A DNA stretch of 64,000 bases, taken from Pseudemcibacter aquimaris (GTDB lineage: Bacteria; Pseudomonadota; Alphaproteobacteria; Sphingomonadales; Emcibacteraceae). Location of the stretch: contig NZ_CP079800.1 of the NCBI RefSeq assembly GCF_028869115.1, positions 2,232,001 to 2,296,000 of the forward strand, read 5' to 3'. Shown here one piece after another: positions 1 to 64,000 of the stretch. Positions within the stretch are counted from its first letter, which is position 1. Each line of letters opens with the position of its first letter. A model generated the notes under the pieces. The model was given only the letters and a program-made list of their open reading frames with translations, was not told where the DNA came from and did no database searches. Position numbers and translations under genes: made by a program.

Positions 1-558
1 ATTCCTTTATGTCTGTTTGCCTTTGGCAATATCGGCATGTCATATGCTATTGCCTTTTATGTGGTCGGTTCCATTTTCCAATATACAGTGTCTCTGCTGA
101 TATCTCATGGGAATATGAAAATCCATGAACTATTAAGGCTTTCAATATTATGGGGTATTGTCGCAGCTGCCTATTTCATCATGACGGGAACTGAACCACC
201 CATTTGGCTTATGAATACAACAGAACTGCTAGCCGGAATTATGATCCCGCTGATGCTTCTTGCGCTTGGAGCATCACTTGCGCGACTTCAAATCATTAAA
301 CTTGGCAAAATTGCAACAATCGGCGCCATAAAAATGGCCGTCGGAATTGGTATCGGTATCGTGGTTGCGAACTGGTTCGGATATACTGGTGTGGACAGGA
401 ACGTTTTGATCTTACAAATGTCAATGCCGGTCGCGGTATTCAGTTATTTGCTCGCCGCCCGCTACAACAGAAACCCAGACGAGGTCGCGAGCCTGATCTT
501 CACAACCACGCTCATGAGTTTCGCACTTGTTCCGTTAATGCTGCTGTTTTTGTTTTAA
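1..558 (+). CDS. AEC family transporter (auxin efflux carrier type), C-terminal part
   Basis: The frame is open to the window start, so the gene is cut at its 5' end; the ATG at 37 is internal. About 185 residues remain and contain five or so hydrophobic segments. The stretch LLALGASLARLQ and the closing LVPLMLLFLF resemble the last transmembrane bundle of AEC-family inner-membrane carriers, which export or take up small organic anions. The substrate cannot be read from this fragment. The stop overlaps the 3' end of the convergent bolA-like gene by 4 bp. Family assignment is fairly secure; the role is open. Confidence 0.8.
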   Translation: MPLCLFAFGNIGMSYAIAFYVVGSIFQYTVSLLISHGNMKIHELLRLSILWGIVAAAYFIMTGTEPPIWLMNTTELLAGIMIPLMLLALGASLARLQIIKLGKIATIGAIKMAVGIGIGIVVANWFGYTGVDRNVLILQMSMPVAVFSYLLAARYNRNPDEVASLIFTTTLMSFALVPLMLLFLF

Positions 559-821
559 TCTTCTGTGCCTTTTACATCCAACGATAATGCATGGATGGGG
601 CCAGCGAGTTCATCAGCAAGTACTTTATAAATCATACGTTGACGATTAACGCGTGACTGGCCGTTTAGGGCACTTGCCGTCATGTTGATATGGAAATGGG
701 TTTCACCTTCCGGTCTGGCACCGGCATGACCAGCATGTTTATGGGATTCATCGATGACTTCTAATTGCTCAGGTTTGATCTGATCATTGATTTTTGCCTC
801 AATGGTTTCCTTTACTGACAT
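555..821 (-). CDS. BolA family protein
   Basis: An 88-residue protein of normal length for the family. It has the BolA/YrbA fold signature: an N-terminal helix, ESHKHAGH, the core GETHFHINM, then NRQRMIYKVL and a terminal strand IHALSLDV. The conserved histidine in the HFHI strand and the cysteine-free loop suit a BolA that pairs with a monothiol glutaredoxin in Fe-S cluster handling, although no glutaredoxin lies nearby. On the minus strand an AAGGG lies just upstream of the ATG. Its position divergent from the J-protein/cobST cluster is a common alphaproteobacterial arrangement. Which BolA paralogue it is cannot be decided here. Confidence 0.88.
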   Translation of the reverse strand: MSVKETIEAKINDQIKPEQLEVIDESHKHAGHAGARPEGETHFHINMTASALNGQSRVNRQRMIYKVLADELAGPIHALSLDVKGTED

Positions 822-904
822 ATCTAACCCTTTCTTTTATCTTTAAAATATGCTTATTAATGCTATAGTCAATCATCAATGAAATAACAACATCAAAGCA
901 ACAT

Positions 905-1399
905 ATGCAACAGAAAGCACATATACGCGACTGCGAATGGCATCGATGTCCGAAAGAAGGCCGCTATAGAATACAGGCCTCTTCAGATATGAATGACATT
1001 CACTGGTTCTGTGCGCTTCATGCACGAACCTTTGATTTAAGTGTTGTTTCATCTGGTCCTTTCTTTGGCTCAGCGGGCCCAAACTGGACGCAAGAACAAA
1101 AAGCAAAAAGCAAAACTTATCAGAATTATTCCAAGCCGTACCCGGACATAAATAAATCCGTTCGTATGAAGCATGCCACTGGTGAAAAGCTGATTGAATA
1201 CACCCGCGAAGATATCGCAAATCTAAAAGTTTTGGGCCTTGATACAGGTGCAAATCTGGATGAAATAAAAAAAGCATATAAAACACTTGTAAAACATTGC
1301 CATCCAGACCAAAATCCCGATCTTGAACATGGTACATATATATTTACCAAAGTGACAGAGGCCTATAACGCCTTGAAAGAAAAAGATTTTAACAAATAA
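905..1399 (+). CDS. J-domain protein with N-terminal Cys/His motif
   Basis: A 164-residue protein. Residues 105-160 form a J-domain with the diagnostic HPD at 133-135 (KHCHPDQNPD), the motif that stimulates DnaK ATPase. There is no Gly/Phe region or DnaJ zinc centre, so this is a class III J-protein. The N-terminus holds C10, C15, C36 and H39 (CEWHRC ... WFCALH), spaced like a small metal site. The middle (about residues 60-95) is polar and probably a linker. It sits 21 bp ahead of cobS. The same pairing is common in alphaproteobacteria, which suggests a dedicated co-chaperone for the CobS/CobT complex, but that role is inferred. Confidence 0.85.
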   Translation: MQQKAHIRDCEWHRCPKEGRYRIQASSDMNDIHWFCALHARTFDLSVVSSGPFFGSAGPNWTQEQKAKSKTYQNYSKPYPDINKSVRMKHATGEKLIEYTREDIANLKVLGLDTGANLDEIKKAYKTLVKHCHPDQNPDLEHGTYIFTKVTEAYNALKEKDFNK

Positions 1400-1420
1400 A
1401 ATTCAAGTGGATCTTATAAA

Positions 1421-2410
1421 ATGACTACGACAAAGGGTGCAGAATCCGGCACACCAGATATGAAGCTGAATGTTAGACAAGTTTTCGGCATTGATTCTGA
1501 TATGGAAGTCACTGCTTTTGCAGAGCCAAATGAACATGTTCCGGAAATTGATAAAAACTACCTTTTTGATCATGATACAACGCTCGCTATTCTTGCTGGT
1601 TTTCAACATAACCGCCGCGTGATGGTACAAGGTTATCATGGTACCGGTAAATCCACACACATTGAACAGGTTGCAGCACGTCTTAACTGGCCTTGTTTGC
1701 GTATTAACCTCGACAGTCACGTCAGCCGTATTGATCTTATTGGTAAGGATGCCATTACCCTTAAAGACGGGGTACAAGTCACAGAATTTAAAGAAGGTAT
1801 TCTGCCGTGGGCCTTACAAAATCCAACCGCACTTGTATTCGATGAATATGATGCGGGTCGTCCAGATGTGATGTTTGTAATCCAGCGCGTGCTTGAAGTC
1901 GCAGGTAAGCTTACACTGCTTGACCAGAATAAAGTGATCCGCCCACATGAGGCATTCAGATTATTCGCCACAACCAATACAATTGGTCTTGGTGATACAT
2001 CCGGTCTTTATCACGGCACACAACAAATCAACCAAGGGCAAATGGACCGCTGGAGCATTGTAACAACGCTTAATTACTTGCCGCATGAACATGAAGAAAA
2101 CATCATCGCGGCGAAAATGCCGATGATGCAAAATGAAGAAGACATCAAAATCATCAAACAAATGGTTCAGGTTGCTGATCTTAGCCGTAAGGGCTTTATC
2201 AATGGTGACATTTCAACCGTGATGTCCCCGCGTACCGTACTAACGTGGGCAGAGAATTTCGAAATCTTTAAAGATCTAGGATTTTCTTTCCGTCTGTCGT
2301 TCCTGAATAAATGTGATGAACTGGAACGTCCGGTTATTGCAGAATATTATCAGCGTTGTTTCGGTGAGGAATTAAAAGGCGGCAGTATAATTTCAACTTC
2401 TGCCGAATAA
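1421..2410 (+). CDS. cobS: Cobaltochelatase-type AAA+ subunit CobS
   Basis: A 329-residue MoxR-like AAA+ ATPase of the usual CobS length. Walker A is GYHGTGKST at 71-79 and Walker B is ALVFDEYD at 137-144; the sensor-1 stretch [17 protein letters not shown] matches CobS closely. CobS and CobT form the ATP-driven chaperone module of the aerobic cobaltochelatase CobNST, which inserts Co2+ into hydrogenobyrinic acid a,c-diamide in the cytoplasm. It is co-directional with cobT (10-bp gap) and the J-protein. No cobN or other cobalamin gene is visible here, so a broader CobST role is possible. Confidence 0.93.
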
Positions 2411-2420
2411 GGAAGTTACA

Positions 2421-4259
2421 TTGAGCAAAGGCAATCTTCAAAAATTAGAAGATTTTAAACGCGCCGTATCCAGTACGGTGCGCGTACTTGCTGGTGATCC
2501 GGAAGTAGAGGTTAGCTTTGGCACGGCCCCTTCCCCAAAACCAGGGCAATTACGCTTGCCAATGGTATATTCCGATATGTCGGCTGCAGAAATCGCCGAA
2601 CTTCGCGGTCAAGGGGATAGCTTTTCCCTGAACAAACGTTTTCACGATAATTCACTTCATTACAAATATATGCCCAAGGGTGATATTGCCGTTGATGTAT
2701 ATAATTCTATCGAAGATGCGCGTGTCGAGGCCATCGGCAGCATGGAAATGAAGGGGGTCGCACAAAACCTAAAAGCGCACCTGGAAAATCATTATGAAAA
2801 CCATGAAATGACCAAATGCGAAGGCGATAAGCAGGTCTTCCTTGGTGATGTGATGAAGTTACTAGTCCGTGAACGTCTTACCCATGAATTGCCGCCGGAA
2901 AACACCCGCAAAGCCGTTAATGACTTAAGATACGAAATCGAAGAAAAAGCAGGCGAGCATTTGGATGAATTAATCGCCAACATCCATGATCAAGACCAGT
3001 TTTCTATCCTGAGCCGCAAGATCATTGCCGATCTTGATCTTGCCCGTGATTATAACGACACACAAGAACAAGAAGATCAAACCAACGACGACATGGATGA
3101 TCAAGCCGACAGCAATCAACAAGTCGAAGAAGAGATCGAAAACGAACAGGAAAGCGACGAAGACGGCATAGAAGAAAGCGGCGAACAATCAGAAGATGAA
3201 TCTGACGACGGCGCAACCGGTGAAATGTCAACGGAAATGACCACCGAAGAACTGATGGAAATGCTAAAGCAAGCCCAATCAGAAGAAGCGTCGCCACCGC
3301 GCAATGATAATGACCCGTTCGGCTTTGCATCCGGTCCGGGTTATCAAGCCTATACCCGTGAATTTGATGAATGCATCGCCGCAGAAGAATTATGTGACCC
3401 TGATGAGCTGATCCAGCTACGTAAAAAACTGGATCAACAGCTTTATCATTTACAAGGTATGGTTTCGAAGCTAGCGAACAGATTACAACGTTTTCTAATG
3501 GCGAAACAAACCCGCGCATGGGAATTTGACTTGGAAGACGGCATTCTGGATACAGCGCGACTGACCCGCGTGGTGACCAACCCGACACATCCGTTATCAT
3601 TTAAAATTGAACATGATAGTGATTTTAAAGACACGGTTGTGACCTTACTTGTGGATAATTCGGGGTCAATGCGTGGTAGACCGATTTCAATCGCGGCCAT
3701 GTGTGGTGACATCCTCGCAAGAACACTGGAACGTTGCGGTGTAAGCGTTGAAATTCTTGGCTTCACCACCAAAGCGTGGAAAGGCGGAAAATCCCGCATC
3801 AAATGGACAGAGGACGGTAAACCGGATAACCCGGGACGCCTTAATGACCTGCGTCATATCATTTATAAATCTGCTGATACGCCACTACGCAGAAGCCGAA
3901 ATAACCTTGGTCTTATGCTACGTGAAGGATTGCTTAAGGAAAATATTGATGGCGAAAGCTTATTATGGGCGCATAACAGATTAATAGGTAGACCAGAAGA
4001 ACGCCGTATTCTCATGGTTATTTCCGATGGTGCACCTGTTGATGACAGCACGCTTTCATCAAACAATGCAAACTTCCTTGAAGAACATCTTCGTCATGTG
4101 ATTGAGGTTATTGAAACCAAGTCACCGGTGAAACTACTGGCGATTGGTATTGGTCATGATGTGACGCGTTATTATAAAAACGCCATTACCATTATGGATG
4201 CGGAACAACTTGGCGGCGCGATTACTGATCAACTTGCGATGCTATTTGATGATAAGTGA
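2421..4259 (+). CDS. cobT: Cobaltochelatase-type VWA subunit CobT
   Basis: A 612-residue protein with a TTG start at 2421 that follows GGAAG, 10 bp after the cobS stop. The order is an N-terminal helical domain with the [12 protein letters not shown] core, a very acidic Glu/Asp/Gln linker at about 212-290, and a C-terminal von Willebrand A domain. The VWA domain has an intact MIDAS: D412, S414 and S416 in VDNSGSMRG. This architecture and length are those of CobT, which couples the CobS hexamer to the CobN chelatase. It ends 3 bp before the convergent RoxA-like gene with no obvious terminator between them. Confidence 0.93.
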
Positions 4260-4262
4260 CGA

Positions 4263-5129
4263 TCAATCACACTGATCATCAAAATATGATCTTAGCCATG
4301 CTTCAAAATGTTCAGAATTGATGGCGTCTCTCATCGAATTTCTGAAATTTTCCACTTCACCCACAGACATATCATCACCGGAGGATTGTTCATCAAGTTT
4401 TGCACCAGCATAGCGGCTGTTTAATTTTTCCTGTTCCTCGATAAAATGGCCAAATTCAACCATCATTTCTGATAAGGACGGCCCCAAAAACCCAACGGAA
4501 TACGTCAAACTTTCCTGGGTGGTTTCGCCGGAATGTGGGAAATATGGCGGAATATATATAATATCCCCTGCTTCCACATCGAACACATCACCGTCAAATT
4601 CATGCTTTAGAATTTTTAAATCGATGTCTTCGATATATTCTCCCATCTGAATTGGATCATGGCCAATTTTCCATGACCGTTTTCCCTGTCCTTGAACCAA
4701 AAATACATGATAACTGTCAATATGCGGACCAACACCACCACCCGGCACCGAATAGCTAACCATCACATCATCAATCAGCCAAGAAGGTGAAAATGCAAAC
4801 TCGCCCAACAATGATGCCGTGGGCGGGTGGTTTTTCTCAACATCTTGAACAAGTAAAGACCAGTTCATTTCTGGTAACGTCGAATATTTTTCTTCGTCAA
4901 ATGGGCCATGTTCGCATGTCCAATCCTTCGGTGTGGCGCCTGACATGACGATCCGGGAACGTATGTCCTCTTCTAATGAAAGTCCCGCCAGCTCTTCAGC
5001 AGGGATCAGCTCTTGCAGCACTGTTTTATCTATCCCACCCTTGATAATAAAAGGGCTTTTATTCCAGTATTTCTGATAAAATTCTGATTTCTCAGGAATT
5101 TTTGAAAGTAACGGCACGGCTTTGGGCAT
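4263..5129 (-). CDS. JmjC/cupin ribosomal oxygenase, RoxA (YcfD)-like
   Basis: A 288-residue member of the Fe(II)/2-oxoglutarate JmjC family. The double-stranded beta-helix carries the iron triad H136, D138 (GPHIDSYHVFLVQG) and H199 (PPYFPHSG). The N-terminal YWNKSPFIIKGG and the core GQGKRSWKIG match YcfD/RoxA, which hydroxylates an arginine of ribosomal protein L16. It is about 85 residues shorter than E. coli YcfD, so the C-terminal winged-helix part is reduced or degenerate. The target protein is therefore inferred. It is divergent from the GIY-YIG gene and convergent with cobT. Confidence 0.85.
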   Translation of the reverse strand: MPKAVPLLSKIPEKSEFYQKYWNKSPFIIKGGIDKTVLQELIPAEELAGLSLEEDIRSRIVMSGATPKDWTCEHGPFDEEKYSTLPEMNWSLLVQDVEKNHPPTASLLGEFAFSPSWLIDDVMVSYSVPGGGVGPHIDSYHVFLVQGQGKRSWKIGHDPIQMGEYIEDIDLKILKHEFDGDVFDVEAGDIIYIPPYFPHSGETTQESLTYSVGFLGPSLSEMMVEFGHFIEEQEKLNSRYAGAKLDEQSSGDDMSVGEVENFRNSMRDAINSEHFEAWLRSYFDDQCD

Positions 5130-5197
5130 TGATCACAGCTTTTATTTTATTTTCAATCATGTAAAGTGACCTATAACATTAAAATCAGGGAAATTAA

Positions 5198-5449
5198 ATG
5201 TCCAAATGGGTTCTGTATATTTTGAAATGTAACGACGATACATTTTACACAGGCATCACAAATAACCTTGAAAAAAGAATATCCGATCATGAAAGTGGAA
5301 TTGGCGCCAAGTACACGCGCGGGCGCGGCCCCTTTGAAATTGCTTACACAGAAAAACACGCTAATCGCAATGATGCATCAAAACGTGAATATGAAATTAA
5401 AAAATTAAACAGATCAGATAAAGAAACCCTTATAAAGCAGGGTCATTAA
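5198..5449 (+). CDS. GIY-YIG nuclease-fold protein (UPF0213-like)
   Basis: An 83-residue single-domain protein. It has the GIY-YIG elements in order: VLYILKC, then YTGITNNLEKRISDH with the catalytic-type arginine, then KREYEIKKL with the late glutamate. Small stand-alone proteins of this kind are frequent in bacterial genomes; their role in DNA processing is largely unproven. The last 20 bp overlap the 3' end of the convergent sulfatase gene. Confidence 0.85.
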   Translation: MSKWVLYILKCNDDTFYTGITNNLEKRISDHESGIGAKYTRGRGPFEIAYTEKHANRNDASKREYEIKKLNRSDKETLIKQGH

Positions 5450-6827
5450 TTTCCTTCATATGTTGATATAGTAAATCTTCCAAACGCTTTATTATCTGCG
5501 CACTTGAACCATCCGCGATTAAATTCTGTTCCTCATCCGGATCAGTAGCAAGGTTATAAAGTTCATCGACCAATTCTGATTTCGCATTTAAACCGAAACG
5601 CTTTATCAATTTATAATCACCAAGTCGCACCATACGCAATTTAGCATTACCAAAATTTTCCATGTTATATTCAGCAAACACGGCACGATCATCATCATTT
5701 TCTGATTTTATGAATGATGTTAAATCCTGCCCTACCAAGTTGTTAATGCCTGATAGATTTATATCAAGCATACTCAGAATTGTTGGATAAACATCCGTAT
5801 TTGAAACAGAGGTATTTATCACAATATTTTCTTTAACCACGCCAGGCCACTTAATGATCATTGGTATTTTAATGGCTTCATCATAAAGGTTTGCAATATT
5901 TTCACTGCCGACAACTTCATCGCCAGCAATCACACCAACAGCCCCTCTACCAAAATAGCCGTGATGCCCGATTAACATACCATGATCACCCACATAAAAA
6001 ATAATGGTCTTATCAGCAATTCCCAATCTTTCCACTTCGGCTACAACCTCGCCCACAGCCCTATCCAATGCATGTATTGCAGCATAGTTATTCCGGGTCA
6101 TTTTTTTAAGCCATTCTGTATCAACCCCATCCCTTTCCGGCACAATCGGATCGATATGAGAGACAGCATCCAAATCCTGTTTTGGCACTTGATCCCATGG
6201 TCGTTGCGGCTCGCGGAATGATATATTTAGTGAAAATTGATTATCTTTATTATCATTCAAAAATTCTTTGGCATATTTGACGAATATATCTGAAGTGTGA
6301 CCTTTGATCTCTTGTGTTACGCCATTTACATCAAGAATGGGGTTATATGGTGCCAGATCCTGTTCGTATCCGACAAAATAATCAAACCCTCGTTTCAACG
6401 GATGTCGTTCTGGTGCCGTTCCCAAATGCCATTTACCGATCATCCCCGTGACATAACCATTTTGTTTCAAAACTTGCGGGTAAATAAGCGCAGATGTATT
6501 AAGCCCACGGTCCTTATATTTTTCATTTAACATCAAAAAATCATGGACACCCACCTGACTGGGATACTGGCCACTAAGCAGTGCGGCACGGCTTGGTGAA
6601 CAGACGGGCGCAGCGGCATATGCATTGGTAAAAAGAATGCCATCTTCTGCCAATTGATCAAAATTTGGTGTTAAGACCAGCTTATCCCCATAAGCCCCCA
6701 TTGCACGCCTGGAATGATCATCAGGCACAATGACAATAACATTCATTTTTTCACTTGCATGAGCGAAATTGACAAATAGAGACAATGTAAAAAACATCAA
6801 TATGTGCATAATATTTTTATTCTTCAA
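5430..6827 (-). CDS. Exported sulfatase (type I, formylglycine-dependent)
   Basis: A 465-residue protein with a Sec signal peptide (KNKNIMHILMFFTLSLFVNF, cleavage near AHA-SE). The alkaline-phosphatase fold shows metal ligands D36 and D37 in VIVPDDHS and the sulfatase signature C76-S-P-S-R80 (CxPxR), whose cysteine is oxidised to formylglycine by FGE. IGKWHLG and YVGDHGMLIGHHG are further active-site segments. It should hydrolyse sulfate esters in the periplasm, for example on algal polysaccharides or choline-O-sulfate-like compounds; the substrate is unknown. No sulfatase-maturation gene or polysaccharide cluster adjoins it. Confidence 0.9.
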   Translation of the reverse strand: MKNKNIMHILMFFTLSLFVNFAHASEKMNVIVIVPDDHSRRAMGAYGDKLVLTPNFDQLAEDGILFTNAYAAAPVCSPSRAALLSGQYPSQVGVHDFLMLNEKYKDRGLNTSALIYPQVLKQNGYVTGMIGKWHLGTAPERHPLKRGFDYFVGYEQDLAPYNPILDVNGVTQEIKGHTSDIFVKYAKEFLNDNKDNQFSLNISFREPQRPWDQVPKQDLDAVSHIDPIVPERDGVDTEWLKKMTRNNYAAIHALDRAVGEVVAEVERLGIADKTIIFYVGDHGMLIGHHGYFGRGAVGVIAGDEVVGSENIANLYDEAIKIPMIIKWPGVVKENIVINTSVSNTDVYPTILSMLDINLSGINNLVGQDLTSFIKSENDDDRAVFAEYNMENFGNAKLRMVRLGDYKLIKRFGLNAKSELVDELYNLATDPDEEQNLIADGSSAQIIKRLEDLLYQHMKEINDPAL

Positions 6828-6966
6828 TTATGTGATCCTTTTTATAAAGCCATGTTTTCATTATATAAAACATCCACATTTTTTTACAGAAAATAAAATT
6901 TATTGCCAAGATAGAGTTTTGCATGCAAGATACAACCACCTAATCACAAAAAGGGAGAAGGAAGTT

Positions 6967-7212
6967 ATGAACTTAATTTGGTTTTTAATTATCGGGGGAA
7001 TTGCCGGCTGGCTTGCTGGTAACTTTATGAAAGGATCTGGTCATGGCATCGTTAAAAATGTCGCTATCGGTGTTGCAGGTGCATTTCTAGGCGGATTTTT
7101 GTTCAATCTATTAGGACTTAGCGTAGGTGGCATGATAGGTTCATTGGTATCAGCAACAGTTGGTGCTGTTATTTTATTATTTATGTTAAGTAAAATTAAA
7201 TCTGAAAGCTAA
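6967..7212 (+). CDS. GlsB/YeaQ/YmgE family small membrane protein
   Basis: An 81-residue protein. The frame is open further upstream, but the ATG at 6967 follows a strong purine-rich ribosome site (GGGAGAAGGAAG) and gives the canonical start MNLIWFLIIGGIAGWLAG. Three glycine-rich transmembrane segments follow. The family (once called transglycosylase-associated) is linked to general and acid stress; its biochemical role is not established. It stands alone between the divergent sulfatase gene and the flavin monooxygenase gene. Confidence 0.88.
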   Translation: MNLIWFLIIGGIAGWLAGNFMKGSGHGIVKNVAIGVAGAFLGGFLFNLLGLSVGGMIGSLVSATVGAVILLFMLSKIKSES

Positions 7213-7241
7213 CAGATACTCAGGCGACGGATTAATATTAA

Positions 7242-8258
7242 ATGAAACTTACTGTTATTGATCAGTCGCCTGTCCAACCGGGCTCAAGCGACACACGCCC
7301 TGCCCCCGCCTTAAGTGCAGAACTGGCAAAAGAATGCGAAAAATCCGGATATTATAGATACTGGCTCGCGGAACATCATAGCGCGACATATTTTTCCGGC
7401 CCAACCCCCGCAACACTCATCAGTCATATTGCATCCATTACCAACAGAATTCGCGTTGGTAGCGGCGGTGTCATGCTTAGCCATTATAGTCCCTTTATGG
7501 TCGCTGAACAGTTCAGATTATTAAGCACCCTTTTCCCGGACCGTATTGATCTTGGTATTGGCCGCGCTCCCGGTGGTGGTGGCCTTTCCAGTCAAGCGCT
7601 GGCATGGCCGGGAAATGCGACACATGGGGAATTATATTCAAGACAAGCTCTTGATTTAAAATCTTTTCTATATGGGGATATGGAAGATGATCATCCGTTT
7701 AAAAACTTAATCGCATCCCCATATCCGGATTATAATCCAGAACTATGGATGCTGGGTAGCAGCGGCGGCAGTGCGGCTCTTGCCGGACATCTGGGGTATC
7801 ATCTGGCATTCGCCCTATTCATCGCGCCAACAGGGGCAAAATATGATGTTATCGAAGAATATCTTAAGGCCTTTGAGCAAGCCGGACATACCCATGACCC
7901 AAAAGTAATGATTGCCGTGGGTGCATATTGTGCTGACACTCAGGAAGAAGCGGATTACATAGCATCATCACAACTATACAAAAAAACCATACAGCAAACG
8001 CGCGGTGAAGACGGCCCATGGATTTCCCCGGAAATCATTCAGGATGAAATGACACGTTTTTCGCCGCGCGACTGGCGCTATTATAATCTGCTCGCCGAAA
8101 GTTTTATCATTGGTACACCGGAAAAAATTGAAGAGGAAATTGCACTTTTAAGCAAATATTGGCAAACGGATGAATTTGCCTTTCTAACTGTCACACATGA
8201 TTTTGAAAGCAGATTAAAAAGTTACCAATTAATCGGTGAAAAGCTGACCATTTCTTAG
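7242..8258 (+). CDS. LLM-class flavin-dependent oxidoreductase
   Basis: A 338-residue protein of the bacterial-luciferase TIM-barrel superfamily. Diagnostic stretches are RYWLAEHHS, RIRVGSGGVMLSHYSP and FPDRIDLGIGRAPGG, all typical of the MsnO8/luciferase-like group that uses reduced flavin to oxygenate small organic molecules. The substrate cannot be inferred. The gene starts 30 bp after the GlsB stop and is followed by a 124-bp AT-rich gap, so it is probably not in the FAH operon. Confidence 0.88.
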   Translation: MKLTVIDQSPVQPGSSDTRPAPALSAELAKECEKSGYYRYWLAEHHSATYFSGPTPATLISHIASITNRIRVGSGGVMLSHYSPFMVAEQFRLLSTLFPDRIDLGIGRAPGGGGLSSQALAWPGNATHGELYSRQALDLKSFLYGDMEDDHPFKNLIASPYPDYNPELWMLGSSGGSAALAGHLGYHLAFALFIAPTGAKYDVIEEYLKAFEQAGHTHDPKVMIAVGAYCADTQEEADYIASSQLYKKTIQQTRGEDGPWISPEIIQDEMTRFSPRDWRYYNLLAESFIIGTPEKIEEEIALLSKYWQTDEFAFLTVTHDFESRLKSYQLIGEKLTIS

Positions 8259-8340
8259 CTTCATTATAATCATTTTATTATAATAAAAACTATTTTTACG
8301 ATACATCCCGGGACATTTTAAAGGGGTGGTTGTGTTATCG

Positions 8341-8378
8341 TTTTCCGTATCAATAATTTAATTTCAAAATACGGAGAA
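8341..8378 (+). promoter_or_regulatory. 5' UTR hairpin masking the ribosome site of the FAH-family gene
   Basis: TTTTCCGTAT at 8341-8350 can pair over 10 consecutive positions (one G-U) with ATACGGAGAA at 8369-8378, leaving an 18-nt loop. The right arm contains most of the Shine-Dalgarno GGAGAAGG, which lies just before the ATG at 8383. This geometry would close the ribosome site until the stem melts or is bound. That is what the sequence shows; regulation by temperature or ligand is inference. Confidence 0.45.
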
Positions 8379-8382
8379 GGAA

Positions 8383-9450
8383 ATGCGACTTATATTAACT
8401 GCATTTATCGCTTTAATTTATAGCATCACGGCTATTGCCGCCCCAAGCACATCGCCAGATACACCATTTAAATTGGCAACATTTGAAGCAGACGGCATGA
8501 CAAGATTAGGAATGGTGTTAGGGGGACAAATCCTTGATATCAGAGCTGCCAATGCCGCGTTGAGTAGCGAAGAAAACCTTTCATCAAAACGCATCCCAAG
8601 AAATATGCGTAACTTGATAGAAAGTTATGATGGCGTTAAATCACGACTTTATCAAATTGCAAATCATTATAATGGTAATTCAGCAGGGCGTTCTTTTTCA
8701 TTTGAATATGATGCAGTAACATTAAAGGCACCAATTAAATATCCGTATAACATGCTGGCAGCAGCCGCAAACTATCAAGATCACTCCATGGAAATGGCAA
8801 GACGTTACGGCAATCCCGATCCAAAGCCGGTTGACCCGGACCGTTCAAAACCAGTCTTCTTCGCTAAATCACCACGTTCCAGCATTATTGATCCGGGCAC
8901 AGCTTTTCCTATTCCACCATCTGATAAGGTTTGGGATTTTGAAAATGAACTGGCGGTTATTATCGGCAAAAAAGCAAAAAGGCTGACGCTTGAAAACGCA
9001 AAAGATCATGTTTTTGGTTATAGCATCGTTTTTGATGTCAGCACACGCGATAATCCTGACCTTCCTGATGACGAGGAAGAAGGCGGCTTTAGTTTTGGTG
9101 TAAACTGGTTTGAAGCCAAAAGCAGAGACAACGCAGCCCCATTTGGTCCTGTTATCGTGCCTCGTGAATTCATTGGTGACAGCGCAAACTTACAAATCAT
9201 GACCAAGGTTAACGGCATTGAAAAACAAAATGGCAATTCAAAAGACATGATCCACAATGAAGAACGCTTATTAAGACATGTTACATCCATCCTGACGCTT
9301 TACCCGGGCGATGTGGTTCTTACAGGAACCCCTGCGGGTGTTGGTTCTGCACGCACACCACCTGAATTCCTTAAGCCTGGTGATGTCGTCGAAATGTCTA
9401 TCGAGGGCATTGGAACAATGATTACCCCAATCACAGCCGAGGAAGAATAA
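8383..9450 (+). CDS. Exported fumarylacetoacetate hydrolase (FAH) family protein
   Basis: A 355-residue protein. Residues 1-20 are a clear Sec signal peptide ending AIAA, which is unusual because FAH-fold enzymes are normally cytosolic. The C-terminal FAH domain begins near residue 115. It has the metal ligands E187 and E189 (DFENELAVIIG), D218 (GYSIVFDVSTRD) and the closing GDVVLTGTPAGVG. Family members cleave or decarboxylate beta-diketo or 2-oxo acids. The gene is followed 2 bp later by a Tat-exported aminotransferase, so the two probably act together in the periplasm on one substrate. The ATG has a strong ribosome site that may be masked by an upstream hairpin. Confidence 0.88.
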   Translation: MRLILTAFIALIYSITAIAAPSTSPDTPFKLATFEADGMTRLGMVLGGQILDIRAANAALSSEENLSSKRIPRNMRNLIESYDGVKSRLYQIANHYNGNSAGRSFSFEYDAVTLKAPIKYPYNMLAAAANYQDHSMEMARRYGNPDPKPVDPDRSKPVFFAKSPRSSIIDPGTAFPIPPSDKVWDFENELAVIIGKKAKRLTLENAKDHVFGYSIVFDVSTRDNPDLPDDEEEGGFSFGVNWFEAKSRDNAAPFGPVIVPREFIGDSANLQIMTKVNGIEKQNGNSKDMIHNEERLLRHVTSILTLYPGDVVLTGTPAGVGSARTPPEFLKPGDVVEMSIEGIGTMITPITAEEE

Positions 9451-9452
9451 TT

Positions 9453-10571
9453 ATGAACGATCAAATCACAAGACGCGACTGGCTTATCGGCGGCGGCATT
9501 GCCGCAGGTACCATGATGACAAGCAACATTGCATTCGGCCAAACATTTCCAGATGCCATTACAAATCCATCCATGCAAACGCCAATCAGATGTGGCGCCA
9601 ATGAAAATGTTTATGGCCCATCCATTAAAGCCCAACAAGCAATGGATAAAGCAGCAAAGCAAGCACACCTTTATAATTTCCGTGCAGGCGGCCAATTAAA
9701 AGCCGTGATAGCGAAAATGGAAAATATTCCGGAAGATCATATCGCAGCGGCATCCGGTTCAAGTCCCTTTCTTGAAAAGGCGGCCTATGTTGCCCGGATG
9801 GATGGTGGCGCAATTCTTGCCCCTAACCCAACATATAACAGCGTTATGAGTGTCGGCGAACAAATCGGTGCAGAAATAATTCGGGTACCAGTTGGTGACG
9901 ATTTAGCGATTAATCTGGATGCTATGCGTGCCGCAATAACAGACAAGGTAAAATTGATTTATCTGTGTAACCCCAACAACCCGATTCCAACCATCATTGA
10001 AAAAAATGCATTAAAGGATTTCTGTATTGAAATGTCAAAAAAGGCAATCGTACTTATAGACGAAGCATATTATGAATATGCAGATAGCCCCGATTATCAA
10101 ACCATGGCGGAACTGGTTAAAGATCACCAAAATATCATCGTTACCAGAACCGCATCAAAAATCCATGCCATGGCGGGTATTCGGGTTGGATTTGCATTCG
10201 CCCACCCCGAAACGTTAAAATTAATCACGGCGCCATTTGATCTATCGATGAATTACATGGCCCAGATGGGAGCCATCGTCAGTTATCAAGATACGGAATA
10301 TCAGGATTTCATCAGACAGAAAAACAAACAATCGCTTGATATTCTTTATAATGTTTTTGATGAATTTGGATTGGAATACATAAAATCACAAACCAATTTC
10401 ACATTCTTTAATGCAAAAAGACCCTCAACAGAAATAAATTCATTCTTAAGGGAAAATGGTATTATGGGTTCCCGCCCCTTTAGACCATTTACCGACTGGG
10501 TCCGTATAAGCACGGCAAAACCGGAAGAAATGATTTATGTCGCGGATGTATTAAGAAAAGCATTTAGTTAA
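9453..10571 (+). CDS. Tat-exported PLP aminotransferase (histidinol-phosphate aminotransferase-like)
   Basis: A 372-residue fold-type I class I/II aminotransferase. It begins with a twin-arginine signal (ITRRDWLIGGG, then a hydrophobic core and AFG-Q), as expected for export of a PLP enzyme already folded around its cofactor. Visible active-site parts are NPNNP at 173-177, D203 in VLIDEAYYEY, the PLP lysine K236 in RTASKIHAMAG and R244. The closest recognisable relatives are HisC-like enzymes, but a periplasmic location rules out histidine synthesis. It sits between the exported FAH gene and a broken TRAP binding-protein gene. Confidence 0.88.
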   Translation: MNDQITRRDWLIGGGIAAGTMMTSNIAFGQTFPDAITNPSMQTPIRCGANENVYGPSIKAQQAMDKAAKQAHLYNFRAGGQLKAVIAKMENIPEDHIAAASGSSPFLEKAAYVARMDGGAILAPNPTYNSVMSVGEQIGAEIIRVPVGDDLAINLDAMRAAITDKVKLIYLCNPNNPIPTIIEKNALKDFCIEMSKKAIVLIDEAYYEYADSPDYQTMAELVKDHQNIIVTRTASKIHAMAGIRVGFAFAHPETLKLITAPFDLSMNYMAQMGAIVSYQDTEYQDFIRQKNKQSLDILYNVFDEFGLEYIKSQTNFTFFNAKRPSTEINSFLRENGIMGSRPFRPFTDWVRISTAKPEEMIYVADVLRKAFS

Positions 10572-10601
10572 TAAAACCTCCTAAAAAACAGGATTTAAAA
10601 A

Positions 10602-11681
10602 ATGAAAAGAATAATAAAAATTATCACCTTTATTTTCACTTTGAATTTCAATCCTGTTTTTGCCGATGATCCCATAATCATAATAATGGGGAATGTATTT
10701 GGCCCAACCGAAACAGGTGAAATGCCAACACATACCCCACGTATCCAAGAATTGATTGCTAAAAAAATTCATGAATATACGGACGGTCAAATCGTTTGGG
10801 AAATTTTACCTGGCAAGCAACCTGACGGCATTCCCATGTTCCAATCCCCATCCATGGTCGCCAGTAATAATCAAATACAAGCAACCAGCGTCCCTGCATT
10901 TTTCCTTCCTCGCGTTCCGGAAGTTATGATCCAGTCAATACCCTTTCTTTTTAACGGCGAGGAACATTCACGCAGGTTCATGACATCAGAACCCGCCAGA
11001 TGGTTATCAGAAAAAATTGAAACCACATATAATGTCAAGGTATTAGGACACATATACAATGCATCATATGTAAGCATCAACAGCCTCACTCCAATTAAAA
11101 AACCAATAGATTTTGAAGGAAAAATCATCAATGGCTTTGCCCGTACCTGAGATCCAATGTGGACAGATATTAAGCCGAAAGAAAGGCGCTTCATCGGTTT
11201 TTCAGAGGCACTTGAAGGAAAACTTGTCGAGGAAGGTTCCGATTTCGATATCAACATCGGTATGCTGCAAAATAATTATGTGCAAAAATTATATAAACGT
11301 TTTAAGCATACAACTCTCATTCCTGATTTTTACAACATATTTTATACCATAATGATCAATCAGGAAGTGTGGGACGGGTTAACCGATTTTCAAAAACACG
11401 GCATTGAAAAAGCCATCCACGAGGGCCAAATGGCATCAGTTGCTTACCAAAGCGATACAACCTTTTGGGCAATATCACGCAATCAGTCAATGGGGGTAAA
11501 TTTTCACTTTTTATCAATAGAAGAACGAAACGAATGGAAAAATGAATTCTATCCCAAAATGGTAAAAAGCATTGTTGAAAACAGTGAAAAACAAGAAGAA
11601 ACAGAGGAAATGATTAAAAAAATTGAAGCCTTAATTGATGATTTAAAATTTAATCATGAAGAACAGGATAAACCCCAGTAA
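10602..11681 (+). pseudogene. TRAP transporter solute-binding protein (DctP family), interrupted by in-frame TGA
   Basis: Two open stretches, 10602-11150 and 11157-11681, lie in the same frame and together make a full-length (about 358 residues) DctP-type periplasmic binding protein with a Sec signal peptide (ending VFA). The only break is TGA at 11148-11150, between FART and DPMWTDIKPKE. This is the region where TRAP proteins carry the ligand-clamping arginine and the following helix. A point mutation or a sequencing error would explain it; no frameshift is needed. No DctQ/DctM membrane genes are adjacent. The 3' end overlaps the convergent SpoIIAA-like gene by 28 bp. Confidence 0.75.
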
Positions 11682-12067
11682 TATTTACTAACCTCTCTTT
11701 TTGCAACCCATTCACGGGCCTGTTCTTCTTCCTTAAAGATGTTCGCTTCAACAAGTGTATGATCAAGATATTTCTGGTAACTTTTATATTTATCAATGAT
11801 TTCATTCAAATCTGCAATAACGGCAATCTTTGTAAAAATACCGATATTACTAAAAGCAATATTATCCATGCGTGCGGCAAGTGCGGTTTCAAGCAATTCT
11901 ACTTCGAATTCGAATGTGTTTCTGTAATCCCAGATTTGATAAATATTTGAATCACGGTTTTCATGTTCCCAGCCATCGGCGGCGGCACGTCTTACATCCT
12001 TGAACGTGATTACACCTTCAAGTTTTATATAAATCCCCCGATTTTCCGATGTAATCTGATAAGGCAT
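11654..12067 (-). CDS. SpoIIAA/STAS-like domain protein
   Basis: A 137-residue soluble protein. The start MPYQITSENRGIYIKLEGVIT followed by the central YQIWDYRNT strand and the late helix FKEEEQAREWV resembles the SpoIIAA-like (DUF3478, SEC14/STAS fold) family, or its relatives that begin with a short beta-hairpin. Such proteins are small sensors or partners of unknown ligand. There is no cysteine-rich or catalytic motif. It overlaps the broken TRAP gene at their 3' ends. Family assignment is moderate; function is unknown. Confidence 0.65.
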   Translation of the reverse strand: MPYQITSENRGIYIKLEGVITFKDVRRAAADGWEHENRDSNIYQIWDYRNTFEFEVELLETALAARMDNIAFSNIGIFTKIAVIADLNEIIDKYKSYQKYLDHTLVEANIFKEEEQAREWVAKREVSKYYWGLSCSS

Positions 12068-12216
12068 AACCCCTACTCAAAACTGTTATAAACATTTCCC
12101 CCGATTCTTAATTAGAATACCTAATCCACATTGATAAATTGGTAATTTTGGAAAAAGTTTGATTTGTGTTTGAATAAAATTTAATTTACTTTTTAAGGAG
12201 TTAGGGAAACCAAACC

Positions 12217-13356
12217 ATGAATATTAAGAACTGTATCAATATAGAAGACCTGCGTATGGCCGCGAAAAAGCGCGCCCATAAAATGGTGTTTGATTATATT
12301 GATGGTGGTTCCGATGATGAAGTAACACTGAAAAGAAATTCATCTGCTTATGACGATTATGAACTGATGTACCGGGTTCTTTCCGGTGTTGATAATCCAG
12401 ATATGTCGACCACATTGCTTGGTCAAAAAATTGACGTTCCTTTTATTTTATCACCATCCGCTGGAAACCGGTTATTCCACACGGACGGTGAACGCGGCCC
12501 ATGTATCGCCGCAGAAAAATTTGGTACCGTTTATTCGCTAGCCACCCTGTCATCCCTATCCATAGAGGAAATTGGCGCACTTACAAATGGCCCAAAATGG
12601 TTTCAGCTTTATGTCTGGAAAGACCGTGGATTAGTAAAAGAGATGCTGGACCGTGCCAAGGCAGCCGGCTTTACCGCCATGTTTTTAACAGTTGATCTTC
12701 CAATTGCCGGTAACCGTGAACGCGACCCCAAAAACGGGTTTACGATCCCACCCAAAATTGGCCCCAAACAAATGTGGGAAGCCATGAAAGCGCCGTGGTG
12801 GTCACTTGATTATCTAACAAAGCCACAAATCAGATATGCCAATTTATCAGAGGAAACTTCGGCAATTTCGCTTAATGATTTTGTCGCTGAACAACTGGAT
12901 GCATCATTCAGTTGGGATGACGCGGAATGGCTTCTTGGTGAATGGAATGGCCCCAGCATTTTAAAAGGTGTGGTCAGGTCCGATGACGCAATCCGTGCGG
13001 AAAGAACCGGATTTAACGCCATTTCCATTTCAAACCATGGCGGCAGACAGCTTGATACATCGCCTGCCCCCATATCTTGTTTAGATCCCATTCGTGATGC
13101 TGTTTCTGATAAAACAGAACTGATTGTCGATGGCGGCATTCGCCGTGGTACGGATGTCTTAAAAGCGCTGGCCATGGGTGCCAATGCTGTTAGTTTCGCA
13201 AGACCTTATTTATATGGCTTGGCCGCGGGCGGAATTGACGGCGCGGTACGTTCCGTCGAAATCATACATGACGCTATCAAACGCGATATGATCCTGCTTG
13301 GCGTTCAAAATATTAGCGATATTGACGAAAGCTTTATCAACCGACTTAAGCCTTAA
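12217..13356 (+). CDS. FMN-dependent alpha-hydroxy-acid oxidase/dehydrogenase (lactate dehydrogenase-like)
   Basis: A 379-residue protein of the LldD/glycolate-oxidase family. The TIM barrel has the FMN-contacting strand VPFILSPSAGNRLFH, the phosphate-side K250 (SILKGVV) and the catalytic pair H274 and R277 in SNHGGRQLD. It would oxidise an L-2-hydroxy acid such as lactate, passing electrons to quinone or oxygen. AAGGAGTTAGGG precedes the ATG. Upstream (12104-12118) is a short imperfect dyad ATTCT-N5-AGAAT of unknown use. The 3' end overlaps the convergent serine hydrolase by 11 bp. Confidence 0.9.
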   Translation: MNIKNCINIEDLRMAAKKRAHKMVFDYIDGGSDDEVTLKRNSSAYDDYELMYRVLSGVDNPDMSTTLLGQKIDVPFILSPSAGNRLFHTDGERGPCIAAEKFGTVYSLATLSSLSIEEIGALTNGPKWFQLYVWKDRGLVKEMLDRAKAAGFTAMFLTVDLPIAGNRERDPKNGFTIPPKIGPKQMWEAMKAPWWSLDYLTKPQIRYANLSEETSAISLNDFVAEQLDASFSWDDAEWLLGEWNGPSILKGVVRSDDAIRAERTGFNAISISNHGGRQLDTSPAPISCLDPIRDAVSDKTELIVDGGIRRGTDVLKALAMGANAVSFARPYLYGLAAGGIDGAVRSVEIIHDAIKRDMILLGVQNISDIDESFINRLKP

Positions 13357-14698
13357 TCGCAGCGACCACCTTACGAATTAACGCAGCTGAGAAATCCTCA
13401 CCATTCACCGTGCGGCGATTGTCATTTCCTTGACGCACAACCACAAGATCCTTGCTCGGGATTATAAAGCTGTGGTTCAAATTATGACCGCGCGACATAA
13501 ATAAGTCATTTGGAACCCCGTCGATATCATCCATCACCCAGAATGTATAACCATACCCATTTGGTGTTGATCCATCATCGCGTTTAAATCTTTGGGTAGC
13601 AATATCCATCCAGCTTTCAAGAACTAGCTGCTCATCCATCCAACGCCCTTTATTCAGCCACAGATAAGCAAGACGCGCAAAGTCACGTGCCGTACATCTA
13701 AATGTGCTGCCTGCGATAGAATTTAATCCGTAAGGGCTTTCAGAACCATCCGCACCATATGCATCGCAACCTGTGCTGCCGCCAACGCCCCAACCTGCTA
13801 TTTCATCGAAATTCAATTCACGGTTATCAGAGTACGGCATATCTCGGTACTGATTATTCCTTAATGTAATCGGCATGCCGATTGGACCAAGAACCTTATC
13901 ATATGTATATTCACCTAGTTTTTGACCGGATATATTTCGCATGGCAAGCGCAAATTGTTCCATACCAAAATTACTATATCGGTAATCGGTTCCTGGCTCG
14001 AATAAAAGCGTATCGTGGGCCTCAACCCCTTCGAAATTCCACCAGCCGAAGCAATATTCATACATCTGATAGGCGCCCTTATAATCTTTATAATGCTGCC
14101 TTTTCGCGCGACCCAGCCACGGTTCCGGTCCGGCATGCCCGGACGTCATGGAAAGTACATGTTTGACTTTGATTTTTTTCTTTCGTTCGTCTGTGATCGA
14201 CTGATCCCAAATTTGCGGAATTAATGATGTCTCGCGGCTCTGCCCCACCAGGTCAGTTTCAAGCGAAACCTGATCGCTATATTCATCAAGGAATACACCC
14301 GCCCCCGTTCCATAAACAGATTTGGTTGACGACTTCATATCATTACATGTTTTGGCCGTCCAATTCGCAGGCCCGCCATCATTACCCGTAACATAACTTT
14401 CGGCGATTAGACGCCCTTTATGAATGATGATGATTGCTGCACCGCGGCTTGTGCTGACTTCGGCGGTATTATGGTAATTCACAGCTTCTGCCAATTTGAT
14501 CTCGTCAATATCATCAAGCCCTTTTGGATCAAACGACCGCCAACCACCCAGATTTTCTGGTGGGGGAAAATATATTCCTTCTGAATTTATATTTGCTTGC
14601 GCATAACTTTGTATTGGTAAAGATGAAACAAGCCCGACACCCAAGGCACCACGACCTGCGGTATTTAAAAATTTCCGTCTCGAAATTAAATTTTTCAC
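13346..14698 (-). CDS. Tat-exported serine hydrolase, beta-lactamase class C family
   Basis: A 450-residue protein with a Tat signal (ISRRKFLNTAGRG and a hydrophobic core ending SYAQA). The catalytic motifs of the penicillin-binding/class C fold are present: S123-S-T-K126 as the SxxK nucleophile and base, and Y241-S-N243 as the YxN. It is probably a periplasmic esterase, amidase or D-aminopeptidase rather than an antibiotic-resistance enzyme, because such exported relatives usually hydrolyse small esters or peptides. The substrate is unknown. It is divergent from a histidine kinase. Confidence 0.88.
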   Translation of the reverse strand: MKNLISRRKFLNTAGRGALGVGLVSSLPIQSYAQANINSEGIYFPPPENLGGWRSFDPKGLDDIDEIKLAEAVNYHNTAEVSTSRGAAIIIIHKGRLIAESYVTGNDGGPANWTAKTCNDMKSSTKSVYGTGAGVFLDEYSDQVSLETDLVGQSRETSLIPQIWDQSITDERKKKIKVKHVLSMTSGHAGPEPWLGRAKRQHYKDYKGAYQMYEYCFGWWNFEGVEAHDTLLFEPGTDYRYSNFGMEQFALAMRNISGQKLGEYTYDKVLGPIGMPITLRNNQYRDMPYSDNRELNFDEIAGWGVGGSTGCDAYGADGSESPYGLNSIAGSTFRCTARDFARLAYLWLNKGRWMDEQLVLESWMDIATQRFKRDDGSTPNGYGYTFWVMDDIDGVPNDLFMSRGHNLNHSFIIPSKDLVVVRQGNDNRRTVNGEDFSAALIRKVVAAIKA

Positions 14699-14843
14699 TT
14701 ATTTCTCCCTATTATCGTAATTTTCATATACCAATAGTTTTAACCAATTAAAATCATTCCATTTTTCGTGCAAACATGGCATAATATATGTGTTAACAGC
14801 TTTATCAGCCATTAACATTTTTATTTTAGTATTGAGTGACGCT

Positions 14844-16376
14844 ATGAACAACTTAAAAAGCTTGATTATACCTGTAGGAGTGATGATCGCCCTCGGCTTT
14901 ATAAGTTTTACGTTACTTTTTATTCTTACCGTAAATCAATCCGATGATGCCGCGACCAAGGTTGAAATTCGCATATTACAATCTCATTATCTTGAGCTTT
15001 CAAAAAGATTACGTGCAGTAACCGAAGACAACACATGGTGGACAGCTGCTTACGAAAATATTGCTGTTAATTTTAACGAAGCATGGATAAGGGATAATAT
15101 TTCCGACGACAGAGAAGTCGCAGAAGGAAAGTTCATTTTTGGAACGGATGATCAAATCCTTTATACGGACATGACAGGGCGTTTACCCACCCCAAATACT
15201 TTTCTTGATAAAGGATTGGAAGAACTATTAACGTCACTTACCTTAAGTGAAACCAACGCTTTAAATTCCATTGCCATATATCAATATTTTGATGGACGAT
15301 TATTTAATATTGGTATTGGGTTAGTGCAGGAATCCTTCCTTGATGGAAGACGGGAACAATTCGACCCCAAAAGAGCACCAGCACTTGTTTTAATTGACGA
15401 AGTCACTGAAGAAGAGATTACCGCCACAGGTATTACACTTAATTTAAACAGATTCCATTTATCAAACGCATTTAATAATGATGATACAGTCGTCAAAGTC
15501 GACGATAGTTTTTATGATACCGTAATTGGAAACGGAGAACCCTTATATTTCACTTGGAAATCCAAAACATTGGCCAGTGATATCATTGCCAAATTATCAT
15601 TTCCTACGTTACTGATCATTCTTGTCTTATGCGCCACGTTCATTTGGTTTTATCGTAACGCAACCGCCATGGTTAATGATTTAAATGAGGCAAACCGCGC
15701 TAAATCAGATTTTTTAGCCAACATGTCACACGAAATCAGAACCCCATTAAACGCCATAATGGGCTTTACTGAAATGGTTAGGCAGGAAACATTTGGCAAA
15801 GTAGAAGGTGATAAAAACAAAGAATATCTGAACATTGTACAATCAAGTAGTCACCATCTTTTGACGCTTATTAATGAAATCCTCGATTTATCTAAGGTAG
15901 AAGCCGGTGAAATGGAAGTCGTTTTGGAAAAATTTGATATCGTTGATGAGGTTGGCGCGTCTATAGATACACTTAAACGCCTTGCCAGTGAAAAAGGAAT
16001 TAAAATTCACAAAAACCTCACTGAAACTACAATTGAATGTGACAAAAAATTATTCGTTCAATCGATCATCAATATTTTATCCAATGCGATTAAATTTACC
16101 CCTCCTGACGGTAATATCCATGTGAAAAGCCATTACGTCGATAATTTTGTCGTTATCGATATAAAAGATGACGGTCTTGGAATGACCCCAGAAGAACTAC
16201 AAACAGCCCTTGTTCATTTTGGGCAGGTACAATCAGGATATGCAAGAAGCAACACTGGCACAGGGCTTGGTCTTACGCTCGTTACTAAATTCATGGAACT
16301 TCTTGATGGTCGTATGGAAATCACCACAGAAAAAGGCCTTGGCACCACCGTGTCGCTTTTCTTCCCTATGAAATAA
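14844..16376 (+). CDS. Membrane sensor histidine kinase with CHASE4-like sensor
   Basis: A 510-residue protein from the ATG at 14844. An in-frame GTG at 14790 would add an extra hydrophobic stretch before the anchor and is less likely. The order is a transmembrane anchor at 9-30, an extracytoplasmic domain at about 35-250 with the CHASE4-like WWTAAYEN motif, transmembrane 252-270, HisKA with phospho-acceptor H296 (ANMSHEIRTPLNA) and HATPase_c with N-box (NILSNAIKFTP), DDGLGM and GTGLGL. No response regulator lies next to it, so its partner must be elsewhere. It runs convergent into comM with a 6-bp gap. Confidence 0.88.
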   Translation: MNNLKSLIIPVGVMIALGFISFTLLFILTVNQSDDAATKVEIRILQSHYLELSKRLRAVTEDNTWWTAAYENIAVNFNEAWIRDNISDDREVAEGKFIFGTDDQILYTDMTGRLPTPNTFLDKGLEELLTSLTLSETNALNSIAIYQYFDGRLFNIGIGLVQESFLDGRREQFDPKRAPALVLIDEVTEEEITATGITLNLNRFHLSNAFNNDDTVVKVDDSFYDTVIGNGEPLYFTWKSKTLASDIIAKLSFPTLLIILVLCATFIWFYRNATAMVNDLNEANRAKSDFLANMSHEIRTPLNAIMGFTEMVRQETFGKVEGDKNKEYLNIVQSSSHHLLTLINEILDLSKVEAGEMEVVLEKFDIVDEVGASIDTLKRLASEKGIKIHKNLTETTIECDKKLFVQSIINILSNAIKFTPPDGNIHVKSHYVDNFVVIDIKDDGLGMTPEELQTALVHFGQVQSGYARSNTGTGLGLTLVTKFMELLDGRMEITTEKGLGTTVSLFFPMK

Positions 16377-16382
16377 AAACCT

Positions 16383-17894
16383 TTAACGCATCTGACGTTT
16401 TTGTCTGAAGTTAATAGCTTCTGAAATATGGGTTTTCCCAATATTTTTTGCATTATCCAGATCGGCAATCGTGCGCGCTACCCTTAATACACGGTGATAA
16501 CCACGCGCGGTTAATTTCATCATTTCCACAGCTCGCATTAAAATTTCTCTACTTTCTTCATCAAGCACGGTTACTTTTTCAAGCTCTTCGCCGTCCACCT
16601 CTGCATTACAGGAAACACCATCAAGACCTGCGTATCTTTCCTGTTGAATTTCTCTGGCATTGGCGACGCGTATCGCAACTTCTTCACTGCCCTCTGTCGC
16701 ACTTGGTAACGCAAGATCGGCGGCAGAAACGGCTGGAACCTCAATATGAATATCGATCCGGTCCATTAACGGCCCTGATACTTTTGATTGATAATCCACC
16801 GCGCACTTAGGAACGCGACTGCAGGCAAGCGCAGGATCATCCAGATGACCGCAACGGCAAGGGTTCATCGCCGCAATCAATTGGAACCTTGCCGGATAAG
16901 TCACATGCTTATTCGCGCGTGCCACCACGACTTCACCGGTTTCAAGCGGTTGACGCAAACTATCGAGTGCCTGCCGATTAAATTCAGGAAGTTCATCAAG
17001 GAACAACACACCATGATGCGCGAGCGATACTTCACCCGGCCTTGCCTTTATCCCACCGCCTGTAAGGGCCGCCATGGATGCAGAATGATGCGGATTACGA
17101 TATGGACGTGTGCGGGATATTTTATGCTCCGTCAGGTTCCCTGCAATACTGTCAATCATACTGCTTTCCAGAACTTCATGCGGTGACATTGGCGGCAATA
17201 TTCCCGGCAATCTTGCTGCTAACATCGATTTACCTGATCCCGGTGGACCAACCATACATAAATTATGACCGCCAGCCGCCGCAACCTCAAGCGCGCGTTT
17301 TGCGCTTTCCTGCCCCTTGATATCCTTTAAATCTAGATACGTTTCTTGGAGTGGTTCAAGCACTGCATCTGGCGCAGGGATTTGTGAAGTACCTTTTAAA
17401 TGATTAATCAGTGACAATAGATTTTCCGCAGCGATTATTTCAATATCCTGTGCCCATGCGGCCTCGCCCCCACAAGCAGCAGGACAAATTAAACCAAGGT
17501 CCGATGCACTTGCCGATAATGCGGCGGGCAGCACCCCCGGTACTGCACCAATACCACCATCAAGGCCCAATTCCCCAAGAACCAAATACCCTTCTAAAAT
17601 ATCGCTGGGAAGCGCTTCCATCGCCACAAGTATCCCAAGCGCAATAGGAAGATCGAAATGTGACCCTTCTTTCGGCAGGTCAGCAGGTGCAAGATTAACG
17701 GTAATCCGTTTTGGCGGTAACGCAAGCCCAATGGCCGCCAGTGCAGCGCGCACACGTTCTTTACTTTCCGCCACCGCCTTATCCGGCAGACCGACTATGG
17801 CAAAAGCTGGTAATCCAGATGCAACATGAACCTGAACATCCACGGGTTTGGCATCAATTCCAACAAATGCAACCGTTTCAATATGCGCAACCAT
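16383..17894 (-). CDS. comM: YifB/ComM family Mg-chelatase-like AAA+ ATPase
   Basis: A 503-residue protein of standard family length. It has an N-terminal ChlI domain (PVDVQVHVASGLPAFAIVGL), a central AAA+ module with Walker A GPPGSGKS and Walker B VLFLDELPEF, the cysteine loop NPCRCGHLDDPALAC, and the C-terminal helical domain with TARGYHRVLRVARTIADL. ComM is a hexameric branch-migration helicase that helps integrate DNA during natural transformation. Its presence alone does not prove competence. It lies alone between two histidine kinase genes. Confidence 0.92.
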   Translation of the reverse strand: MVAHIETVAFVGIDAKPVDVQVHVASGLPAFAIVGLPDKAVAESKERVRAALAAIGLALPPKRITVNLAPADLPKEGSHFDLPIALGILVAMEALPSDILEGYLVLGELGLDGGIGAVPGVLPAALSASASDLGLICPAACGGEAAWAQDIEIIAAENLLSLINHLKGTSQIPAPDAVLEPLQETYLDLKDIKGQESAKRALEVAAAGGHNLCMVGPPGSGKSMLAARLPGILPPMSPHEVLESSMIDSIAGNLTEHKISRTRPYRNPHHSASMAALTGGGIKARPGEVSLAHHGVLFLDELPEFNRQALDSLRQPLETGEVVVARANKHVTYPARFQLIAAMNPCRCGHLDDPALACSRVPKCAVDYQSKVSGPLMDRIDIHIEVPAVSAADLALPSATEGSEEVAIRVANAREIQQERYAGLDGVSCNAEVDGEELEKVTVLDEESREILMRAVEMMKLTARGYHRVLRVARTIADLDNAKNIGKTHISEAINFRQKRQMR

Positions 17895-17981
17895 TTAAGG
17901 ATATCCCCCAATAAATCAACTCATTCAAAAAACTAGAACAAACAAAGAACAATGTCTAGTAAATTTTTGAAATGAATTGTT

Positions 17982-20399
17982 TTATCTCATCCGCGATATA
18001 GGGAGTAATATTCTGGCTTTGGTGCCGATGTCAACTTCACTTTCAAGAATGAAATCACCCCCATGAAGGTCAACAAGTTTTTTAACGATCGGTAGCCCCA
18101 GTCCGGTTCCTTCTTCATTAATTAAATGATCACCACCATATTGCTCAAAAGGGCTAAGGACCTGACTTAACCTGTCAGCAGGAATTCCTATCCCATTATC
18201 AATGATTTCAATAACAATATGTTTGTCATCATAATCTGTATTTACAGTGACACTGCCGCCTTCAGCAACAAATTTAATGGCATTGCTTAACAAATTAATT
18301 AATGCACGGCGAATGGCATGGGCATCGATGAATAGCTTGATATCCATTTTCCCAGTAACAGATAATTTCACATTCTTCCGGTCTGCGTTTTGTTTTAACA
18401 TTTTCACGGAATCTTCAATCAGATTATCAAGTCTTACATCTTCTTCTGAAAGTTTCCATTTACCGGCTTCAATTTTCGAAAGATCAAGGATATCACGGAT
18501 CACAATGGCAAGATGTTCACCACTGTTTTTAATATCGGTCAGATATTCTTTATGGGTACTAGTGCTTAATTTACCGCCGACCCCCATGATCATCGCTTCA
18601 GAAAAACCGATAATCGCATTTAATGGGGTCCTGATTTCATGGCTCATGTTCGCAAGAAATGTTGATTTCGCCTTATTGGCTGTATCGGCAACGACACGCG
18701 CTTCAATAAGCTCTGCTTCCGTTTTTTTTCGGCGTTTGACTTCACGTCTAAGGCTATTATTCCATAATAAAATGATTAAAAAGCCAAAAGCGGATACAGC
18801 AACAATCTGCCAGATAATCGTCCTGTCCACCTGATTTTCGACCCTAATAGAAAACCATTTATTGGTAATCATCGTTTTCTCAAGGTCGGTAACTGAACGC
18901 ATCGCCTTATTAATCGCACTCGCAAGTAATGGATATTCTTTATTAATAGCCATGGCCGTATTTGCGTTAATATCGGTTTCCCCAACAACAGCGATGTTTA
19001 AATACCCGCCTTTCATAATATAATATGATGATGTTAATAGACTGGCCACATGGGCATCTGCCTGCCCAAGGGAAATCATTTTGAACGCTTCATCAATATT
19101 TTCTGCAGTAATTAAATTTATGCCCGGATATTCTCTCCTGAGGCGGCGATTAATGGTGTGGTCTTTAATCTGCACTAAAGTTTTCCCGTTTAAAGCATCC
19201 AATGTGCCGTAAATGGGTGCGCCTTCGCGGGCAAATATCATATGTCGCGCGGACATATAATTATCTGAAATAAAAAATTCTCTTTCCCGTTCTGGCGTTG
19301 GTCCCATTGCAGTGATGATATGCGCTTTTGAATCACGGATATGTTCTAGTGCTTGTGAAAAATCCTGACTACCGCTCCAGATAAATTCAACATTTAACTT
19401 ATCTGATAAAATGGATAGATATTCGCCCGCAATGCCCTGTATATCACCGTTTTCATCAATATATTCCAGTGGTGCAAGGTTCGCATCAACGGCAACATTG
19501 ATCACTGGATTTTCCGATAACCACTGAAGCTCTTCAGTGGTTAAATTAATGCTGTTATCATAATTATACCCGGTGCGCCATTTGCGCGAAATATCATCAT
19601 ATTCCTGAAATGATATGGCCGCGATACCCTTATTCAAAATACTTAGCAAAATGGGTTTATCTATTTGCGTCGCAATCCTATGACTAACAACACTGTCAGT
19701 ATCATCTTCAAACAGGACGTCATGGCCGATCATTTCAATGTTGGGGATAAAATTTTGCGATATATAAAACTCAACCGTATATTGTGAACTTGTAAAAACA
19801 TCAATATCACCAACCGAAAGCGCTCTTAGAACCTCTTCAAGTGTGTCATATTCAATAAGTTCAAATTCAGGGTAAAGTCGTCTGTAAATCTCATGAATTG
19901 CCCATCCTGTTACCGCGCCAATTTTTTTATCTTTCAAATCATCGACACTATTTATCCGATCGCTATCGATACGGCCAAAATTTACAATGGGTTCATCAAT
20001 ATATGATGGGGTAAATAATAAATATTCTAATCGCTCTTCCGTTTGAACAAGGCTTTGTGCAATGTCAATTTCACCATTTCTCACTTTACTTAACAATTGA
20101 TGCCATGGATAACCGCTCACATATTCAAACGTTAATCCCGTCTTCTTAGCAATCAATTCCATATAATCAATGGCAAACCCCTTGGGTTCGCCATTTTCAA
20201 CGAAATCAAATGGTTTCAAATCCATGCCATTCGTTACAGTAAGAACGGGATTATTTTCGATCCATTGTCGTTCTTCATCCGTAAATTCTATTGTTGTTTG
20301 TGAAAATGCAGCATTATTGGAAATGCATATCGCACCCAACATGGCGATTATCAATTTTGCCAAAGAGGCAAAAGCGTATAAAAATCGACGACTTCCCAA
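17982..20399 (-). CDS. Histidine kinase with two periplasmic solute-binding domains (BvgS-like)
   Basis: An 805-residue protein. The order is a signal/anchor at about 10-33, two SBP_bac_3 (amino-acid-binding type) domains at about 50-280 and 298-520, transmembrane 527-546, a short coiled coil, HisKA with H587 (ANMSHEIRTPLNAI) and HATPase_c to the end (NLLSNAIKFV, DNGIGIP, EEGTGLGLPIV). The tandem Venus-flytrap sensor resembles BvgS, but there is no PAS, receiver or Hpt module. It should sense small periplasmic solutes. It is an orphan kinase; the twin amidohydrolases upstream may or may not be related. Confidence 0.88.
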   Translation of the reverse strand: MGSRRFLYAFASLAKLIIAMLGAICISNNAAFSQTTIEFTDEERQWIENNPVLTVTNGMDLKPFDFVENGEPKGFAIDYMELIAKKTGLTFEYVSGYPWHQLLSKVRNGEIDIAQSLVQTEERLEYLLFTPSYIDEPIVNFGRIDSDRINSVDDLKDKKIGAVTGWAIHEIYRRLYPEFELIEYDTLEEVLRALSVGDIDVFTSSQYTVEFYISQNFIPNIEMIGHDVLFEDDTDSVVSHRIATQIDKPILLSILNKGIAAISFQEYDDISRKWRTGYNYDNSINLTTEELQWLSENPVINVAVDANLAPLEYIDENGDIQGIAGEYLSILSDKLNVEFIWSGSQDFSQALEHIRDSKAHIITAMGPTPEREREFFISDNYMSARHMIFAREGAPIYGTLDALNGKTLVQIKDHTINRRLRREYPGINLITAENIDEAFKMISLGQADAHVASLLTSSYYIMKGGYLNIAVVGETDINANTAMAINKEYPLLASAINKAMRSVTDLEKTMITNKWFSIRVENQVDRTIIWQIVAVSAFGFLIILLWNNSLRREVKRRKKTEAELIEARVVADTANKAKSTFLANMSHEIRTPLNAIIGFSEAMIMGVGGKLSTSTHKEYLTDIKNSGEHLAIVIRDILDLSKIEAGKWKLSEEDVRLDNLIEDSVKMLKQNADRKNVKLSVTGKMDIKLFIDAHAIRRALINLLSNAIKFVAEGGSVTVNTDYDDKHIVIEIIDNGIGIPADRLSQVLSPFEQYGGDHLINEEGTGLGLPIVKKLVDLHGGDFILESEVDIGTKARILLPISRMR

Positions 20400-20495
20400 C
20401 TGTGCCCCTCATAATTTCTAAAAATTATTAATATGTTAAATTATAAGATACACAAAAAATACTTTAATTTTCATTAACCCTTAAAGGAATAAAAA

Positions 20496-21476
20496 TTATA
20501 AATTAAAGACTTTCATCGCTGTTTCAGAACGGATCGCTTTACACTGATCCGCAGGTAGGTCAGCCGTATGTATCATGGCACCTGGTGTGTCAAACACCTG
20601 ATGGGGCCAATCGGTTCCAAACATCACCCTGTCATGGCCAACAATGGACATTAAATAATGCATGGCACGCGCGTCATAATTGATGCAATCATAATAAATA
20701 TGTTTGAGATAATCCGTTGGTTTTCGTTTCATCATGCGGCGTTCGGGAAGCTCGACCTCATCACCTTTTTCAAAGCGCCCAACCAGATATGGAAGCGTTC
20801 CACCGCCATGGGACGCGATTAGTTTCATATTCGGGTATTTATCAAAAAAACCATCAAATATCATACGCGTAAAACATAGTGTCGTATCAAACATAAATCC
20901 AACTGACCAGCTTAGGTCATATGATCCCATATCCATATCAAGTGCACCCGGTGGATCGGTTGGGTGAACAAGCACAGGAAGTGCTTTATCATCAATCGCC
21001 TGCCAAATTGGTGCAAAAAACGGATCTGTCAAACTACGCCCTGCAATATTAGCCAGCACCATCACACCACTGGCGCCAAGCGCCACGGTGCGTTCTAACT
21101 CCGCCACCGCCTTTTCCGGATATTCCCATGGCAGCGATGTATACCAACGAATACGGTCAGGATATTTATTTTGTGCTTCGACCATACTGTCATTTGATGC
21201 GACCGCCGCAGCGCAGCTTATTTCTTCGCCACCCCAATAAACATTCGGACATGTTAAGGACACAATAGAAACATCAATTCCTGTTGCATCCATTTGTTTA
21301 ATGCGTAAGTCATAATCGAAATGTCCGGGCTGCGGGAAAGCAACCGGCGTATCTTTTTTAAAGATTTCCTCTTTACCATCCGGGCGCAGTTGAATGTTAT
21401 ATTCGCCGCCTTGTTTTCTTAAAATCTCGTACCAATCACGGGTATAAGCATGGGTATGGACATCGATGACTGTCAT
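20496..21476 (-). CDS. Amidohydrolase family protein, ACMSD-like (copy A)
   Basis: A 326-residue TIM-barrel metal enzyme. The N-terminal IDVHTHAYT supplies the HxH pair, LPVLVHPTDP the third histidine, IASHGGGTLPYL the fourth and MFGTDWPHQ the late aspartate. This is the pattern of the aminocarboxymuconate-semialdehyde decarboxylase (ACMSD) branch, which performs decarboxylations or hydrolyses of ring-cleavage products. It is 11 bp downstream of a clear paralogue of the same length, and the pair forms one transcription unit. The actual substrate is unknown. Confidence 0.88.
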   Translation of the reverse strand: MTVIDVHTHAYTRDWYEILRKQGGEYNIQLRPDGKEEIFKKDTPVAFPQPGHFDYDLRIKQMDATGIDVSIVSLTCPNVYWGGEEISCAAAVASNDSMVEAQNKYPDRIRWYTSLPWEYPEKAVAELERTVALGASGVMVLANIAGRSLTDPFFAPIWQAIDDKALPVLVHPTDPPGALDMDMGSYDLSWSVGFMFDTTLCFTRMIFDGFFDKYPNMKLIASHGGGTLPYLVGRFEKGDEVELPERRMMKRKPTDYLKHIYYDCINYDARAMHYLMSIVGHDRVMFGTDWPHQVFDTPGAMIHTADLPADQCKAIRSETAMKVFNL

Positions 21477-21487
21477 GAAAAAAACTC

Positions 21488-22474
21488 CTACAAATTAAAG
21501 ATACGTTCTGCGTTATCGCCACGTACTTTATGTTTTACATCTTCTGGCAGGTTATTTACGCGTGCAAGACAACCTTCCATATCCCCAAGGTTAAACGGAT
21601 AATCAGAACCGTATAATACATGTTCCGGTGTCGCCACATTGACACAGAGTTCTAATGACTCTTGCGCATATGTGACGCTATCATAATAAATATGCTTTAA
21701 ATATTCGCTTGGATGCTTGCTGATTTTAACTTTCGCACGTTCGGTTGTGTCATATACACGGTCAAAACGCCCTGCAAGATAAGGAAGCGTCGCACCCGCA
21801 TGTGACGCAATAATTTTTAGGTTCGGATAACGGTCAAAGAAACCGTCAAAAATCATTTTGGAAATGGCAAGTGTCGTATCGATCATAAATCCAGTGGAAG
21901 CAATGAGAGCATATCGGTCCAGTTCCATAAGTTCCGTACCAATCGGATATGTTGGATGCACTAAAACCGGAAGGGCTCGATCATCCAGTTCCTGCCAAAC
22001 AGGGGCAAAATCTGGATCCGTCAAATGACGGCCATTTATACTGCCGTGCACAATCGCCGCAACAGCGCCAAGATCACAGGCGCGTTTTATTTCCTCAACG
22101 GCCATTTCTGGATATTCCCACGGCAAAACCGCCATCCAACGAATATGTTCGGGATGATCTTTTTGTGCCTGTGAAAATTCATTGTTGGTCATTTGTGCGG
22201 CTTCTAGGCATACTTCACCTTTCCCCCAAATAACACCTGGTGGTGGCATGGAAACAACGGCCATATCAACACCCGCTTTTTCCATATTTTTTACACGGAG
22301 CTCAAAATCAAAATGAGGGGGGTCAAGCACACAAAAACTCGCGCCCTTATAACAAACGGTTTCCGGACTATCGAGGCCAGCTTCAACCGTTAAGTCAGGC
22401 CCGCCTTTTCTTTTTAACAGATCAAGCCACCCGGCCGTGTACATATGCGTATGGACATCAATAACCTTGCTCAT
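21488..22474 (-). CDS. Amidohydrolase family protein, ACMSD-like (copy B)
   Basis: A 328-residue paralogue of the gene immediately downstream. It has the same motif order: VIDVHTHMYT, LPVLVHPTYP, IASHAGATLPYLAGRF and the late LYGSDYPFN. In copy B that segment reads SDYP where copy A has TDWP; the catalytic Asp is kept in both. The two copies share a similar overall layout but have diverged across their length, so this is an old duplication with probably distinct substrates or a heteromeric pairing. It is the first gene of the two-gene unit and lies 82 bp from the LysR regulator on the same strand. Confidence 0.88.
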   Translation of the reverse strand: MSKVIDVHTHMYTAGWLDLLKRKGGPDLTVEAGLDSPETVCYKGASFCVLDPPHFDFELRVKNMEKAGVDMAVVSMPPPGVIWGKGEVCLEAAQMTNNEFSQAQKDHPEHIRWMAVLPWEYPEMAVEEIKRACDLGAVAAIVHGSINGRHLTDPDFAPVWQELDDRALPVLVHPTYPIGTELMELDRYALIASTGFMIDTTLAISKMIFDGFFDRYPNLKIIASHAGATLPYLAGRFDRVYDTTERAKVKISKHPSEYLKHIYYDSVTYAQESLELCVNVATPEHVLYGSDYPFNLGDMEGCLARVNNLPEDVKHKVRGDNAERIFNL

Positions 22475-22556
22475 TATTCCCTCATTGATTTTGCAAATAA
22501 TATTTGGCGCGACATTACCAGTATTAATTACTGAATGGCAATCACATTATCCATTC

Positions 22557-23453
22557 TCACACTAAATCATGAATAAGCTTCGCAATATCGTCCATTATAT
22601 TTTTTATCTGAATATTTGGTCGATGGTATTTATTACGTACAATTATAACTGGTTCAATTGCTGTATAATCCAAAATTTCCTTCATTATTATTGGTTTTCC
22701 ATCATAACTGACATTTGATTTTGGTTTTGTATAGGAGATGCCAACACCCAGTCCGTTTGCAACAAAACTGCGCATTATTTCAAAAGAAGTAACGCGGTGA
22801 GAAATATTCATTTTTGCTTCAAAATTATGAAACAAACTAATCATATGATTAACGCTATGCTCCTGATCAGTAAGGACAAAGTTTTCTTCTTGAATATCCT
22901 TTAATTTAATTTTTTCCTTATTCGCCAATCTATGATTAGCTTCAACAAGTAAGTATGGTTTCAACTGGGTTAATTCCTGAAACTCAAATTCCTGATTAAG
23001 TCCAAGATTATAAGTTACGGCGAAATCAAGCCTTCCCATTTCCAATTCTGTTTTAAGAAAGTCAAAATCACCCACTTGTGGTGTAATCATAACTTTTGGA
23101 TATGATTGCTTGATGTGCTTTAATATTGGAGCAAGAACCAATGGAGCTAAATCTACGAAACACCCCAAATTAACTGTTCTATTAAGTTCAACCGCTTCAC
23201 CCTCTAAAAGCCCTTTAAACTGGCTTAAGATGACACGACCTTGAGAAAGAAAATCTTGTCCGAAGGCTGTTACAATCGCAGCAGAGCCTTTTTTTCTCAG
23301 AAATAAAGGTTTTCCCAAGTGCTGTTCCAATTGTGAAATGGCAACCGAGAGTGCGGGTTGCGTTACATTGAGTTTTTTCGCAGCAGCAGACACTCCGCCA
23401 CACTCAAGAACCGCAACTGCGTATTCAATTTGGCGCACACTAATTGATAACAT
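22557..23453 (-). CDS. LysR family transcriptional regulator
   Basis: A 298-residue protein of normal LysR length. It has an N-terminal winged helix (ISVRQIEYAVAVLECGGVSAAA then LNVTQPALSVAISQLEQHLGK) and a C-terminal LysR-substrate domain starting near residue 90. It is divergent from the PhyH/APC/BtpA/PfkB operon with a 91-bp very AT-rich intergenic region, the usual arrangement for LysR control of the divergent operon. It also faces the same way as the twin amidohydrolases, so it could affect them. The effector is unknown. Confidence 0.92.
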   Translation of the reverse strand: MLSISVRQIEYAVAVLECGGVSAAAKKLNVTQPALSVAISQLEQHLGKPLFLRKKGSAAIVTAFGQDFLSQGRVILSQFKGLLEGEAVELNRTVNLGCFVDLAPLVLAPILKHIKQSYPKVMITPQVGDFDFLKTELEMGRLDFAVTYNLGLNQEFEFQELTQLKPYLLVEANHRLANKEKIKLKDIQEENFVLTDQEHSVNHMISLFHNFEAKMNISHRVTSFEIMRSFVANGLGVGISYTKPKSNVSYDGKPIIMKEILDYTAIEPVIIVRNKYHRPNIQIKNIMDDIAKLIHDLV

Positions 23454-23544
23454 ATTTTTATAACTTTTATAAATTTATATTATTTGATTTTATATTTTAC
23501 TTTATCCATATTGTCTAGAAATTAAAATCACGAGGATTTATTAG

Positions 23545-24351
23545 ATGAGTAAAAAAGATATAATAACTGAACAACACATAAAAAATTTTGCTGATGATGG
23601 TGTTGTTTTAATTAAAGGATTATTTGCCGATTGGGTCGATGTATTAAGGGCTGGCATAGAACGTAATATGAATAATCCAGGACCGGAACATCACCAGTAT
23701 ATTTCTGATGATGAACAAGGTGGTTTCTTTGGTGATTACTGTAATTGGCAAAGAATACCGGAATATACCAAAGCAATTGAACAGTCCAATGCTGGCATGG
23801 CTGCGGCAAATCTTTTAAGATCCAAAAATATCCAAGTATTTCATGAACATGTGCTTGTTAAGGAACCCGGCACATCCATGGCAACCCCATGGCATCAGGA
23901 CAGCCCCTATTATTTCATTGAAGGCAATCAAACGGTTAGTTTCTGGTGCCCGCTTGACCCTGTAAAAGAAGCCGCACTTAGATGTGTTGCAGGTTCCCAT
24001 AAATGGGAAAAGCCGGTGATGCCGATGCGTTGGACATCGGGCGATGGTTTTTTCCCAAACGAGGAGGATTATATCCCCGTACCGGATCCCGATAGTGATC
24101 CAGAAAAATACAAAGTGCTGGAATGGGAAATGGAACCGGGTGACGTTATTGCCTTTAATTATAAAACCTTACATGGTTCACGAGGCAACACATCCAAAAA
24201 CAGAAGACGCGCATTTTCATTAAGGTTATTCGGTGATGATGCAAAATATGTCGAACGTCCTGGCCCTTGCTCACCACCATTCACTGGGCATGGAATGAGC
24301 GAAGGCGACCAATTAGACAAAGAATTATTCCCCGTTATTTACAAAGCATAA
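23545..24351 (+). CDS. Phytanoyl-CoA dioxygenase (PhyH) family protein
   Basis: A 268-residue Fe(II)/2-oxoglutarate oxygenase. The facial triad is H117, D119 (TPWHQDSPYY) and H210 (NYKTLHGSRGN), with a downstream arginine cluster for 2-oxoglutarate. Bacterial PhyH proteins hydroxylate diverse small molecules, not only phytanoyl-CoA. It is the first gene of an operon with an APC permease (45-bp gap), BtpA and a PfkB kinase, so its substrate is likely the compound imported and phosphorylated by that operon. GAGG lies just before the ATG. Confidence 0.88.
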   Translation: MSKKDIITEQHIKNFADDGVVLIKGLFADWVDVLRAGIERNMNNPGPEHHQYISDDEQGGFFGDYCNWQRIPEYTKAIEQSNAGMAAANLLRSKNIQVFHEHVLVKEPGTSMATPWHQDSPYYFIEGNQTVSFWCPLDPVKEAALRCVAGSHKWEKPVMPMRWTSGDGFFPNEEDYIPVPDPDSDPEKYKVLEWEMEPGDVIAFNYKTLHGSRGNTSKNRRRAFSLRLFGDDAKYVERPGPCSPPFTGHGMSEGDQLDKELFPVIYKA

Positions 24352-24396
24352 ATTCCATGTTACTGTCCTGCCATAATAAAAACAAAAGGGAAAAAC

Positions 24397-25752
24397 ATGA
24401 GCCTTAAACGTAAGCTAGGCTTTGTCAGTATATTTTCAATTGTACTGGGAAACATCATTGGCTCTGGAATATTTTTTACGCCTGGTGAACTTGCCGCAGT
24501 CGCCGAGGCAGAATGGCAGGTTTATTTCTTTTGGGCCCTATGCGGATTTATCGTGCTATGCGGTTCACTAACATTCGCTGAATTATCCATTCTATTGCCG
24601 CGCCCCGGCGTTATGTATCATTCATTAAACGAAGCATATGGCCCATTCGCCGGTTTCTTTCAAGGGTGGATACAGATTTTGGTTGTTGGCCCTGCTTCTA
24701 TCGCAGGGACGGCGATCTTTTTCGGGGAACTGGCCAATCAAGTCTTTGGCATTGAAAGTAACATACTGATGCTGGCTTGGGGTGTGATGGCCATTGCCTT
24801 TTTCGCTCTTATAAATTTAAGAGGAATTGAACAAGGCGGTAATACTCAAATCATCATTACAGCGGCAAAAACAATCGGTATTTTGGCCCTTATTATTGGT
24901 GCGATATTCTTCGCCAATCCCGTTGAGTGGACACCCTCCACTACAAATCAAAATAGTGAAATTGATTTATGGAGCACAATGCAATTTATCGGACTAGGGG
25001 TTGGTATTGTTCTATTCACTTATGACGGATGGGCCGATGCATCACACCTTGCGGGTGAAGTTAAAAACCCAAGACGCAATTTGCCATCGGGTTTAATTCT
25101 GGGCGTGGTTGGCGTTACAGCCATTTATTTACTGATTAATTATGCGTTCTTAAATGTAATGTCGCTTGAATATATGCGTGACAACCCGACAATCATCGCC
25201 ACCACCGCTGCTGAAGCTGCATTTGGCAGTATCGGTGTTAATATTTTTCAAATATTGATCGGTGTATCAATTTTTGGCGCCCTTGGTGGTCTTGTGTTAT
25301 CGATCCCACGTCTTTTTTATGCGACCGTTTCTGATTTTAATGATGATGCATCAAAAACATTTTTAAAACCATTTTTTAAGGCACTTTCCTATTTATCTCC
25401 AAAAACCGGGGTTCCTTCGGGATCGATTATATATTCTGCGGCTATGGCAGTATTTTTCTTGCTGTTTTTCGGTACATTTTCTGAAATTGTTACCTTCTTG
25501 ATGGTGCCTCTTCAATTCATCAACATATTGGTCGTTTCAAGCATCTTTAAGCTGCGCCCTCGACTTGGTTCACAAGATGATTTTAAAACGCCACTTTATC
25601 CATTGGTTCCATGCATCTTTATATTGACCATGTCGATATTAATCATCAGCGCATTAATTTATAATACCGAACAAAGCCTATACGGCATCATTTTATCACT
25701 AACATCCATTCCGGCTTACCTGATCATTAAAAAAGCGAGAGACGGAAAATGA
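24397..25752 (+). CDS. APC family amino acid/amine permease
   Basis: A 451-residue protein with twelve predicted transmembrane helices. The family signature is in the first helix (IVLGNIIGSGIFFTPGELA), followed by FAELSILLPRPG and the helix 6 region GIVLFTYDGWADA. APC carriers bring amino acids, polyamines or Amadori compounds across the inner membrane; FrlA of E. coli, a fructosamine permease that works with a PfkB kinase, is a relevant precedent. The stop overlaps the BtpA start (ATGA), which indicates translational coupling. Confidence 0.9.
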   Translation: MSLKRKLGFVSIFSIVLGNIIGSGIFFTPGELAAVAEAEWQVYFFWALCGFIVLCGSLTFAELSILLPRPGVMYHSLNEAYGPFAGFFQGWIQILVVGPASIAGTAIFFGELANQVFGIESNILMLAWGVMAIAFFALINLRGIEQGGNTQIIITAAKTIGILALIIGAIFFANPVEWTPSTTNQNSEIDLWSTMQFIGLGVGIVLFTYDGWADASHLAGEVKNPRRNLPSGLILGVVGVTAIYLLINYAFLNVMSLEYMRDNPTIIATTAAEAAFGSIGVNIFQILIGVSIFGALGGLVLSIPRLFYATVSDFNDDASKTFLKPFFKALSYLSPKTGVPSGSIIYSAAMAVFFLLFFGTFSEIVTFLMVPLQFINILVVSSIFKLRPRLGSQDDFKTPLYPLVPCIFILTMSILIISALIYNTEQSLYGIILSLTSIPAYLIIKKARDGK

Positions 25753-26537
25753 ACAATTTCCAGAAAATGTTTAAATCGGAAAACCCGTTAATCGGCATGA
25801 TCCATTTACCCCCCTTGCCGGATTATGACGGTTCCCCGGGTATTGATGCCGTCATTAAAAGCGCTCTTAATGATTTGCGTATTTTGGAAGAACTTAGCTT
25901 TGATGGGGCATTGATTGAAAATGAATATGACCAACCCCACCGCGTAAAAGCAACACAAGAAACGATCGATGCAATGATCCTTGTCACCAAGGCCGTTGTT
26001 AATGCCCGAAAGAATTGCAAAATTGGCGTTGAAATTCTTTTGAATGATCCAAAAGCATCACTGGATGTGGCAAAGACAGCAAATGCTGATTTCATCAGAA
26101 CCGATTATTTCGTCGACCCCATGACACGACCGGGATACGGTGAATTTGATATCGATCCAGAAGGATTGATTAAATATCGAAAAGATACCGGATCAGAACA
26201 CATCCTGATCATGGCAGATATTCAAGTAAAATACGCGACCATGCTGATAGACCGCACCATTGCCCAGTCTGCAAAACTTGCTGAACAACATCACGCCGAT
26301 GCCATAATCATCAGTGGCGATGCAACTGGTGATGCCCCCGTGATTAACGACCTTGATCAATCAAAAGCGGCAACCGAAATCCCGGTGATCATCGGCAGCG
26401 GATTTGATGCAGAAAACGGACAGATGTTACTTAATCATTGTGACGGCGCCATCGTTGGCACAGCCCTTATGAAAGATAAGGTGGTCAATACTGAAAAGTC
26501 ACGTAAATTACTTACGGCGCTTGGGAGATTACAATGA
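25749..26537 (+). CDS. BtpA/SgcQ family protein
   Basis: A 262-residue TIM-barrel protein. The start region LIGMIHLPPLPDYDGSPG, then GALIENEYDQP and IGVEILLNDPKASLDVA, and the late AIIISGDATGDAP and GSGFDAENGQML, are hallmarks of the BtpA family. BtpA was named for an effect on photosystem I assembly in cyanobacteria; elsewhere the family sits with sugar kinases and is thought to be an enzyme acting on a phosphorylated sugar or nucleoside-like compound. Coupling to the PfkB kinase (4-bp overlap) supports the latter here. Confidence 0.88.
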   Translation: MNNFQKMFKSENPLIGMIHLPPLPDYDGSPGIDAVIKSALNDLRILEELSFDGALIENEYDQPHRVKATQETIDAMILVTKAVVNARKNCKIGVEILLNDPKASLDVAKTANADFIRTDYFVDPMTRPGYGEFDIDPEGLIKYRKDTGSEHILIMADIQVKYATMLIDRTIAQSAKLAEQHHADAIIISGDATGDAPVINDLDQSKAATEIPVIIGSGFDAENGQMLLNHCDGAIVGTALMKDKVVNTEKSRKLLTALGRLQ

Positions 26538-27352
26538 AAATTGTATGCGTTGGTGACCTTGGTGTTGATCGTTATATGCCGGAAAATAAGTTGCTGCCTG
26601 GTGGTATCACCGGCAATTTTACAAGACAAGCGAGACGTGTATTTAAACCGGATGATCAAATACAATTAATTTCTGCCATTGGCACCGACGAAGAGGAAGC
26701 GGCCGTTGCCCTTGCCGCCGTTAATCAACCCGGCATCGAAAGTCACATCACGTTTTATGAAGGCAAAACCCCTGTCCAATACATTGAAATTCATGACGAT
26801 GGTGAAAAAAACTTCACCAAATATGAAAAAGGGGTGCTGGAAAATTTTGAAATAAATGCCGCGCAAGAAGAACTTATTTATGAGGCCGATCTGGTGATGA
26901 CCCCCGTTTACCATCAAATCACCAATGTGTTCGCGGAAGTTTTATCCATTCAAACAGATGCTATAATTGCCGTCGATTTTTCAGATTTTTCAACCGATCC
27001 CGATTTCGAATTATTAGAAGACGCAAGCGAACATTTCGACATTGGTTTTTTCGGTTTAAAAAAATCACAAACTGACCTGATCGAGAAACTGGAACAGTTT
27101 GCGCTTGATAAAAACATTCTTGTGGTCATCACACTTGGTGAGGATGGAAGCATCGCATTTTACGACGGCGCCATGATTTCCCAAGACGCAAAACCAGTAC
27201 CAACAGTCATTGATACAACCGGCGCGGGTGATGCATTTGCCGCTGGATTCCTTTCAAGATTATCAATTGACAATGACATTCAGGCATCCCTTGAAAAAGG
27301 CTCAGAAATTGCCGCTGAAACCATTCAACATTTAGGGTCCGTTCCCGAATAA
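26534..27352 (+). CDS. PfkB family carbohydrate kinase
   Basis: A 272-residue ribokinase-fold enzyme, slightly short for the family. It has the N-terminal GDLGVDRY, the substrate-site GGITGNFTRQA and the C-terminal PfkB signature DTTGAGDAFAAGF with catalytic D233. It should phosphorylate a sugar or sugar conjugate with ATP. It closes a tightly coupled APC permease / BtpA / kinase trio. The permease-plus-PfkB pairing recalls fructoselysine use (frlA/frlD), but no deglycase is present, so that is only an analogy. Confidence 0.88.
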   Translation: MKIVCVGDLGVDRYMPENKLLPGGITGNFTRQARRVFKPDDQIQLISAIGTDEEEAAVALAAVNQPGIESHITFYEGKTPVQYIEIHDDGEKNFTKYEKGVLENFEINAAQEELIYEADLVMTPVYHQITNVFAEVLSIQTDAIIAVDFSDFSTDPDFELLEDASEHFDIGFFGLKKSQTDLIEKLEQFALDKNILVVITLGEDGSIAFYDGAMISQDAKPVPTVIDTTGAGDAFAAGFLSRLSIDNDIQASLEKGSEIAAETIQHLGSVPE

Positions 27353-27358
27353 TCATCC

Positions 27359-27387
27359 TTGACATTCATCTGTCAAATCTATACCGT
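27359..27387 (+). promoter_or_regulatory. Candidate sigma-70 promoter with overlapping dyad
   Basis: TTGACA at 27359-27364 is followed after 15 bp by TATACC (27380-27385), or after 17 bp by the weaker TACCGT. The -35 box is also the left half of a dyad TTGAC-N8-GTCAA (27359-27376), so a repressor could sit on it. It lies just upstream of the flavoenzyme gene at 27418 and after the end of the kinase operon. Confidence 0.4.
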
Positions 27388-27417
27388 ATTGATAATTGAA
27401 TACAAAGGCCCCCCCAA

Positions 27418-29265
27418 ATGACAAAAGACAATATTACCCGCCGTGATTTCCTAAACGGCACCCAAATTGCCATTACAACTGCTGCCACAGCATCACTTCT
27501 AACCCCATGGGTAGAAGCATTCGGTGCGCCTAATGAATTTACGCTGGAAAAGGGTTATTATCCGCCAGCAAAATCAGGCATGCGCGGTAGCCATGATGGT
27601 TCGTGGGAAACCATGCACACACGCGTACTTGGGGAAGAATGGAATGTTGAAAAGCACGACGAAGAATATGATCTTGTTGTTGTTGGGGGCGGCATCAGTG
27701 GACTTTCATCGGCTTACTTTTACAAACAAAGAAAACCAGATGCCAAAATTCTAATTCTTGATAACCATGACGATTTTGGGGGTCATGCCAAGCGTAATGA
27801 ATTTGAAATCAATGGTGAAACAAGACTTGGATATGGCGGCACAGAAGCCATCGAAACACCATCATCATTTTCCAAAGAAGCAATGGACTTGTTAGTCGAC
27901 CTTGGTATTGATCTTGATTACTTCTATGAAGCATTTGATCAGGAATTATATTCCCGTCGCGGCATGGGTTTTTCCATCGTGTTTGATGAAAAGCAATTTG
28001 GCGAAACAAAACATGTGGTTGGATACGGTGAAAAATCATGGGAAGATTTCGCCAAAGAAGCACCGCTTTCCGATAAGGCACGCGAAGATTTTATTCGCGT
28101 GCAAACTGCGGAAGTTGATTACCTTGAAGGAACACCAACCGAAGAGAAATTTAAAATCCTCGGTAAAACCGGTTATTCCGCATTCCTGCGTGATTATGTG
28201 AAGGTCGATGAACAAGTTATCAACATCTATCAAAACTGGGGTATGAGTTTCTGGTGCGTGGATATGGAAGAAGTGCCAACAACGGCCGTTCAATATTATG
28301 ACGGCGGCATTCCCGGAGTTGATCATACCTTACCAATTCGTACTGGACGTGGTGTTGATCCCTATATCTTCCATTTTCCAGATGGTAATGCCTCTATCGC
28401 GCGCTTGCTAGTTCGTAAAATGATCCCTGAAGCCATGCCGGGCAGCACTATGGAAGACATCGTGACAGCCAAGGCCGATTATACGAAGCTGGATCAAAAG
28501 GACCAGAACATCAACATCCGTCTAAATAGTACTGTTGTTCATGTTAAAAACACTGATGATGGCAAAAATGTTGATATTACCTATGTTCGTGATGATGAAG
28601 CCAGAAAAGTACGTGCGAAGAAAACTGTAATGGCCTGTTACAATAGCGCGATTCCTTACCTTTGTCCGGAAATGTCCGATGAACAAAAGGCGGGTCTTGC
28701 GTTTAACGTAAAAGTGCCGCTTGTTTATACGAAAGTGCTGCTTCGCAACTGGGAAGCCTTTGATAAACTAAAAACAAGCTTTGTTTATTATACAGGCGGG
28801 TTTTATAAACAGGCCGAGCTTGCTTATCCTGTATCGGTTGGTGAATATAAACGTTCACAAACACCGGATGAACCAATGGTTGTTCATATGTGTCATGTCC
28901 CACTGTTCCGCGACATCAAAGGCACAGACCAATGGCGTGAGGGCAGAAGGCAAATTCTAACCACCACATTCGAAGAATTTGAACAGCATGCAAAAGACCA
29001 ATTAACACAGGCTCTTGGCGAAGCTGGCTTTGATGCGGACCGTGACATTGCAGGTATTACCGTCAACCGCTGGCCGCATGGATATTCAACCAGTAACGCC
29101 CTATTATGGGGTAAGGATTACGCGGAAGAAGACAAGCCATGGGTTATCGGACGCAAACCATTTGGTAACATTCATATTGCCAATAGTGACGCGGGTGCCA
29201 AAGCAGACACACAAACAGCAATTAAGGAAGCTTACCGAGCTGTCGCAAAAGAAATTCTTGGTTAA
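27418..29265 (+). CDS. Tat-exported FAD-dependent oxidoreductase, spermidine dehydrogenase-like
   Basis: A 615-residue flavoenzyme. It opens with a Tat signal (ITRRDFLNGTQIA and a hydrophobic core). The Rossmann motif G90-G-G-I-S-G95 lies in DLVVVGGGISGLSSAYFY, followed by ILILDNHDDFGGHAKRN and the C-terminal TVNRWPHGYS. Length, the Tat signal and these stretches resemble Pseudomonas SpdH, a haem- and FAD-linked spermidine dehydrogenase of the periplasm. The haem part is not visible here and the amine substrate is inferred. It has its own promoter-like region upstream and a terminator downstream. Confidence 0.82.
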   Translation: MTKDNITRRDFLNGTQIAITTAATASLLTPWVEAFGAPNEFTLEKGYYPPAKSGMRGSHDGSWETMHTRVLGEEWNVEKHDEEYDLVVVGGGISGLSSAYFYKQRKPDAKILILDNHDDFGGHAKRNEFEINGETRLGYGGTEAIETPSSFSKEAMDLLVDLGIDLDYFYEAFDQELYSRRGMGFSIVFDEKQFGETKHVVGYGEKSWEDFAKEAPLSDKAREDFIRVQTAEVDYLEGTPTEEKFKILGKTGYSAFLRDYVKVDEQVINIYQNWGMSFWCVDMEEVPTTAVQYYDGGIPGVDHTLPIRTGRGVDPYIFHFPDGNASIARLLVRKMIPEAMPGSTMEDIVTAKADYTKLDQKDQNINIRLNSTVVHVKNTDDGKNVDITYVRDDEARKVRAKKTVMACYNSAIPYLCPEMSDEQKAGLAFNVKVPLVYTKVLLRNWEAFDKLKTSFVYYTGGFYKQAELAYPVSVGEYKRSQTPDEPMVVHMCHVPLFRDIKGTDQWREGRRQILTTTFEEFEQHAKDQLTQALGEAGFDADRDIAGITVNRWPHGYSTSNALLWGKDYAEEDKPWVIGRKPFGNIHIANSDAGAKADTQTAIKEAYRAVAKEILG

Positions 29266-29294
29266 ATAAACCGAATTAAATTCATTATGTAAGA

Positions 29295-29326
29295 AAAAAG
29301 GCGCTTGTACTCAAAGCGCCTTTTTT
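29295..29326. terminator. Bidirectional intrinsic terminator
   Basis: An inverted repeat GGCGCTT (29300-29306) / AAGCGCC (29314-29320), flanked by an A-tract on the left and a T-tract on the right. It can stop transcription both of the flavoenzyme gene (plus strand) and of the RTX fragment (minus strand), whose coding regions converge on it. Confidence 0.85.
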
Positions 29327-29351
29327 GCCGGAGAGTGTCTGTACTCAAAGT

Positions 29352-29949
29352 TTACCAGACAATTTTTTCCACGTTTTCAAAATCGATGGATCCCCCCTCA
29401 TCAAATGTAATTGTACCACCAGCATCACCGGAAAGTACAAGTTCACCGTCGCCAGTTGATTCAATTGTGCTGCCATCATTTAATGATAACGTCCAACCGT
29501 CTTGTGCTGCGTTTCCTTCAAAACCGGAAAGCTCAATGGTATCTGTCCAATCACCACCTGCGCCGCCATCAACAACATCATTACCTTGTTGTGCTAGGAA
29601 CGTAAGCGTATCACTTCCTTCACCACCGAATAGTTCATCGTCATCACTGCCGCCGTCAATAAGATCATTACCGGCACCGCCGTAAATCACATCGCCTGAA
29701 CTTCCACCGGAAAGGTTATCGTTTCCTTCGTCACCGTGAATAGTATCTTTACCTGTACCACCTGTGATCAGGTCATCACCTTCTCCGCCAGAGATTGTGT
29801 CTTTACCGTTGCCACCGTCGATGGTGTCATTCTCTGATGTTCCAGTAATATTGTCCTTACCGTTACCACCATTAATGAAGTTTTCACCGCCCGCATTTGC
29901 ACCGGCTTGAACTTCTTCACCGCCACCAGCATTTTCAGCGTTGTTATTA
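29352..29949 (-). pseudogene. RTX calcium-binding protein, C-terminal fragment lacking its N-terminus
   Basis: About 198 residues remain. Nine tandem glycine/aspartate nonapeptides of the RTX type lie at about 29601-29873 (for example GGNGKDTIS, GGAGNDLID, GGEGSDTLT), followed by a C-terminal region like those read by type I secretion systems (ending FENVEKIVW). The open frame runs on to 30020, but those first residues are just the antisense of the ABC-transporter fragment, so no genuine start is present. The gene appears to have been cut at about 29950 by a rearrangement. Confidence 0.75.
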
Positions 29950-30819
29950 TCACCGCTGCAAAATCTATTCCTGACACTTTCAAGACTGGAATATACAATC
30001 AGCAGCATTAAGCAAATCAACAGCCTGATGAAACTTAAGACAGAAGTTAACCCGAACCCGGATAACCTAAGTCAACGCGAATTTGGCGGCCACATTCTTA
30101 TGGACCGTGTCAGTTTCCGTTACCGTCAGGGCGCAGAACCTGCGCTGCTTGGTACAAGTTTTGAAGTATTACCAAATGAAATGATGGCTGTTGTCGGTCC
30201 AAACGCATCCGGTAAATCGACAATCCTTAAGGTGATTTTGGCAATGTACCAAAATCAGGCTGGTCAGGTTATTTTGGACGGTATGGATATCAGACAAATA
30301 AATCCATTGGTGCTGCGTCAAAACATTGCTTACGTACCGCAAGAATCACGTTTCTTCCATGGCACGATTGCACAGAACTTAAGACTTTCTCACCCAACTG
30401 CGAGTGATGAAGAACTTATGGAAGCGTGCGATCTTGCAAACTTGACGAATGATATCGAACAACTTCCGGAAAAGTTAGAAACAAGAATTGGTGATCATAC
30501 CGTTCATGGTCTTCCGTCCGGTTTTAAACAACGCCTATCTCTGGCACGTGCTTTCCTTAAGAAAGCCCCTATTTTGTTATTGGATGAGCCAGGACAGACA
30601 CTTGACTTTGAAGCGGATAAAGCATTTATCGATTCACTTAAGAAATTAAAAGGTACTTGTACAATCATCATGGTTTCGCATCGCCCTAGCCATGTAAAAC
30701 TATGTGACAAGGTACTTTCAATGGAAAATGGTATGGTGGTTAATTTGGGTACACCAGACGAAATTTATCAATCAACAGACAATCAAACACCCCAAGTAGA
30801 AGATGGGAACCGTTCATAA
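29950..30819 (+). pseudogene. Type I secretion ABC transporter, ATP-binding half only (N-terminus lost)
   Basis: About 289 residues remain of a protein normally near 560-600. Homology starts at the end of the membrane domain (SPLQNLFLTLSRLEYT) and then runs through an intact nucleotide-binding domain: Walker A GPNASGKST, Q-loop YVPQESRFF, a weakened signature LPSGFKQRLSLARA, and Walker B ILLLDEPG. No ATG and no transmembrane helices lie upstream; instead the reversed RTX fragment begins. The stop overlaps the HlyD start (TAATG). Alone it cannot make an exporter. Confidence 0.78.
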
Positions 30820-32279
30820 TGACTGAAGAAAACAAAAACGAAAACGAAGAAAACACTGAAGAAAACGCAATCGAAGAGACTGCTGAACAATCTACAGCCG
30901 TAGCCGCTTCTTCAGGGAACCCTGTTCAAAAAGGTGTGAACAGCTTCTTAGGTAAAAATACAAATAAGCCGACAGAATATTATGCAAAATTTTTGTCACG
31001 CGCGACATTACTTGAAGAATCAGGACCACCTGCTTCATCTGTCAGTACTATTCGTGTGATCGGCCTGATTGTTATTGGCTGTATATTAGCTTCTCCTTTT
31101 ATCAGCCTTAACGAAACGAGCGTTGCACAAGGTGAAGTGGTTCCATCCATTTCTGTACAGCCAGTTCAACATCTTGAAGGCGGTATCGTTAATGAAGTCT
31201 TTGTAAAAGACGGTGACGTGATTAAAAAAGGCGAGCCATTGATGCAGCTTGATGATACATCAACACTCGCTGAACTTAACCGTGCACGCACACGTTATGT
31301 ATCACTCGATATGCAAATGCGCAGATTACGCGATTTTGCCCTTAACGAGCGTGCTGATTTCTCTGATTACGAAGACGAGTATCCGGTAATTGCACTGGAT
31401 CAGGAAAAACTTCTTAATCAACAGAAATAATCGCGTACTGCGCAGGAACGTGTTTACATTTCAAAAATCGCAAATTCCAGAAACCAGCTTTCTGTACTTG
31501 AACAACAAGAAGCGGCACAAAAAGAAGCAATGGATATTGTTGCTGAAGAATTAGCTATTCGTGAAGAACTTACTGAAAAAGGTCTTGGATCAAAAATCCG
31601 TCTTCTTGAAATTCAACGTGAATATGTAAATGCAAAAAGCGCGTATGACACAACTGTTGAACAAAAAACTGGTGTTATCGCAGGTATCAACGAAGCAGAA
31701 GGCAACCTGGTTGAATTAAGAGAGCGCCTAAACAGCGATGCTCTTGACCAGTTAGCTGTTATGATCGAAGAAAGTGTTGGCCTTCAATCAGAGCTAAAAC
31801 GCTTGAATGACAAACTTGCCCGCTTAAGCGTTCTTTCACCAGTAGACGGCATTGTAAAGGGCCTTAAGTACCGTGCATATGCAAGTGTTATTCCACCAGG
31901 TGATATGATTGCGCAGATCGTCCCTAACGAAGATGAGCTTGTTGCAGAAGTTCGCATTTCTCCACGCGACGTTGGTCATGTAACAGCTGGTAACGAAGTG
32001 ACGCTAAAGGTCGATACATATGACTATTCGGTATATGGTTCGATTGAAGCAAAACTGACCACCGTGTCTGCATCATCATTCATTGATGAACAAGGCGATT
32101 CATACTTCAAAGGCTATATCGACCTGCCTAGAAACTATGTTGGTGCAGATACTGCTGCAAACCGCATAACACCGGGTATGACATTGGTTGCTGATATTAA
32201 AACGGGTGAAAAATCACTATTTAAATATCTTATGAAACCAATCAGCAGAGGTATTGATAACTCATTCGGTGAAAGATAA
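30819..32279 (+). pseudogene. HlyD-type type I secretion adaptor, interrupted by in-frame TAA
   Basis: The frame is continuous from 30819 to 32279 except for TAA at 31428-31430 after LLNQQK; it resumes with SRTAQERVYISKI. Read through, it gives about 485 residues, normal for a membrane-fusion protein. The parts are a charged cytoplasmic N-terminus, a transmembrane segment (GLIVIGCILASPF), a lipoyl half-motif (VQHLEGGIVNEVFVKDGD), a long coiled coil and the closing beta-barrel. A single CAA-to-TAA change would explain the stop. With the truncated ABC gene upstream, the exporter is inactive or the region is misassembled. Confidence 0.8.
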
Positions 32280-32299
32280 GAGTTTCAAAATTGCAAAAA

Positions 32300-32332
32300 G
32301 AAAGCCCCCTGAAATTCAGGGGGCTTTTTTTT
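32300..32332. terminator. Strong intrinsic terminator
   Basis: A 12-bp perfect stem, AAAGCCCCCTGA (32301-32312) with TCAGGGGGCTTT (32316-32327), a 3-nt loop and a T-run after it. It closes the hlyD remnant and, read on the minus strand with its A-tract side as T's, also follows the end of gshB. Confidence 0.9.
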
Positions 32333-32350
32333 GTTACCTAAAAATATTCT

Positions 32351-33292
32351 CTATAGCTTCTTTTCAATCGCATCCCAAATGAGCGCCGCAATATCAGTAC
32401 CATCAAATCGTTTGATTTCCTGAATTCCGGTTGGCGATGTTACGTTGATTTCCGTTAGATAATCACCAATCACATCAATGCCAACGAATATTTGCCCCTG
32501 CTCTTTTAGCACTGGGCCGATTTTATCGCATATTTCACGTTCACGGTCTGTCAGGTCCGTTTTACGTGCTTCGCCACCCACATGCATGTTTGAACGCACT
32601 TCGCCCTCGTCTGGTACACGGTTGATGGCGCCAACAGGTTCACCGTCCACAAGTATAATGCGCTTATCGCCCTTACGGACGTCCGGCAGATACTGCTGAA
32701 CGATAAATGGTTCGGTATAAAATTCCTGAAACATTTCAATCAGGCTTGCTAAATTTTGATCGCCTTCGCTAATGCGGAAAACACCTGCACCGCCATTACC
32801 GTATAATGGCTTTACAATAATATCTTTATATTCATCGCGGAATGACCGCACATCATTCGCGTTGGAAGTAATCATTGTTGGCGGCATTAATTCCGGAAAA
32901 CGGGTAAGGAAAATCTTTTCCGGTGCATTTCTGACCGATGCCGGATCATTCACAACCAATGTTTTTGGGTGGATATGCTCAAGAATATGTGTCGCTGTGA
33001 TGTAGCCCATATGAAATGGTGGATCCTGACGCATAAGAATAACGTCTATGTCTTCACCAAGGTCCATATGTTTGCTTTCACCAAGCGTATAATGGTTTCC
33101 TTCTTCTCGTCTTAATTCAAGCGGCCTGACATGGGCTTTAACTTTATCATTCACATAGGACATATCATCAACCATATAATGAAACAGGTTATATCCTCTG
33201 TTCTGAGCTTCCAGCCCCATGGCAAAGGTACTATCCCCGTTAATATCAATAGTTTCAACGGGGTCCATTTGAAGCGCTACATTTAAACTCAT
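32351..33292 (-). CDS. gshB: Glutathione synthase
   Basis: A 313-residue ATP-grasp enzyme of standard GshB length. The N-terminal [20 protein letters not shown], the [15 protein letters not shown] loop, [15 protein letters not shown] and the metal-binding end [21 protein letters not shown] are all typical. It joins gamma-glutamylcysteine and glycine in the cytoplasm. It is the last gene of the rsmI-yraN-sirB1-gshB unit, beginning 1 bp after the preceding stop. Confidence 0.95.
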
Positions 33293-34201
33293 TTATTCTT
33301 TATCCTTATCAATATCGCCTTTTATCAGCTCAAACACATTTGGCCTGTTATAGGCACGCATTTCCTTTAGCGTATTTAAAATCTGCTTTCGCATTTCTTT
33401 ATCTTCGGCATCCACATTATCATCCATATAATCCAAACAATCGAGCAGGTTTTGTTTTCCTGCTTCCATGCTTCTGGTATGGATTTGAAGCATACCAAGT
33501 TCAAATTTATGTACGATTTTGTCAGGGTCAATATATATGGTGCGATTTAATGCATTCATCGCTAATTCAAAGTCACTGACATTCAGGCAACGGATCTTAA
33601 TATTATTAAGCAACCTTACCAAAATATCACGCTTTCCAAGTGGCGCGTGATGCCATTGTTCAAGGCTTTTACTGCCGCCCGAAATAGTACCGACCAAATC
33701 ACGCAAGTCGTGGGCATCCATTATTCTGCCTTTATGAAATGGGTCCATGATCACCTGATCATTTTCCCCAAAAAGACGGATTAAAAAATGGGCTGGGAAA
33801 TTAACACCTTCAACACGCCATCCTTGGCTTTCGGCTGCATGCATGTATAAAATACCAAGGCTGATCGGAATGCCTAATCTGCGGTCGATAACTGACATGA
33901 TATTGCTATTTTGCAAATCATCATAAAATTTATCATTACCATTATATTCATGACGGCCATACATTACCTCGATCAAGCTTTCCGCCTTTTCCGCTGCCGT
34001 GTTTGAATTATGGGCTTCGCTGTTAAGGTCCAGTTTTAAAATTTCCAGATGATGATGATATTTTTGTAATGACACACCGGGACGATCAAGGCTAGCGAGC
34101 ATTAACGCCGTTTCAGCAAGATCAATTTCATCTTCCGGCATTTTGCCAACGTCTTTTAAAAATTCAATTTGTTTATCAAGGGTAGGAATCATTATTACCA
34201 C
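33293..34201 (-). CDS. SirB1 family protein (transglutaminase-like plus TPR)
   Basis: A 302-residue protein. The first two thirds is a transglutaminase-like SirB1 domain (NSNIMSVIDRRLGIPISLGILY, WRVEGVNFPAHFLIRL). The last third is helical with one or two TPR-type repeats (FELAMNALNRTIYIDPD, KFELGMLQIHTRSME). Catalysis is not proven for this family. The start at 34201 overlaps yraN by 7 bp; the second ATG at 34192 is equally possible. Its place between yraN and gshB is a conserved alphaproteobacterial order. Confidence 0.85.
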   Translation of the reverse strand: MVIMIPTLDKQIEFLKDVGKMPEDEIDLAETALMLASLDRPGVSLQKYHHHLEILKLDLNSEAHNSNTAAEKAESLIEVMYGRHEYNGNDKFYDDLQNSNIMSVIDRRLGIPISLGILYMHAAESQGWRVEGVNFPAHFLIRLFGENDQVIMDPFHKGRIMDAHDLRDLVGTISGGSKSLEQWHHAPLGKRDILVRLLNNIKIRCLNVSDFELAMNALNRTIYIDPDKIVHKFELGMLQIHTRSMEAGKQNLLDCLDYMDDNVDAEDKEMRKQILNTLKEMRAYNRPNVFELIKGDIDKDKE

Positions 34202-34569
34202 GCGTTTTCAATATGTATTGGCCATTTCCAGGGAATGATCATGATCATATCACATCTGATTATTTCGGTCTTTAGATTATTGTTATCATTTTTGTTTTTC
34301 AAGCGGGACAGATAAATTTCTGCTGCGTTTCTGATACGATTTTTCTGTTTTTCGGATAATGAATGTGCTGCTGCATCATAATCTTTTCTCGCTTTAACTT
34401 CGCAAAAAACGGTTATGTTTTGTTTTCGGGCAATAATATCAATTTCACCAACCGATGTTTTATATCGTCTTTCTTGAATAGAATACCCCTTAAGGGTAAG
34501 GAATATCACCCCAAGCCATTCTGCGACATGCCCCCATCTATAGGCTTTTTTCTTATTCCCCGCGCCCAT
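34195..34569 (-). CDS. yraN: YraN family (UPF0102) endonuclease-like protein
   Basis: A 124-residue protein with the restriction-endonuclease-like core of the family: GHVAEWLGVIFLTLKGYSI, then VGEIDIIARKQNITVFCEVKAR, where the D and E-x-K residues would bind metal, and the distal RCDMIMIIPWKWP. Its role is unknown but it almost always accompanies rsmI. The start overlaps the rsmI 3' end by 17 bp. Confidence 0.9.
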   Translation of the reverse strand: MGAGNKKKAYRWGHVAEWLGVIFLTLKGYSIQERRYKTSVGEIDIIARKQNITVFCEVKARKDYDAAAHSLSEKQKNRIRNAAEIYLSRLKNKNDNNNLKTEIIRCDMIMIIPWKWPIHIENAW

Positions 34570-35416
34570 TATCCGATAATTCCAATGCCCTTTTATAAAC
34601 TTCCTTGCGCTTTCGCCCTGTCATATAGGTAACTGCGGCAACGGCCTCTTTCACTGATAATTTTTCTAGCGCATTTTTTAATGCGTCATCAAGATCATTC
34701 ACCGCCCCTTCTGTCTTTTCCGGCGGGGATACGATGATTACGATTTCGCCCTTTGGTGTTGGGCTATCTTCATAATGTTCGATTAAACTCTCTAAACTGC
34801 CTTTACGTGTTTCCTCGTATAATTTTGTCAGTTCCCGACAAACGGCTGCTTCACGGTTTCCGAGGACCGTATTTAAATCCTTTAAGCAGGCCAGTAATCT
34901 TTTCGGTGATTCATAATAAATGATGCTCGCATCAACACTTTTAAATTTTTTAATTTCATTTTGTCTCGCCTGCATTTTTGGCGGCAAAAAACCTTGAAAT
35001 AAAAAATTATTGGTCGGCATACCGGCATTTGTTAAAGCACACAAAATAGCACTAGCACCAGGTAAGCTCGTGACCATAATATCATTGGCCCTGCATTCAT
35101 TAACGAGCCTATACCCCGGATCAGAAATAAGTGGCGTACCCGCATCGCTGATAAGTGCAATGATTTTTCCTGATCCAAGTTCATCCAGAATACGTGGCAT
35201 AACTTCCTGCGCATTGTGGTCATGATAAGAAATCATAGGCGTATCAATTTCATAATAAGAAAGCAGCTTGCCGCTAACGCGCTTATCTTCGCAGGCGATA
35301 AAATCGGCCGCCTTTAACAAATCGATCGCCCTTAACGTGATATCCCCCAGGTTTCCAATGGGTGTCGCGGTGACATAAAGACCGCTTTCAAATTTGTTTC
35401 GTTGTTTTTTTTCCAT
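34553..35416 (-). CDS. rsmI: 16S rRNA (cytidine-1402 2'-O)-methyltransferase
   Basis: A 287-residue member of the tetrapyrrole-methylase fold family. Typical stretches are GLYVTATPIGNLGDIT, ACEDKRVSGKLL, ISDAGTPLISDPGYRL and SLPGASAILCALTNAG, followed by FQGFLPPK and YESPKRL. It methylates the ribose of C1402 in 16S rRNA using S-adenosylmethionine. It heads the minus-strand unit and is divergent from the LpoA-like lipoprotein gene across an 87-bp gap that must hold both promoters. Confidence 0.95.
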   Translation of the reverse strand: MEKKQRNKFESGLYVTATPIGNLGDITLRAIDLLKAADFIACEDKRVSGKLLSYYEIDTPMISYHDHNAQEVMPRILDELGSGKIIALISDAGTPLISDPGYRLVNECRANDIMVTSLPGASAILCALTNAGMPTNNFLFQGFLPPKMQARQNEIKKFKSVDASIIYYESPKRLLACLKDLNTVLGNREAAVCRELTKLYEETRKGSLESLIEHYEDSPTPKGEIVIIVSPPEKTEGAVNDLDDALKNALEKLSVKEAVAAVTYMTGRKRKEVYKRALELSDNGRGE

Positions 35417-35503
35417 TTTTCTTTATTTTCCACACCATTGCCATATTTCAGGACTAGCCTAACTGAATTCCTTTGGTATAACTAATGAAATATTGTCATT
35501 GCA

Positions 35504-37063
35504 ATGAAAATGGGATCAATCAGTTTGCTGATTAAAAAAATATATAAAACGACCTTAGTGGTTCCTGCATTATTAACACTTGCCGCATGTGGACCGGATA
35601 GTGACAATGCGCCATTTGCACAAAGCGCGCCACCCGCGCCGGAACAAGAAATTGTTTTTGATACAAAACCGGAAACCATTCCGGATGAACCGACAAATAT
35701 TCTTACCCCCATTTTAAGACGCGACGACAAACAAGAAGAAATTATAGATAACCGCCCCGCGCGTTTAAAAATCAACGTAGGAGTAATGTTACCGTTAAGT
35801 GGTGACACCGGCCAAGTCGGACAAGCCATGTTAAACGCCATCACAATGGCAATGTTTGATGCCGGGGATAAAAGGCTAAACCTCATCCCTGTTGATACAC
35901 GCGGCACACCAGAAGGCGCAGAAGCAGCCACAACCGAACTGATCGCGAGAAACGCAGATATCATCATCGGCCCCTTATTTGCTGGCAGCATCCGTGCCGC
36001 AAAGCCAATCGCGAAAGAAGCAGGTCTTAACATGATCAGCTTTTCAACCGATCAAGATGTCGCCGGGGACAATGTCTTTCTTTTAAGCTTCCGCCCTGAA
36101 GAACAGGTTGGTCGTATCATCAAATATGCATCAAAACAGCAACATGAAAAATTCGCCGCTTTAATCCCGGAAACTCTATATGGTGGCCGCGTTGTTGATG
36201 TGCTTGAACCACTGATTGCCACAGATTTTAATGAACTGGTCGCGATGGAAGTTTACCCGAATGATCCATCCATGCTTGATGAACCGGTAAAACGCATTGC
36301 CAATTATGATTATAGACGTCAGGAATTCCTCGATGAACGCCAATTCTTACGTTCCCTTGGTAATGACGATGACATGGGCAGGGAATTTTTAACTGAACTT
36401 AGAAACCTTGAAACATTGGGCGATGTTGAATTTGATGCCATCCTTCTGCCGGAAGGTGGCTCAATGCTTGGATCACTGGCGCCACTTCTGTCCTATTATG
36501 AAATTGACCTGACAAAGGTGAAAGTCCTTGGAACCGGTCTGTGGCAAGACCCTATGCTGTTTAATGAACCACAGCTTCAAGGTGGATGGTTCGCCGCACC
36601 AGAAGAAGAAAAATCAAACGCATTCCTTGATCGCTATAACGATGCATATGGCGTCATGCCACCACGTTTGGTAACGCTTGGATATGATGCCATGGCCCTT
36701 GTATCCAACATAGTCAGAAGCCAACGTACCCCAACATTTTCCAAGAAAATCCTAACCGACCCAAGCGGCTTTGTCGGTCTTGATGGCATTTTCCGTTTCC
36801 ATAGAACAGGACTTGTTGAACGCGGTCTTGCCGTATTTGAAGTATCTGAAGACGAGTTTATAAAGATCGAAGACGCCCCAAAAAGCTTTATTCAGGAAAA
36901 CAGACCGCTTTACGTAGAAGTCCCAATGGATTTTACACCAAAATTTGACCCAGTATTTGGTTTAGAAGGGGGCGCCCCTTCTCTGTCAATTGAAGTCGAT
37001 CTGGAAAAACTGGCGCAAGAAACCCTTGAGTTATCATCAAATCCACCTGATCCGATCCCGTAA
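35504..37063 (+). CDS. Penicillin-binding protein activator, LpoA-like lipoprotein
   Basis: A 519-residue protein with a lipoprotein signal, the lipobox LAAC ending at C29. After a proline-rich linker comes a periplasmic-binding-protein-like domain of the LpoA/YraM type (INVGVMLPLSGDTGQVGQAM, ADIIIGPLFAGSIRAAKPIA, MISFSTDQDVAGDNVF). In gammaproteobacteria LpoA activates PBP1A from the outer membrane; the alphaproteobacterial relatives are assumed to act likewise. The last 131 bp, encoding a tail with low similarity to the core, overlap the hemW 3' end on the other strand. Confidence 0.87.
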   Translation: MKMGSISLLIKKIYKTTLVVPALLTLAACGPDSDNAPFAQSAPPAPEQEIVFDTKPETIPDEPTNILTPILRRDDKQEEIIDNRPARLKINVGVMLPLSGDTGQVGQAMLNAITMAMFDAGDKRLNLIPVDTRGTPEGAEAATTELIARNADIIIGPLFAGSIRAAKPIAKEAGLNMISFSTDQDVAGDNVFLLSFRPEEQVGRIIKYASKQQHEKFAALIPETLYGGRVVDVLEPLIATDFNELVAMEVYPNDPSMLDEPVKRIANYDYRRQEFLDERQFLRSLGNDDDMGREFLTELRNLETLGDVEFDAILLPEGGSMLGSLAPLLSYYEIDLTKVKVLGTGLWQDPMLFNEPQLQGGWFAAPEEEKSNAFLDRYNDAYGVMPPRLVTLGYDAMALVSNIVRSQRTPTFSKKILTDPSGFVGLDGIFRFHRTGLVERGLAVFEVSEDEFIKIEDAPKSFIQENRPLYVEVPMDFTPKFDPVFGLEGGAPSLSIEVDLEKLAQETLELSSNPPDPIP

Positions 37064-38099
37064 AGTCACTTATCTTCTTACCAATTCGATTTTCAAAGGT
37101 GTTAAGGTCAATACCGTCCGTAAGCCTTAGCCCCATCATGATCATCTCTTCTGCCATTTCGGTGGCTGATAGCTGAATATGATCTTTGGTTGCATGGCCA
37201 TTCATTTGCGTGTTTTTAAGCCACGTTTCCGGCTTTTTATTCTGCATGGTCGCGTATGTATTACCGTCATAGCTTATCCTCCCATGTGCCCCTGCCCCTA
37301 CACCAATATAATCGCCATAACGCCAATAGGTCAGGTTATGTCGGCTTTCCTCGCCCTTTCGCGCATAATTAGATACTTCATAGGCGGGATAGCCTTGATC
37401 AGAACATATCTGATTGGTCAGGTCATACATTTCCGCAGACACATTTTCTTCCGGTATCACCAAATCACCTTTACGCCAACTGCCGTAAAATGGTGTGCCT
37501 TGCTCAATGGTCAATTGATATAGCGATAAATGCCCATTTGCCATTTTAATCGCTTGCGAGAGTTCCTGTTCCCATTCGGCTGTGGTTTGCCCCATCCGCG
37601 CATAAATAAGATCAAAATTGGAACGCGAAAAATATTTCTGTGATAGTTCGATCGCCCCAAGTGCCTCATTCACACTATGCTCGCGCCCTAGCGCCTTAAG
37701 ATCACTGTCATTTAATGCCTGAATACCAATAGAAACACGATTAACGCCGACACTGGCAAAATCAGCAAACTTTGCGGCTTCAACACTGGTTGGATTGGCT
37801 TCTAGTGTGATTTCAATATCGTCTGATAACCCAAAGGTTCTATCGATATGTCTGATAACCGTTTCAACCGTATTCGCGCTCATCAACGATGGCGTACCAC
37901 CGCCAAAGAATATGCTTTTTACTGTACGTTTACCGACTAGGTTCGCGTAATGCTCGACCTCGCTTAAGAGCGCATCTCGCATGTCATCTTCGTTAATCGT
38001 TTCACGAACATGACTATTGAAATCGCAATATGGACATTTGGCCAGACAAAATGGCCAATGTACGTAAATTGAAATCTCATTATGATTTGAAGCAGGCAT
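36933..38099 (-). CDS. hemW: Radical SAM heme chaperone HemW
   Basis: A 388-residue radical SAM protein. The 4Fe-4S cysteines are C18, C22 and C25 (CLAKCPYC), followed by FFGGGTPSLM, TLEANPTS and RVSIGIQALN. The motifs and the HemW-type HNLTYWRYGDYIGVGAGAH favour HemW over the coproporphyrinogen dehydrogenase HemN. HemW delivers haem to membrane proteins. The C-terminal LTEKGRPLLNQIL is normal for the family, so the long 3' overlap with the lipoprotein gene is real. The start overlaps rdgB by 20 bp. Confidence 0.92.
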   Translation of the reverse strand: MPASNHNEISIYVHWPFCLAKCPYCDFNSHVRETINEDDMRDALLSEVEHYANLVGKRTVKSIFFGGGTPSLMSANTVETVIRHIDRTFGLSDDIEITLEANPTSVEAAKFADFASVGVNRVSIGIQALNDSDLKALGREHSVNEALGAIELSQKYFSRSNFDLIYARMGQTTAEWEQELSQAIKMANGHLSLYQLTIEQGTPFYGSWRKGDLVIPEENVSAEMYDLTNQICSDQGYPAYEVSNYARKGEESRHNLTYWRYGDYIGVGAGAHGRISYDGNTYATMQNKKPETWLKNTQMNGHATKDHIQLSATEMAEEMIMMGLRLTDGIDLNTFENRIGKKISDFTGSDQVDLMITQGFLAPVFPDRLQLTEKGRPLLNQILGQILV

Positions 38100-38688
38100 C
38101 GATTAATTTCTTAAACGCATCCGCGCGGTGACTGATTGAATGTTTTTCATTCGGTTCCATTTCACCAAATGTGTCATCATAACCATCCGCAATAAACATC
38201 GGGTCATAACCAAATCCATTCTCACCACGAATTGGCCATGTAAGACAGCCATGCACGCGCCCTTCGAATGTTTCGACATGCCCATCCGGCCACGCAAGTG
38301 ACAAAGCACATGCAAAATATGCACCGCGGTCATGATCACCCAGTTCATTATTTAGACGCGCCATTCCATATGAAAAATCACGTTCATTCGTTTCCGGGTT
38401 AACCGCATAACGTGCTGAATGAATACCAGGTATGCCGCCAATTGACGGCACGACAAGCCCGCTGTCATCCGCTAATGCCACAAGACCGGATTCAGATGTG
38501 GCACTTTTCGATTTAATTTCTGCATTAGCAATAAATGTTTCCCCGTCCTCAACAGGTTCGGATAATTCAAGTTCCTTTGATGAAAAAACCTCAACACCAT
38601 ATGGTTCAAGTAGCTCACGAATTTCACGCACCTTGCCCGCGTTATGGCTCGCGACCACCAGTTTTTTTTCATCAAACTTACGTGACAT
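38080..38688 (-). CDS. rdgB: XTP/dITP diphosphatase (RdgB/Ham1)
   Basis: A 202-residue protein of usual length. It has the substrate loop VASHNAGKVREI, the acidic metal site ALADDSGLVVPSIGG and the GENGFGYDPMF and HRADAFKKL segments. It removes pyrophosphate from non-canonical purine triphosphates such as dITP and XTP, keeping them out of DNA. It lies 2 bp downstream of rph and overlaps hemW, forming an rph-rdgB-hemW unit as in other alphaproteobacteria. Confidence 0.95.
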   Translation of the reverse strand: MSRKFDEKKLVVASHNAGKVREIRELLEPYGVEVFSSKELELSEPVEDGETFIANAEIKSKSATSESGLVALADDSGLVVPSIGGIPGIHSARYAVNPETNERDFSYGMARLNNELGDHDRGAYFACALSLAWPDGHVETFEGRVHGCLTWPIRGENGFGYDPMFIADGYDDTFGEMEPNEKHSISHRADAFKKLIDACFKS

Positions 38689-38690
38689 GT

Positions 38691-39407
38691 CTAAATTCCC
38701 AATGTCTTACGTTGCATTTTCGTGATTTGATCCACACCAAATCTGGCAAGACGCATCATACGAAGCAGCTCTTCTTCGCTGAATGGTTCTTCCTCTGCGG
38801 TTCCTTGGATTTCGATAATTTTACCAGCACCAGTCATCACGAAGTTCGCATCTGTTTCCGCGGCGCTATCCTCATCATAGTCAAGATCAAGAACTGGTGT
38901 GCCTTTATAAACACCACATGAAATCGCCGCCACTTCGTGAATAATCGGGACTTCTGATAATGTACCGTTCGCTACCATTTTCTGAAGGCATTGATAAAGC
39001 GCGACATAACCGCCAGAAATTGACGCTGTTCGTGTTCCTCCGTCTGCCTGTATCACATCACAATCCACACGAATTTGACATTCACCAAGCTTTTCAAGAT
39101 CAACGGCCGCGCGTAATGAACGCCCCACTAGACGTTGAATTTCTTGTGTGCGACCAGATTGTTTTCCTTTTGCAGCTTCGCGCGGCATACGACCATGTGT
39201 GGAACGCGGAAGCATCCCATATTCACCGGTTACCCACCCTTTTCCAGAACCACGTAAAAATGGCGGCGCTTTTTCTTCGAGTGTAGCAGTGCATAACACA
39301 TGGGTATCACCGAATTTAATCAGGCATGATCCTTCTGCATATTTTGAAAAACCGAGTTCCATTGAAATTTCACGCATTTGATCAGCGCTTCTGCCGGATG
39401 GGCGCAT
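38691..39407 (-). CDS. rph: Ribonuclease PH
   Basis: A 238-residue phosphorolytic exoribonuclease of standard length that trims tRNA 3' ends. The start [14 protein letters not shown], the core [35 protein letters not shown] and [19 protein letters not shown] are diagnostic. It heads the unit rph-rdgB-hemW and is divergent from hrcA. Confidence 0.95.
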
Positions 39408-39498
39408 AAAACCTTCTCCCTTTAAAGAATATAATTATCGGTTTTAACGTTAAATCAAACGCAATGCCACTCAATTATATTTTATTTACGCCCTAGCG

Positions 39499-39527
39499 TT
39501 GACCTTGGCCAAAGGCGTACCTACATT
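39499..39527 (+). promoter_or_regulatory. Predicted hrcA promoter giving a leaderless transcript
   Basis: TTGACC (39499-39504), a 17-bp spacer and TACATT (39522-39527) make a good sigma-70-type promoter. The hrcA ATG is at 39535, only 7 bp after the -10 box, where transcription should start, so the message would have little or no 5' leader. No Shine-Dalgarno is seen before the ATG, which fits. No CIRCE element is present. Confidence 0.5.
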
Positions 39528-39534
39528 ACCTAGC

Positions 39535-40578
39535 ATGAGCATTTTGAACGACAGATCACGGGAAATATTCCGCCAGATTGTGGACGCCTATATTTTAACG
39601 GGCGACCCGGTTGGTTCTGCAACGCTTTCAAAACAGCTTGAAGTATCCCTTTCCCCGGCTACGGTTCGTAATGTAATGGCAGATTTGGAAGAAAGCGGTC
39701 TTATTTATTCCCCACACACATCCGCGGGACGCATTCCAACGGAAATGGGATTAAGGTTATTTGTCGATGGCATGCTGGAACTGGGCAATCTGACCAAACA
39801 AGAACGTAATGACATTAAAATTCAGTGCAATAATTCCGGCCACAATATGGAAGATGTGCTGACCAAAGCCGGAAGCATGCTTTCCGGTCTTTCCCAATGT
39901 GCCAGCGTCGTTATGGCCCCAAAGAAAGACCGCCCGTTAAAACATGTTGAATTTGTGCATTTATCACCCGGGCGTGCCCTTGTGGTGATGGTTAGTGACG
40001 GTGATGATGTTGAAAACCGTATTATTGATGTGCCACCGGGCATTACCCCGTCCGCACTTATTCAAGCGGCCAATTACATCAATTCGAAATTACATGGCCA
40101 TGACTTTTCTGAGGCCAAAGCACAGATTGAAAAAGAAATCAGCGTACATGAAGCAGAACTTGATCTGCTCGCCCAGAATATTGTTGAACAAGGCCTTGCT
40201 GTCTGGGCAGGAACCCGAGACGCGGGGCAAATATCAAAAGAATCACTTATTGTCCGTGGACAGGCAAATCTGCTCGATGATTTGGATGCGAAAGAGGATC
40301 TGGAACGTATCAGACTACTTTTTAGTGATCTTGAGCGCAAAAAAGACTTGATTGAGCTGCTTGGGCTCGCAAAAAATGCCGATGGAGTAAGAATTTTCAT
40401 TGGTTCTGAAAATAATCTCTTTTCTCTTTCGGGTTCATCTGTTATCGCTGCACCCTATATGGATGAAAAAAACAACTTACTCGGTGTGATTGGCGTTATT
40501 GGACCAACACGGTTAAATTATGCAAGGATCATTCCGATGGTAGATTACACAGCAAAAATTATTGGAAAAATAATATAA
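39535..40578 (+). CDS. hrcA: Heat-inducible transcription repressor HrcA
   Basis: A 347-residue protein from the ATG at 39535; an in-frame TTG at 39499 would add 12 residues but coincides with the predicted -35 box. The N-terminal winged helix (RSREIFRQIVDAYILTGDPVGS, LSPATVRNVMADLEESGLIY, PHTSAGRIPTE) is unmistakable, and the C-terminal GAF-like HrcA domain ends with GVIGVIGPTRLNYARIIPMVD. It represses chaperone genes through CIRCE operators, usually groESL in alphaproteobacteria. It is translationally coupled to grpE (TAATG). Confidence 0.94.
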   Translation: MSILNDRSREIFRQIVDAYILTGDPVGSATLSKQLEVSLSPATVRNVMADLEESGLIYSPHTSAGRIPTEMGLRLFVDGMLELGNLTKQERNDIKIQCNNSGHNMEDVLTKAGSMLSGLSQCASVVMAPKKDRPLKHVEFVHLSPGRALVVMVSDGDDVENRIIDVPPGITPSALIQAANYINSKLHGHDFSEAKAQIEKEISVHEAELDLLAQNIVEQGLAVWAGTRDAGQISKESLIVRGQANLLDDLDAKEDLERIRLLFSDLERKKDLIELLGLAKNADGVRIFIGSENNLFSLSGSSVIAAPYMDEKNNLLGVIGVIGPTRLNYARIIPMVDYTAKIIGKII

Positions 40579-41177
40579 TGACTGAAAACACAGAAAATGA
40601 AGAAATGAACGAAGAAAACATTTCTGAAGAAGAAAATAACGAACAACCGGAAAAGACGGAAGAAGCAGGCGAAGAAGTAACGCCATTAAGCGTTGCTGAA
40701 GCAGAGATCAATGATCTGCGTGACAAGCTTTTACGCGCAGTTGCAGAGGCAGAAAACGTACGTCGCCGCGCTGAAAAAGAAAAAGCAGACGCAGCAAATT
40801 ACGCGGTGACAAATTTTGCCCGTGACATCCTTGCCGTTGCGGACAACCTTCACCGTGCGCTAGAATCCTTGCCGGAAGAAGACAATATTCCCGATCATGT
40901 TAAGAACCTGCTTGAAGGTGTTAAAATGACTGACCGCGAGCTTCACAATATCTTTGAACGCCACGGCATTAATAAAATTAATCCACATGGCGAAGCTTTC
41001 GATCACAATCATCACCAAGCAATGTTCGAAGCAGAAACAGATGAGCATCCACACGGTACAGTGATGCAGGTAATGCAGGTTGGTTATAAAATCAAAGACC
41101 GCCTATTACGTCCTGCGATGGTTGGTGTTTCCAAAGGCGGTAACAAAGACAAAGAAGGCGTTGATACCAAGGCCTAA
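40578..41177 (+). CDS. grpE: Nucleotide exchange factor GrpE
   Basis: A 199-residue protein. A long acidic N-terminus (mostly Glu and Asn) leads into the coiled coil LRDKLLRAVAEAENVRRRAEK and the beta-domain end HGTVMQVMQVGYKIKDRLLRP, the GrpE signature. It releases ADP from DnaK. The start overlaps the hrcA stop by 1 bp. A bidirectional terminator follows. Confidence 0.95.
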   Translation: MTENTENEEMNEENISEEENNEQPEKTEEAGEEVTPLSVAEAEINDLRDKLLRAVAEAENVRRRAEKEKADAANYAVTNFARDILAVADNLHRALESLPEEDNIPDHVKNLLEGVKMTDRELHNIFERHGINKINPHGEAFDHNHHQAMFEAETDEHPHGTVMQVMQVGYKIKDRLLRPAMVGVSKGGNKDKEGVDTKA

Positions 41178-41203
41178 TCGCTTAAGGTTATTGAGCCACT
41201 AAT

Positions 41204-41244
41204 AAAAAAAACACTCATCAAAATAATTTGGTGAGTGTTTTTTT
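41204..41244. terminator. Bidirectional intrinsic terminator
   Basis: A-tract, ACACTCA (41211-41217), a loop, TGAGTGT (41232-41238) and a T-tract. The flanking A and T runs extend the stem. It lies between the converging grpE and SPFH genes and serves both strands. Confidence 0.88.
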
Positions 41245-41269
41245 ATGACTTAAGATTTTTTATGAACGG

Positions 41270-42166
41270 TTATCTGTTCCCAATAACATTTGACGCACTA
41301 TTGTTCGGCACGACATACACTTTTACATCCCTTAAAATATCTGCCATTTCTTCAAGATAAATGCGTCTTTCCATTGCCTCTGGTGATTTTTGCCATTCTG
41401 CGGCAAGACCGTTAAATCTCGCGACATCCCCTTTTGCACTTTCTAATCTTGCAAATTTTGCAGCCATTCCTTCGTTTCTGATGCGGGTAGCTTCCACCTC
41501 TGCATCAAATAAAACTTGGTTTTTCTGGGATTCCGCAAGTTCAATACGTCTATAACGGTCCGAATTAGCATTTTGTACCAATTGAAATGAATCGGCAACA
41601 CCATCATTACTGGGTGGGGAAAGCGATTTTACAATCACATCCTGCACCTGAATGCCGGTATTTGCGTTATCAAGCTCTACCTGCATGGCTTGGCGAATTT
41701 GACTGCCTAGAAGCTGTCTTCCTGTCGTCAGAATATCATCGACGCTTTTTTCCACCAATGAACGGGTCAGCATTTTTTGCGCCATAAAATCAAGGAACAC
41801 TTCCGGTCTGTCATGTGATGTTTCAAAAAGATCCAACCGTGTGATCGTATATTGGATATCAACCTGAATTTCCACAAGACTGGCACCGCCCGTCATCCAA
41901 AGATTTTGCGCACCATATGTAAAACTTTCAAGTGGTGGTGCAGTTTCACCAACAGAAAGAATAAGATTCGCTTTGGTTGTTTTTACGGTCTGGCTACCGA
42001 ATGGATAAGGGACATTCCAGTGAATGCCGGCCTCTACATTTTTATCAATCATCTTTCCAAAAATATAGGTAACCGCCGTTTCTTCTGGTTCTACAGCATA
42101 AAAGCCGGATACTGCGTATAACGGCAATAACAATGCTCCTAAACCATATAAGATTTTCTTGACCAT
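41270..42166 (-). CDS. SPFH (band 7) membrane protein, third member of the permease-SPFH operon
   Basis: A 298-residue protein with one N-terminal transmembrane helix (ILYGLGALLLPLYAVSGFY) and an SPFH domain (VEPEETAVTYIFGKMIDK, AGIHWNVPYPFGSQTV, VEIQVDIQYTITRLDLF). A coiled coil rich in Ala/Glu follows (VLFDAEVEATRIRNEGMAA). It resembles HflK, which with HflC forms a cage around the FtsH protease, but it is shorter and its companions are a metal permease fused to SPFH and an HflC-like protein. The stop is close to a bidirectional terminator. The ATG sits directly against the preceding stop (1-bp contact), so it is co-translated. Confidence 0.85.
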   Translation of the reverse strand: MVKKILYGLGALLLPLYAVSGFYAVEPEETAVTYIFGKMIDKNVEAGIHWNVPYPFGSQTVKTTKANLILSVGETAPPLESFTYGAQNLWMTGGASLVEIQVDIQYTITRLDLFETSHDRPEVFLDFMAQKMLTRSLVEKSVDDILTTGRQLLGSQIRQAMQVELDNANTGIQVQDVIVKSLSPPSNDGVADSFQLVQNANSDRYRRIELAESQKNQVLFDAEVEATRIRNEGMAAKFARLESAKGDVARFNGLAAEWQKSPEAMERRIYLEEMADILRDVKVYVVPNNSASNVIGNR

Positions 42167-43089
42167 TATCTGTCCGCCTTTCTATTTTCAAGCGGTGGAT
42201 TGGTCAACAGATCAAGAAGCGGGGAATCTTCCGGAAGGATCAAGGTTGTATCATTATCAATGATGCTTCCGTAAACTTCTAACGTTCTTAGGAATTCATA
42301 AAAACCTTCTTTATCCTTATAGGCTTCCGCATAAATTCGCGCGGCTTCGGCTTCGGCTTCACCACGGGCGATTTCCGCTTCTGCTTCAGCAGCAGAAATG
42401 ATTTCAGCACTTCTTCTATTGGCATCTGCAATTACTTTTCTTGCTTCTGCGTCCCCTTCGGAACGATACGATTTGGCGATACGTTCACGTTCCGCACGCA
42501 TACGTGCATAAACACTAATCAGGTTCTGTGCCGGGAAATTAAATTTTGAAACACCAATATTCGTAAGCTCAATACCATAATCACGGCTCGCTAAGGCAGA
42601 AGCCTCATTATATATTTTTTCTTCCATGATAGAGATATTTTCCGCCGCTCTCATGTCGCTTGCTTGCGTAATATCCGCAGGAATATAATCAGTGAAAGGT
42701 TTTTGCCCTAACGCGGCACCAAATAACGATTTCATTAAGTTTTCAATACGTGCTTCCGCCGCATCACGCGTTCTTAGTGCCGTAAGGAATTTTTCAGGAT
42801 CAACAATTCGCCATGTTAAGAAAGAGGATACAACGATGTTCTTCTTATCTGATGTAAGAAATTCTTCTTCTGGGATGATTTGATACATGTTTCTTTTATC
42901 AAACCTAACGACCCGTTCAAATGGCATAGGGAGCTTAACACGCAGACCTGGTTCATCATGAACAGCAACCGTGCGACCGAAACGCGTCACGATGCTATAT
43001 TCTGCTTCATTAACCACAAAAAAGGATGTCATCAAATATGCGACAACCAAAAGCGATCCTATTATCAGCGGTAATTTCTTCTTCAACAT
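42166..43089 (-). CDS. HflC-like SPFH membrane protein
   Basis: A 307-residue protein from the ATG at 43089, which has GGGAAGAG 8 bp upstream. The frame is open 21 codons further, into the previous gene, but without a better start. A transmembrane helix (LPLIIGSLLVVAYLMTSFFVV) is followed by HflC-type SPFH sequence (EYSIVTRFGRTVAVHDEPGL, RNMYQIIPEEEFLTSDKKN) and a long Ala/Glu coiled coil (SAAEAEAEIARGEAEAEAAR). HflC normally regulates FtsH from the periplasmic side. Here it is the middle gene of three, so a partnership with the permease-SPFH fusion is likely. Confidence 0.87.
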   Translation of the reverse strand: MLKKKLPLIIGSLLVVAYLMTSFFVVNEAEYSIVTRFGRTVAVHDEPGLRVKLPMPFERVVRFDKRNMYQIIPEEEFLTSDKKNIVVSSFLTWRIVDPEKFLTALRTRDAAEARIENLMKSLFGAALGQKPFTDYIPADITQASDMRAAENISIMEEKIYNEASALASRDYGIELTNIGVSKFNFPAQNLISVYARMRAERERIAKSYRSEGDAEARKVIADANRRSAEIISAAEAEAEIARGEAEAEAARIYAEAYKDKEGFYEFLRTLEVYGSIIDNDTTLILPEDSPLLDLLTNPPLENRKADR

Positions 43090-43105
43090 TATTAAACTCT
43101 TCCCA

Positions 43106-45271
43106 TTAATCCTTAAATTTGAACCTGACAACGTCTTCGGCGTTAGGATCAAGCCACAAATCGACCCCTTCTGAATTTTTCAAACCATTTAAATATAATT
43201 TTGGCGGCACCAGCCTTATTTCCTGAGATTCAAGCTGCAATCTTTTTTCTGTAATATATGGATATTGCCCATGCACATCGGCTAGCGGCTTAAATGCAGC
43301 CGCCTGCCCCTTGGCATTTGCAAGTTCACGTGTTGCTTCGACACTGGCGTTCGCTTTTATGTCCTCTGCATTACCGCGTGCATCATTCAATACGCGGATC
43401 GCATCACCATCCGCAAGGAACAATGACCTTTGCATATCTTCAAGTGAACTGGCCACATCACGAAATGCATCATGGACACGGTTCGGAGCATGAACATAAA
43501 CAAGACGCGCATCAAGTACTTTAAAACCTTGATCAAGAGTATCCACCTTGCCTTTTAGCTGATCGCGAAAACGACTTTCAAGATTATGCCTTTCTGTTGT
43601 GAAAACGGCATCAATCGGAAGCTGCACTGTTTCCGTCACAAGAACCTGTCTTGCGATATCCAACAGCAACTGATCATTTTGTTCGCTATAAAAGTGATAA
43701 TTATAAATATCATCAATTTCATAGGTAATAACCGACTTTATCAAAAGAACATTTTCATCAGCGGTCAGATACGTATTGAAATTTTCATATGAATTTAGCC
43801 TTACGCCAGCGGCTGTTGAATTACTAAGGCTTTCATCAATTGTAATTTGGCGAACATTGCCCGTATCAATAACCACGGCTTCCGTGATCGGTGACGGTAA
43901 TCTAAAATAAAGGCCAGGTGTTAAATTCTGATCCACCACTTCTCCAAACCTTAGGATCATACCCTGGCTGCCCGGTGGCACTTGAACCGTATATAATGGA
44001 TTAAGCATTACAACGAAAATTGCTGCTGCTGCGCCCATTAATTTTTGTTGATGGTTTCTTAAAACCTCAACGACTACAGCACCCTGTTTTTTAAGATCAT
44101 GTACTGGCTCCATGTAGCTTTTACGACTAAAGCTCGCAATCACCAACCCTAAGAAGATAACCGCAGAAGCCGATTTTACAACCATCCAGAAAGTATTATC
44201 AGCGCTATTTAGGGCAAGGATAGCATCCACACGAACAATATCCGCTGCAAAATAATCCAACGTTAAACCAAAACAGATCGCAACAACAATGATAGAAGAC
44301 AAATACGCCCACATGACCCTGTATCCAAGCATTTTGCCAACTATGTTAATTGTCGCAATACTTGTGGCTGGCCCTGTCAATAGATACACCAACGCCGCAC
44401 CAGGGGATAATCCGCTAACGATAAGGCCCGCTGCAACAGGCGTCGACATACTTGCACACGTATAAAGCGGCACACTGATAACGACCATAAGCAGCATCGT
44501 CAGAATGCCCGCAAGAAACCCATCACCAAAAGAAAAGAAATTATCCGGCAATACAGCCAGCATCACGCCGGTAATAACCAAGCCGACAACGATCCAAAAA
44601 GCAATATCATCAAGCATTGGCCCAAACCCATAGCGAAATACGCCTTTGGCTTTTTGCTTAATGTCAATATTTTTAGATTCTGCAAGATCCCCGTGATCGT
44701 GATGATGATGATGGTGATGGTGGTGGTGATCGTGATCATGGTCGTGACCATGATGGTGGTCATGATGATGGTGATGATGCGCAACTTCTTCTATGTTTTT
44801 TGCATCTTGTTCTGAACTTTCTTTATCATCTTTTTCATTGCGCGTTAAAAACGCACACGCAAGCCCCGCAGCAATAGCACTCACAATAGCAGCAATAGGG
44901 CGGTAAACAGCCATCACTGGCCCAAGAAGACCATAAGATACGATTACTGAATCAACACCTGTTTCAGGAACGGACACAATGAATGAAGCCGTGGCGGATT
45001 TTGACGCCCCTTTTTTACGAAGCGTTGCCGCAGCAGGAAGCACACTACAAGAACAAAGCGGAAGTGGCGCACCCAAAATGGTCGCCCAGAAGATTCCTTT
45101 AATCCCCTTTTGGCCAAGATTTTTTGTAATCAGTTTAATTGGGATAAATTCATGCATTATCCCAGCAAAAAATAATCCAAAAAGGATAAATATTGAGCTC
45201 TGATAAAATACCCCGACAATCTCGTTAAAGATGCTGGCTATTACGCCATACAGGTCTAACAAAATCTCCAT
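43106..45271 (-). CDS. Heavy-metal permease (SO_0444/ArsP-like) fused to an SPFH/HflK-like domain
   Basis: A 721-residue protein. Residues 1-385 form a permease of the DUF318/ArsP or SO_0444 Cu/Zn-efflux type. It has about eight transmembrane helices, the cysteine motif LPLCSCSVLP (C73, C75), a second conserved loop VPLYTCASMSTPVA (C272) and a His/Asp loop at 165-193. After a linker, a transmembrane helix at about 410-426 opens an HflK-like SPFH domain (VPPGSQGMILRFGEVVDQ, TPGLYFRLPSPI, coiled coil to about 690). The normal length of either family is about half of this. One uninterrupted frame with no internal stop argues for a true fusion. It is the first gene of a three-gene operon. Confidence 0.85.
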   Translation of the reverse strand: MEILLDLYGVIASIFNEIVGVFYQSSIFILFGLFFAGIMHEFIPIKLITKNLGQKGIKGIFWATILGAPLPLCSCSVLPAAATLRKKGASKSATASFIVSVPETGVDSVIVSYGLLGPVMAVYRPIAAIVSAIAAGLACAFLTRNEKDDKESSEQDAKNIEEVAHHHHHHDHHHGHDHDHDHHHHHHHHHHDHGDLAESKNIDIKQKAKGVFRYGFGPMLDDIAFWIVVGLVITGVMLAVLPDNFFSFGDGFLAGILTMLLMVVISVPLYTCASMSTPVAAGLIVSGLSPGAALVYLLTGPATSIATINIVGKMLGYRVMWAYLSSIIVVAICFGLTLDYFAADIVRVDAILALNSADNTFWMVVKSASAVIFLGLVIASFSRKSYMEPVHDLKKQGAVVVEVLRNHQQKLMGAAAAIFVVMLNPLYTVQVPPGSQGMILRFGEVVDQNLTPGLYFRLPSPITEAVVIDTGNVRQITIDESLSNSTAAGVRLNSYENFNTYLTADENVLLIKSVITYEIDDIYNYHFYSEQNDQLLLDIARQVLVTETVQLPIDAVFTTERHNLESRFRDQLKGKVDTLDQGFKVLDARLVYVHAPNRVHDAFRDVASSLEDMQRSLFLADGDAIRVLNDARGNAEDIKANASVEATRELANAKGQAAAFKPLADVHGQYPYITEKRLQLESQEIRLVPPKLYLNGLKNSEGVDLWLDPNAEDVVRFKFKD

Positions 45272-45309
45272 TGTGTTCCCTCTATTTCTTACTATTCAAA
45301 GCGAATAAT

Positions 45310-45337
45310 TTACAGCAAGCCGGACTATAGGCTGTAA
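45310..45337 (-). promoter_or_regulatory. Inverted repeat over the likely -10 box of the permease-SPFH operon
   Basis: TTACAGC (45310-45316) and GCTGTAA (45331-45337) are perfect inverted 7-mers separated by 14 bp. On the minus strand the spacer contains TATAGT (45324-45329), a good -10 box, about 50 bp upstream of the permease ATG. A regulator bound here would block RNA polymerase. No regulator gene is adjacent and the -35 box is weak, so this stays a prediction. Confidence 0.35.
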
Positions 45338-45558
45338 CAATGTAACAATAAAGCATTTATGGCAATAAAAACAAACTATTTATGCGCAATTGAGATCACA
45401 TTATGAGCTATATCAGAATACGTTTAAAACATTCAAAGCGGTCCGTATTTTAATGTATTTTCTAACGCCTTGAATCTATGACAAAAATACTTATCGCAAA
45501 ATCAATATCAGCCTTTAAATTTTTCAATTATTCAACACATAAAATAAATTAAAATTTC

Positions 45559-45993
45559 TTATTGTCTCGCACGAATTTCTACTTTCTTTTCAATCTCGCC
45601 CGCTTTTTCAAATTCAAGCTTTAGATCAATGGTATCACCCGGTCCGTATTTGTTATCCGTTTCAAACATCATGATATGATAACTGCCTGGTTTTAATTCC
45701 ACAGAACCACCCGCCGGAATTTCGATACCACCATCCACTTGACGCATTTTCATTACACCGTCTTCCATTAAATGATTGTGGATTTCAACACGCGGTGAAA
45801 TGGATGACGTTGCCCCGACCAGCTTGTCAGTATCCGCGCCATTATTTTTTATTGTTAAAAAAGCCCCACCCGGACGGCCCGCGATCAGTATCGGACGTGC
45901 CCATTCACCAGATACAATTATATCACCATCCGCAGCATTTGCAGCAAACGGGAAAGTCACCAAAATAGATAAAATAACAATCAGTTTTTTCAT
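45559..45993 (-). CDS. PCu(A)C-type periplasmic copper chaperone
   Basis: A 144-residue protein with a Sec signal peptide (cut near ANAA-DG). The copper-binding pattern of the family is visible: the His/Met run HNHLMEDGVMKM, then SYHIMMF about 21 residues later (the H(M)x10Mx21HxM arrangement). Such proteins carry Cu(I) in the periplasm, often to cytochrome oxidase. It lies on the same strand 287 bp upstream of the permease-SPFH operon, which supports a copper link for that operon, though the gap suggests separate promoters. Confidence 0.9.
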   Translation of the reverse strand: MKKLIVILSILVTFPFAANAADGDIIVSGEWARPILIAGRPGGAFLTIKNNGADTDKLVGATSSISPRVEIHNHLMEDGVMKMRQVDGGIEIPAGGSVELKPGSYHIMMFETDNKYGPGDTIDLKLEFEKAGEIEKKVEIRARQ

Positions 45994-46106
45994 AGCGTCA
46001 CACTCATTTAATTGTTCAAATTTTCATTAAATCGATAGTCTTAAATCATAATCAGGACAAACGATTACAGCCATTCTAACAAAAAAATGAAAAACTTCGA
46101 TAAAAA

Positions 46107-46138
46107 CCCTTGCGATCAAAAAAAATGGCCCTATATAA
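46107..46138 (+). promoter_or_regulatory. Sigma-32-type heat-shock promoter of dnaK
   Basis: CCCTTGCGAT (46107-46116) and CCCTATATAA (46129-46138) match the -35 (CTTGAA-like) and -10 (CCCCATNT-like) elements of RpoH promoters, with 14 bp between CTTGCG and CCCTAT. It lies about 110 bp upstream of the dnaK ATG. No CIRCE repeat is present, so control should be through sigma-32 rather than HrcA. Confidence 0.75.
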
Positions 46139-46248
46139 GCACCATGAGAAGAGCGCAAAGCGCAGCAAACATATATTTTAATAAAATACTTTTACGTGGG
46201 GCTTTAAATTAAGACCCGTAACAAGTGATTTAAGAAAACGAGGATAGT

Positions 46249-48165
46249 ATGGCAAAAGTTATTGGTATTGATTTGGGAACAACAAACTCATGTGTTTCCA
46301 TCATGGATGGTTCAAAACCAAAAGTTATTGAAAATGCAGAAGGCGGTCGCACAACCCCTTCGATGGTTGCATTCACAGAAGACGGTGAAAAACTAGTCGG
46401 TATGGCAGCAAAACGTCAGGCAGTAACAAACGCGGAAAACACACTTTTCGCAATTAAGCGTTTGATCGGTCGTTCATTTGATGATCCTGCCACGAAAAAA
46501 GACATCGAAATGGTGCCTTATAAAATTATTAAATCAGACAGCAACGACGCATGGGTTGAAGCCCGCGGCGACAAAATGAGCCCATCACAGGTTTCTGCGT
46601 TGATCCTTCAAAAAATGAAAGAAACAGCAGAACAGTATCTTGGTGAGCCAGTATCACAGGCTGTTATCACCGTTCCTGCTTACTTTAACGATGCACAGCG
46701 TCAAGCAACAAAAGACGCCGGTAAGATTGCTGGTCTTGAAGTACTTCGTATTATCAACGAGCCAACAGCAGCGGCTCTTGCATATGGTCTTGAAAAGAAC
46801 GACGGTAAAACAATCGCTGTTTATGACCTTGGTGGTGGTACATTTGACGTATCGATCCTTGAAATCGGTGATGGCGTATTCGAAGTAAAATCAACAAACG
46901 GTGACACTTTCCTTGGTGGTGAAGACTTTGACATGCGTCTTGTTGAATATCTTGCAGACGAGTTCAAAAAAGAGAACGGCATTGACCTGACTAATGACAA
47001 TATGGCGCTTCAACGCCTTAAAGAAGCCGCTGAAAAAGCGAAGATCGAACTTTCATCTGCACAGCAAACAGAAATCAACCTTCCGTTTATTACGGCTGAT
47101 GCATCTGGACCAAAGCATTTAACACTTAAGCTTACTCGTGCGAAGTTAGAAGCACTTGTTGACGATCTTCTTAAGCGTACAGTTAAGCCATGTCAGGCAG
47201 CACTAAAAGATGCAGGCGTTTCAGCCGCTGAAATTGATGAAGTGGTTCTTGTTGGCGGTATGACACGTATGCCAAAAGTAATCGAAACAGTGAAAGAATT
47301 CTTTGGCAAAGATCCTCACCAAGGCGTGAACCCTGACGAAGTTGTGGCAATGGGTGCTGCGATTCAGGCAGGTGTTCTTCAGGGTGATGTTAAAGACGTG
47401 CTACTTCTTGACGTTACACCGCTTTCACTTGGTATTGAAACACTGGGTGGTGCGTTTACACGTTTGATTGATCGCAACACAACAATCCCAACAAAGAAAT
47501 CACAAACATTCTCAACAGCCGAAGACAACCAATCTGCTGTGACAATTCGTGTATTCCAGGGTGAGCGCGAAATGGCAGCGGATAACAAAATTCTTGGTCA
47601 ATTTGACCTTGTTGGTATTCCGGCTGCCCCACGCGGCGTTCCACAAATCGAAGTTACATTCGACATTGACGCGAACGGTATCGTGAATGTTTCTGCGAAA
47701 GATAAAGGCACAGGCAAAGAGCACGCCATCCGTATTCAAGCATCAGGTGGCCTAAGCGATGATGATATCGAAGATATGATCAAACAAGCCGAAGCAAACG
47801 CAGAAGAAGACAAAAAACGTCGTGCGCTTGTGGACGCTAAAAACAAAGGTGAATCACTGGCACACACAATCGAAGGCCAACTTAAAGAGCATGGCGAAAA
47901 GCTTGGCGATGACGACAAGCAAGCGATTGAAGATGCCGTAGCAGCCGTTAAAACAGCGGTTGAAGGCGACGACATTGATGCGATTACATCTTCAACAGAG
48001 GCACTAGAGCAAGCAGCGATGAAACTTGGTGAGGTTCTATACCAAGATCAACAAGCTGGCGGCGAAGCACCAGGTGGTGATGACGCAGCAGCAGACGACG
48101 CTGCGAGCGCAGATGATGACATTGTTGACGCCGACTTCGAAGAAGTTGAAGACGACAAAAAATAA
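46249..48165 (+). CDS. dnaK: Molecular chaperone DnaK (Hsp70)
   Basis: A 638-residue protein of standard length. The nucleotide-binding domain opens with [19 protein letters not shown] and contains [19 protein letters not shown] and [12 protein letters not shown]. The linker [15 protein letters not shown] is intact, and the substrate domain and acidic tail (ending [12 protein letters not shown]) follow. Codon use is strongly biased toward a narrow set (CGT, CTT, GCA, AAA), as expected of a highly expressed gene. It is followed 77 bp later by dnaJ, with a hairpin between them. Confidence 0.98.
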
Positions 48166-48187
48166 TCGGATGTAAATGTAAAAGTAA

Positions 48188-48216
48188 AATTGCGCCGCTT
48201 TTAAAGTGGCGCAATT
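48188..48216 (+). other. Intergenic hairpin between dnaK and dnaJ
   Basis: AATTGCGCC (48188-48196) pairs perfectly with GGCGCAATT (48208-48216), and the inner CTT/AAG continues the stem after a G-T pair. There is no T-run after it, so it is not a strong terminator. It could act as a partial attenuator or protect the dnaK message from 3' decay, which would fit dnaK being made in excess of dnaJ. Confidence 0.6.
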
Positions 48217-48242
48217 GTTATTAGAGATGAACCGGATACAAC

Positions 48243-49376
48243 ATGTCTAAACAGGATTATTACGAAACACTTGGTGTCGATCGAAGCGCGGATGCTGCGG
48301 GATTAAAATCAGCATACCGAAAACTCGCGATGAAATATCATCCTGACAGAAACCCCGGTGATGCGGAAGCAGAAGCAAAATTCAAAGAAGTCAGCGAAGC
48401 ATATGACATCCTAAAGGATGATCAAAAACGTTCTGCCTATGATCAATATGGACATGCTGCCTTTGAAAACGGCGGTATGGGCGGCGGCGGTGGCGGTTTC
48501 CACGGTTTTGAAGCATCCGGTTTTTCCGATATTTTCGAAGATTTATTCGGAATGGGCGGCGGCAGACGCCGTGATCCTAACGCATCAAGACGTGGATCTG
48601 ACCTTCGTTACAATTTAACAATCACATTAGAAGATGCGTTCACTGGTAAATCTGAAAAGATTAAAATCCCGACATCCGTTGCTTGTGATACCTGTGACGG
48701 TAGCGGTGCAGAAGACGGTACAAAACCAAGCGCATGTACCACATGTAACGGTATCGGCAAGGTCAGGAGCCAGCAAGGTTTCTTTATGGTGGAACGCACA
48801 TGTCCATCTTGTCAGGGACAAGGCATGACCATCGAAAACCCATGTGGTGACTGTTCCGGCACAGGTAAAAAGAATAAAAATAAAACGCTCGACGTTAAAA
48901 TCCCTGCTGGTGTTGAAGAAGGTACCCGCATTCGCTTAAGCGGTGAAGGCAAAGCAGGGACACGCGGCGGACCGAGTGGTGATCTATATATTTTCATTGA
49001 TATTGAATATCACCCGATTTTCCAGCGCGATGGATCAACCGTATTCTGTGAAATTCCAATTCCGATGACAACAGCAGCCCTCGGCGGTGAAATCGAAGTA
49101 CCGACAATCGGCGGCGATAAAACCACAGTAAAAATTTCAAAAGGCACCCAAACTGGCAAGCGTTATAAAATTTCCGGTAAAGGCATGCCTGTTCTGAACC
49201 GTGGCACATATGGTGATATGTTTATCGAAACCAATGTTGAAACACCAGTAAACCTAAGTAAGAAACAAAAAGAACTGTTAAGAGCATTCGCCGAAGAATG
49301 CGGTGATGACGTCAGCCCGGAAGCTTCCGGCTTTATCAATAAAGCAAAAGAACTTTGGGAAGACCTTACGGATTAA
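48243..49376 (+). CDS. dnaJ: Molecular chaperone DnaJ (Hsp40)
   Basis: A 377-residue class I J-protein. It has an N-terminal J-domain with HPD (KYHPDRNPG), a Gly/Phe-rich region and four zinc repeats CDTCDGSG, CTTCNGIG, CPSCQGQG and CGDCSGTG. The C-terminal substrate-binding domains follow. It delivers clients to DnaK and stimulates its ATPase. It is downstream of dnaK on the same transcript, and a strong terminator follows. Confidence 0.98.
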   Translation: MSKQDYYETLGVDRSADAAGLKSAYRKLAMKYHPDRNPGDAEAEAKFKEVSEAYDILKDDQKRSAYDQYGHAAFENGGMGGGGGGFHGFEASGFSDIFEDLFGMGGGRRRDPNASRRGSDLRYNLTITLEDAFTGKSEKIKIPTSVACDTCDGSGAEDGTKPSACTTCNGIGKVRSQQGFFMVERTCPSCQGQGMTIENPCGDCSGTGKKNKNKTLDVKIPAGVEEGTRIRLSGEGKAGTRGGPSGDLYIFIDIEYHPIFQRDGSTVFCEIPIPMTTAALGGEIEVPTIGGDKTTVKISKGTQTGKRYKISGKGMPVLNRGTYGDMFIETNVETPVNLSKKQKELLRAFAEECGDDVSPEASGFINKAKELWEDLTD

Positions 49377-49383
49377 TAAATAA

Positions 49384-49416
49384 AAAAAAGGAGACTTAAA
49401 CAAGTCTCCTTTTTTA
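49384..49416. terminator. Intrinsic terminator after dnaJ
   Basis: AAGGAGACTT (49388-49397) pairs with AAGTCTCCTT (49402-49411) around a 4-nt loop, flanked by an A-tract and a T-tract. It serves dnaJ and, on the other strand, the MarR gene that ends just beyond. Confidence 0.9.
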
Positions 49417-49435
49417 ATTCTACGCGGATTACATA

Positions 49436-49909
49436 TTAATCATTTTCTGAAAAACTATCTGTCTGCTTATCCATTTTATCAAGAAAGCTATTCATAAAAT
49501 TAACTTCATCACTGTCGATGCAATCCATCAGCTCTCTAATCCAGATACCATGTTTTTCAATTGCCTGTTCAAGGCGCGTGCGTCCCTCTTCTGTTAAAGC
49601 GACACTATAAATACGCCTGTCTGACGGCATTGTTTTCTTTTCGACCAAGCCGTCGGCTTGTAATCTCGAAGTCATGCCCGTCATATTGGCGTTTGAAACC
49701 AAAAGTTCACGCGACAGATTGCTCATGGTAATCTCACCATCCTCCGCACGTTCAATTGCCATAAGAACATCATATTTCGCCAAAGAAAGCGAAAATTCTT
49801 GTTTCATACGCTTGTTAAGTTCTTGTGTTAATCGGCTGCTGTTGCCAATCATTCGATTCATAAGCCTTGTTTTATTGCAAGCCTCATTATCAATTCTATC
49901 TTCACCCAT
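49436..49909 (-). CDS. MarR family transcriptional regulator
   Basis: A 157-residue protein. I chose the ATG at 49909 because it has AGGAG 8 bp upstream; the frame extends 12 codons further without a ribosome site. The winged helix shows LAKYDVLMAIERAEDGEITMSNLSRE in segments, the recognition region VSNANMTGMTSRLQADGLVEK and the wing MPSDRRIYSVALTEEG. It is divergent from the tandem decarboxylases across about 290 bp containing a dyad, so it probably controls them and itself. The ligand is unknown. Confidence 0.9.
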   Translation of the reverse strand: MGEDRIDNEACNKTRLMNRMIGNSSRLTQELNKRMKQEFSLSLAKYDVLMAIERAEDGEITMSNLSRELLVSNANMTGMTSRLQADGLVEKKTMPSDRRIYSVALTEEGRTRLEQAIEKHGIWIRELMDCIDSDEVNFMNSFLDKMDKQTDSFSEND

Positions 49910-50083
49910 AATATTTACTCCTGATACTACACTAAATACTAACAACTAAAATTATTAAAAAATTCACCAAACCAATTCCATATTGTTATAATTCACATGG
50001 AAAAAATCTGACCCCTCAAATCAAATTAACTATATATTAACTTTTATTTTGCCATGAAATACACCAATAAAACAGTTGCGTCA

Positions 50084-50097
50084 TTGACATAGATCAA
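50084..50097. promoter_or_regulatory. FNR/FixK-type binding box
   Basis: TTGAC-ATAG-ATCAA matches the FNR/Crp-superfamily anaerobic box TTGAT-N4-ATCAA at 9 of 10 positions. It lies about 100 bp upstream of the first decarboxylase ATG, a usual distance for activation at low oxygen. It could also act toward the MarR gene. Confidence 0.5.
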
Positions 50098-50131
50098 TAA
50101 AATCGACAGATAAAACAAGCAAGTGAGATAT

Positions 50132-50144
50132 ATGATTGAATCAT
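50132..50144. promoter_or_regulatory. Dyad, candidate MarR operator
   Basis: ATGATT-G-AATCAT is a perfect 13-bp dyad about 55 bp upstream of the first decarboxylase gene and in the intergenic region shared with the MarR gene. Size and position suit a MarR-type dimer site. The assignment is inference. Confidence 0.35.
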
Positions 50145-50197
50145 TCTAATTATATAACTAAAGTCACTGATAATAATATTATATAAGAGTTTCCTTA

Positions 50198-51625
50198 ATG
50201 AAAAATCCAAATTTCGAAAACGATATTAAAACGGTCACAAACGCACTCAATAATTATCTTGATGTCTGTGCCAATCAAAAATCATCCGTCATTGTACAGC
50301 GACCAATGTCCGAAATTTTATCGAACCTAAATGCGTCAGACCTTATTAAAAAAGGAAACCTTAAAGACGGGAACCTGGAACAGTTCCTGGAAAGCTACTT
50401 ATCAAATTCAACAAAGCTTCATCATAAAAACTATATGGGCCATCAGGTTAGTGTGCCACACCCAACTGGTGCGCTTGGTTCTTATATTGATGGTTTCACC
50501 AATAATGCGATGGCGATTTATGAAATGGGTCCTGCCGCCACTGCCCTTGAAGTTTTTATGATCAACTGGATGCTTGAACATATCGGCTGGACACCGGCAC
50601 CAATTAACGAAGAATATGATGCAAATGAATATGCCAGTGGTGTCATGACCCATGGTGGTTCACTTGCGAACCTCACCGCCCTCGTAACCGCACGCAGCGC
50701 CAAGTTTCCTGATATTTGGGAAAATGGAACGCCAGCTAATCTAGTGGTGTTGGTGCCGGAACAATCCCATTATTCCTTAAAACGCACTGTTGGCATTCTT
50801 GGCATCGGGGAAAAGAACTGCATCAAAATGCCTGCGGATGATGATGGTCGCGTTTTACCGGAAGAAATTCCTGAATTAATCAATGACTTAAAATCAAAAG
50901 GGAAAGATATTCTGGCAATTGTCGGCAATGCATGCGGCACTGCGGCGGGACTTTATGATCCACTTGATAAAATCGGTGATATTTGCGCAGAACATAATAT
51001 CTGGTTCCATGTGGATGCTGCCCACGGTGCAGGTGCTATCGTCAGTGAAAAATATCGCCATTTGGTAAAGGGTATCCGTAAAGCAGACAGTATCATTTGG
51101 GATGCCCATAAAATGTTCAGAACGCCAGTATTATGTGCGGCGTTACTTGTTAAAAAAGCAATCCACCTTGATGGTGCCTTTTCACAGGAAGCAAGCTATC
51201 TGGTGCATGATAAGGAACAACCCGGTGTTGATCAAATGATGCGCGCCGTTGAATGCACCAAATCCGGGCTTGGATTAAAAATGTTCATGACGATCGCGGC
51301 AATGGGTGAAAACGGTATTTATGATTATATCGAAAGCCGTACCGACCTTGCAATCGAAGCATCGGAATATATAAATTCATTGGATGATTTTGAATGCCCG
51401 GTCACACCGGAAACAAGCATATTGTGCTTCAGAATTGGGAATGATAACCAAAGACAATTGGACATTCGAAAAGAGCTTTTAAAAACGGGTGAATATTATA
51501 TTTCCACGACAGAATATAAAAAGGCACGTTGGCTTCGATGTGTGCTGATTAATCCTGACACCGACATGGGGGTAATCAAGGGATTAATTGAAAAAGTAAG
51601 ACAGATTAACGCAGAATTAGGATAA
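50198..51625 (+). CDS. PLP-dependent group II decarboxylase (copy 1)
   Basis: A 475-residue fold-type I enzyme of the glutamate/aromatic-amino-acid/2,4-diaminobutyrate decarboxylase family. Visible are GVMTHGGSLANLTALVTARS, the ring-stacking H191 (EQSHYSLKR), D273 of FHVDAAHGAGA and the PLP lysine K305 in WDAHKMFRTP. It decarboxylates an amino acid to an amine in the cytoplasm, possibly for acid or redox balance. It is followed 5 bp later by a paralogue. An FNR-type box and a dyad lie upstream. Confidence 0.88.
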   Translation: MKNPNFENDIKTVTNALNNYLDVCANQKSSVIVQRPMSEILSNLNASDLIKKGNLKDGNLEQFLESYLSNSTKLHHKNYMGHQVSVPHPTGALGSYIDGFTNNAMAIYEMGPAATALEVFMINWMLEHIGWTPAPINEEYDANEYASGVMTHGGSLANLTALVTARSAKFPDIWENGTPANLVVLVPEQSHYSLKRTVGILGIGEKNCIKMPADDDGRVLPEEIPELINDLKSKGKDILAIVGNACGTAAGLYDPLDKIGDICAEHNIWFHVDAAHGAGAIVSEKYRHLVKGIRKADSIIWDAHKMFRTPVLCAALLVKKAIHLDGAFSQEASYLVHDKEQPGVDQMMRAVECTKSGLGLKMFMTIAAMGENGIYDYIESRTDLAIEASEYINSLDDFECPVTPETSILCFRIGNDNQRQLDIRKELLKTGEYYISTTEYKKARWLRCVLINPDTDMGVIKGLIEKVRQINAELG

Positions 51626-51630
51626 CCCCC

Positions 51631-53061
51631 ATGGCGAATAAATTTATTGATGACGGCACGTTAGTATTAAATGAGCTGTCAGATTATTTGGACACGTCCG
51701 CAGACGAAAATACAACCGTTATCGATCAGGTTCCGATGAAAGATATCATTAATGATCTTTCATTATTGGATTTACTTGAAAATGGCGGGCTCGAGGGGGA
51801 AAGATTACAAAAATTCACCCATGACTATTTAAATCTAACAACAAAGCTTCATCATCCACAGTGCCTCGCGCATCAAATCAGCGCACCGCATAGTAACGGT
51901 GCCTATGCGGCGATGATTGATGGCTTAACCAACAATGAAACATCCATATATGAAATGGGGCCAGCAACAACGACCATCGAATATATAATGATCAATTGGA
52001 TGCTTGAAAAAATCGGATGGACGCCATCACCGCTACCCGGATCGGTAGAGGCAGAAACAATGACAGAATATGCGGGCGGGGTGATGACCCACGGTGGGTC
52101 ACTTGCCAACTTAACGGCCATGCTTGCCGCAAGAAGTGCAAAATTCCCGAACCTTTGGCGTGATGGTACACCGGGCAATATGGTCATTCTTGTGCCTGAA
52201 CAGTCCCATTATTCACTTAAACGAACTGCGGGTATTATGGGGCTTGGTGAAAGAAATTGCATCGCACTGCCTGCTGATCAAGATGGTCGGGTACTTCCAT
52301 CAGAAATCCCGGCAATGTTAGAAACTTTAAAAGACGAAAACAAACAGGTTTTAGCAATCGTCGGAAATGCTTGCGGCACAGCTGCCGGTCTTTATGACCC
52401 GCTTAAGGAAATGGGTGAAATATGTCAAAAGCACGACATCTGGTTCCATGTGGACGCGGCCCACGGTGCAGGCGCGATTATTTGTGATGAATTAAGATAT
52501 CTTGTTGAAGGTATTGAGCTGGCCGACAGCGTGATTTGGGATGCGCATAAGATGTTCAGAACCCCTGCCTTATGCGCAACGATACTGGTGAAAGATCACC
52601 GCCATATTAATAGCGCCTTTAGCCAGGACGCCAGTTACATGTTCCATGAAAAAGACCAGCCCGGCGTTGATCTTGCCTTAAGAACCCTAGAATGCACCAA
52701 ATCGGCCCTTGGTGTAAAAATGTTTATGACTGTAGCCGCCATGGGTGAACAAAAATTAGCGGATTATATTTCCGGCAGAACAAAGCTCACCCAAGATGCC
52801 GCAGAATACATAAATTCACTGAATGATTTTGAATGCGGCGTAACACCGGAAACAAACATTATCTGTTTCAGAATTGATGGCGACGACCAACGACAGCTGG
52901 ACATCAGAAAGAAACTTTTAAACAAGGGCGATTTTTACATCACCACGACGAAGTATAAAAACCGCTGGTGGTTAAGACGCGTCTTCATCAGCACCGCATC
53001 TGAACTTAGACATTTCAAAAAATTGATAGATGAAATTCGGGAAATTAATAAATCCCTTTAA
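51631..53061 (+). CDS. PLP-dependent group II decarboxylase (copy 2)
   Basis: A 476-residue tandem paralogue of the gene before it, with the same motifs: GVMTHGGSLANLTAMLAARS, EQSHYSLKRT, D275 in FHVDAAHGAGA and K307 in WDAHKMFRTP. Similarity is high around the active site and lower in the first 60 residues. Both copies look catalytically intact, so they may form a heteromer or have split substrates. The stop overlaps the convergent DsbD-like gene by 4 bp. Confidence 0.88.
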   Translation: MANKFIDDGTLVLNELSDYLDTSADENTTVIDQVPMKDIINDLSLLDLLENGGLEGERLQKFTHDYLNLTTKLHHPQCLAHQISAPHSNGAYAAMIDGLTNNETSIYEMGPATTTIEYIMINWMLEKIGWTPSPLPGSVEAETMTEYAGGVMTHGGSLANLTAMLAARSAKFPNLWRDGTPGNMVILVPEQSHYSLKRTAGIMGLGERNCIALPADQDGRVLPSEIPAMLETLKDENKQVLAIVGNACGTAAGLYDPLKEMGEICQKHDIWFHVDAAHGAGAIICDELRYLVEGIELADSVIWDAHKMFRTPALCATILVKDHRHINSAFSQDASYMFHEKDQPGVDLALRTLECTKSALGVKMFMTVAAMGEQKLADYISGRTKLTQDAAEYINSLNDFECGVTPETNIICFRIDGDDQRQLDIRKKLLNKGDFYITTTKYKNRWWLRRVFISTASELRHFKKLIDEIREINKSL

Positions 53062-55136
53062 AGGGCATCGATAACAATATCCGGCGTTAAAATTTGCGGC
53101 AGGATATCAGGGTTATCCATTGTGCGTCCCACTGGGAAATATAGGTAAAGCGGCACACCAATGCGGCCATAACGCTGCAGCGTGCGTGTGATATCCGGGT
53201 TTTGATTGGTCCAGTCACCAACCATGACCGTGATGTCTTTTTCGGCAAATGCCTGATGCACATTATCCTGCGAAAGGGCCACACGTTCATTTAATTTACA
53301 CGTCACGCACCAATCTGCCGTAAAATACACGAATACGGGCTCTCCACGATCAAGCATGGCATTCAATTCATTTGAACTAAACGCAATCGCTTGTAATCCG
53401 CTTTCGTCCGCTTCGATGACTGATTTCTGAGTATCGAGGTTCGATAGATAATACCCCGTAAATAATACACCGATGGCGCTGATTATTGATACCGCTTTCC
53501 ATAATGTTTCGTTCTTATTAAGCGCCCAAATTGATAACGATAATAATAATCCAGCGGCAATTGCAATTGTCATGGCATTAACGCCCAATTGATTCCCCAA
53601 AATCCAGAACAGCCATAACGCCGTGGCAAACATTGGAATACCAAGTATTTTACGTAAATTTTCCATCCATGCACCCGGACGCGGTAAAGCTCGCCTGAAC
53701 GCAGGAACAAAACAAAGCAATAAATATGGAAACGCAAGACCAAACCCCAGCGCAAGGAAAATGATAATTCCAGTTACACCGCCCGATAAAAATGCATACC
53801 CAAGCGCACCCGCCATAAATGGCGCAGTACATGGCGTTGCAACCACCACTGCAAGAACGCCCGTGAAGAAGGTTGATTTGCGGCTGTTATTTGATGCAAC
53901 CAGATTTTGACCAACCCCCATCAGGCTGCTGCCAATTTCAAAAACGCCGAGCAGATTAAGCCCAATAAGCACCATCAATAAACCAAGCGAGAAATTCACA
54001 AGTGGCATTTGCATGTGAAAACCCCAACCAAGCGAAAACAGGCTTACGATGACACCAAGAAGGCCGAAACTTAAAACTACCCCACCTGTATAAAGCAGAC
54101 CACTTATGCGAACTTCTGTCGGATCTTTTTTGGAAAGCTCAACAACACTCATCGCTTTAAGGCTTAAAATCGGGAACACGCATGGCATCAAATTCAAGAT
54201 CACACCACCAAGAAACGCAAATAACAGTGCCGTACCAAAATCAAGTGATGGTAATGTGGGTGCTGCTTCGCTGCTTTCCATTTCAAAAACTGGTGCAATA
54301 GGTGCCATCGATTTCGAAGCCGATAGGAAATATGCGTGATCCACGCCTTCCCCGGTTTTAAAGGTCAGTACAAATTCGAATGTATCATTATCTTCGTATC
54401 TGAAGGCGTTATTAAAACGGCCGATGATTTCCCCATTAATGAATGACAGGTTTTGTCTATAAACATTTTCCATCATTCCATCTGAAAAGGGGAATAAATA
54501 TGCGCTTTCAATGACGGCTATTTCATCAGGAAGAATGCTTTTAACGGTGAAATTTTCACCGTCTGTGTGAAAACTACTTGGCCAGTCAATATGAACCGGC
54601 ATATCAGCTTTTACGGTCTCTACGGTCGCGACGCGGGCGTTATCCGTTACATCGTCACCAATATCAATTGTATGGCTAATTGGTGCATCCTGCGGCACAC
54701 ATAACGCATCTGAACAAATAAGCCAGAATGCATTGCCGCTTAAGATTAATTGATCCTGATTAAAGTCTTCGGAAAGCTTGCCATCCGCAATAATGGTGAC
54801 TGTGCCTTCGTAACCATATGATACGATCTCTTCAAATGGAATAAGATGAGGTGTGGTGAATTGGAAATCCCCAATTTCAACGCCATCCGGTAATTTCCAA
54901 TCCATTTCCAGCTTCAAACCCGCATCACCCGGGTTTTCCCAGTAACCATGCCACCCCTCGTCTGGCGTCATTTCAATGATAACGGTAAATTCTGATCCGG
55001 GTGAAATGCTTGTTTTATCCGCCGTTAATTCAAGATTTGCCAGATCCGTTCTGACAGAAGTTGCATTTGAAACACCAAGCATCGCCGTTAAGGCGACAAG
55101 ACCAAAAAACAGTATTCTTAAAAAGGAGCGGATCAT
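53058..55136 (-). CDS. DsbD/ScsB-like membrane thiol-disulfide reductase
   Basis: A 692-residue protein with a Sec signal, an N-terminal periplasmic DsbD-alpha-like region (about 30-280) with the cysteine pair in LICSDALCVPQ, and a membrane domain from about 310. That domain has two conserved proline-cysteine motifs (LMPCVFPILSLKA and VATPCTAPFMAG). A C-terminal thioredoxin domain carries C610-V-T-C613 (ADWCVTCK). It passes electrons from cytoplasmic thioredoxin to periplasmic partners. The large N-terminal domain is more like ScsB than classic DsbD; ScsB-type proteins are tied to copper tolerance, and a copper chaperone lies 7 kb away. Confidence 0.88.
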   Translation of the reverse strand: MIRSFLRILFFGLVALTAMLGVSNATSVRTDLANLELTADKTSISPGSEFTVIIEMTPDEGWHGYWENPGDAGLKLEMDWKLPDGVEIGDFQFTTPHLIPFEEIVSYGYEGTVTIIADGKLSEDFNQDQLILSGNAFWLICSDALCVPQDAPISHTIDIGDDVTDNARVATVETVKADMPVHIDWPSSFHTDGENFTVKSILPDEIAVIESAYLFPFSDGMMENVYRQNLSFINGEIIGRFNNAFRYEDNDTFEFVLTFKTGEGVDHAYFLSASKSMAPIAPVFEMESSEAAPTLPSLDFGTALLFAFLGGVILNLMPCVFPILSLKAMSVVELSKKDPTEVRISGLLYTGGVVLSFGLLGVIVSLFSLGWGFHMQMPLVNFSLGLLMVLIGLNLLGVFEIGSSLMGVGQNLVASNNSRKSTFFTGVLAVVVATPCTAPFMAGALGYAFLSGGVTGIIIFLALGFGLAFPYLLLCFVPAFRRALPRPGAWMENLRKILGIPMFATALWLFWILGNQLGVNAMTIAIAAGLLLSLSIWALNKNETLWKAVSIISAIGVLFTGYYLSNLDTQKSVIEADESGLQAIAFSSNELNAMLDRGEPVFVYFTADWCVTCKLNERVALSQDNVHQAFAEKDITVMVGDWTNQNPDITRTLQRYGRIGVPLYLYFPVGRTMDNPDILPQILTPDIVIDAL

Positions 55137-55230
55137 AAAATTCCTAACTTAAATTCGCGCACGACTTTAACATCGCCAACACTATATTTCAATTTATTGG
55201 CAATGCTCATCACAACTCATAACATAAATT

Positions 55231-56172
55231 TTATGATACCGTTTTAAACTGTCCCATTGGACGGTGATGCACCAGATAATTTGGTATGACCGCCTCTGCC
55301 GGGATTGGTTCAACACCCAAATCCGAAATGGTTAATGCACCATCCGCCGGCACATTGTCATTTTCCATCAAGCGCAATTGATCAATTGTCACCATTGGAT
55401 TTGGCAACATACCAAGGAAGAACGCTTGGAAATATGCCATCTTTAATGGAATGGTAATAAGCGGAACATTCTGGTCTGTCACTTCATTGACGAGCTCAAG
55501 CAGTTCACGGAATGTGTATTCTTTAGGCCCACCAATTTCATATGTTTTGCCTGCCGCGTCCTCGTTTCCTAAAGCCGCAATGATGGCGTCAGCAACATCA
55601 GCCACATAAACAGGCTGGAATTTTGTTTCACCACAAATCACAGGAAGAATACGGAACAATTTCGCCATTGCGGCAAATTTATTAAAGAAATTGTCATCCG
55701 CGCCAAAAACAACACTTGGGCGAATGATTGTTGCATTAGGGAAATTTTCTTTTACCAGTTTTTCACCAGCTGCTTTCGAACGACCATATTTTGATTCTGA
55801 TTCTGCATCTGCACCAATCGCTGACATATGGATAAGAGACTGAACATTTTCTGCTGCGGCCACCTCTGCAATAATGCCGGCACCTTTTTCATGGATTTTA
55901 TTAAATGTCTGCGCACCGCTTTCTGATAATAACCCCACAAGGTTAATCACATGATCCGCCCCTTTAATCGCTGCTTCAACGGATGCTTTGTTTCTGACAT
56001 TTGCTTGTGAAAGATGAACTTGGCCAAGATCACCGAATGTTTTTACATCAAGTGCGCTATTCGGACGACGCACTGCAACACGAACGCGGTATCCCGCTTT
56101 TGCAAGATGCTGGACGAGCACTCTGCCGATAAATCCAGAGCCACCAAAAATTGTTACCAATTCACCGCTCAT
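55231..56172 (-). CDS. NDUFA9-like NAD(P)-binding protein (atypical SDR)
   Basis: A 313-residue extended short-chain dehydrogenase. The nucleotide motif GGSGFIGR lies in VTIFGGSGFIGRVLVQHLAKAG, and ADHVINLVGLLSESG, LIHMSAIGAD and RPSVVFGADDNFFNKFA match the NDUFA9 accessory-subunit family of complex I found in alphaproteobacteria and mitochondria. It lacks a clear YxxxK catalytic pair in the usual spacing, consistent with a structural, NADPH-holding role. No nuo genes are adjacent. It stands alone. Confidence 0.88.
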   Translation of the reverse strand: MSGELVTIFGGSGFIGRVLVQHLAKAGYRVRVAVRRPNSALDVKTFGDLGQVHLSQANVRNKASVEAAIKGADHVINLVGLLSESGAQTFNKIHEKGAGIIAEVAAAENVQSLIHMSAIGADAESESKYGRSKAAGEKLVKENFPNATIIRPSVVFGADDNFFNKFAAMAKLFRILPVICGETKFQPVYVADVADAIIAALGNEDAAGKTYEIGGPKEYTFRELLELVNEVTDQNVPLITIPLKMAYFQAFFLGMLPNPMVTIDQLRLMENDNVPADGALTISDLGVEPIPAEAVIPNYLVHHRPMGQFKTVS

Positions 56173-56268
56173 ATTCAGTCTCCATAAGTATTACTATATG
56201 TGACCTATTTATACGCTTTTGGGGTCTCTCGTCCAGTATCTTTAATAAAATAATTTGCTATTTTTCAA

Positions 56269-58119
56269 TTATTCGGTTTCGTCGCCTGTTGGGAAACGCT
56301 CTAGCTCTTTTTCAAGCTCTCTACGCATTTCTTCTGCCTCTTCTTCCGTCAACACTTCGGAAAGGCTTTCTTCAAGATCTTTTTTCATTTCTTCGATCTC
56401 TTCTTGTGTCGGAAGTTCTTCCAGGCTCATTTCAATTTCAGCGCGAATTTCATCAACATCAATATCTATTTCGATGTTTCTTAATTCAGTTTCCACTTCA
56501 GCGATAATTGCATCCATATCAATTTCACCTTCAAGCGTTTTTGGTAAATCTGCCAATGCTTTTTCCACCTCTGCGTGGGCCTCGGCAATGATCCTTTCTG
56601 TCGGCAAGTTCTTTATTTCTTCTGCAATATCCGTTTGAATTTCAAGGATCATCTCTTCCGTAGGCAGATCTTTAATCGCTTGTCTTATATCTTCGCGAAT
56701 AGCTTCAATTTCAATATTAGAAGGAATATTACGAATACCTTCTTTAATACTTTCACGAATTTCCTGCACACGAGCTCTGCCTAATACAGAAGCGATAACA
56801 AGTTTACGTGTTTCAAGATCTAGCTCATCATCATCAGCTGCCAAAATATGATTTAGGGCATCACTTTGAAGATCTTCATCTTCAATATTATGAATTCTAA
56901 TCGCAAGGCGTTTCAATTGCTCACGTGATAGATCATCCTTTGCCATAAATTCAGCTGTGAATTCCGGCATTGCTTCATCCGGCAGTTCATCAAGACCAAC
57001 CGTAAAACCATCACCACTTTCAATTTTTAATAAAGCTTCAATGCGGTCGCTATAATCACTATCTTGCGCAAAACTTTCATTAAACCTTGGTGTGATTAAT
57101 CCAATAATAGCGATGGTAAAACAAATGGCGATTACATTCTTTGCAAGTCGCGTCATATCAACGCCTTTCAATGTCATGCCCTCGGTCATGCGTTTTACTC
57201 TTTTGCTAAGCACGCTTTCCCGACGAAGTGCAGCAAGACCAAGTACGCTTTTATTATGACCAATCAAATGCTTTGCACCAGTAAGCAAGGATTTTGCAAA
57301 TTCAACCTGATCACCACATTCAAGGGCCGCGCGATCATCACAAGCAAGTTCGCGCTCTTCCGCAAGTCTTGCTGCAAGATAATGCATCACAGGGTTCCAC
57401 CAATATAAGGCCAGAATGACACGTTCAATCAGATAGAAACAATTATCAAAGCGCTTAATGTGCGCAAGTTCATGATAAAGCAGTGGTTTTAACTGATCCG
57501 CCGTCATAGAATTCACAAAACGGCTTGGTAAAATAATAAGCGGTTTTACAAAACCGATTACAATTGGACTTGTCACATCATCGCTGACGGCCACCTCAAT
57601 ATCATCCGGCCAGTTTTTAGAAAGACTATCATCAAGAACATATGGATAAGCACTTGATTTAATACGCGATGCATTAAGCGCAGCACCACCCAATTTAATG
57701 AGGGCGATTAAAGAACCAACAAACCACAATGCAAGCGCAGCGATAACAAGTTCATCTTTCCCAATTGTCGGTAATTCTACCTTTTCAAGTGGTAGTTCTT
57801 TTAATGTCTTTTTCTCTGGCACCGGTGTTCTGGGAATAAAACTACTATCTGAATCTACAGTATTAATGACCGAATATTCATATGCAGAATAATTCGCGGG
57901 TGCCGGTTCCTTGATCATTTTTAGACCTTCACCAGGTAGGAATGCTGCAAACGGCAATATCGCAAGTACGAATAATGTCGCGCTTAAGCTCCAAGATCTT
58001 TCTTCTGCACTTGATTTACTGATCATTTTAAAAACGACCAGAACAACCCCAAGAATGATAAGGCTTTGCCAAATATTATTACCTGCTAGCTCTAGAAGAG
58101 GGAAATTTATCATATTCAT
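56269..58119 (-). CDS. BlaR1/MecR1-like M56 membrane metalloprotease with repeat-containing C-terminus
   Basis: A 616-residue protein from the ATG at 58119, which has AGGAAAAGGA upstream; the frame extends further, into the blaI-like gene. Transmembrane segments lie at about 17-31, 46-63, 125-143 and 327-344. The zinc site HELAH is at 216-220, with ERELACDDRA at 256-265. BlaR1 proteins cleave or trigger cleavage of a BlaI repressor when they sense a signal. Here the extracytoplasmic end (346-616) is not a penicillin-binding domain but acidic helices, of which 451-616 are about eight roughly 21-residue repeats punctuated by LPTEE. The trigger is therefore unlikely to be a beta-lactam. Confidence 0.87.
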   Translation of the reverse strand: MNMINFPLLELAGNNIWQSLIILGVVLVVFKMISKSSAEERSWSLSATLFVLAILPFAAFLPGEGLKMIKEPAPANYSAYEYSVINTVDSDSSFIPRTPVPEKKTLKELPLEKVELPTIGKDELVIAALALWFVGSLIALIKLGGAALNASRIKSSAYPYVLDDSLSKNWPDDIEVAVSDDVTSPIVIGFVKPLIILPSRFVNSMTADQLKPLLYHELAHIKRFDNCFYLIERVILALYWWNPVMHYLAARLAEERELACDDRAALECGDQVEFAKSLLTGAKHLIGHNKSVLGLAALRRESVLSKRVKRMTEGMTLKGVDMTRLAKNVIAICFTIAIIGLITPRFNESFAQDSDYSDRIEALLKIESGDGFTVGLDELPDEAMPEFTAEFMAKDDLSREQLKRLAIRIHNIEDEDLQSDALNHILAADDDELDLETRKLVIASVLGRARVQEIRESIKEGIRNIPSNIEIEAIREDIRQAIKDLPTEEMILEIQTDIAEEIKNLPTERIIAEAHAEVEKALADLPKTLEGEIDMDAIIAEVETELRNIEIDIDVDEIRAEIEMSLEELPTQEEIEEMKKDLEESLSEVLTEEEAEEMRRELEKELERFPTGDETE

Positions 58120-58123
58120 CTCG

Positions 58124-58513
58124 TTATTCCTTTTCCTGAATGGCCTTTTCAAGGACCTGTTCGAGTGCGGATATTTCCCCTTCGTGAATATCACTGTCTT
58201 TAAATAAATGTTGTGCGAGTGCGGCCGTTGAACCACCAAACGCATTTCCAATCAACTGTTTCAAGGCTTGATTTCTCGCCTCGCCTCTGCTGATTAATGG
58301 ACGATAAAGAAAGGCCCTACCTTCTTTCCTTGTGTCCACGAACCCTTTTTCTTTTAAAATCCCGAGTATGGTTTGGATCGTATTATAGGCTTGATTGGTT
58401 TCGCCGGAAATGCCATCCATCACATCACGTACGCTTGCCTCTTTCTGTTGCCAGAGGACGTCCATAATGCGACTTTCCGCATCCGTTAAAGTATTCGATG
58501 TTTTACGCGCCAT
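58124..58513 (-). CDS. BlaI/MecI/CopY family repressor
   Basis: A 129-residue winged-helix repressor. LTDAESRIMDVLWQQKEASVRDV, TIQTILGILKEKGFVDTRKEGRAF and the C-terminal dimerisation helices match BlaI/MecI in order and length. It should bind twin dyads and be inactivated by the membrane protease encoded next (5 bp after it). Its promoter carries two matching dyads, so the pair is autoregulated. Which other genes it controls is unknown. Confidence 0.92.
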   Translation of the reverse strand: MARKTSNTLTDAESRIMDVLWQQKEASVRDVMDGISGETNQAYNTIQTILGILKEKGFVDTRKEGRAFLYRPLISRGEARNQALKQLIGNAFGGSTAALAQHLFKDSDIHEGEISALEQVLEKAIQEKE

Positions 58514-58534
58514 TTACGACTCCTTATCATTACA

Positions 58535-58594
58535 TCCTAATTATTTAGGAGATATGATCAAAAGTGTCAACACTTAATTCCTAATTTTTTAGGA
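58535..58594 (-). promoter_or_regulatory. Promoter of the blaI-like/M56 operon with twin operators
   Basis: Two near-identical dyads, TCCTAATTATTTAGGA (58535-58550) and TCCTAATTTTTTAGGA (58579-58594), lie 44 bp apart centre to centre, about four helical turns. Between them on the minus strand are TTGACA (58565-58570) and, after 17 bp, TAAATA (58542-58547), the latter inside the first dyad. A dimer on each site would block the promoter. This is a strong prediction of autoregulation. Confidence 0.75.
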
Positions 58595-58595
58595 T

Positions 58596-59135
58596 TTAAT
58601 TTATTGGCGTTGCAAATGACAGGTATGTTTCGTGTTCATATTGCTGTGGGTTATTACCATCCATATCCCACATATTTCGCGTCGCACATTCAAGATCACC
58701 AAAATAAAAGTGCAATGTTTCATTGGGCTTATCACCCAAATTGCAAATAGAATGAACCGCATCTGTCTTAAGATCAACGACCGCTGGCGCCGGGAATGAT
58801 ACCTGTGAACGCCATTTAACATTATCCCCGTCCCGATCAAAAAAGTCATGGGTTTCTGCACCGCCGTAAATGGCTGCGACGGCTTCCATGCCATGTTCAT
58901 GGGGTGGATAGTTAAAGCCCGGTGTCGTTGCGATATAATAAGCCGTCACATTTTCATCAACGTATAAAAGCACCTCGTCACAATCAAAATCTGGCATATC
59001 TTTTTTTAAGGCATCCGGATTTTCGACTATTCGATTTAAAAAGGAAACGGCCTTTTCCATACCACCTGATTTGTAGCACTCAACCACATTTTCAATTGCC
59101 TCTTTTACTGACTTACCAACTTCAACCTTATACAT
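58596..59135 (-). CDS. Cupin-fold metalloprotein, cysteine-dioxygenase-like
   Basis: A 179-residue protein. The cupin core shows H79-E-H81 and E84 (YPPHEHGMEAV) with a later H128 (DAVHSICNLG) and H142 (LHFYFG), the layout of a mononuclear iron site as in thiol dioxygenases and related predicted metal-dependent enzymes. Family assignment is moderate and the substrate unknown. It is the last gene of a crotonase / acyl-CoA ligase / cupin unit, 6 bp after the ligase. Its stop abuts the second blaI-type operator. Confidence 0.72.
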   Translation of the reverse strand: MYKVEVGKSVKEAIENVVECYKSGGMEKAVSFLNRIVENPDALKKDMPDFDCDEVLLYVDENVTAYYIATTPGFNYPPHEHGMEAVAAIYGGAETHDFFDRDGDNVKWRSQVSFPAPAVVDLKTDAVHSICNLGDKPNETLHFYFGDLECATRNMWDMDGNNPQQYEHETYLSFATPIN

Positions 59136-59141
59136 ATACTC

Positions 59142-60719
59142 TTATCCTTCACTTACTTTCTTCTTTAACGTAACCTTATCAATCTTTCCAATTGGCAACA
59201 TTGGCAGCATAGGTTCAATGAAATATTTACGTGGCACTTTGTAATTGGCAAGCTGCCCACGGGCAAATTCATCGATTTCTTCTTCGGATAGTTCCATGCC
59301 CGGTTTCGGCATGATATATGCCCATCCTACATGGCCATATATTTCATCCGGCACATCAATCACTGCGACAAGAGCTATTTTCTCATGACTTTCCAATGTT
59401 TGTTCGACCTCTAACGGGTAAACATTATATCCGCCAGATACGTACATTTCGCTCATACGGCTGGTGAATGTGAAGTTGCCGTCTTCGCGCATGGCACCGA
59501 TATCACCCGTGCGGTACCATCCATCACTTGTGAATGCTTCGCGTGTGGCTTTTTCATTATTCAGATAACCTGACATTGAAAAATCGGGTTTTACTTGAAT
59601 TTCACCTTCTTCACCCACAGCACAAATTTTATCATCATTGGCAATCCTCACTTCGCCATCCGGCATGCCTTTACCGATTGTATTTGTCATGACCTCAAGC
59701 GATGATGTGTCATTTATGGCGAATGTCACCGACGCGCAGCTTTCTGTCGTTCCATATGTGGAACCCAATTTGCAACTGGTGCTATAAAAAACTTTTACGG
59801 CCTCATCAGGCATTTTTGCGCCGGACCATAAAATCCATTTAATTTTTTCATTTAGCAGATCAAGCGTGAACTGCGGATGTTTAAACATCAACATATGCAT
59901 GGCTGGCACAGCGCCCAGCATATTGACCCTGTCATTAATGATGTTGCCGACATATTCATTTAAATCGAACGTTTCCATCAGGATCATATTGCCACCGCCA
60001 ACCATGGCATAAAGTGGTAATACGATAATCCCGCCCACATGGGTAATCGGTAACGGACACATTCCGCGTGGATAATCATCATCCAAATTAAACACATCCC
60101 ATTCATATATGGCGCGTTTCAAGATTGCCTTTTGTGGTAACAATACTCCTTTTGGTGTGCCGCTTGATCCTGATGTATAAATAAGCATGGTATCAATATC
60201 ACTGTTAACCTGACTTATCGCCGCATCAAGTTCATCATTTGATGCTAATTCGCCGGACATCCAGTCATCAAAGGACCTATCGTAACTGTCATCACCATCA
60301 AACCCAATGAATTGCTCAACGAACGGGAATGTTTCGCGAATGTTTGATAATTCATCATGATAATTTCGACCATCAAGTTCCTGAATACCGATAATCATTT
60401 TTGGTTTCGCATCCGAAACAACATGCGACATTTCACGCAGTTGATATTTTGGGTTAATCCCCATCCAAAGAAGCCCGATTTTAGCCGCCGCAAAAAACGT
60501 AACGAAAATTTCGGTTCTTTGTGATGATAAAACGGCGACCCCGTCCCCTTTTTTAAGGCCAGAAGCAAGCATCGCCCGGGCGCAAATATCCACCTGTTCA
60601 GATAGCTCCTTATATGTTGTTTCCCTGCCCCGTGAATAAAACACAACCCTGTCCGGGTGATCTTGTACGCGTCTTTCTAAAAAATCCCCAAGAAGTAATG
60701 TATCTTCAAAATTTGCCAA
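59142..60719 (-). CDS. AMP-forming acyl-CoA synthetase/ligase
   Basis: A protein of about 525 residues. I chose the TTG at 60719 (LANFEDTLLLGDFLERR) because AGGGGAAA precedes it and it follows the crotonase stop by 1 bp. An ATG at 60776 in the same frame would add 19 residues by overlapping the crotonase gene by 56 bp. The adenylation motifs are LIYTSGSSGTPKGVLLP, GSTYGTTESCA, GWYRTGDIGAMRE and the C-terminal PRKYFIEPMLPMLPIGKID with the catalytic lysine. It makes an acyl-CoA from a carboxylic acid, ATP and CoA. Confidence 0.9.
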   Translation of the reverse strand: MANFEDTLLLGDFLERRVQDHPDRVVFYSRGRETTYKELSEQVDICARAMLASGLKKGDGVAVLSSQRTEIFVTFFAAAKIGLLWMGINPKYQLREMSHVVSDAKPKMIIGIQELDGRNYHDELSNIRETFPFVEQFIGFDGDDSYDRSFDDWMSGELASNDELDAAISQVNSDIDTMLIYTSGSSGTPKGVLLPQKAILKRAIYEWDVFNLDDDYPRGMCPLPITHVGGIIVLPLYAMVGGGNMILMETFDLNEYVGNIINDRVNMLGAVPAMHMLMFKHPQFTLDLLNEKIKWILWSGAKMPDEAVKVFYSTSCKLGSTYGTTESCASVTFAINDTSSLEVMTNTIGKGMPDGEVRIANDDKICAVGEEGEIQVKPDFSMSGYLNNEKATREAFTSDGWYRTGDIGAMREDGNFTFTSRMSEMYVSGGYNVYPLEVEQTLESHEKIALVAVIDVPDEIYGHVGWAYIMPKPGMELSEEEIDEFARGQLANYKVPRKYFIEPMLPMLPIGKIDKVTLKKKVSEG

Positions 60720-60720
60720 A

Positions 60721-61509
60721 TCATTTCCCCTGTAATTTTTTGATGGTTTCCATGCGGTAAAGTCCGGCCTCTTCATCCTTCATGCATAAAAGTAAATCTT
60801 CCGTATCCGCATAACCGGAAACTTTCGCGATTGCGCCTGCTCTTATATTGACGCCTCGCTTAATCAGTTGTACGGGTAAAGCTGGAAATTCAGCAATTTT
60901 TCCGGCTAGTTCCATGGCCTTTGACAAAGCGCCACCATCATCCGATTTAAAATCAGCAAGCCCCCATTCCAGACATTCATCCACCCCATGTTTTTCACAA
61001 AGGATCGACATATATTTTGCCTTTGGTGCACCAACAAGACCCGTTAAACGCGGAAGCGATCCCCAGCCAAAATTAACGCCCATTTTTACTTCGGGAACAT
61101 ATGCATATGATGATGCACCCATAATCCGCCAATCACATGCCATCGCAAGCGCAAGACCACCTCCAACAACACCCCCTTCTATGGCGCAAATGGTTGGTTG
61201 CGGAAGTGCTTCCCACACATCACACATCTTTGCACCCTTGCCCCCCAGAAAACGTGATTTGGTCGTGTCTTTTTCTGCCATCGCCCCCGCGAACAAAGAG
61301 AAATCTGCACCGCTTGAAAAAAACTGCCCCTCACCCGTTAAAATAACAGCACGAATATTCTGATCCGCCGCGATTTGTTCGGCGGCCTGGATCATGCCGT
61401 CAAGCACATCGATCGTTATGGAATTAAATTGGTCAGGACGGTTAAATGAAACAATTGCAATACCAGGGTTGTCATCCGATATTGCAATTTTAACGGCTTG
61501 TTCGCTCAC
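60721..61509 (-). CDS. Enoyl-CoA hydratase/isomerase (crotonase) family protein
   Basis: A 262-residue crotonase-fold protein. The oxyanion-hole segments are RAVILTGEGQFFSSGADFSL and AIEGGVVGGGLALAMACDWR, with YVPEVKMGVNFGWGS next. It should act on the CoA thioester made by the ligase encoded 1 bp downstream, for example by hydration or isomerisation. The gene is the first of the unit. Which pathway (fatty, aromatic or sulfur-containing acid) cannot be decided. Confidence 0.9.
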   Translation of the reverse strand: MSEQAVKIAISDDNPGIAIVSFNRPDQFNSITIDVLDGMIQAAEQIAADQNIRAVILTGEGQFFSSGADFSLFAGAMAEKDTTKSRFLGGKGAKMCDVWEALPQPTICAIEGGVVGGGLALAMACDWRIMGASSYAYVPEVKMGVNFGWGSLPRLTGLVGAPKAKYMSILCEKHGVDECLEWGLADFKSDDGGALSKAMELAGKIAEFPALPVQLIKRGVNIRAGAIAKVSGYADTEDLLLCMKDEEAGLYRMETIKKLQGK

Positions 61510-61553
61510 TATGGTCTCCCTATTTTTACATAGGGATGAGCTTACATGATGAA

Positions 61554-62384
61554 TTACCGAATTTCAAAGCTCTTTATAGCGGTCAGACTTTCTGCCATAA
61601 AGACCGCTTCATCATCCGCTTTATCATGCTCTGCAAAGAAATGTTTAAGCCCCGCTTTTGATGCTTGGGAAAGGATCGCATCAAAATCAACATCCCCCTT
61701 ACCCACATTCATCATTTTACCGTCATTCCTGCGGTCCTTTAAATGACACATCGGGAAACGTCCAGGATATTTCGCAATATAATCAAGCGGATCTTTTCCA
61801 GCATCAATCAGCCAATAAAGATCAAGTTCCGATGCAAAAACATCGCTTGATAGCTGATCCATCATCATTTCAAACGGAACTACACCATCAATTTCAATAA
61901 ATTCAAACTCATGATTATGATAGGCAAATTTCAAACCCGCTTTATTGCATTCTTCCCCAATTTTTTGGAATTGTTCAATATGGTGTTTATATTGATCAAG
62001 CGTTTCTCTTTCATTTGGTTGTAGCCACGCAAGCGTTATATATTGCTGTCCCAAGGTATGGGCATTTTCAATTTCAGTTTTTAATTTATCACCGATCAAT
62101 TGATCCAATATTACATGCATAGATGGCGATACAAGGCCCGTTTGATCTAATATCGTTCTTACTTCAGAAGCACTTTTTCCCAATAAGCGATAAAGCTCGA
62201 CCTCTTTATACCCAAGGGCAGCAAGTTGTTCGAAAGAACGTTCCATGTTTTCACGGACCATACCGCGAATACCATATTGCTGAATGCCCGGGTTTGTAAT
62301 TTTTGCCGCATTTGCGGGTGTCATTCCAAACAAACTTACTGCGCCAAAGGCGGCAGTTGTGGCTAAAAAGTTTCTTCTGTTCAT
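61554..62384 (-). CDS. Tat-exported sugar phosphate isomerase/epimerase-like TIM-barrel protein
   Basis: A 276-residue protein. The N-terminus NRRNFLATTAAFGA and the following hydrophobic stretch to ANA-A are a twin-arginine signal. The TIM barrel of the AP-endonuclease-2/xylose-isomerase-like family has FAYHNHEFEF and CHLKDRRNDGKMMNVGKGD, with metal-binding His, Asp and Glu. Despite the family name the exported form probably acts on free or oxidised sugars. It follows the GMC oxidoreductase gene by 11 bp, a pairing common in sugar-oxidation clusters. Confidence 0.87.
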   Translation of the reverse strand: MNRRNFLATTAAFGAVSLFGMTPANAAKITNPGIQQYGIRGMVRENMERSFEQLAALGYKEVELYRLLGKSASEVRTILDQTGLVSPSMHVILDQLIGDKLKTEIENAHTLGQQYITLAWLQPNERETLDQYKHHIEQFQKIGEECNKAGLKFAYHNHEFEFIEIDGVVPFEMMMDQLSSDVFASELDLYWLIDAGKDPLDYIAKYPGRFPMCHLKDRRNDGKMMNVGKGDVDFDAILSQASKAGLKHFFAEHDKADDEAVFMAESLTAIKSFEIR

Positions 62385-62395
62385 GAAATCACTTT

Positions 62396-64000
62396 CTATA
62401 ATTTTCCAGCCTTAAGCTGCGTTGCGGCATAATCAACAGCACGTGCGGTCAACGCCATATATGTCAATGACGGGTTTTGACAGGCCGATGATGTCATACT
62501 GGAGCCATCGGTGACAAAAACATTATCCACTTCATGGGTTTGGTTATGTTTATTAAGCACGCTTGTTTTTGGATCATGTCCCATACGCGCCGTTCCCATT
62601 TCATGAATAGCAATACCCGGCGTCATGCTGCCCTGATAACCGCGGACGTTCTTAAGCCCCGCCGCTTCCAGAATTTCAATGGATGTTTTCAACATATCTT
62701 CACGCATGGCTTCTTCGTTAGGGCCGTATGTACATTCAATTTCAAGCTGCGGCAGCCCCCATTGGTCAACTTTCGTTTTATGGAGTTCCACTTTATTGTC
62801 ATAACGCGGCAGCATTTCACCAAATGCACCGATGGACATTCTCCATCCGCCTGGTGTTTTAAAGCTTTCCTTAAAATCAGCACCGAACCCTTTTTTATCA
62901 AGGTCATCACGCCAGCCATAACGACGCGCGCCACCTTGCCAACCAAAGCCACGAACATATTTTTCTTCCTGACCATGCAGGTTTTTGAAACGCGGGATAT
63001 AAATTCCTGTGCCGCGACGGCCAATGTAATATTTGTCTTCGAAGCCGTCCAAATCACCGGACGCGCCCGTCGCATAAAGATGATCCATCAAATAATGACC
63101 AAGCGCGCCACTTCCATTGGCGAAACCATTTTGGAAATCTTCGCTGGTCGACTGAAGCATAATTTTCGTCGTGCCCAATGTGGACGCGCATAAGAAAACA
63201 ACTTTAGCCGTATGGTCGGTAACTTCTTTTGTTTTTGAATTAATAACGCGTACGCCTGTAGCTTTCTTTGTTGCCGGATCATAAAGAACACGTTCAACAA
63301 TTCTATCCGTTAATGTGGTTAGATTACCCGTCAAATTCGCCGCTGGTAATGTTGCAGACTGACTAGAGAAATATGCACCAAGCGAACAGCCACGGTAACA
63401 TTGGTTACGTGACTGACACGTGCTACGCCCCAATGATTGTTGCAGTTCTGTTGGTTTCGTTAAATGCGCACAACGGCCAATGATTAATTTCACATCTTCC
63501 ATTTTTGCTTCAACGCGCTTTTTAACCTCTTTTTCACCGCAATTAAGTTCCATTGGCGGCTGGAAAACACCATCCGGCAATTGCGACAGCCCTTCCATAG
63601 AGCCACTAATACCTGCGAATTCTTCTACATGGTCATAATATGGCTTTAAATCCTTATAACGGATCGGCCAATCAACACCATGGCCATCTTTTTTATTGGC
63701 TTCAAAATCAAGGTCGCTCAAACGGTAACTTTGACGGGCCCATTGCAATGATTTACCACCAAGGTGGTCGCCACGGATCCACGTAAACGGTTTATCTTCC
63801 GGATGGGAATATGGATGTTCGTGATCTTTCACAAAAAAATGTTTTGTGCCGTCGCGTAACGCATAACATTGCTTTTGAATTGGATGATGTTTATCGGCAT
63901 ATTTCCGGTCAACACGGTCACGATATTTTAATTCCCACGGGTCTTTATTTTCGCCAAGGTAATCTTCACCATGTTCAACATGCCTACCGCGTTCCAAAAG
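62396..64000 (-). CDS. GMC family FAD-dependent oxidoreductase (5' end beyond window)
   Basis: About 535 residues are visible. The frame is open to the window edge and the N-terminal FAD Rossmann motif lies outside; the apparent TTG start at 63997 is internal (it encodes L in LLERGRHVEHGED). Visible parts are the GDHLGGKSLQWARQSYR loop, the FAD/active-site end HEMGTARMGHDPKTSVLN and DNVFVTDGSSMTSSACQNPS. Such enzymes oxidise sugars or sugar alcohols at the periplasmic face, often with a separate cytochrome or a small Tat subunit. It is co-directional with the sugar isomerase-like gene. Confidence 0.9.
   Translation of the reverse strand, partial: LLERGRHVEHGEDYLGENKDPWELKYRDRVDRKYADKHHPIQKQCYALRDGTKHFFVKDHEHPYSHPEDKPFTWIRGDHLGGKSLQWARQSYRLSDLDFEANKKDGHGVDWPIRYKDLKPYYDHVEEFAGISGSMEGLSQLPDGVFQPPMELNCGEKEVKKRVEAKMEDVKLIIGRCAHLTKPTELQQSLGRSTCQSRNQCYRGCSLGAYFSSQSATLPAANLTGNLTTLTDRIVERVLYDPATKKATGVRVINSKTKEVTDHTAKVVFLCASTLGTTKIMLQSTSEDFQNGFANGSGALGHYLMDHLYATGASGDLDGFEDKYYIGRRGTGIYIPRFKNLHGQEEKYVRGFGWQGGARRYGWRDDLDKKGFGADFKESFKTPGGWRMSIGAFGEMLPRYDNKVELHKTKVDQWGLPQLEIECTYGPNEEAMREDMLKTSIEILEAAGLKNVRGYQGSMTPGIAIHEMGTARMGHDPKTSVLNKHNQTHEVDNVFVTDGSSMTSSACQNPSLTYMALTARAVDYAATQLKAGKL

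Follow-up and report, generated by a model that had tools for sequence, protein, structure and literature searches.

Why would a bacterium build a metal permease into a subunit of a membrane cage? The window, by which we mean the whole 64,000-nucleotide stretch of Pseudemcibacter aquimaris DNA analysed here, carries a gene that does so, followed by two further genes for SPFH proteins. In Escherichia coli, HflK and HflC form a cage around FtsH. What many SPFH proteins do in bacteria is poorly understood, and a covalent link between permease and SPFH domain provides a direct handle on how a cage acts on a client transporter. What is this three-gene cassette made of, where else does it occur, and which metal, moving in which direction, does its company suggest?

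The fusion gene and its two SPFH partners

The earlier note on this DNA had read a single unbroken frame of 721 codons, joining a permease with CSCS and TCASMSTP motifs and a His-rich loop to an HflK-like SPFH domain. The reading holds: the frame is one ORF, profiles match both domains, and all three permease elements are present (Table 1). All five fusions tested pass the cut-off of the SO_0444 model, and in a three-row alignment (A2) C272, A273, S274, S276, T277 and P278 of the second motif are invariant. In the PDB, the fusion is matched best by HflK chains, e.g. 7vhq and 7vhp; at E 0.01, Pfam calls Band_7 in the second and third genes of the cassette and not in the fusion. Its topology probably places the SPFH domain in the periplasm and the His-rich loop in the cytoplasm. 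A Zip match (20.4 bits, cut-off 35.1) was set aside, as it covers residues 152-196, the His run. AlphaFold2 on the fusion, run from a three-row alignment, returned a mean pLDDT of 37.4 and no usable structure.

The downstream genes are packed as the earlier note described. The fusion stop (43108-43106) and the ATG of the HflC-type gene (43089-43087) are 16 bp apart (43090-43105), and the stop of the HflC-type gene (42168-42166) shares one base with the ATG of the third (42166-42164). The PCu(A)C gene upstream and the ScsB-like reductase further off, which the note had also named, are both present with matching domains.

Table 1. Coordinates of the cassette and nearby features within the window
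Feature	Position	Strand	Evidence or remark
Fusion gene, 721 aa: SO_0444/ArsP_1-type permease, transmembrane helix, HflK-type SPFH domain	43106..45271	-	ORF list, profile searches
Permease part, residues 19-379	44135..45217	-	NF033936 SO_0444 386.4 bits (cut-off 300); PF03773 ArsP_1 139 bits
CSCS motif, residues 73-76	45044..45055	-	sequence
His-rich loop, residues 146-214, 23 His, probably cytoplasmic	44630..44836	-	hydropathy and K/R count
TCASMSTP motif, residues 271-278	44438..44461	-	sequence
Final transmembrane helix ahead of SPFH domain, residues 411-429	43985..44041	-	hydropathy
HflK-type SPFH domain, residues 432-683, probably periplasmic	43223..43978	-	TIGR01933 hflK 119.6 bits, below cut-off 159.4; tree
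HflC-type SPFH gene (gene 2; ORF 42166..43152)	42166..43089	-	TIGR01932 hflC 180.4 bits (cut-off 134.4); B group in tree
Second HflK-type SPFH gene (gene 3)	41270..42166	-	PF01145 41.7 bits (cut-off 23.6); TIGR01933 142.1, below 159.4
Hairpin, 8-bp arms, then T run; likely transcript end	41210..41239	-	read from sequence
Weak Zur-like site, 59-79 bp before fusion ATG	45330..45350		score 8.4; not convincing
PCu(A)C gene upstream of fusion	45559-45993		PF04314
DsbD/ScsB-type reductase, about 8 kb off	53058-55136		DsbD_TM, DsbD_N and thioredoxin domains

Are these SPFH proteins simply the cell's HflK and HflC? The genome holds a separate canonical pair at C1:286.8-288.3 kb. In a tree with the cassette genes labelled A (first gene), B (HflC-type) and C (third gene), the canonical rows fall into two clades, one of 11 HflC rows (99/98) and one of 11 HflK rows (99/99), each of which also takes in two rows of an extra Pseudomonas-type pair; A, B and C lie outside both. 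The HflC-type gene passes the TIGR01932 cut-off, yet falls outside the canonical HflC clade. The A and C genes of the window's genus sit on long branches and form no single clade with the other A and C genes (2 changes each). The second pair and the tree placement agree with the earlier suggestion that the partners are distinct from the canonical proteins; the cassette combines a fusion, a conserved three-gene order and separation from canonical HflK/HflC.

Distribution of the cassette and its zinc neighbourhood

The fusion is rare. The first broad genome search scored two candidates per genome, with the matches sorted by E-value, and in a 398-genome phylum sample the window's own genome alone carries the fusion among the matches listed. 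Plasmid records gave none (18 with partial matches, 0 covering 80%). When the third-type SPFH protein was searched for in 369 gammaproteobacterial genomes, with at most four candidates scored per genome, only G788 scored high (588.4 bits) among the matches listed. The 18 other matches listed (E 1e-66, 226-260 bits) were not retained: their scores overlap those of canonical HflK, and both of the two inspected read as canonical, L171 by its HflK N-terminus and L172 by a neighbouring HflC gene. The literature searched contains no earlier description of the fusion, which agrees with the earlier note's impression of novelty.

Seventeen loci (4+4+5+4, the window's own included) have the fused architecture; they come from four centres picked because they carry it, namely the window's genus, a second alphaproteobacterial order, a gammaproteobacterial order and Acidobacteriota. 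With this recurrence the fusion is not a sequencing artefact; all three genes are found together at 16 of the 17. At G789/L036, 100 N lie inside the frame, and the fusion there is likely but not proven.

Zinc-uptake genes (Znu or Zrg) lie in the examined flanks of about half of these loci (9/17): ZnuA, ZnuB and/or ZnuC in G279, G780, G781, G782, G903, G905, G906 and G789, and, in G831, ZrgA (PF10986 121 bits, cut-off 27.4) accompanied by DUF3299/MerC and ABC genes. In family checks on example Znu proteins, ZnuA of L135 and L037 cleared the Pfam cut-off of 29 (199.3 and 213.4 bits); for ZnuA, ZnuB and ZnuC of L135 the Znu models are the top NCBIfam matches, below their cut-offs. G906 also has a Zur-type gene (NF008646 76.3 bits, below its cut-off of 167; PF01475 28.3, above 23.1), with a homologue in G905, and a related unfused permease in G823 comes after ZnuA-, ZnuC- and ZnuB-like genes. 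The examined flanks of the other 8 of 17 loci hold no Znu or Zrg gene, some contigs being short (G828, 9.1 kb).

A Zur-box matrix built from 11 znuA promoters within the genus of the window finds a Zur-type box before the fusion at five loci: G782 (24.1), G903 (17.2), G781 (14.9), G788 (13.5) and G279 (12.2). For each, 0 of 200 shuffles score as well, and each ranks first or second in its own locus. There is no such site before the fusion of G905 (-1.7) or G906 (-5.6), where the sites are at znuA/znuC; G780 reaches 7.1 at best within 400 bp of the fusion, and the four acidobacterial loci, scored with this genus-derived matrix, all fall below zero there. The boxes and the Znu/Zrg neighbours of the relatives imply expression when zinc is scarce. 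Since about half of the relatives stand beside zinc-uptake genes, the cassette is probably part of a zinc-shortage response rather than a heavy-metal pump.

Could the permease expel metal all the same? An exporter of zinc (or copper) that brings its own SPFH cage, whose ring scaffolds or gates the permease and which in zinc-uptake loci would act as a safety valve against overshoot once zinc returns, is in our judgement unlikely. The permease scores above the cut-off of the SO_0444 Cu/Zn efflux model, a PCu(A)C gene lies upstream and the window's own Zur-like site is weak. Cells depend on SO_0444 to grow under ZnSO4 or CuCl2 stress, and it shares an operon with a ZntR-like regulator (PMC3219624); by that phenotype it looks like an exporter. 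The case for export loses weight because nine loci have zinc-uptake genes and five have Zur-type boxes, which imply expression at scarce zinc. PCu(A)C, moreover, has no match in the examined flanks of the 16 other fused loci, and we dropped the copper setting. Of the metal-export or metal-stress machine that the earlier note proposed, the metal theme survives; a copper or heavy-metal export setting is not supported, given the unconserved PCu(A)C, the DsbD-type gene about 8 kb away, the zinc-uptake flanks and the Zur-type boxes.

Within the window itself, the evidence for zinc is weak. It contains no linked zinc-uptake gene and no match to an HmtA-type P-type ATPase at E 1e-5. Its Zur-like site scores 8.4 against 24.1 for the genome's own znuA box, ranks fourth in the 64 kb, is equalled by 0.055 of shuffles, and with the first matrix scores 2.4 against 19.3-24.7; Zur control of this operon is thus not convincing. 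Was the cassette captured in this genus for another job, involving another metal or stress and unrelated to zinc? A zinc gene is absent from the examined flanks of three of the four genus loci, a convincing Zur-like site precedes the fusion in none of the four, G342 and G333 have neither a linked zinc-uptake gene nor a good site, and the long branches of the A and C genes would suit such a capture. We nevertheless regard it as quite improbable: architecture and motifs are the same as in the relatives, and in G348, of the same genus, the cassette is followed by a ZIP-like gene (Pfam Zip 19.7 bits, below the cut-off of 35.1), and the stretch separating that gene from the third SPFH gene holds the strongest Zur-type site (18.6) in 16 kb. 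Replacement of ZnuABC by the cassette was rejected, as 12 of 13 genus genomes have ZnuA, cassette or not.

A candidate zinc-starvation complex

We consider it reasonably likely, judging from sequence, that the products of all three genes make up a single complex of the inner membrane for zinc starvation, in which a permease sits on an SPFH ring and which most likely serves zinc gain or retention. The SO_0444-type permease would bear a C-terminal transmembrane helix and a periplasm-facing HflK-type SPFH domain, and this subunit would build the ring together with the HflC-type protein and the second HflK-type protein, leaving one or several permeases in a membrane patch beneath a periplasmic cage. 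The complex would act beside zinc importers, ZnuABC or Zrg, or an HmtA-type P-type ATPase in Pseudomonas, most likely helping to import or retain scarce zinc, and the window's copy may share the function of its relatives. A bolder version, which we find somewhat unlikely, makes the cage itself the zinc-uptake machine: permeases in the wall subunits would open into a zinc-capturing periplasmic chamber that feeds zinc through the membrane, and the transporter, a fused permease or an adjacent P-type ATPase, would be exchangeable between lineages.

Least probable is a zinc-starvation cage, like HflK/HflC in its homology, that regulates FtsH or some other membrane protease to spare or remodel metal transporters with the permease mainly as anchor; first proteins of Pseudomonas-type loci do have the permease swapped for another multi-helix domain, suggesting that it is exchangeable, but permease motifs conserved across fusions favour a transporter that works, A and C score under the hflK cut-off and lie outside the canonical clades, and the canonical pair is retained in the same genome.

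Why would the proposed zinc-starvation complex matter? The fusion occurs in two phyla, often in zinc loci. It suggests a function for the SPFH operon that Pseudomonas induces in zinc starvation, so far unexplained, and the label "Cu/Zn efflux" may have the wrong direction for a sub-group of the permease family.

Comparison with known systems

Like the E. coli HflK/HflC cage, the cassette consists of SPFH proteins, one HflC-type and two HflK-type; unlike it, the cassette has three subunits, one of them fused to a permease, outside the canonical clades, and its genome keeps the canonical pair separately. With SO_0444 it shares a permease part that passes NF033936 and the CSC and CxSxSTP motifs; it differs in the SPFH tail, the two SPFH partners and the zinc-uptake neighbourhood of its relatives.

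The closest parallel is the PA2439-PA2438-PA2437-hmtA operon of Pseudomonas aeruginosa (PaFlo5-7), where three SPFH genes lie beside a metal transporter in one operon. The PA2439-PA2437 genes next to hmtA are induced 9.0- to 14.4-fold when znuA is mutated (PMC4542158), Zur binds the PA2439 promoter in EMSA (PMC8531726), and zinc depletion raises the levels of the proteins, for some of them significantly (PMC11761036). Deletion of the SPFH trio gives only subtle phenotypes, and no zinc test was seen in that report (PMC13086221). Loci L155-L157, taken as Pseudomonas, have the same order as the cassette, HflK-type, HflC-type, HflK-type, with a heavy-metal P-type ATPase gene coming next; the likening to the P. 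aeruginosa operon rests on this order and the HmtA-like neighbour. Where the fusion has its permease, the first SPFH protein of these loci has a different multi-helix domain at its N-terminus. The idea that this domain is a remnant permease was rejected, as no similarity to the permease was detected (hhalign probability 0.2%, 3 versus 16 sequences, a weak test). Where the PA2439-type operon has a separate P-type ATPase, the cassette has a permease fused to the SPFH protein itself.

The permease-SPFH fusion and its relatives

The fusion is real and rare. The earlier note's reading of a permease and an SPFH domain in one frame was borne out: searches with a four-sequence profile (A1), counting full-length matches, recovered the same architecture in 17 of 205 genomes, which is no prevalence figure because the four search centres were picked for carrying it. 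These comprise 4/13 genomes of the window's genus, 4/11 in the order of the alphaproteobacterial genome G279, 4/109 in that of the gammaproteobacterial MAG G788, and 5/72 in that of the acidobacterial G789, whose own fusion frame, counted here, contains an assembly gap. The window's order (147 genomes) yields four carriers, every one in its genus. Among 289 genomes of the class, five pass the permease cut-off, two of them (the window's genome and G279) in fusion-length frames; in a 398-genome phylum sample, with two candidates scored per genome, only the window's genome has the fusion.

The three minus-strand genes of the window form an operon-like set. A 16-bp gap separates the fusion from the HflC-type gene, whose stop overlaps the start of the further HflK-type gene, and a hairpin with a T run can be read 3' of the latter. 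Of the two parts of the fusion, the first scores 386.4 bits against the NCBI SO_0444 permease family model, above its cut-off of 300, while the second matches HflK at 119.6 bits, under the cut-off of 159.4. When aligned, the four promoters of the genus have in common a CTTTATTGTTW-like stretch that precedes the fusion start (window 45300-45380).

Coordinates of the window cassette and of gene pairs beside related cassettes
Feature	Location	Strand	Basis
Fusion gene, 721 aa	43106-45271	minus	ORF and family models
HflC-type gene	42166-43089	minus	sequence and family models
Further HflK-type gene	41270-42166	minus	sequence and family models
Peripla_BP_6-type and 158-aa-type protein genes	L134:3828-5635, L135:4489-6297, L136:3513-5308, L035:10819-12624		
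Peripla_BP_6-type and 158-aa-type protein genes	L037:4606-6413, L110:6495-8248, L111:4637-6450, L112:13530-15199		

Do the two SPFH neighbours travel with the fusion? Profiles of the three SPFH types place an HflC-type and then a second HflK-type gene directly downstream in 16/17 loci, the exception being G794. A tree built from 85 SPFH domains sets types A (fusion) and C (second HflK-type) towards HflK and type B (HflC-type) towards HflC, and none of the three falls inside the canonical clade of either; elsewhere, the window's genome has a canonical-type HflK/HflC pair plus one more SPFH gene. Type B forms one group (88/89), and types A and C require two changes each because the window's genus branches apart on long branches. 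The architecture makes a single origin of the fusion likely, although this tree does not show one. Fused permeases occupy one region of the permease tree (node 83/73; five label changes, one an artefact caused by L004, a truncated copy of the window's fusion that carries the label unfused). Unfused acidobacterial permeases lie among them, which suggests that the SPFH tail was gained or lost more than once.

Zinc genes and Zur boxes

Flanks were searched with proteins of the fused loci, with families checked on examples. Znu or Zrg genes lie beside 9/17 fusions, a number that counts relatives repeatedly and represents about four independent lineages (the G279 and G788 groups, G789 and G831). 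ZnuA stands alone in G279 and G781, ZnuB and ZnuC occur in G782, and all three in G780, G903, G905, G906 and G789; G831 has ZrgA, DUF3299/MerC and ABC genes. The G905 and G906 loci also include a Zur-type regulator. The flanks of the other eight (G000, the window's own, G342, G333, G348, G788, G828, G829, G794) contained no Znu or Zrg genes. By our estimate, made without control loci, chance co-location is unlikely, since a 20-kb stretch is about 0.5% of such a genome. ZnuA-, ZnuC- and ZnuB-like genes also precede an unfused SO_0444-family permease in G823 (L133:468-4153; 340 bits, cut-off 300).

Other genes recur nearby. In 8/8 loci of the G279 and G788 groups the cassette stands beside genes for a Peripla_BP_6-type binding protein and for a membrane protein of the 158-aa type without Pfam match; four of these loci (L035, L037, L111, L134) share a Na/Pi cotransporter gene. 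The third SPFH gene of G348, which belongs to the window's genus, is followed by a ZIP-like gene (L109:8469-9253; Pfam Zip 19.7 bits, under the cut-off of 35.1).

Zur sites were scored with a matrix built from 11 of the 12 znuA promoters found in the genus (L166, without a clear box, was omitted) and compared with 200 shuffles per promoter. Sites before the fusion in G782 (24.1), G903 (17.2), G781 (14.9), G788 (13.5) and G279 (12.2) were equalled by 0/200 shuffles each and rank first or second in whole-locus scans. The top-scoring site of the G780 locus (24.5) falls between znuA and the fusion; the 400 bp nearest the fusion offer no more than 7.1. The best sites of G905 and G906 (10.2 and 9.7) lie between znuA and znuC, and no Zur-type site precedes their fusions (-1.7 and -5.6). 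Pre-fusion scores were all below zero in the acidobacterial loci scored (G789, G831, G828, G829). The window's site scores 8.4, with 0.055 of shuffles as good, against 24.1 for its own znuA box; G342 and G348 reach 4.3 and 4.9, and the best site of G333 overlaps an N run. These scores therefore do not establish that Zur controls the window operon. In G348 a strong site (18.6) precedes the ZIP-like gene, not the cassette.

Topology and direction of transport

Hydropathy and K/R content mark lysine/arginine-rich loops at 40-58, the start of 79-114, 146-214 (with 23 His) and 383-410 of the fusion. These would put the His loop and permease C-terminus in the cytoplasm, so that helix 411-429 would carry the SPFH domain into the periplasm, as predicted from sequence and like that of HflK. 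The simplest model would be a mixed SPFH ring to which each A subunit brings one permease.

Which way would the permease work? SO_0444 is required under zinc or copper stress (PMC3219624). Expression when zinc is scarce would argue for its uptake or retention, and for the sub-group of the unfused G823 permease the name 'Cu/Zn efflux' may give the wrong direction. The earlier note had proposed a heavy-metal exporter with its own SPFH cage: the fusion and the three-SPFH set stand, and its interpretation survives in part, with heavy-metal export giving way to zinc starvation.

Comparison with the Pseudomonas SPFH trio

A P. aeruginosa znuA mutant raises PA2439 9.0-, PA2438 10.6-, PA2437 14.4- and hmtA 5.6-fold, and a weak Zur site is listed (PMC4542158); Zur binds the PA2439 promoter in EMSA (PMC8531726), the zur regulon of a further transcriptome includes these three SPFH genes (PMC9431628), and zinc-depletion proteomics agrees partially (PMC11761036). 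A 2026 study names the trio PaFlo5-7, finds its distribution narrow, and reports only subtle deletion phenotypes, including less biofilm and, in an insect model, attenuated virulence (PMC13086221). In open-licence PMC literature, judged from titles, abstracts and passages, no description of a permease-SPFH fusion was found.

Among Pseudomonas-type loci, the HflC-type proteins of L155:6946-7989 and L156:8468-9484 begin with His-rich stretches, as do the HmtA-like ATPases of L156 and L157. At L152:3903-8440 and L154:7625-12265 (L153 is similar), an extra HflK/HflC-like pair directly precedes two transporter genes, which we take to be Nramp-type and TerC-type; this may be a further pairing of SPFH proteins with metal transporters.

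Of 99 genomes of the Pseudomonas-type genus, 8 show a match within a frame of 651-685 aa, G991, G1012 and G1018 among them. These three, taken for Pseudomonas, carry an SPFH trio in the same order as the fusion cassette, with an HmtA-like ATPase, and in two of three loci the top Zur-matrix score over 18 kb is found directly before the trio (7.3 and 8.4; not in L156). The fusion cassette is a variant of the poorly understood, Zur-linked type of SPFH operon.
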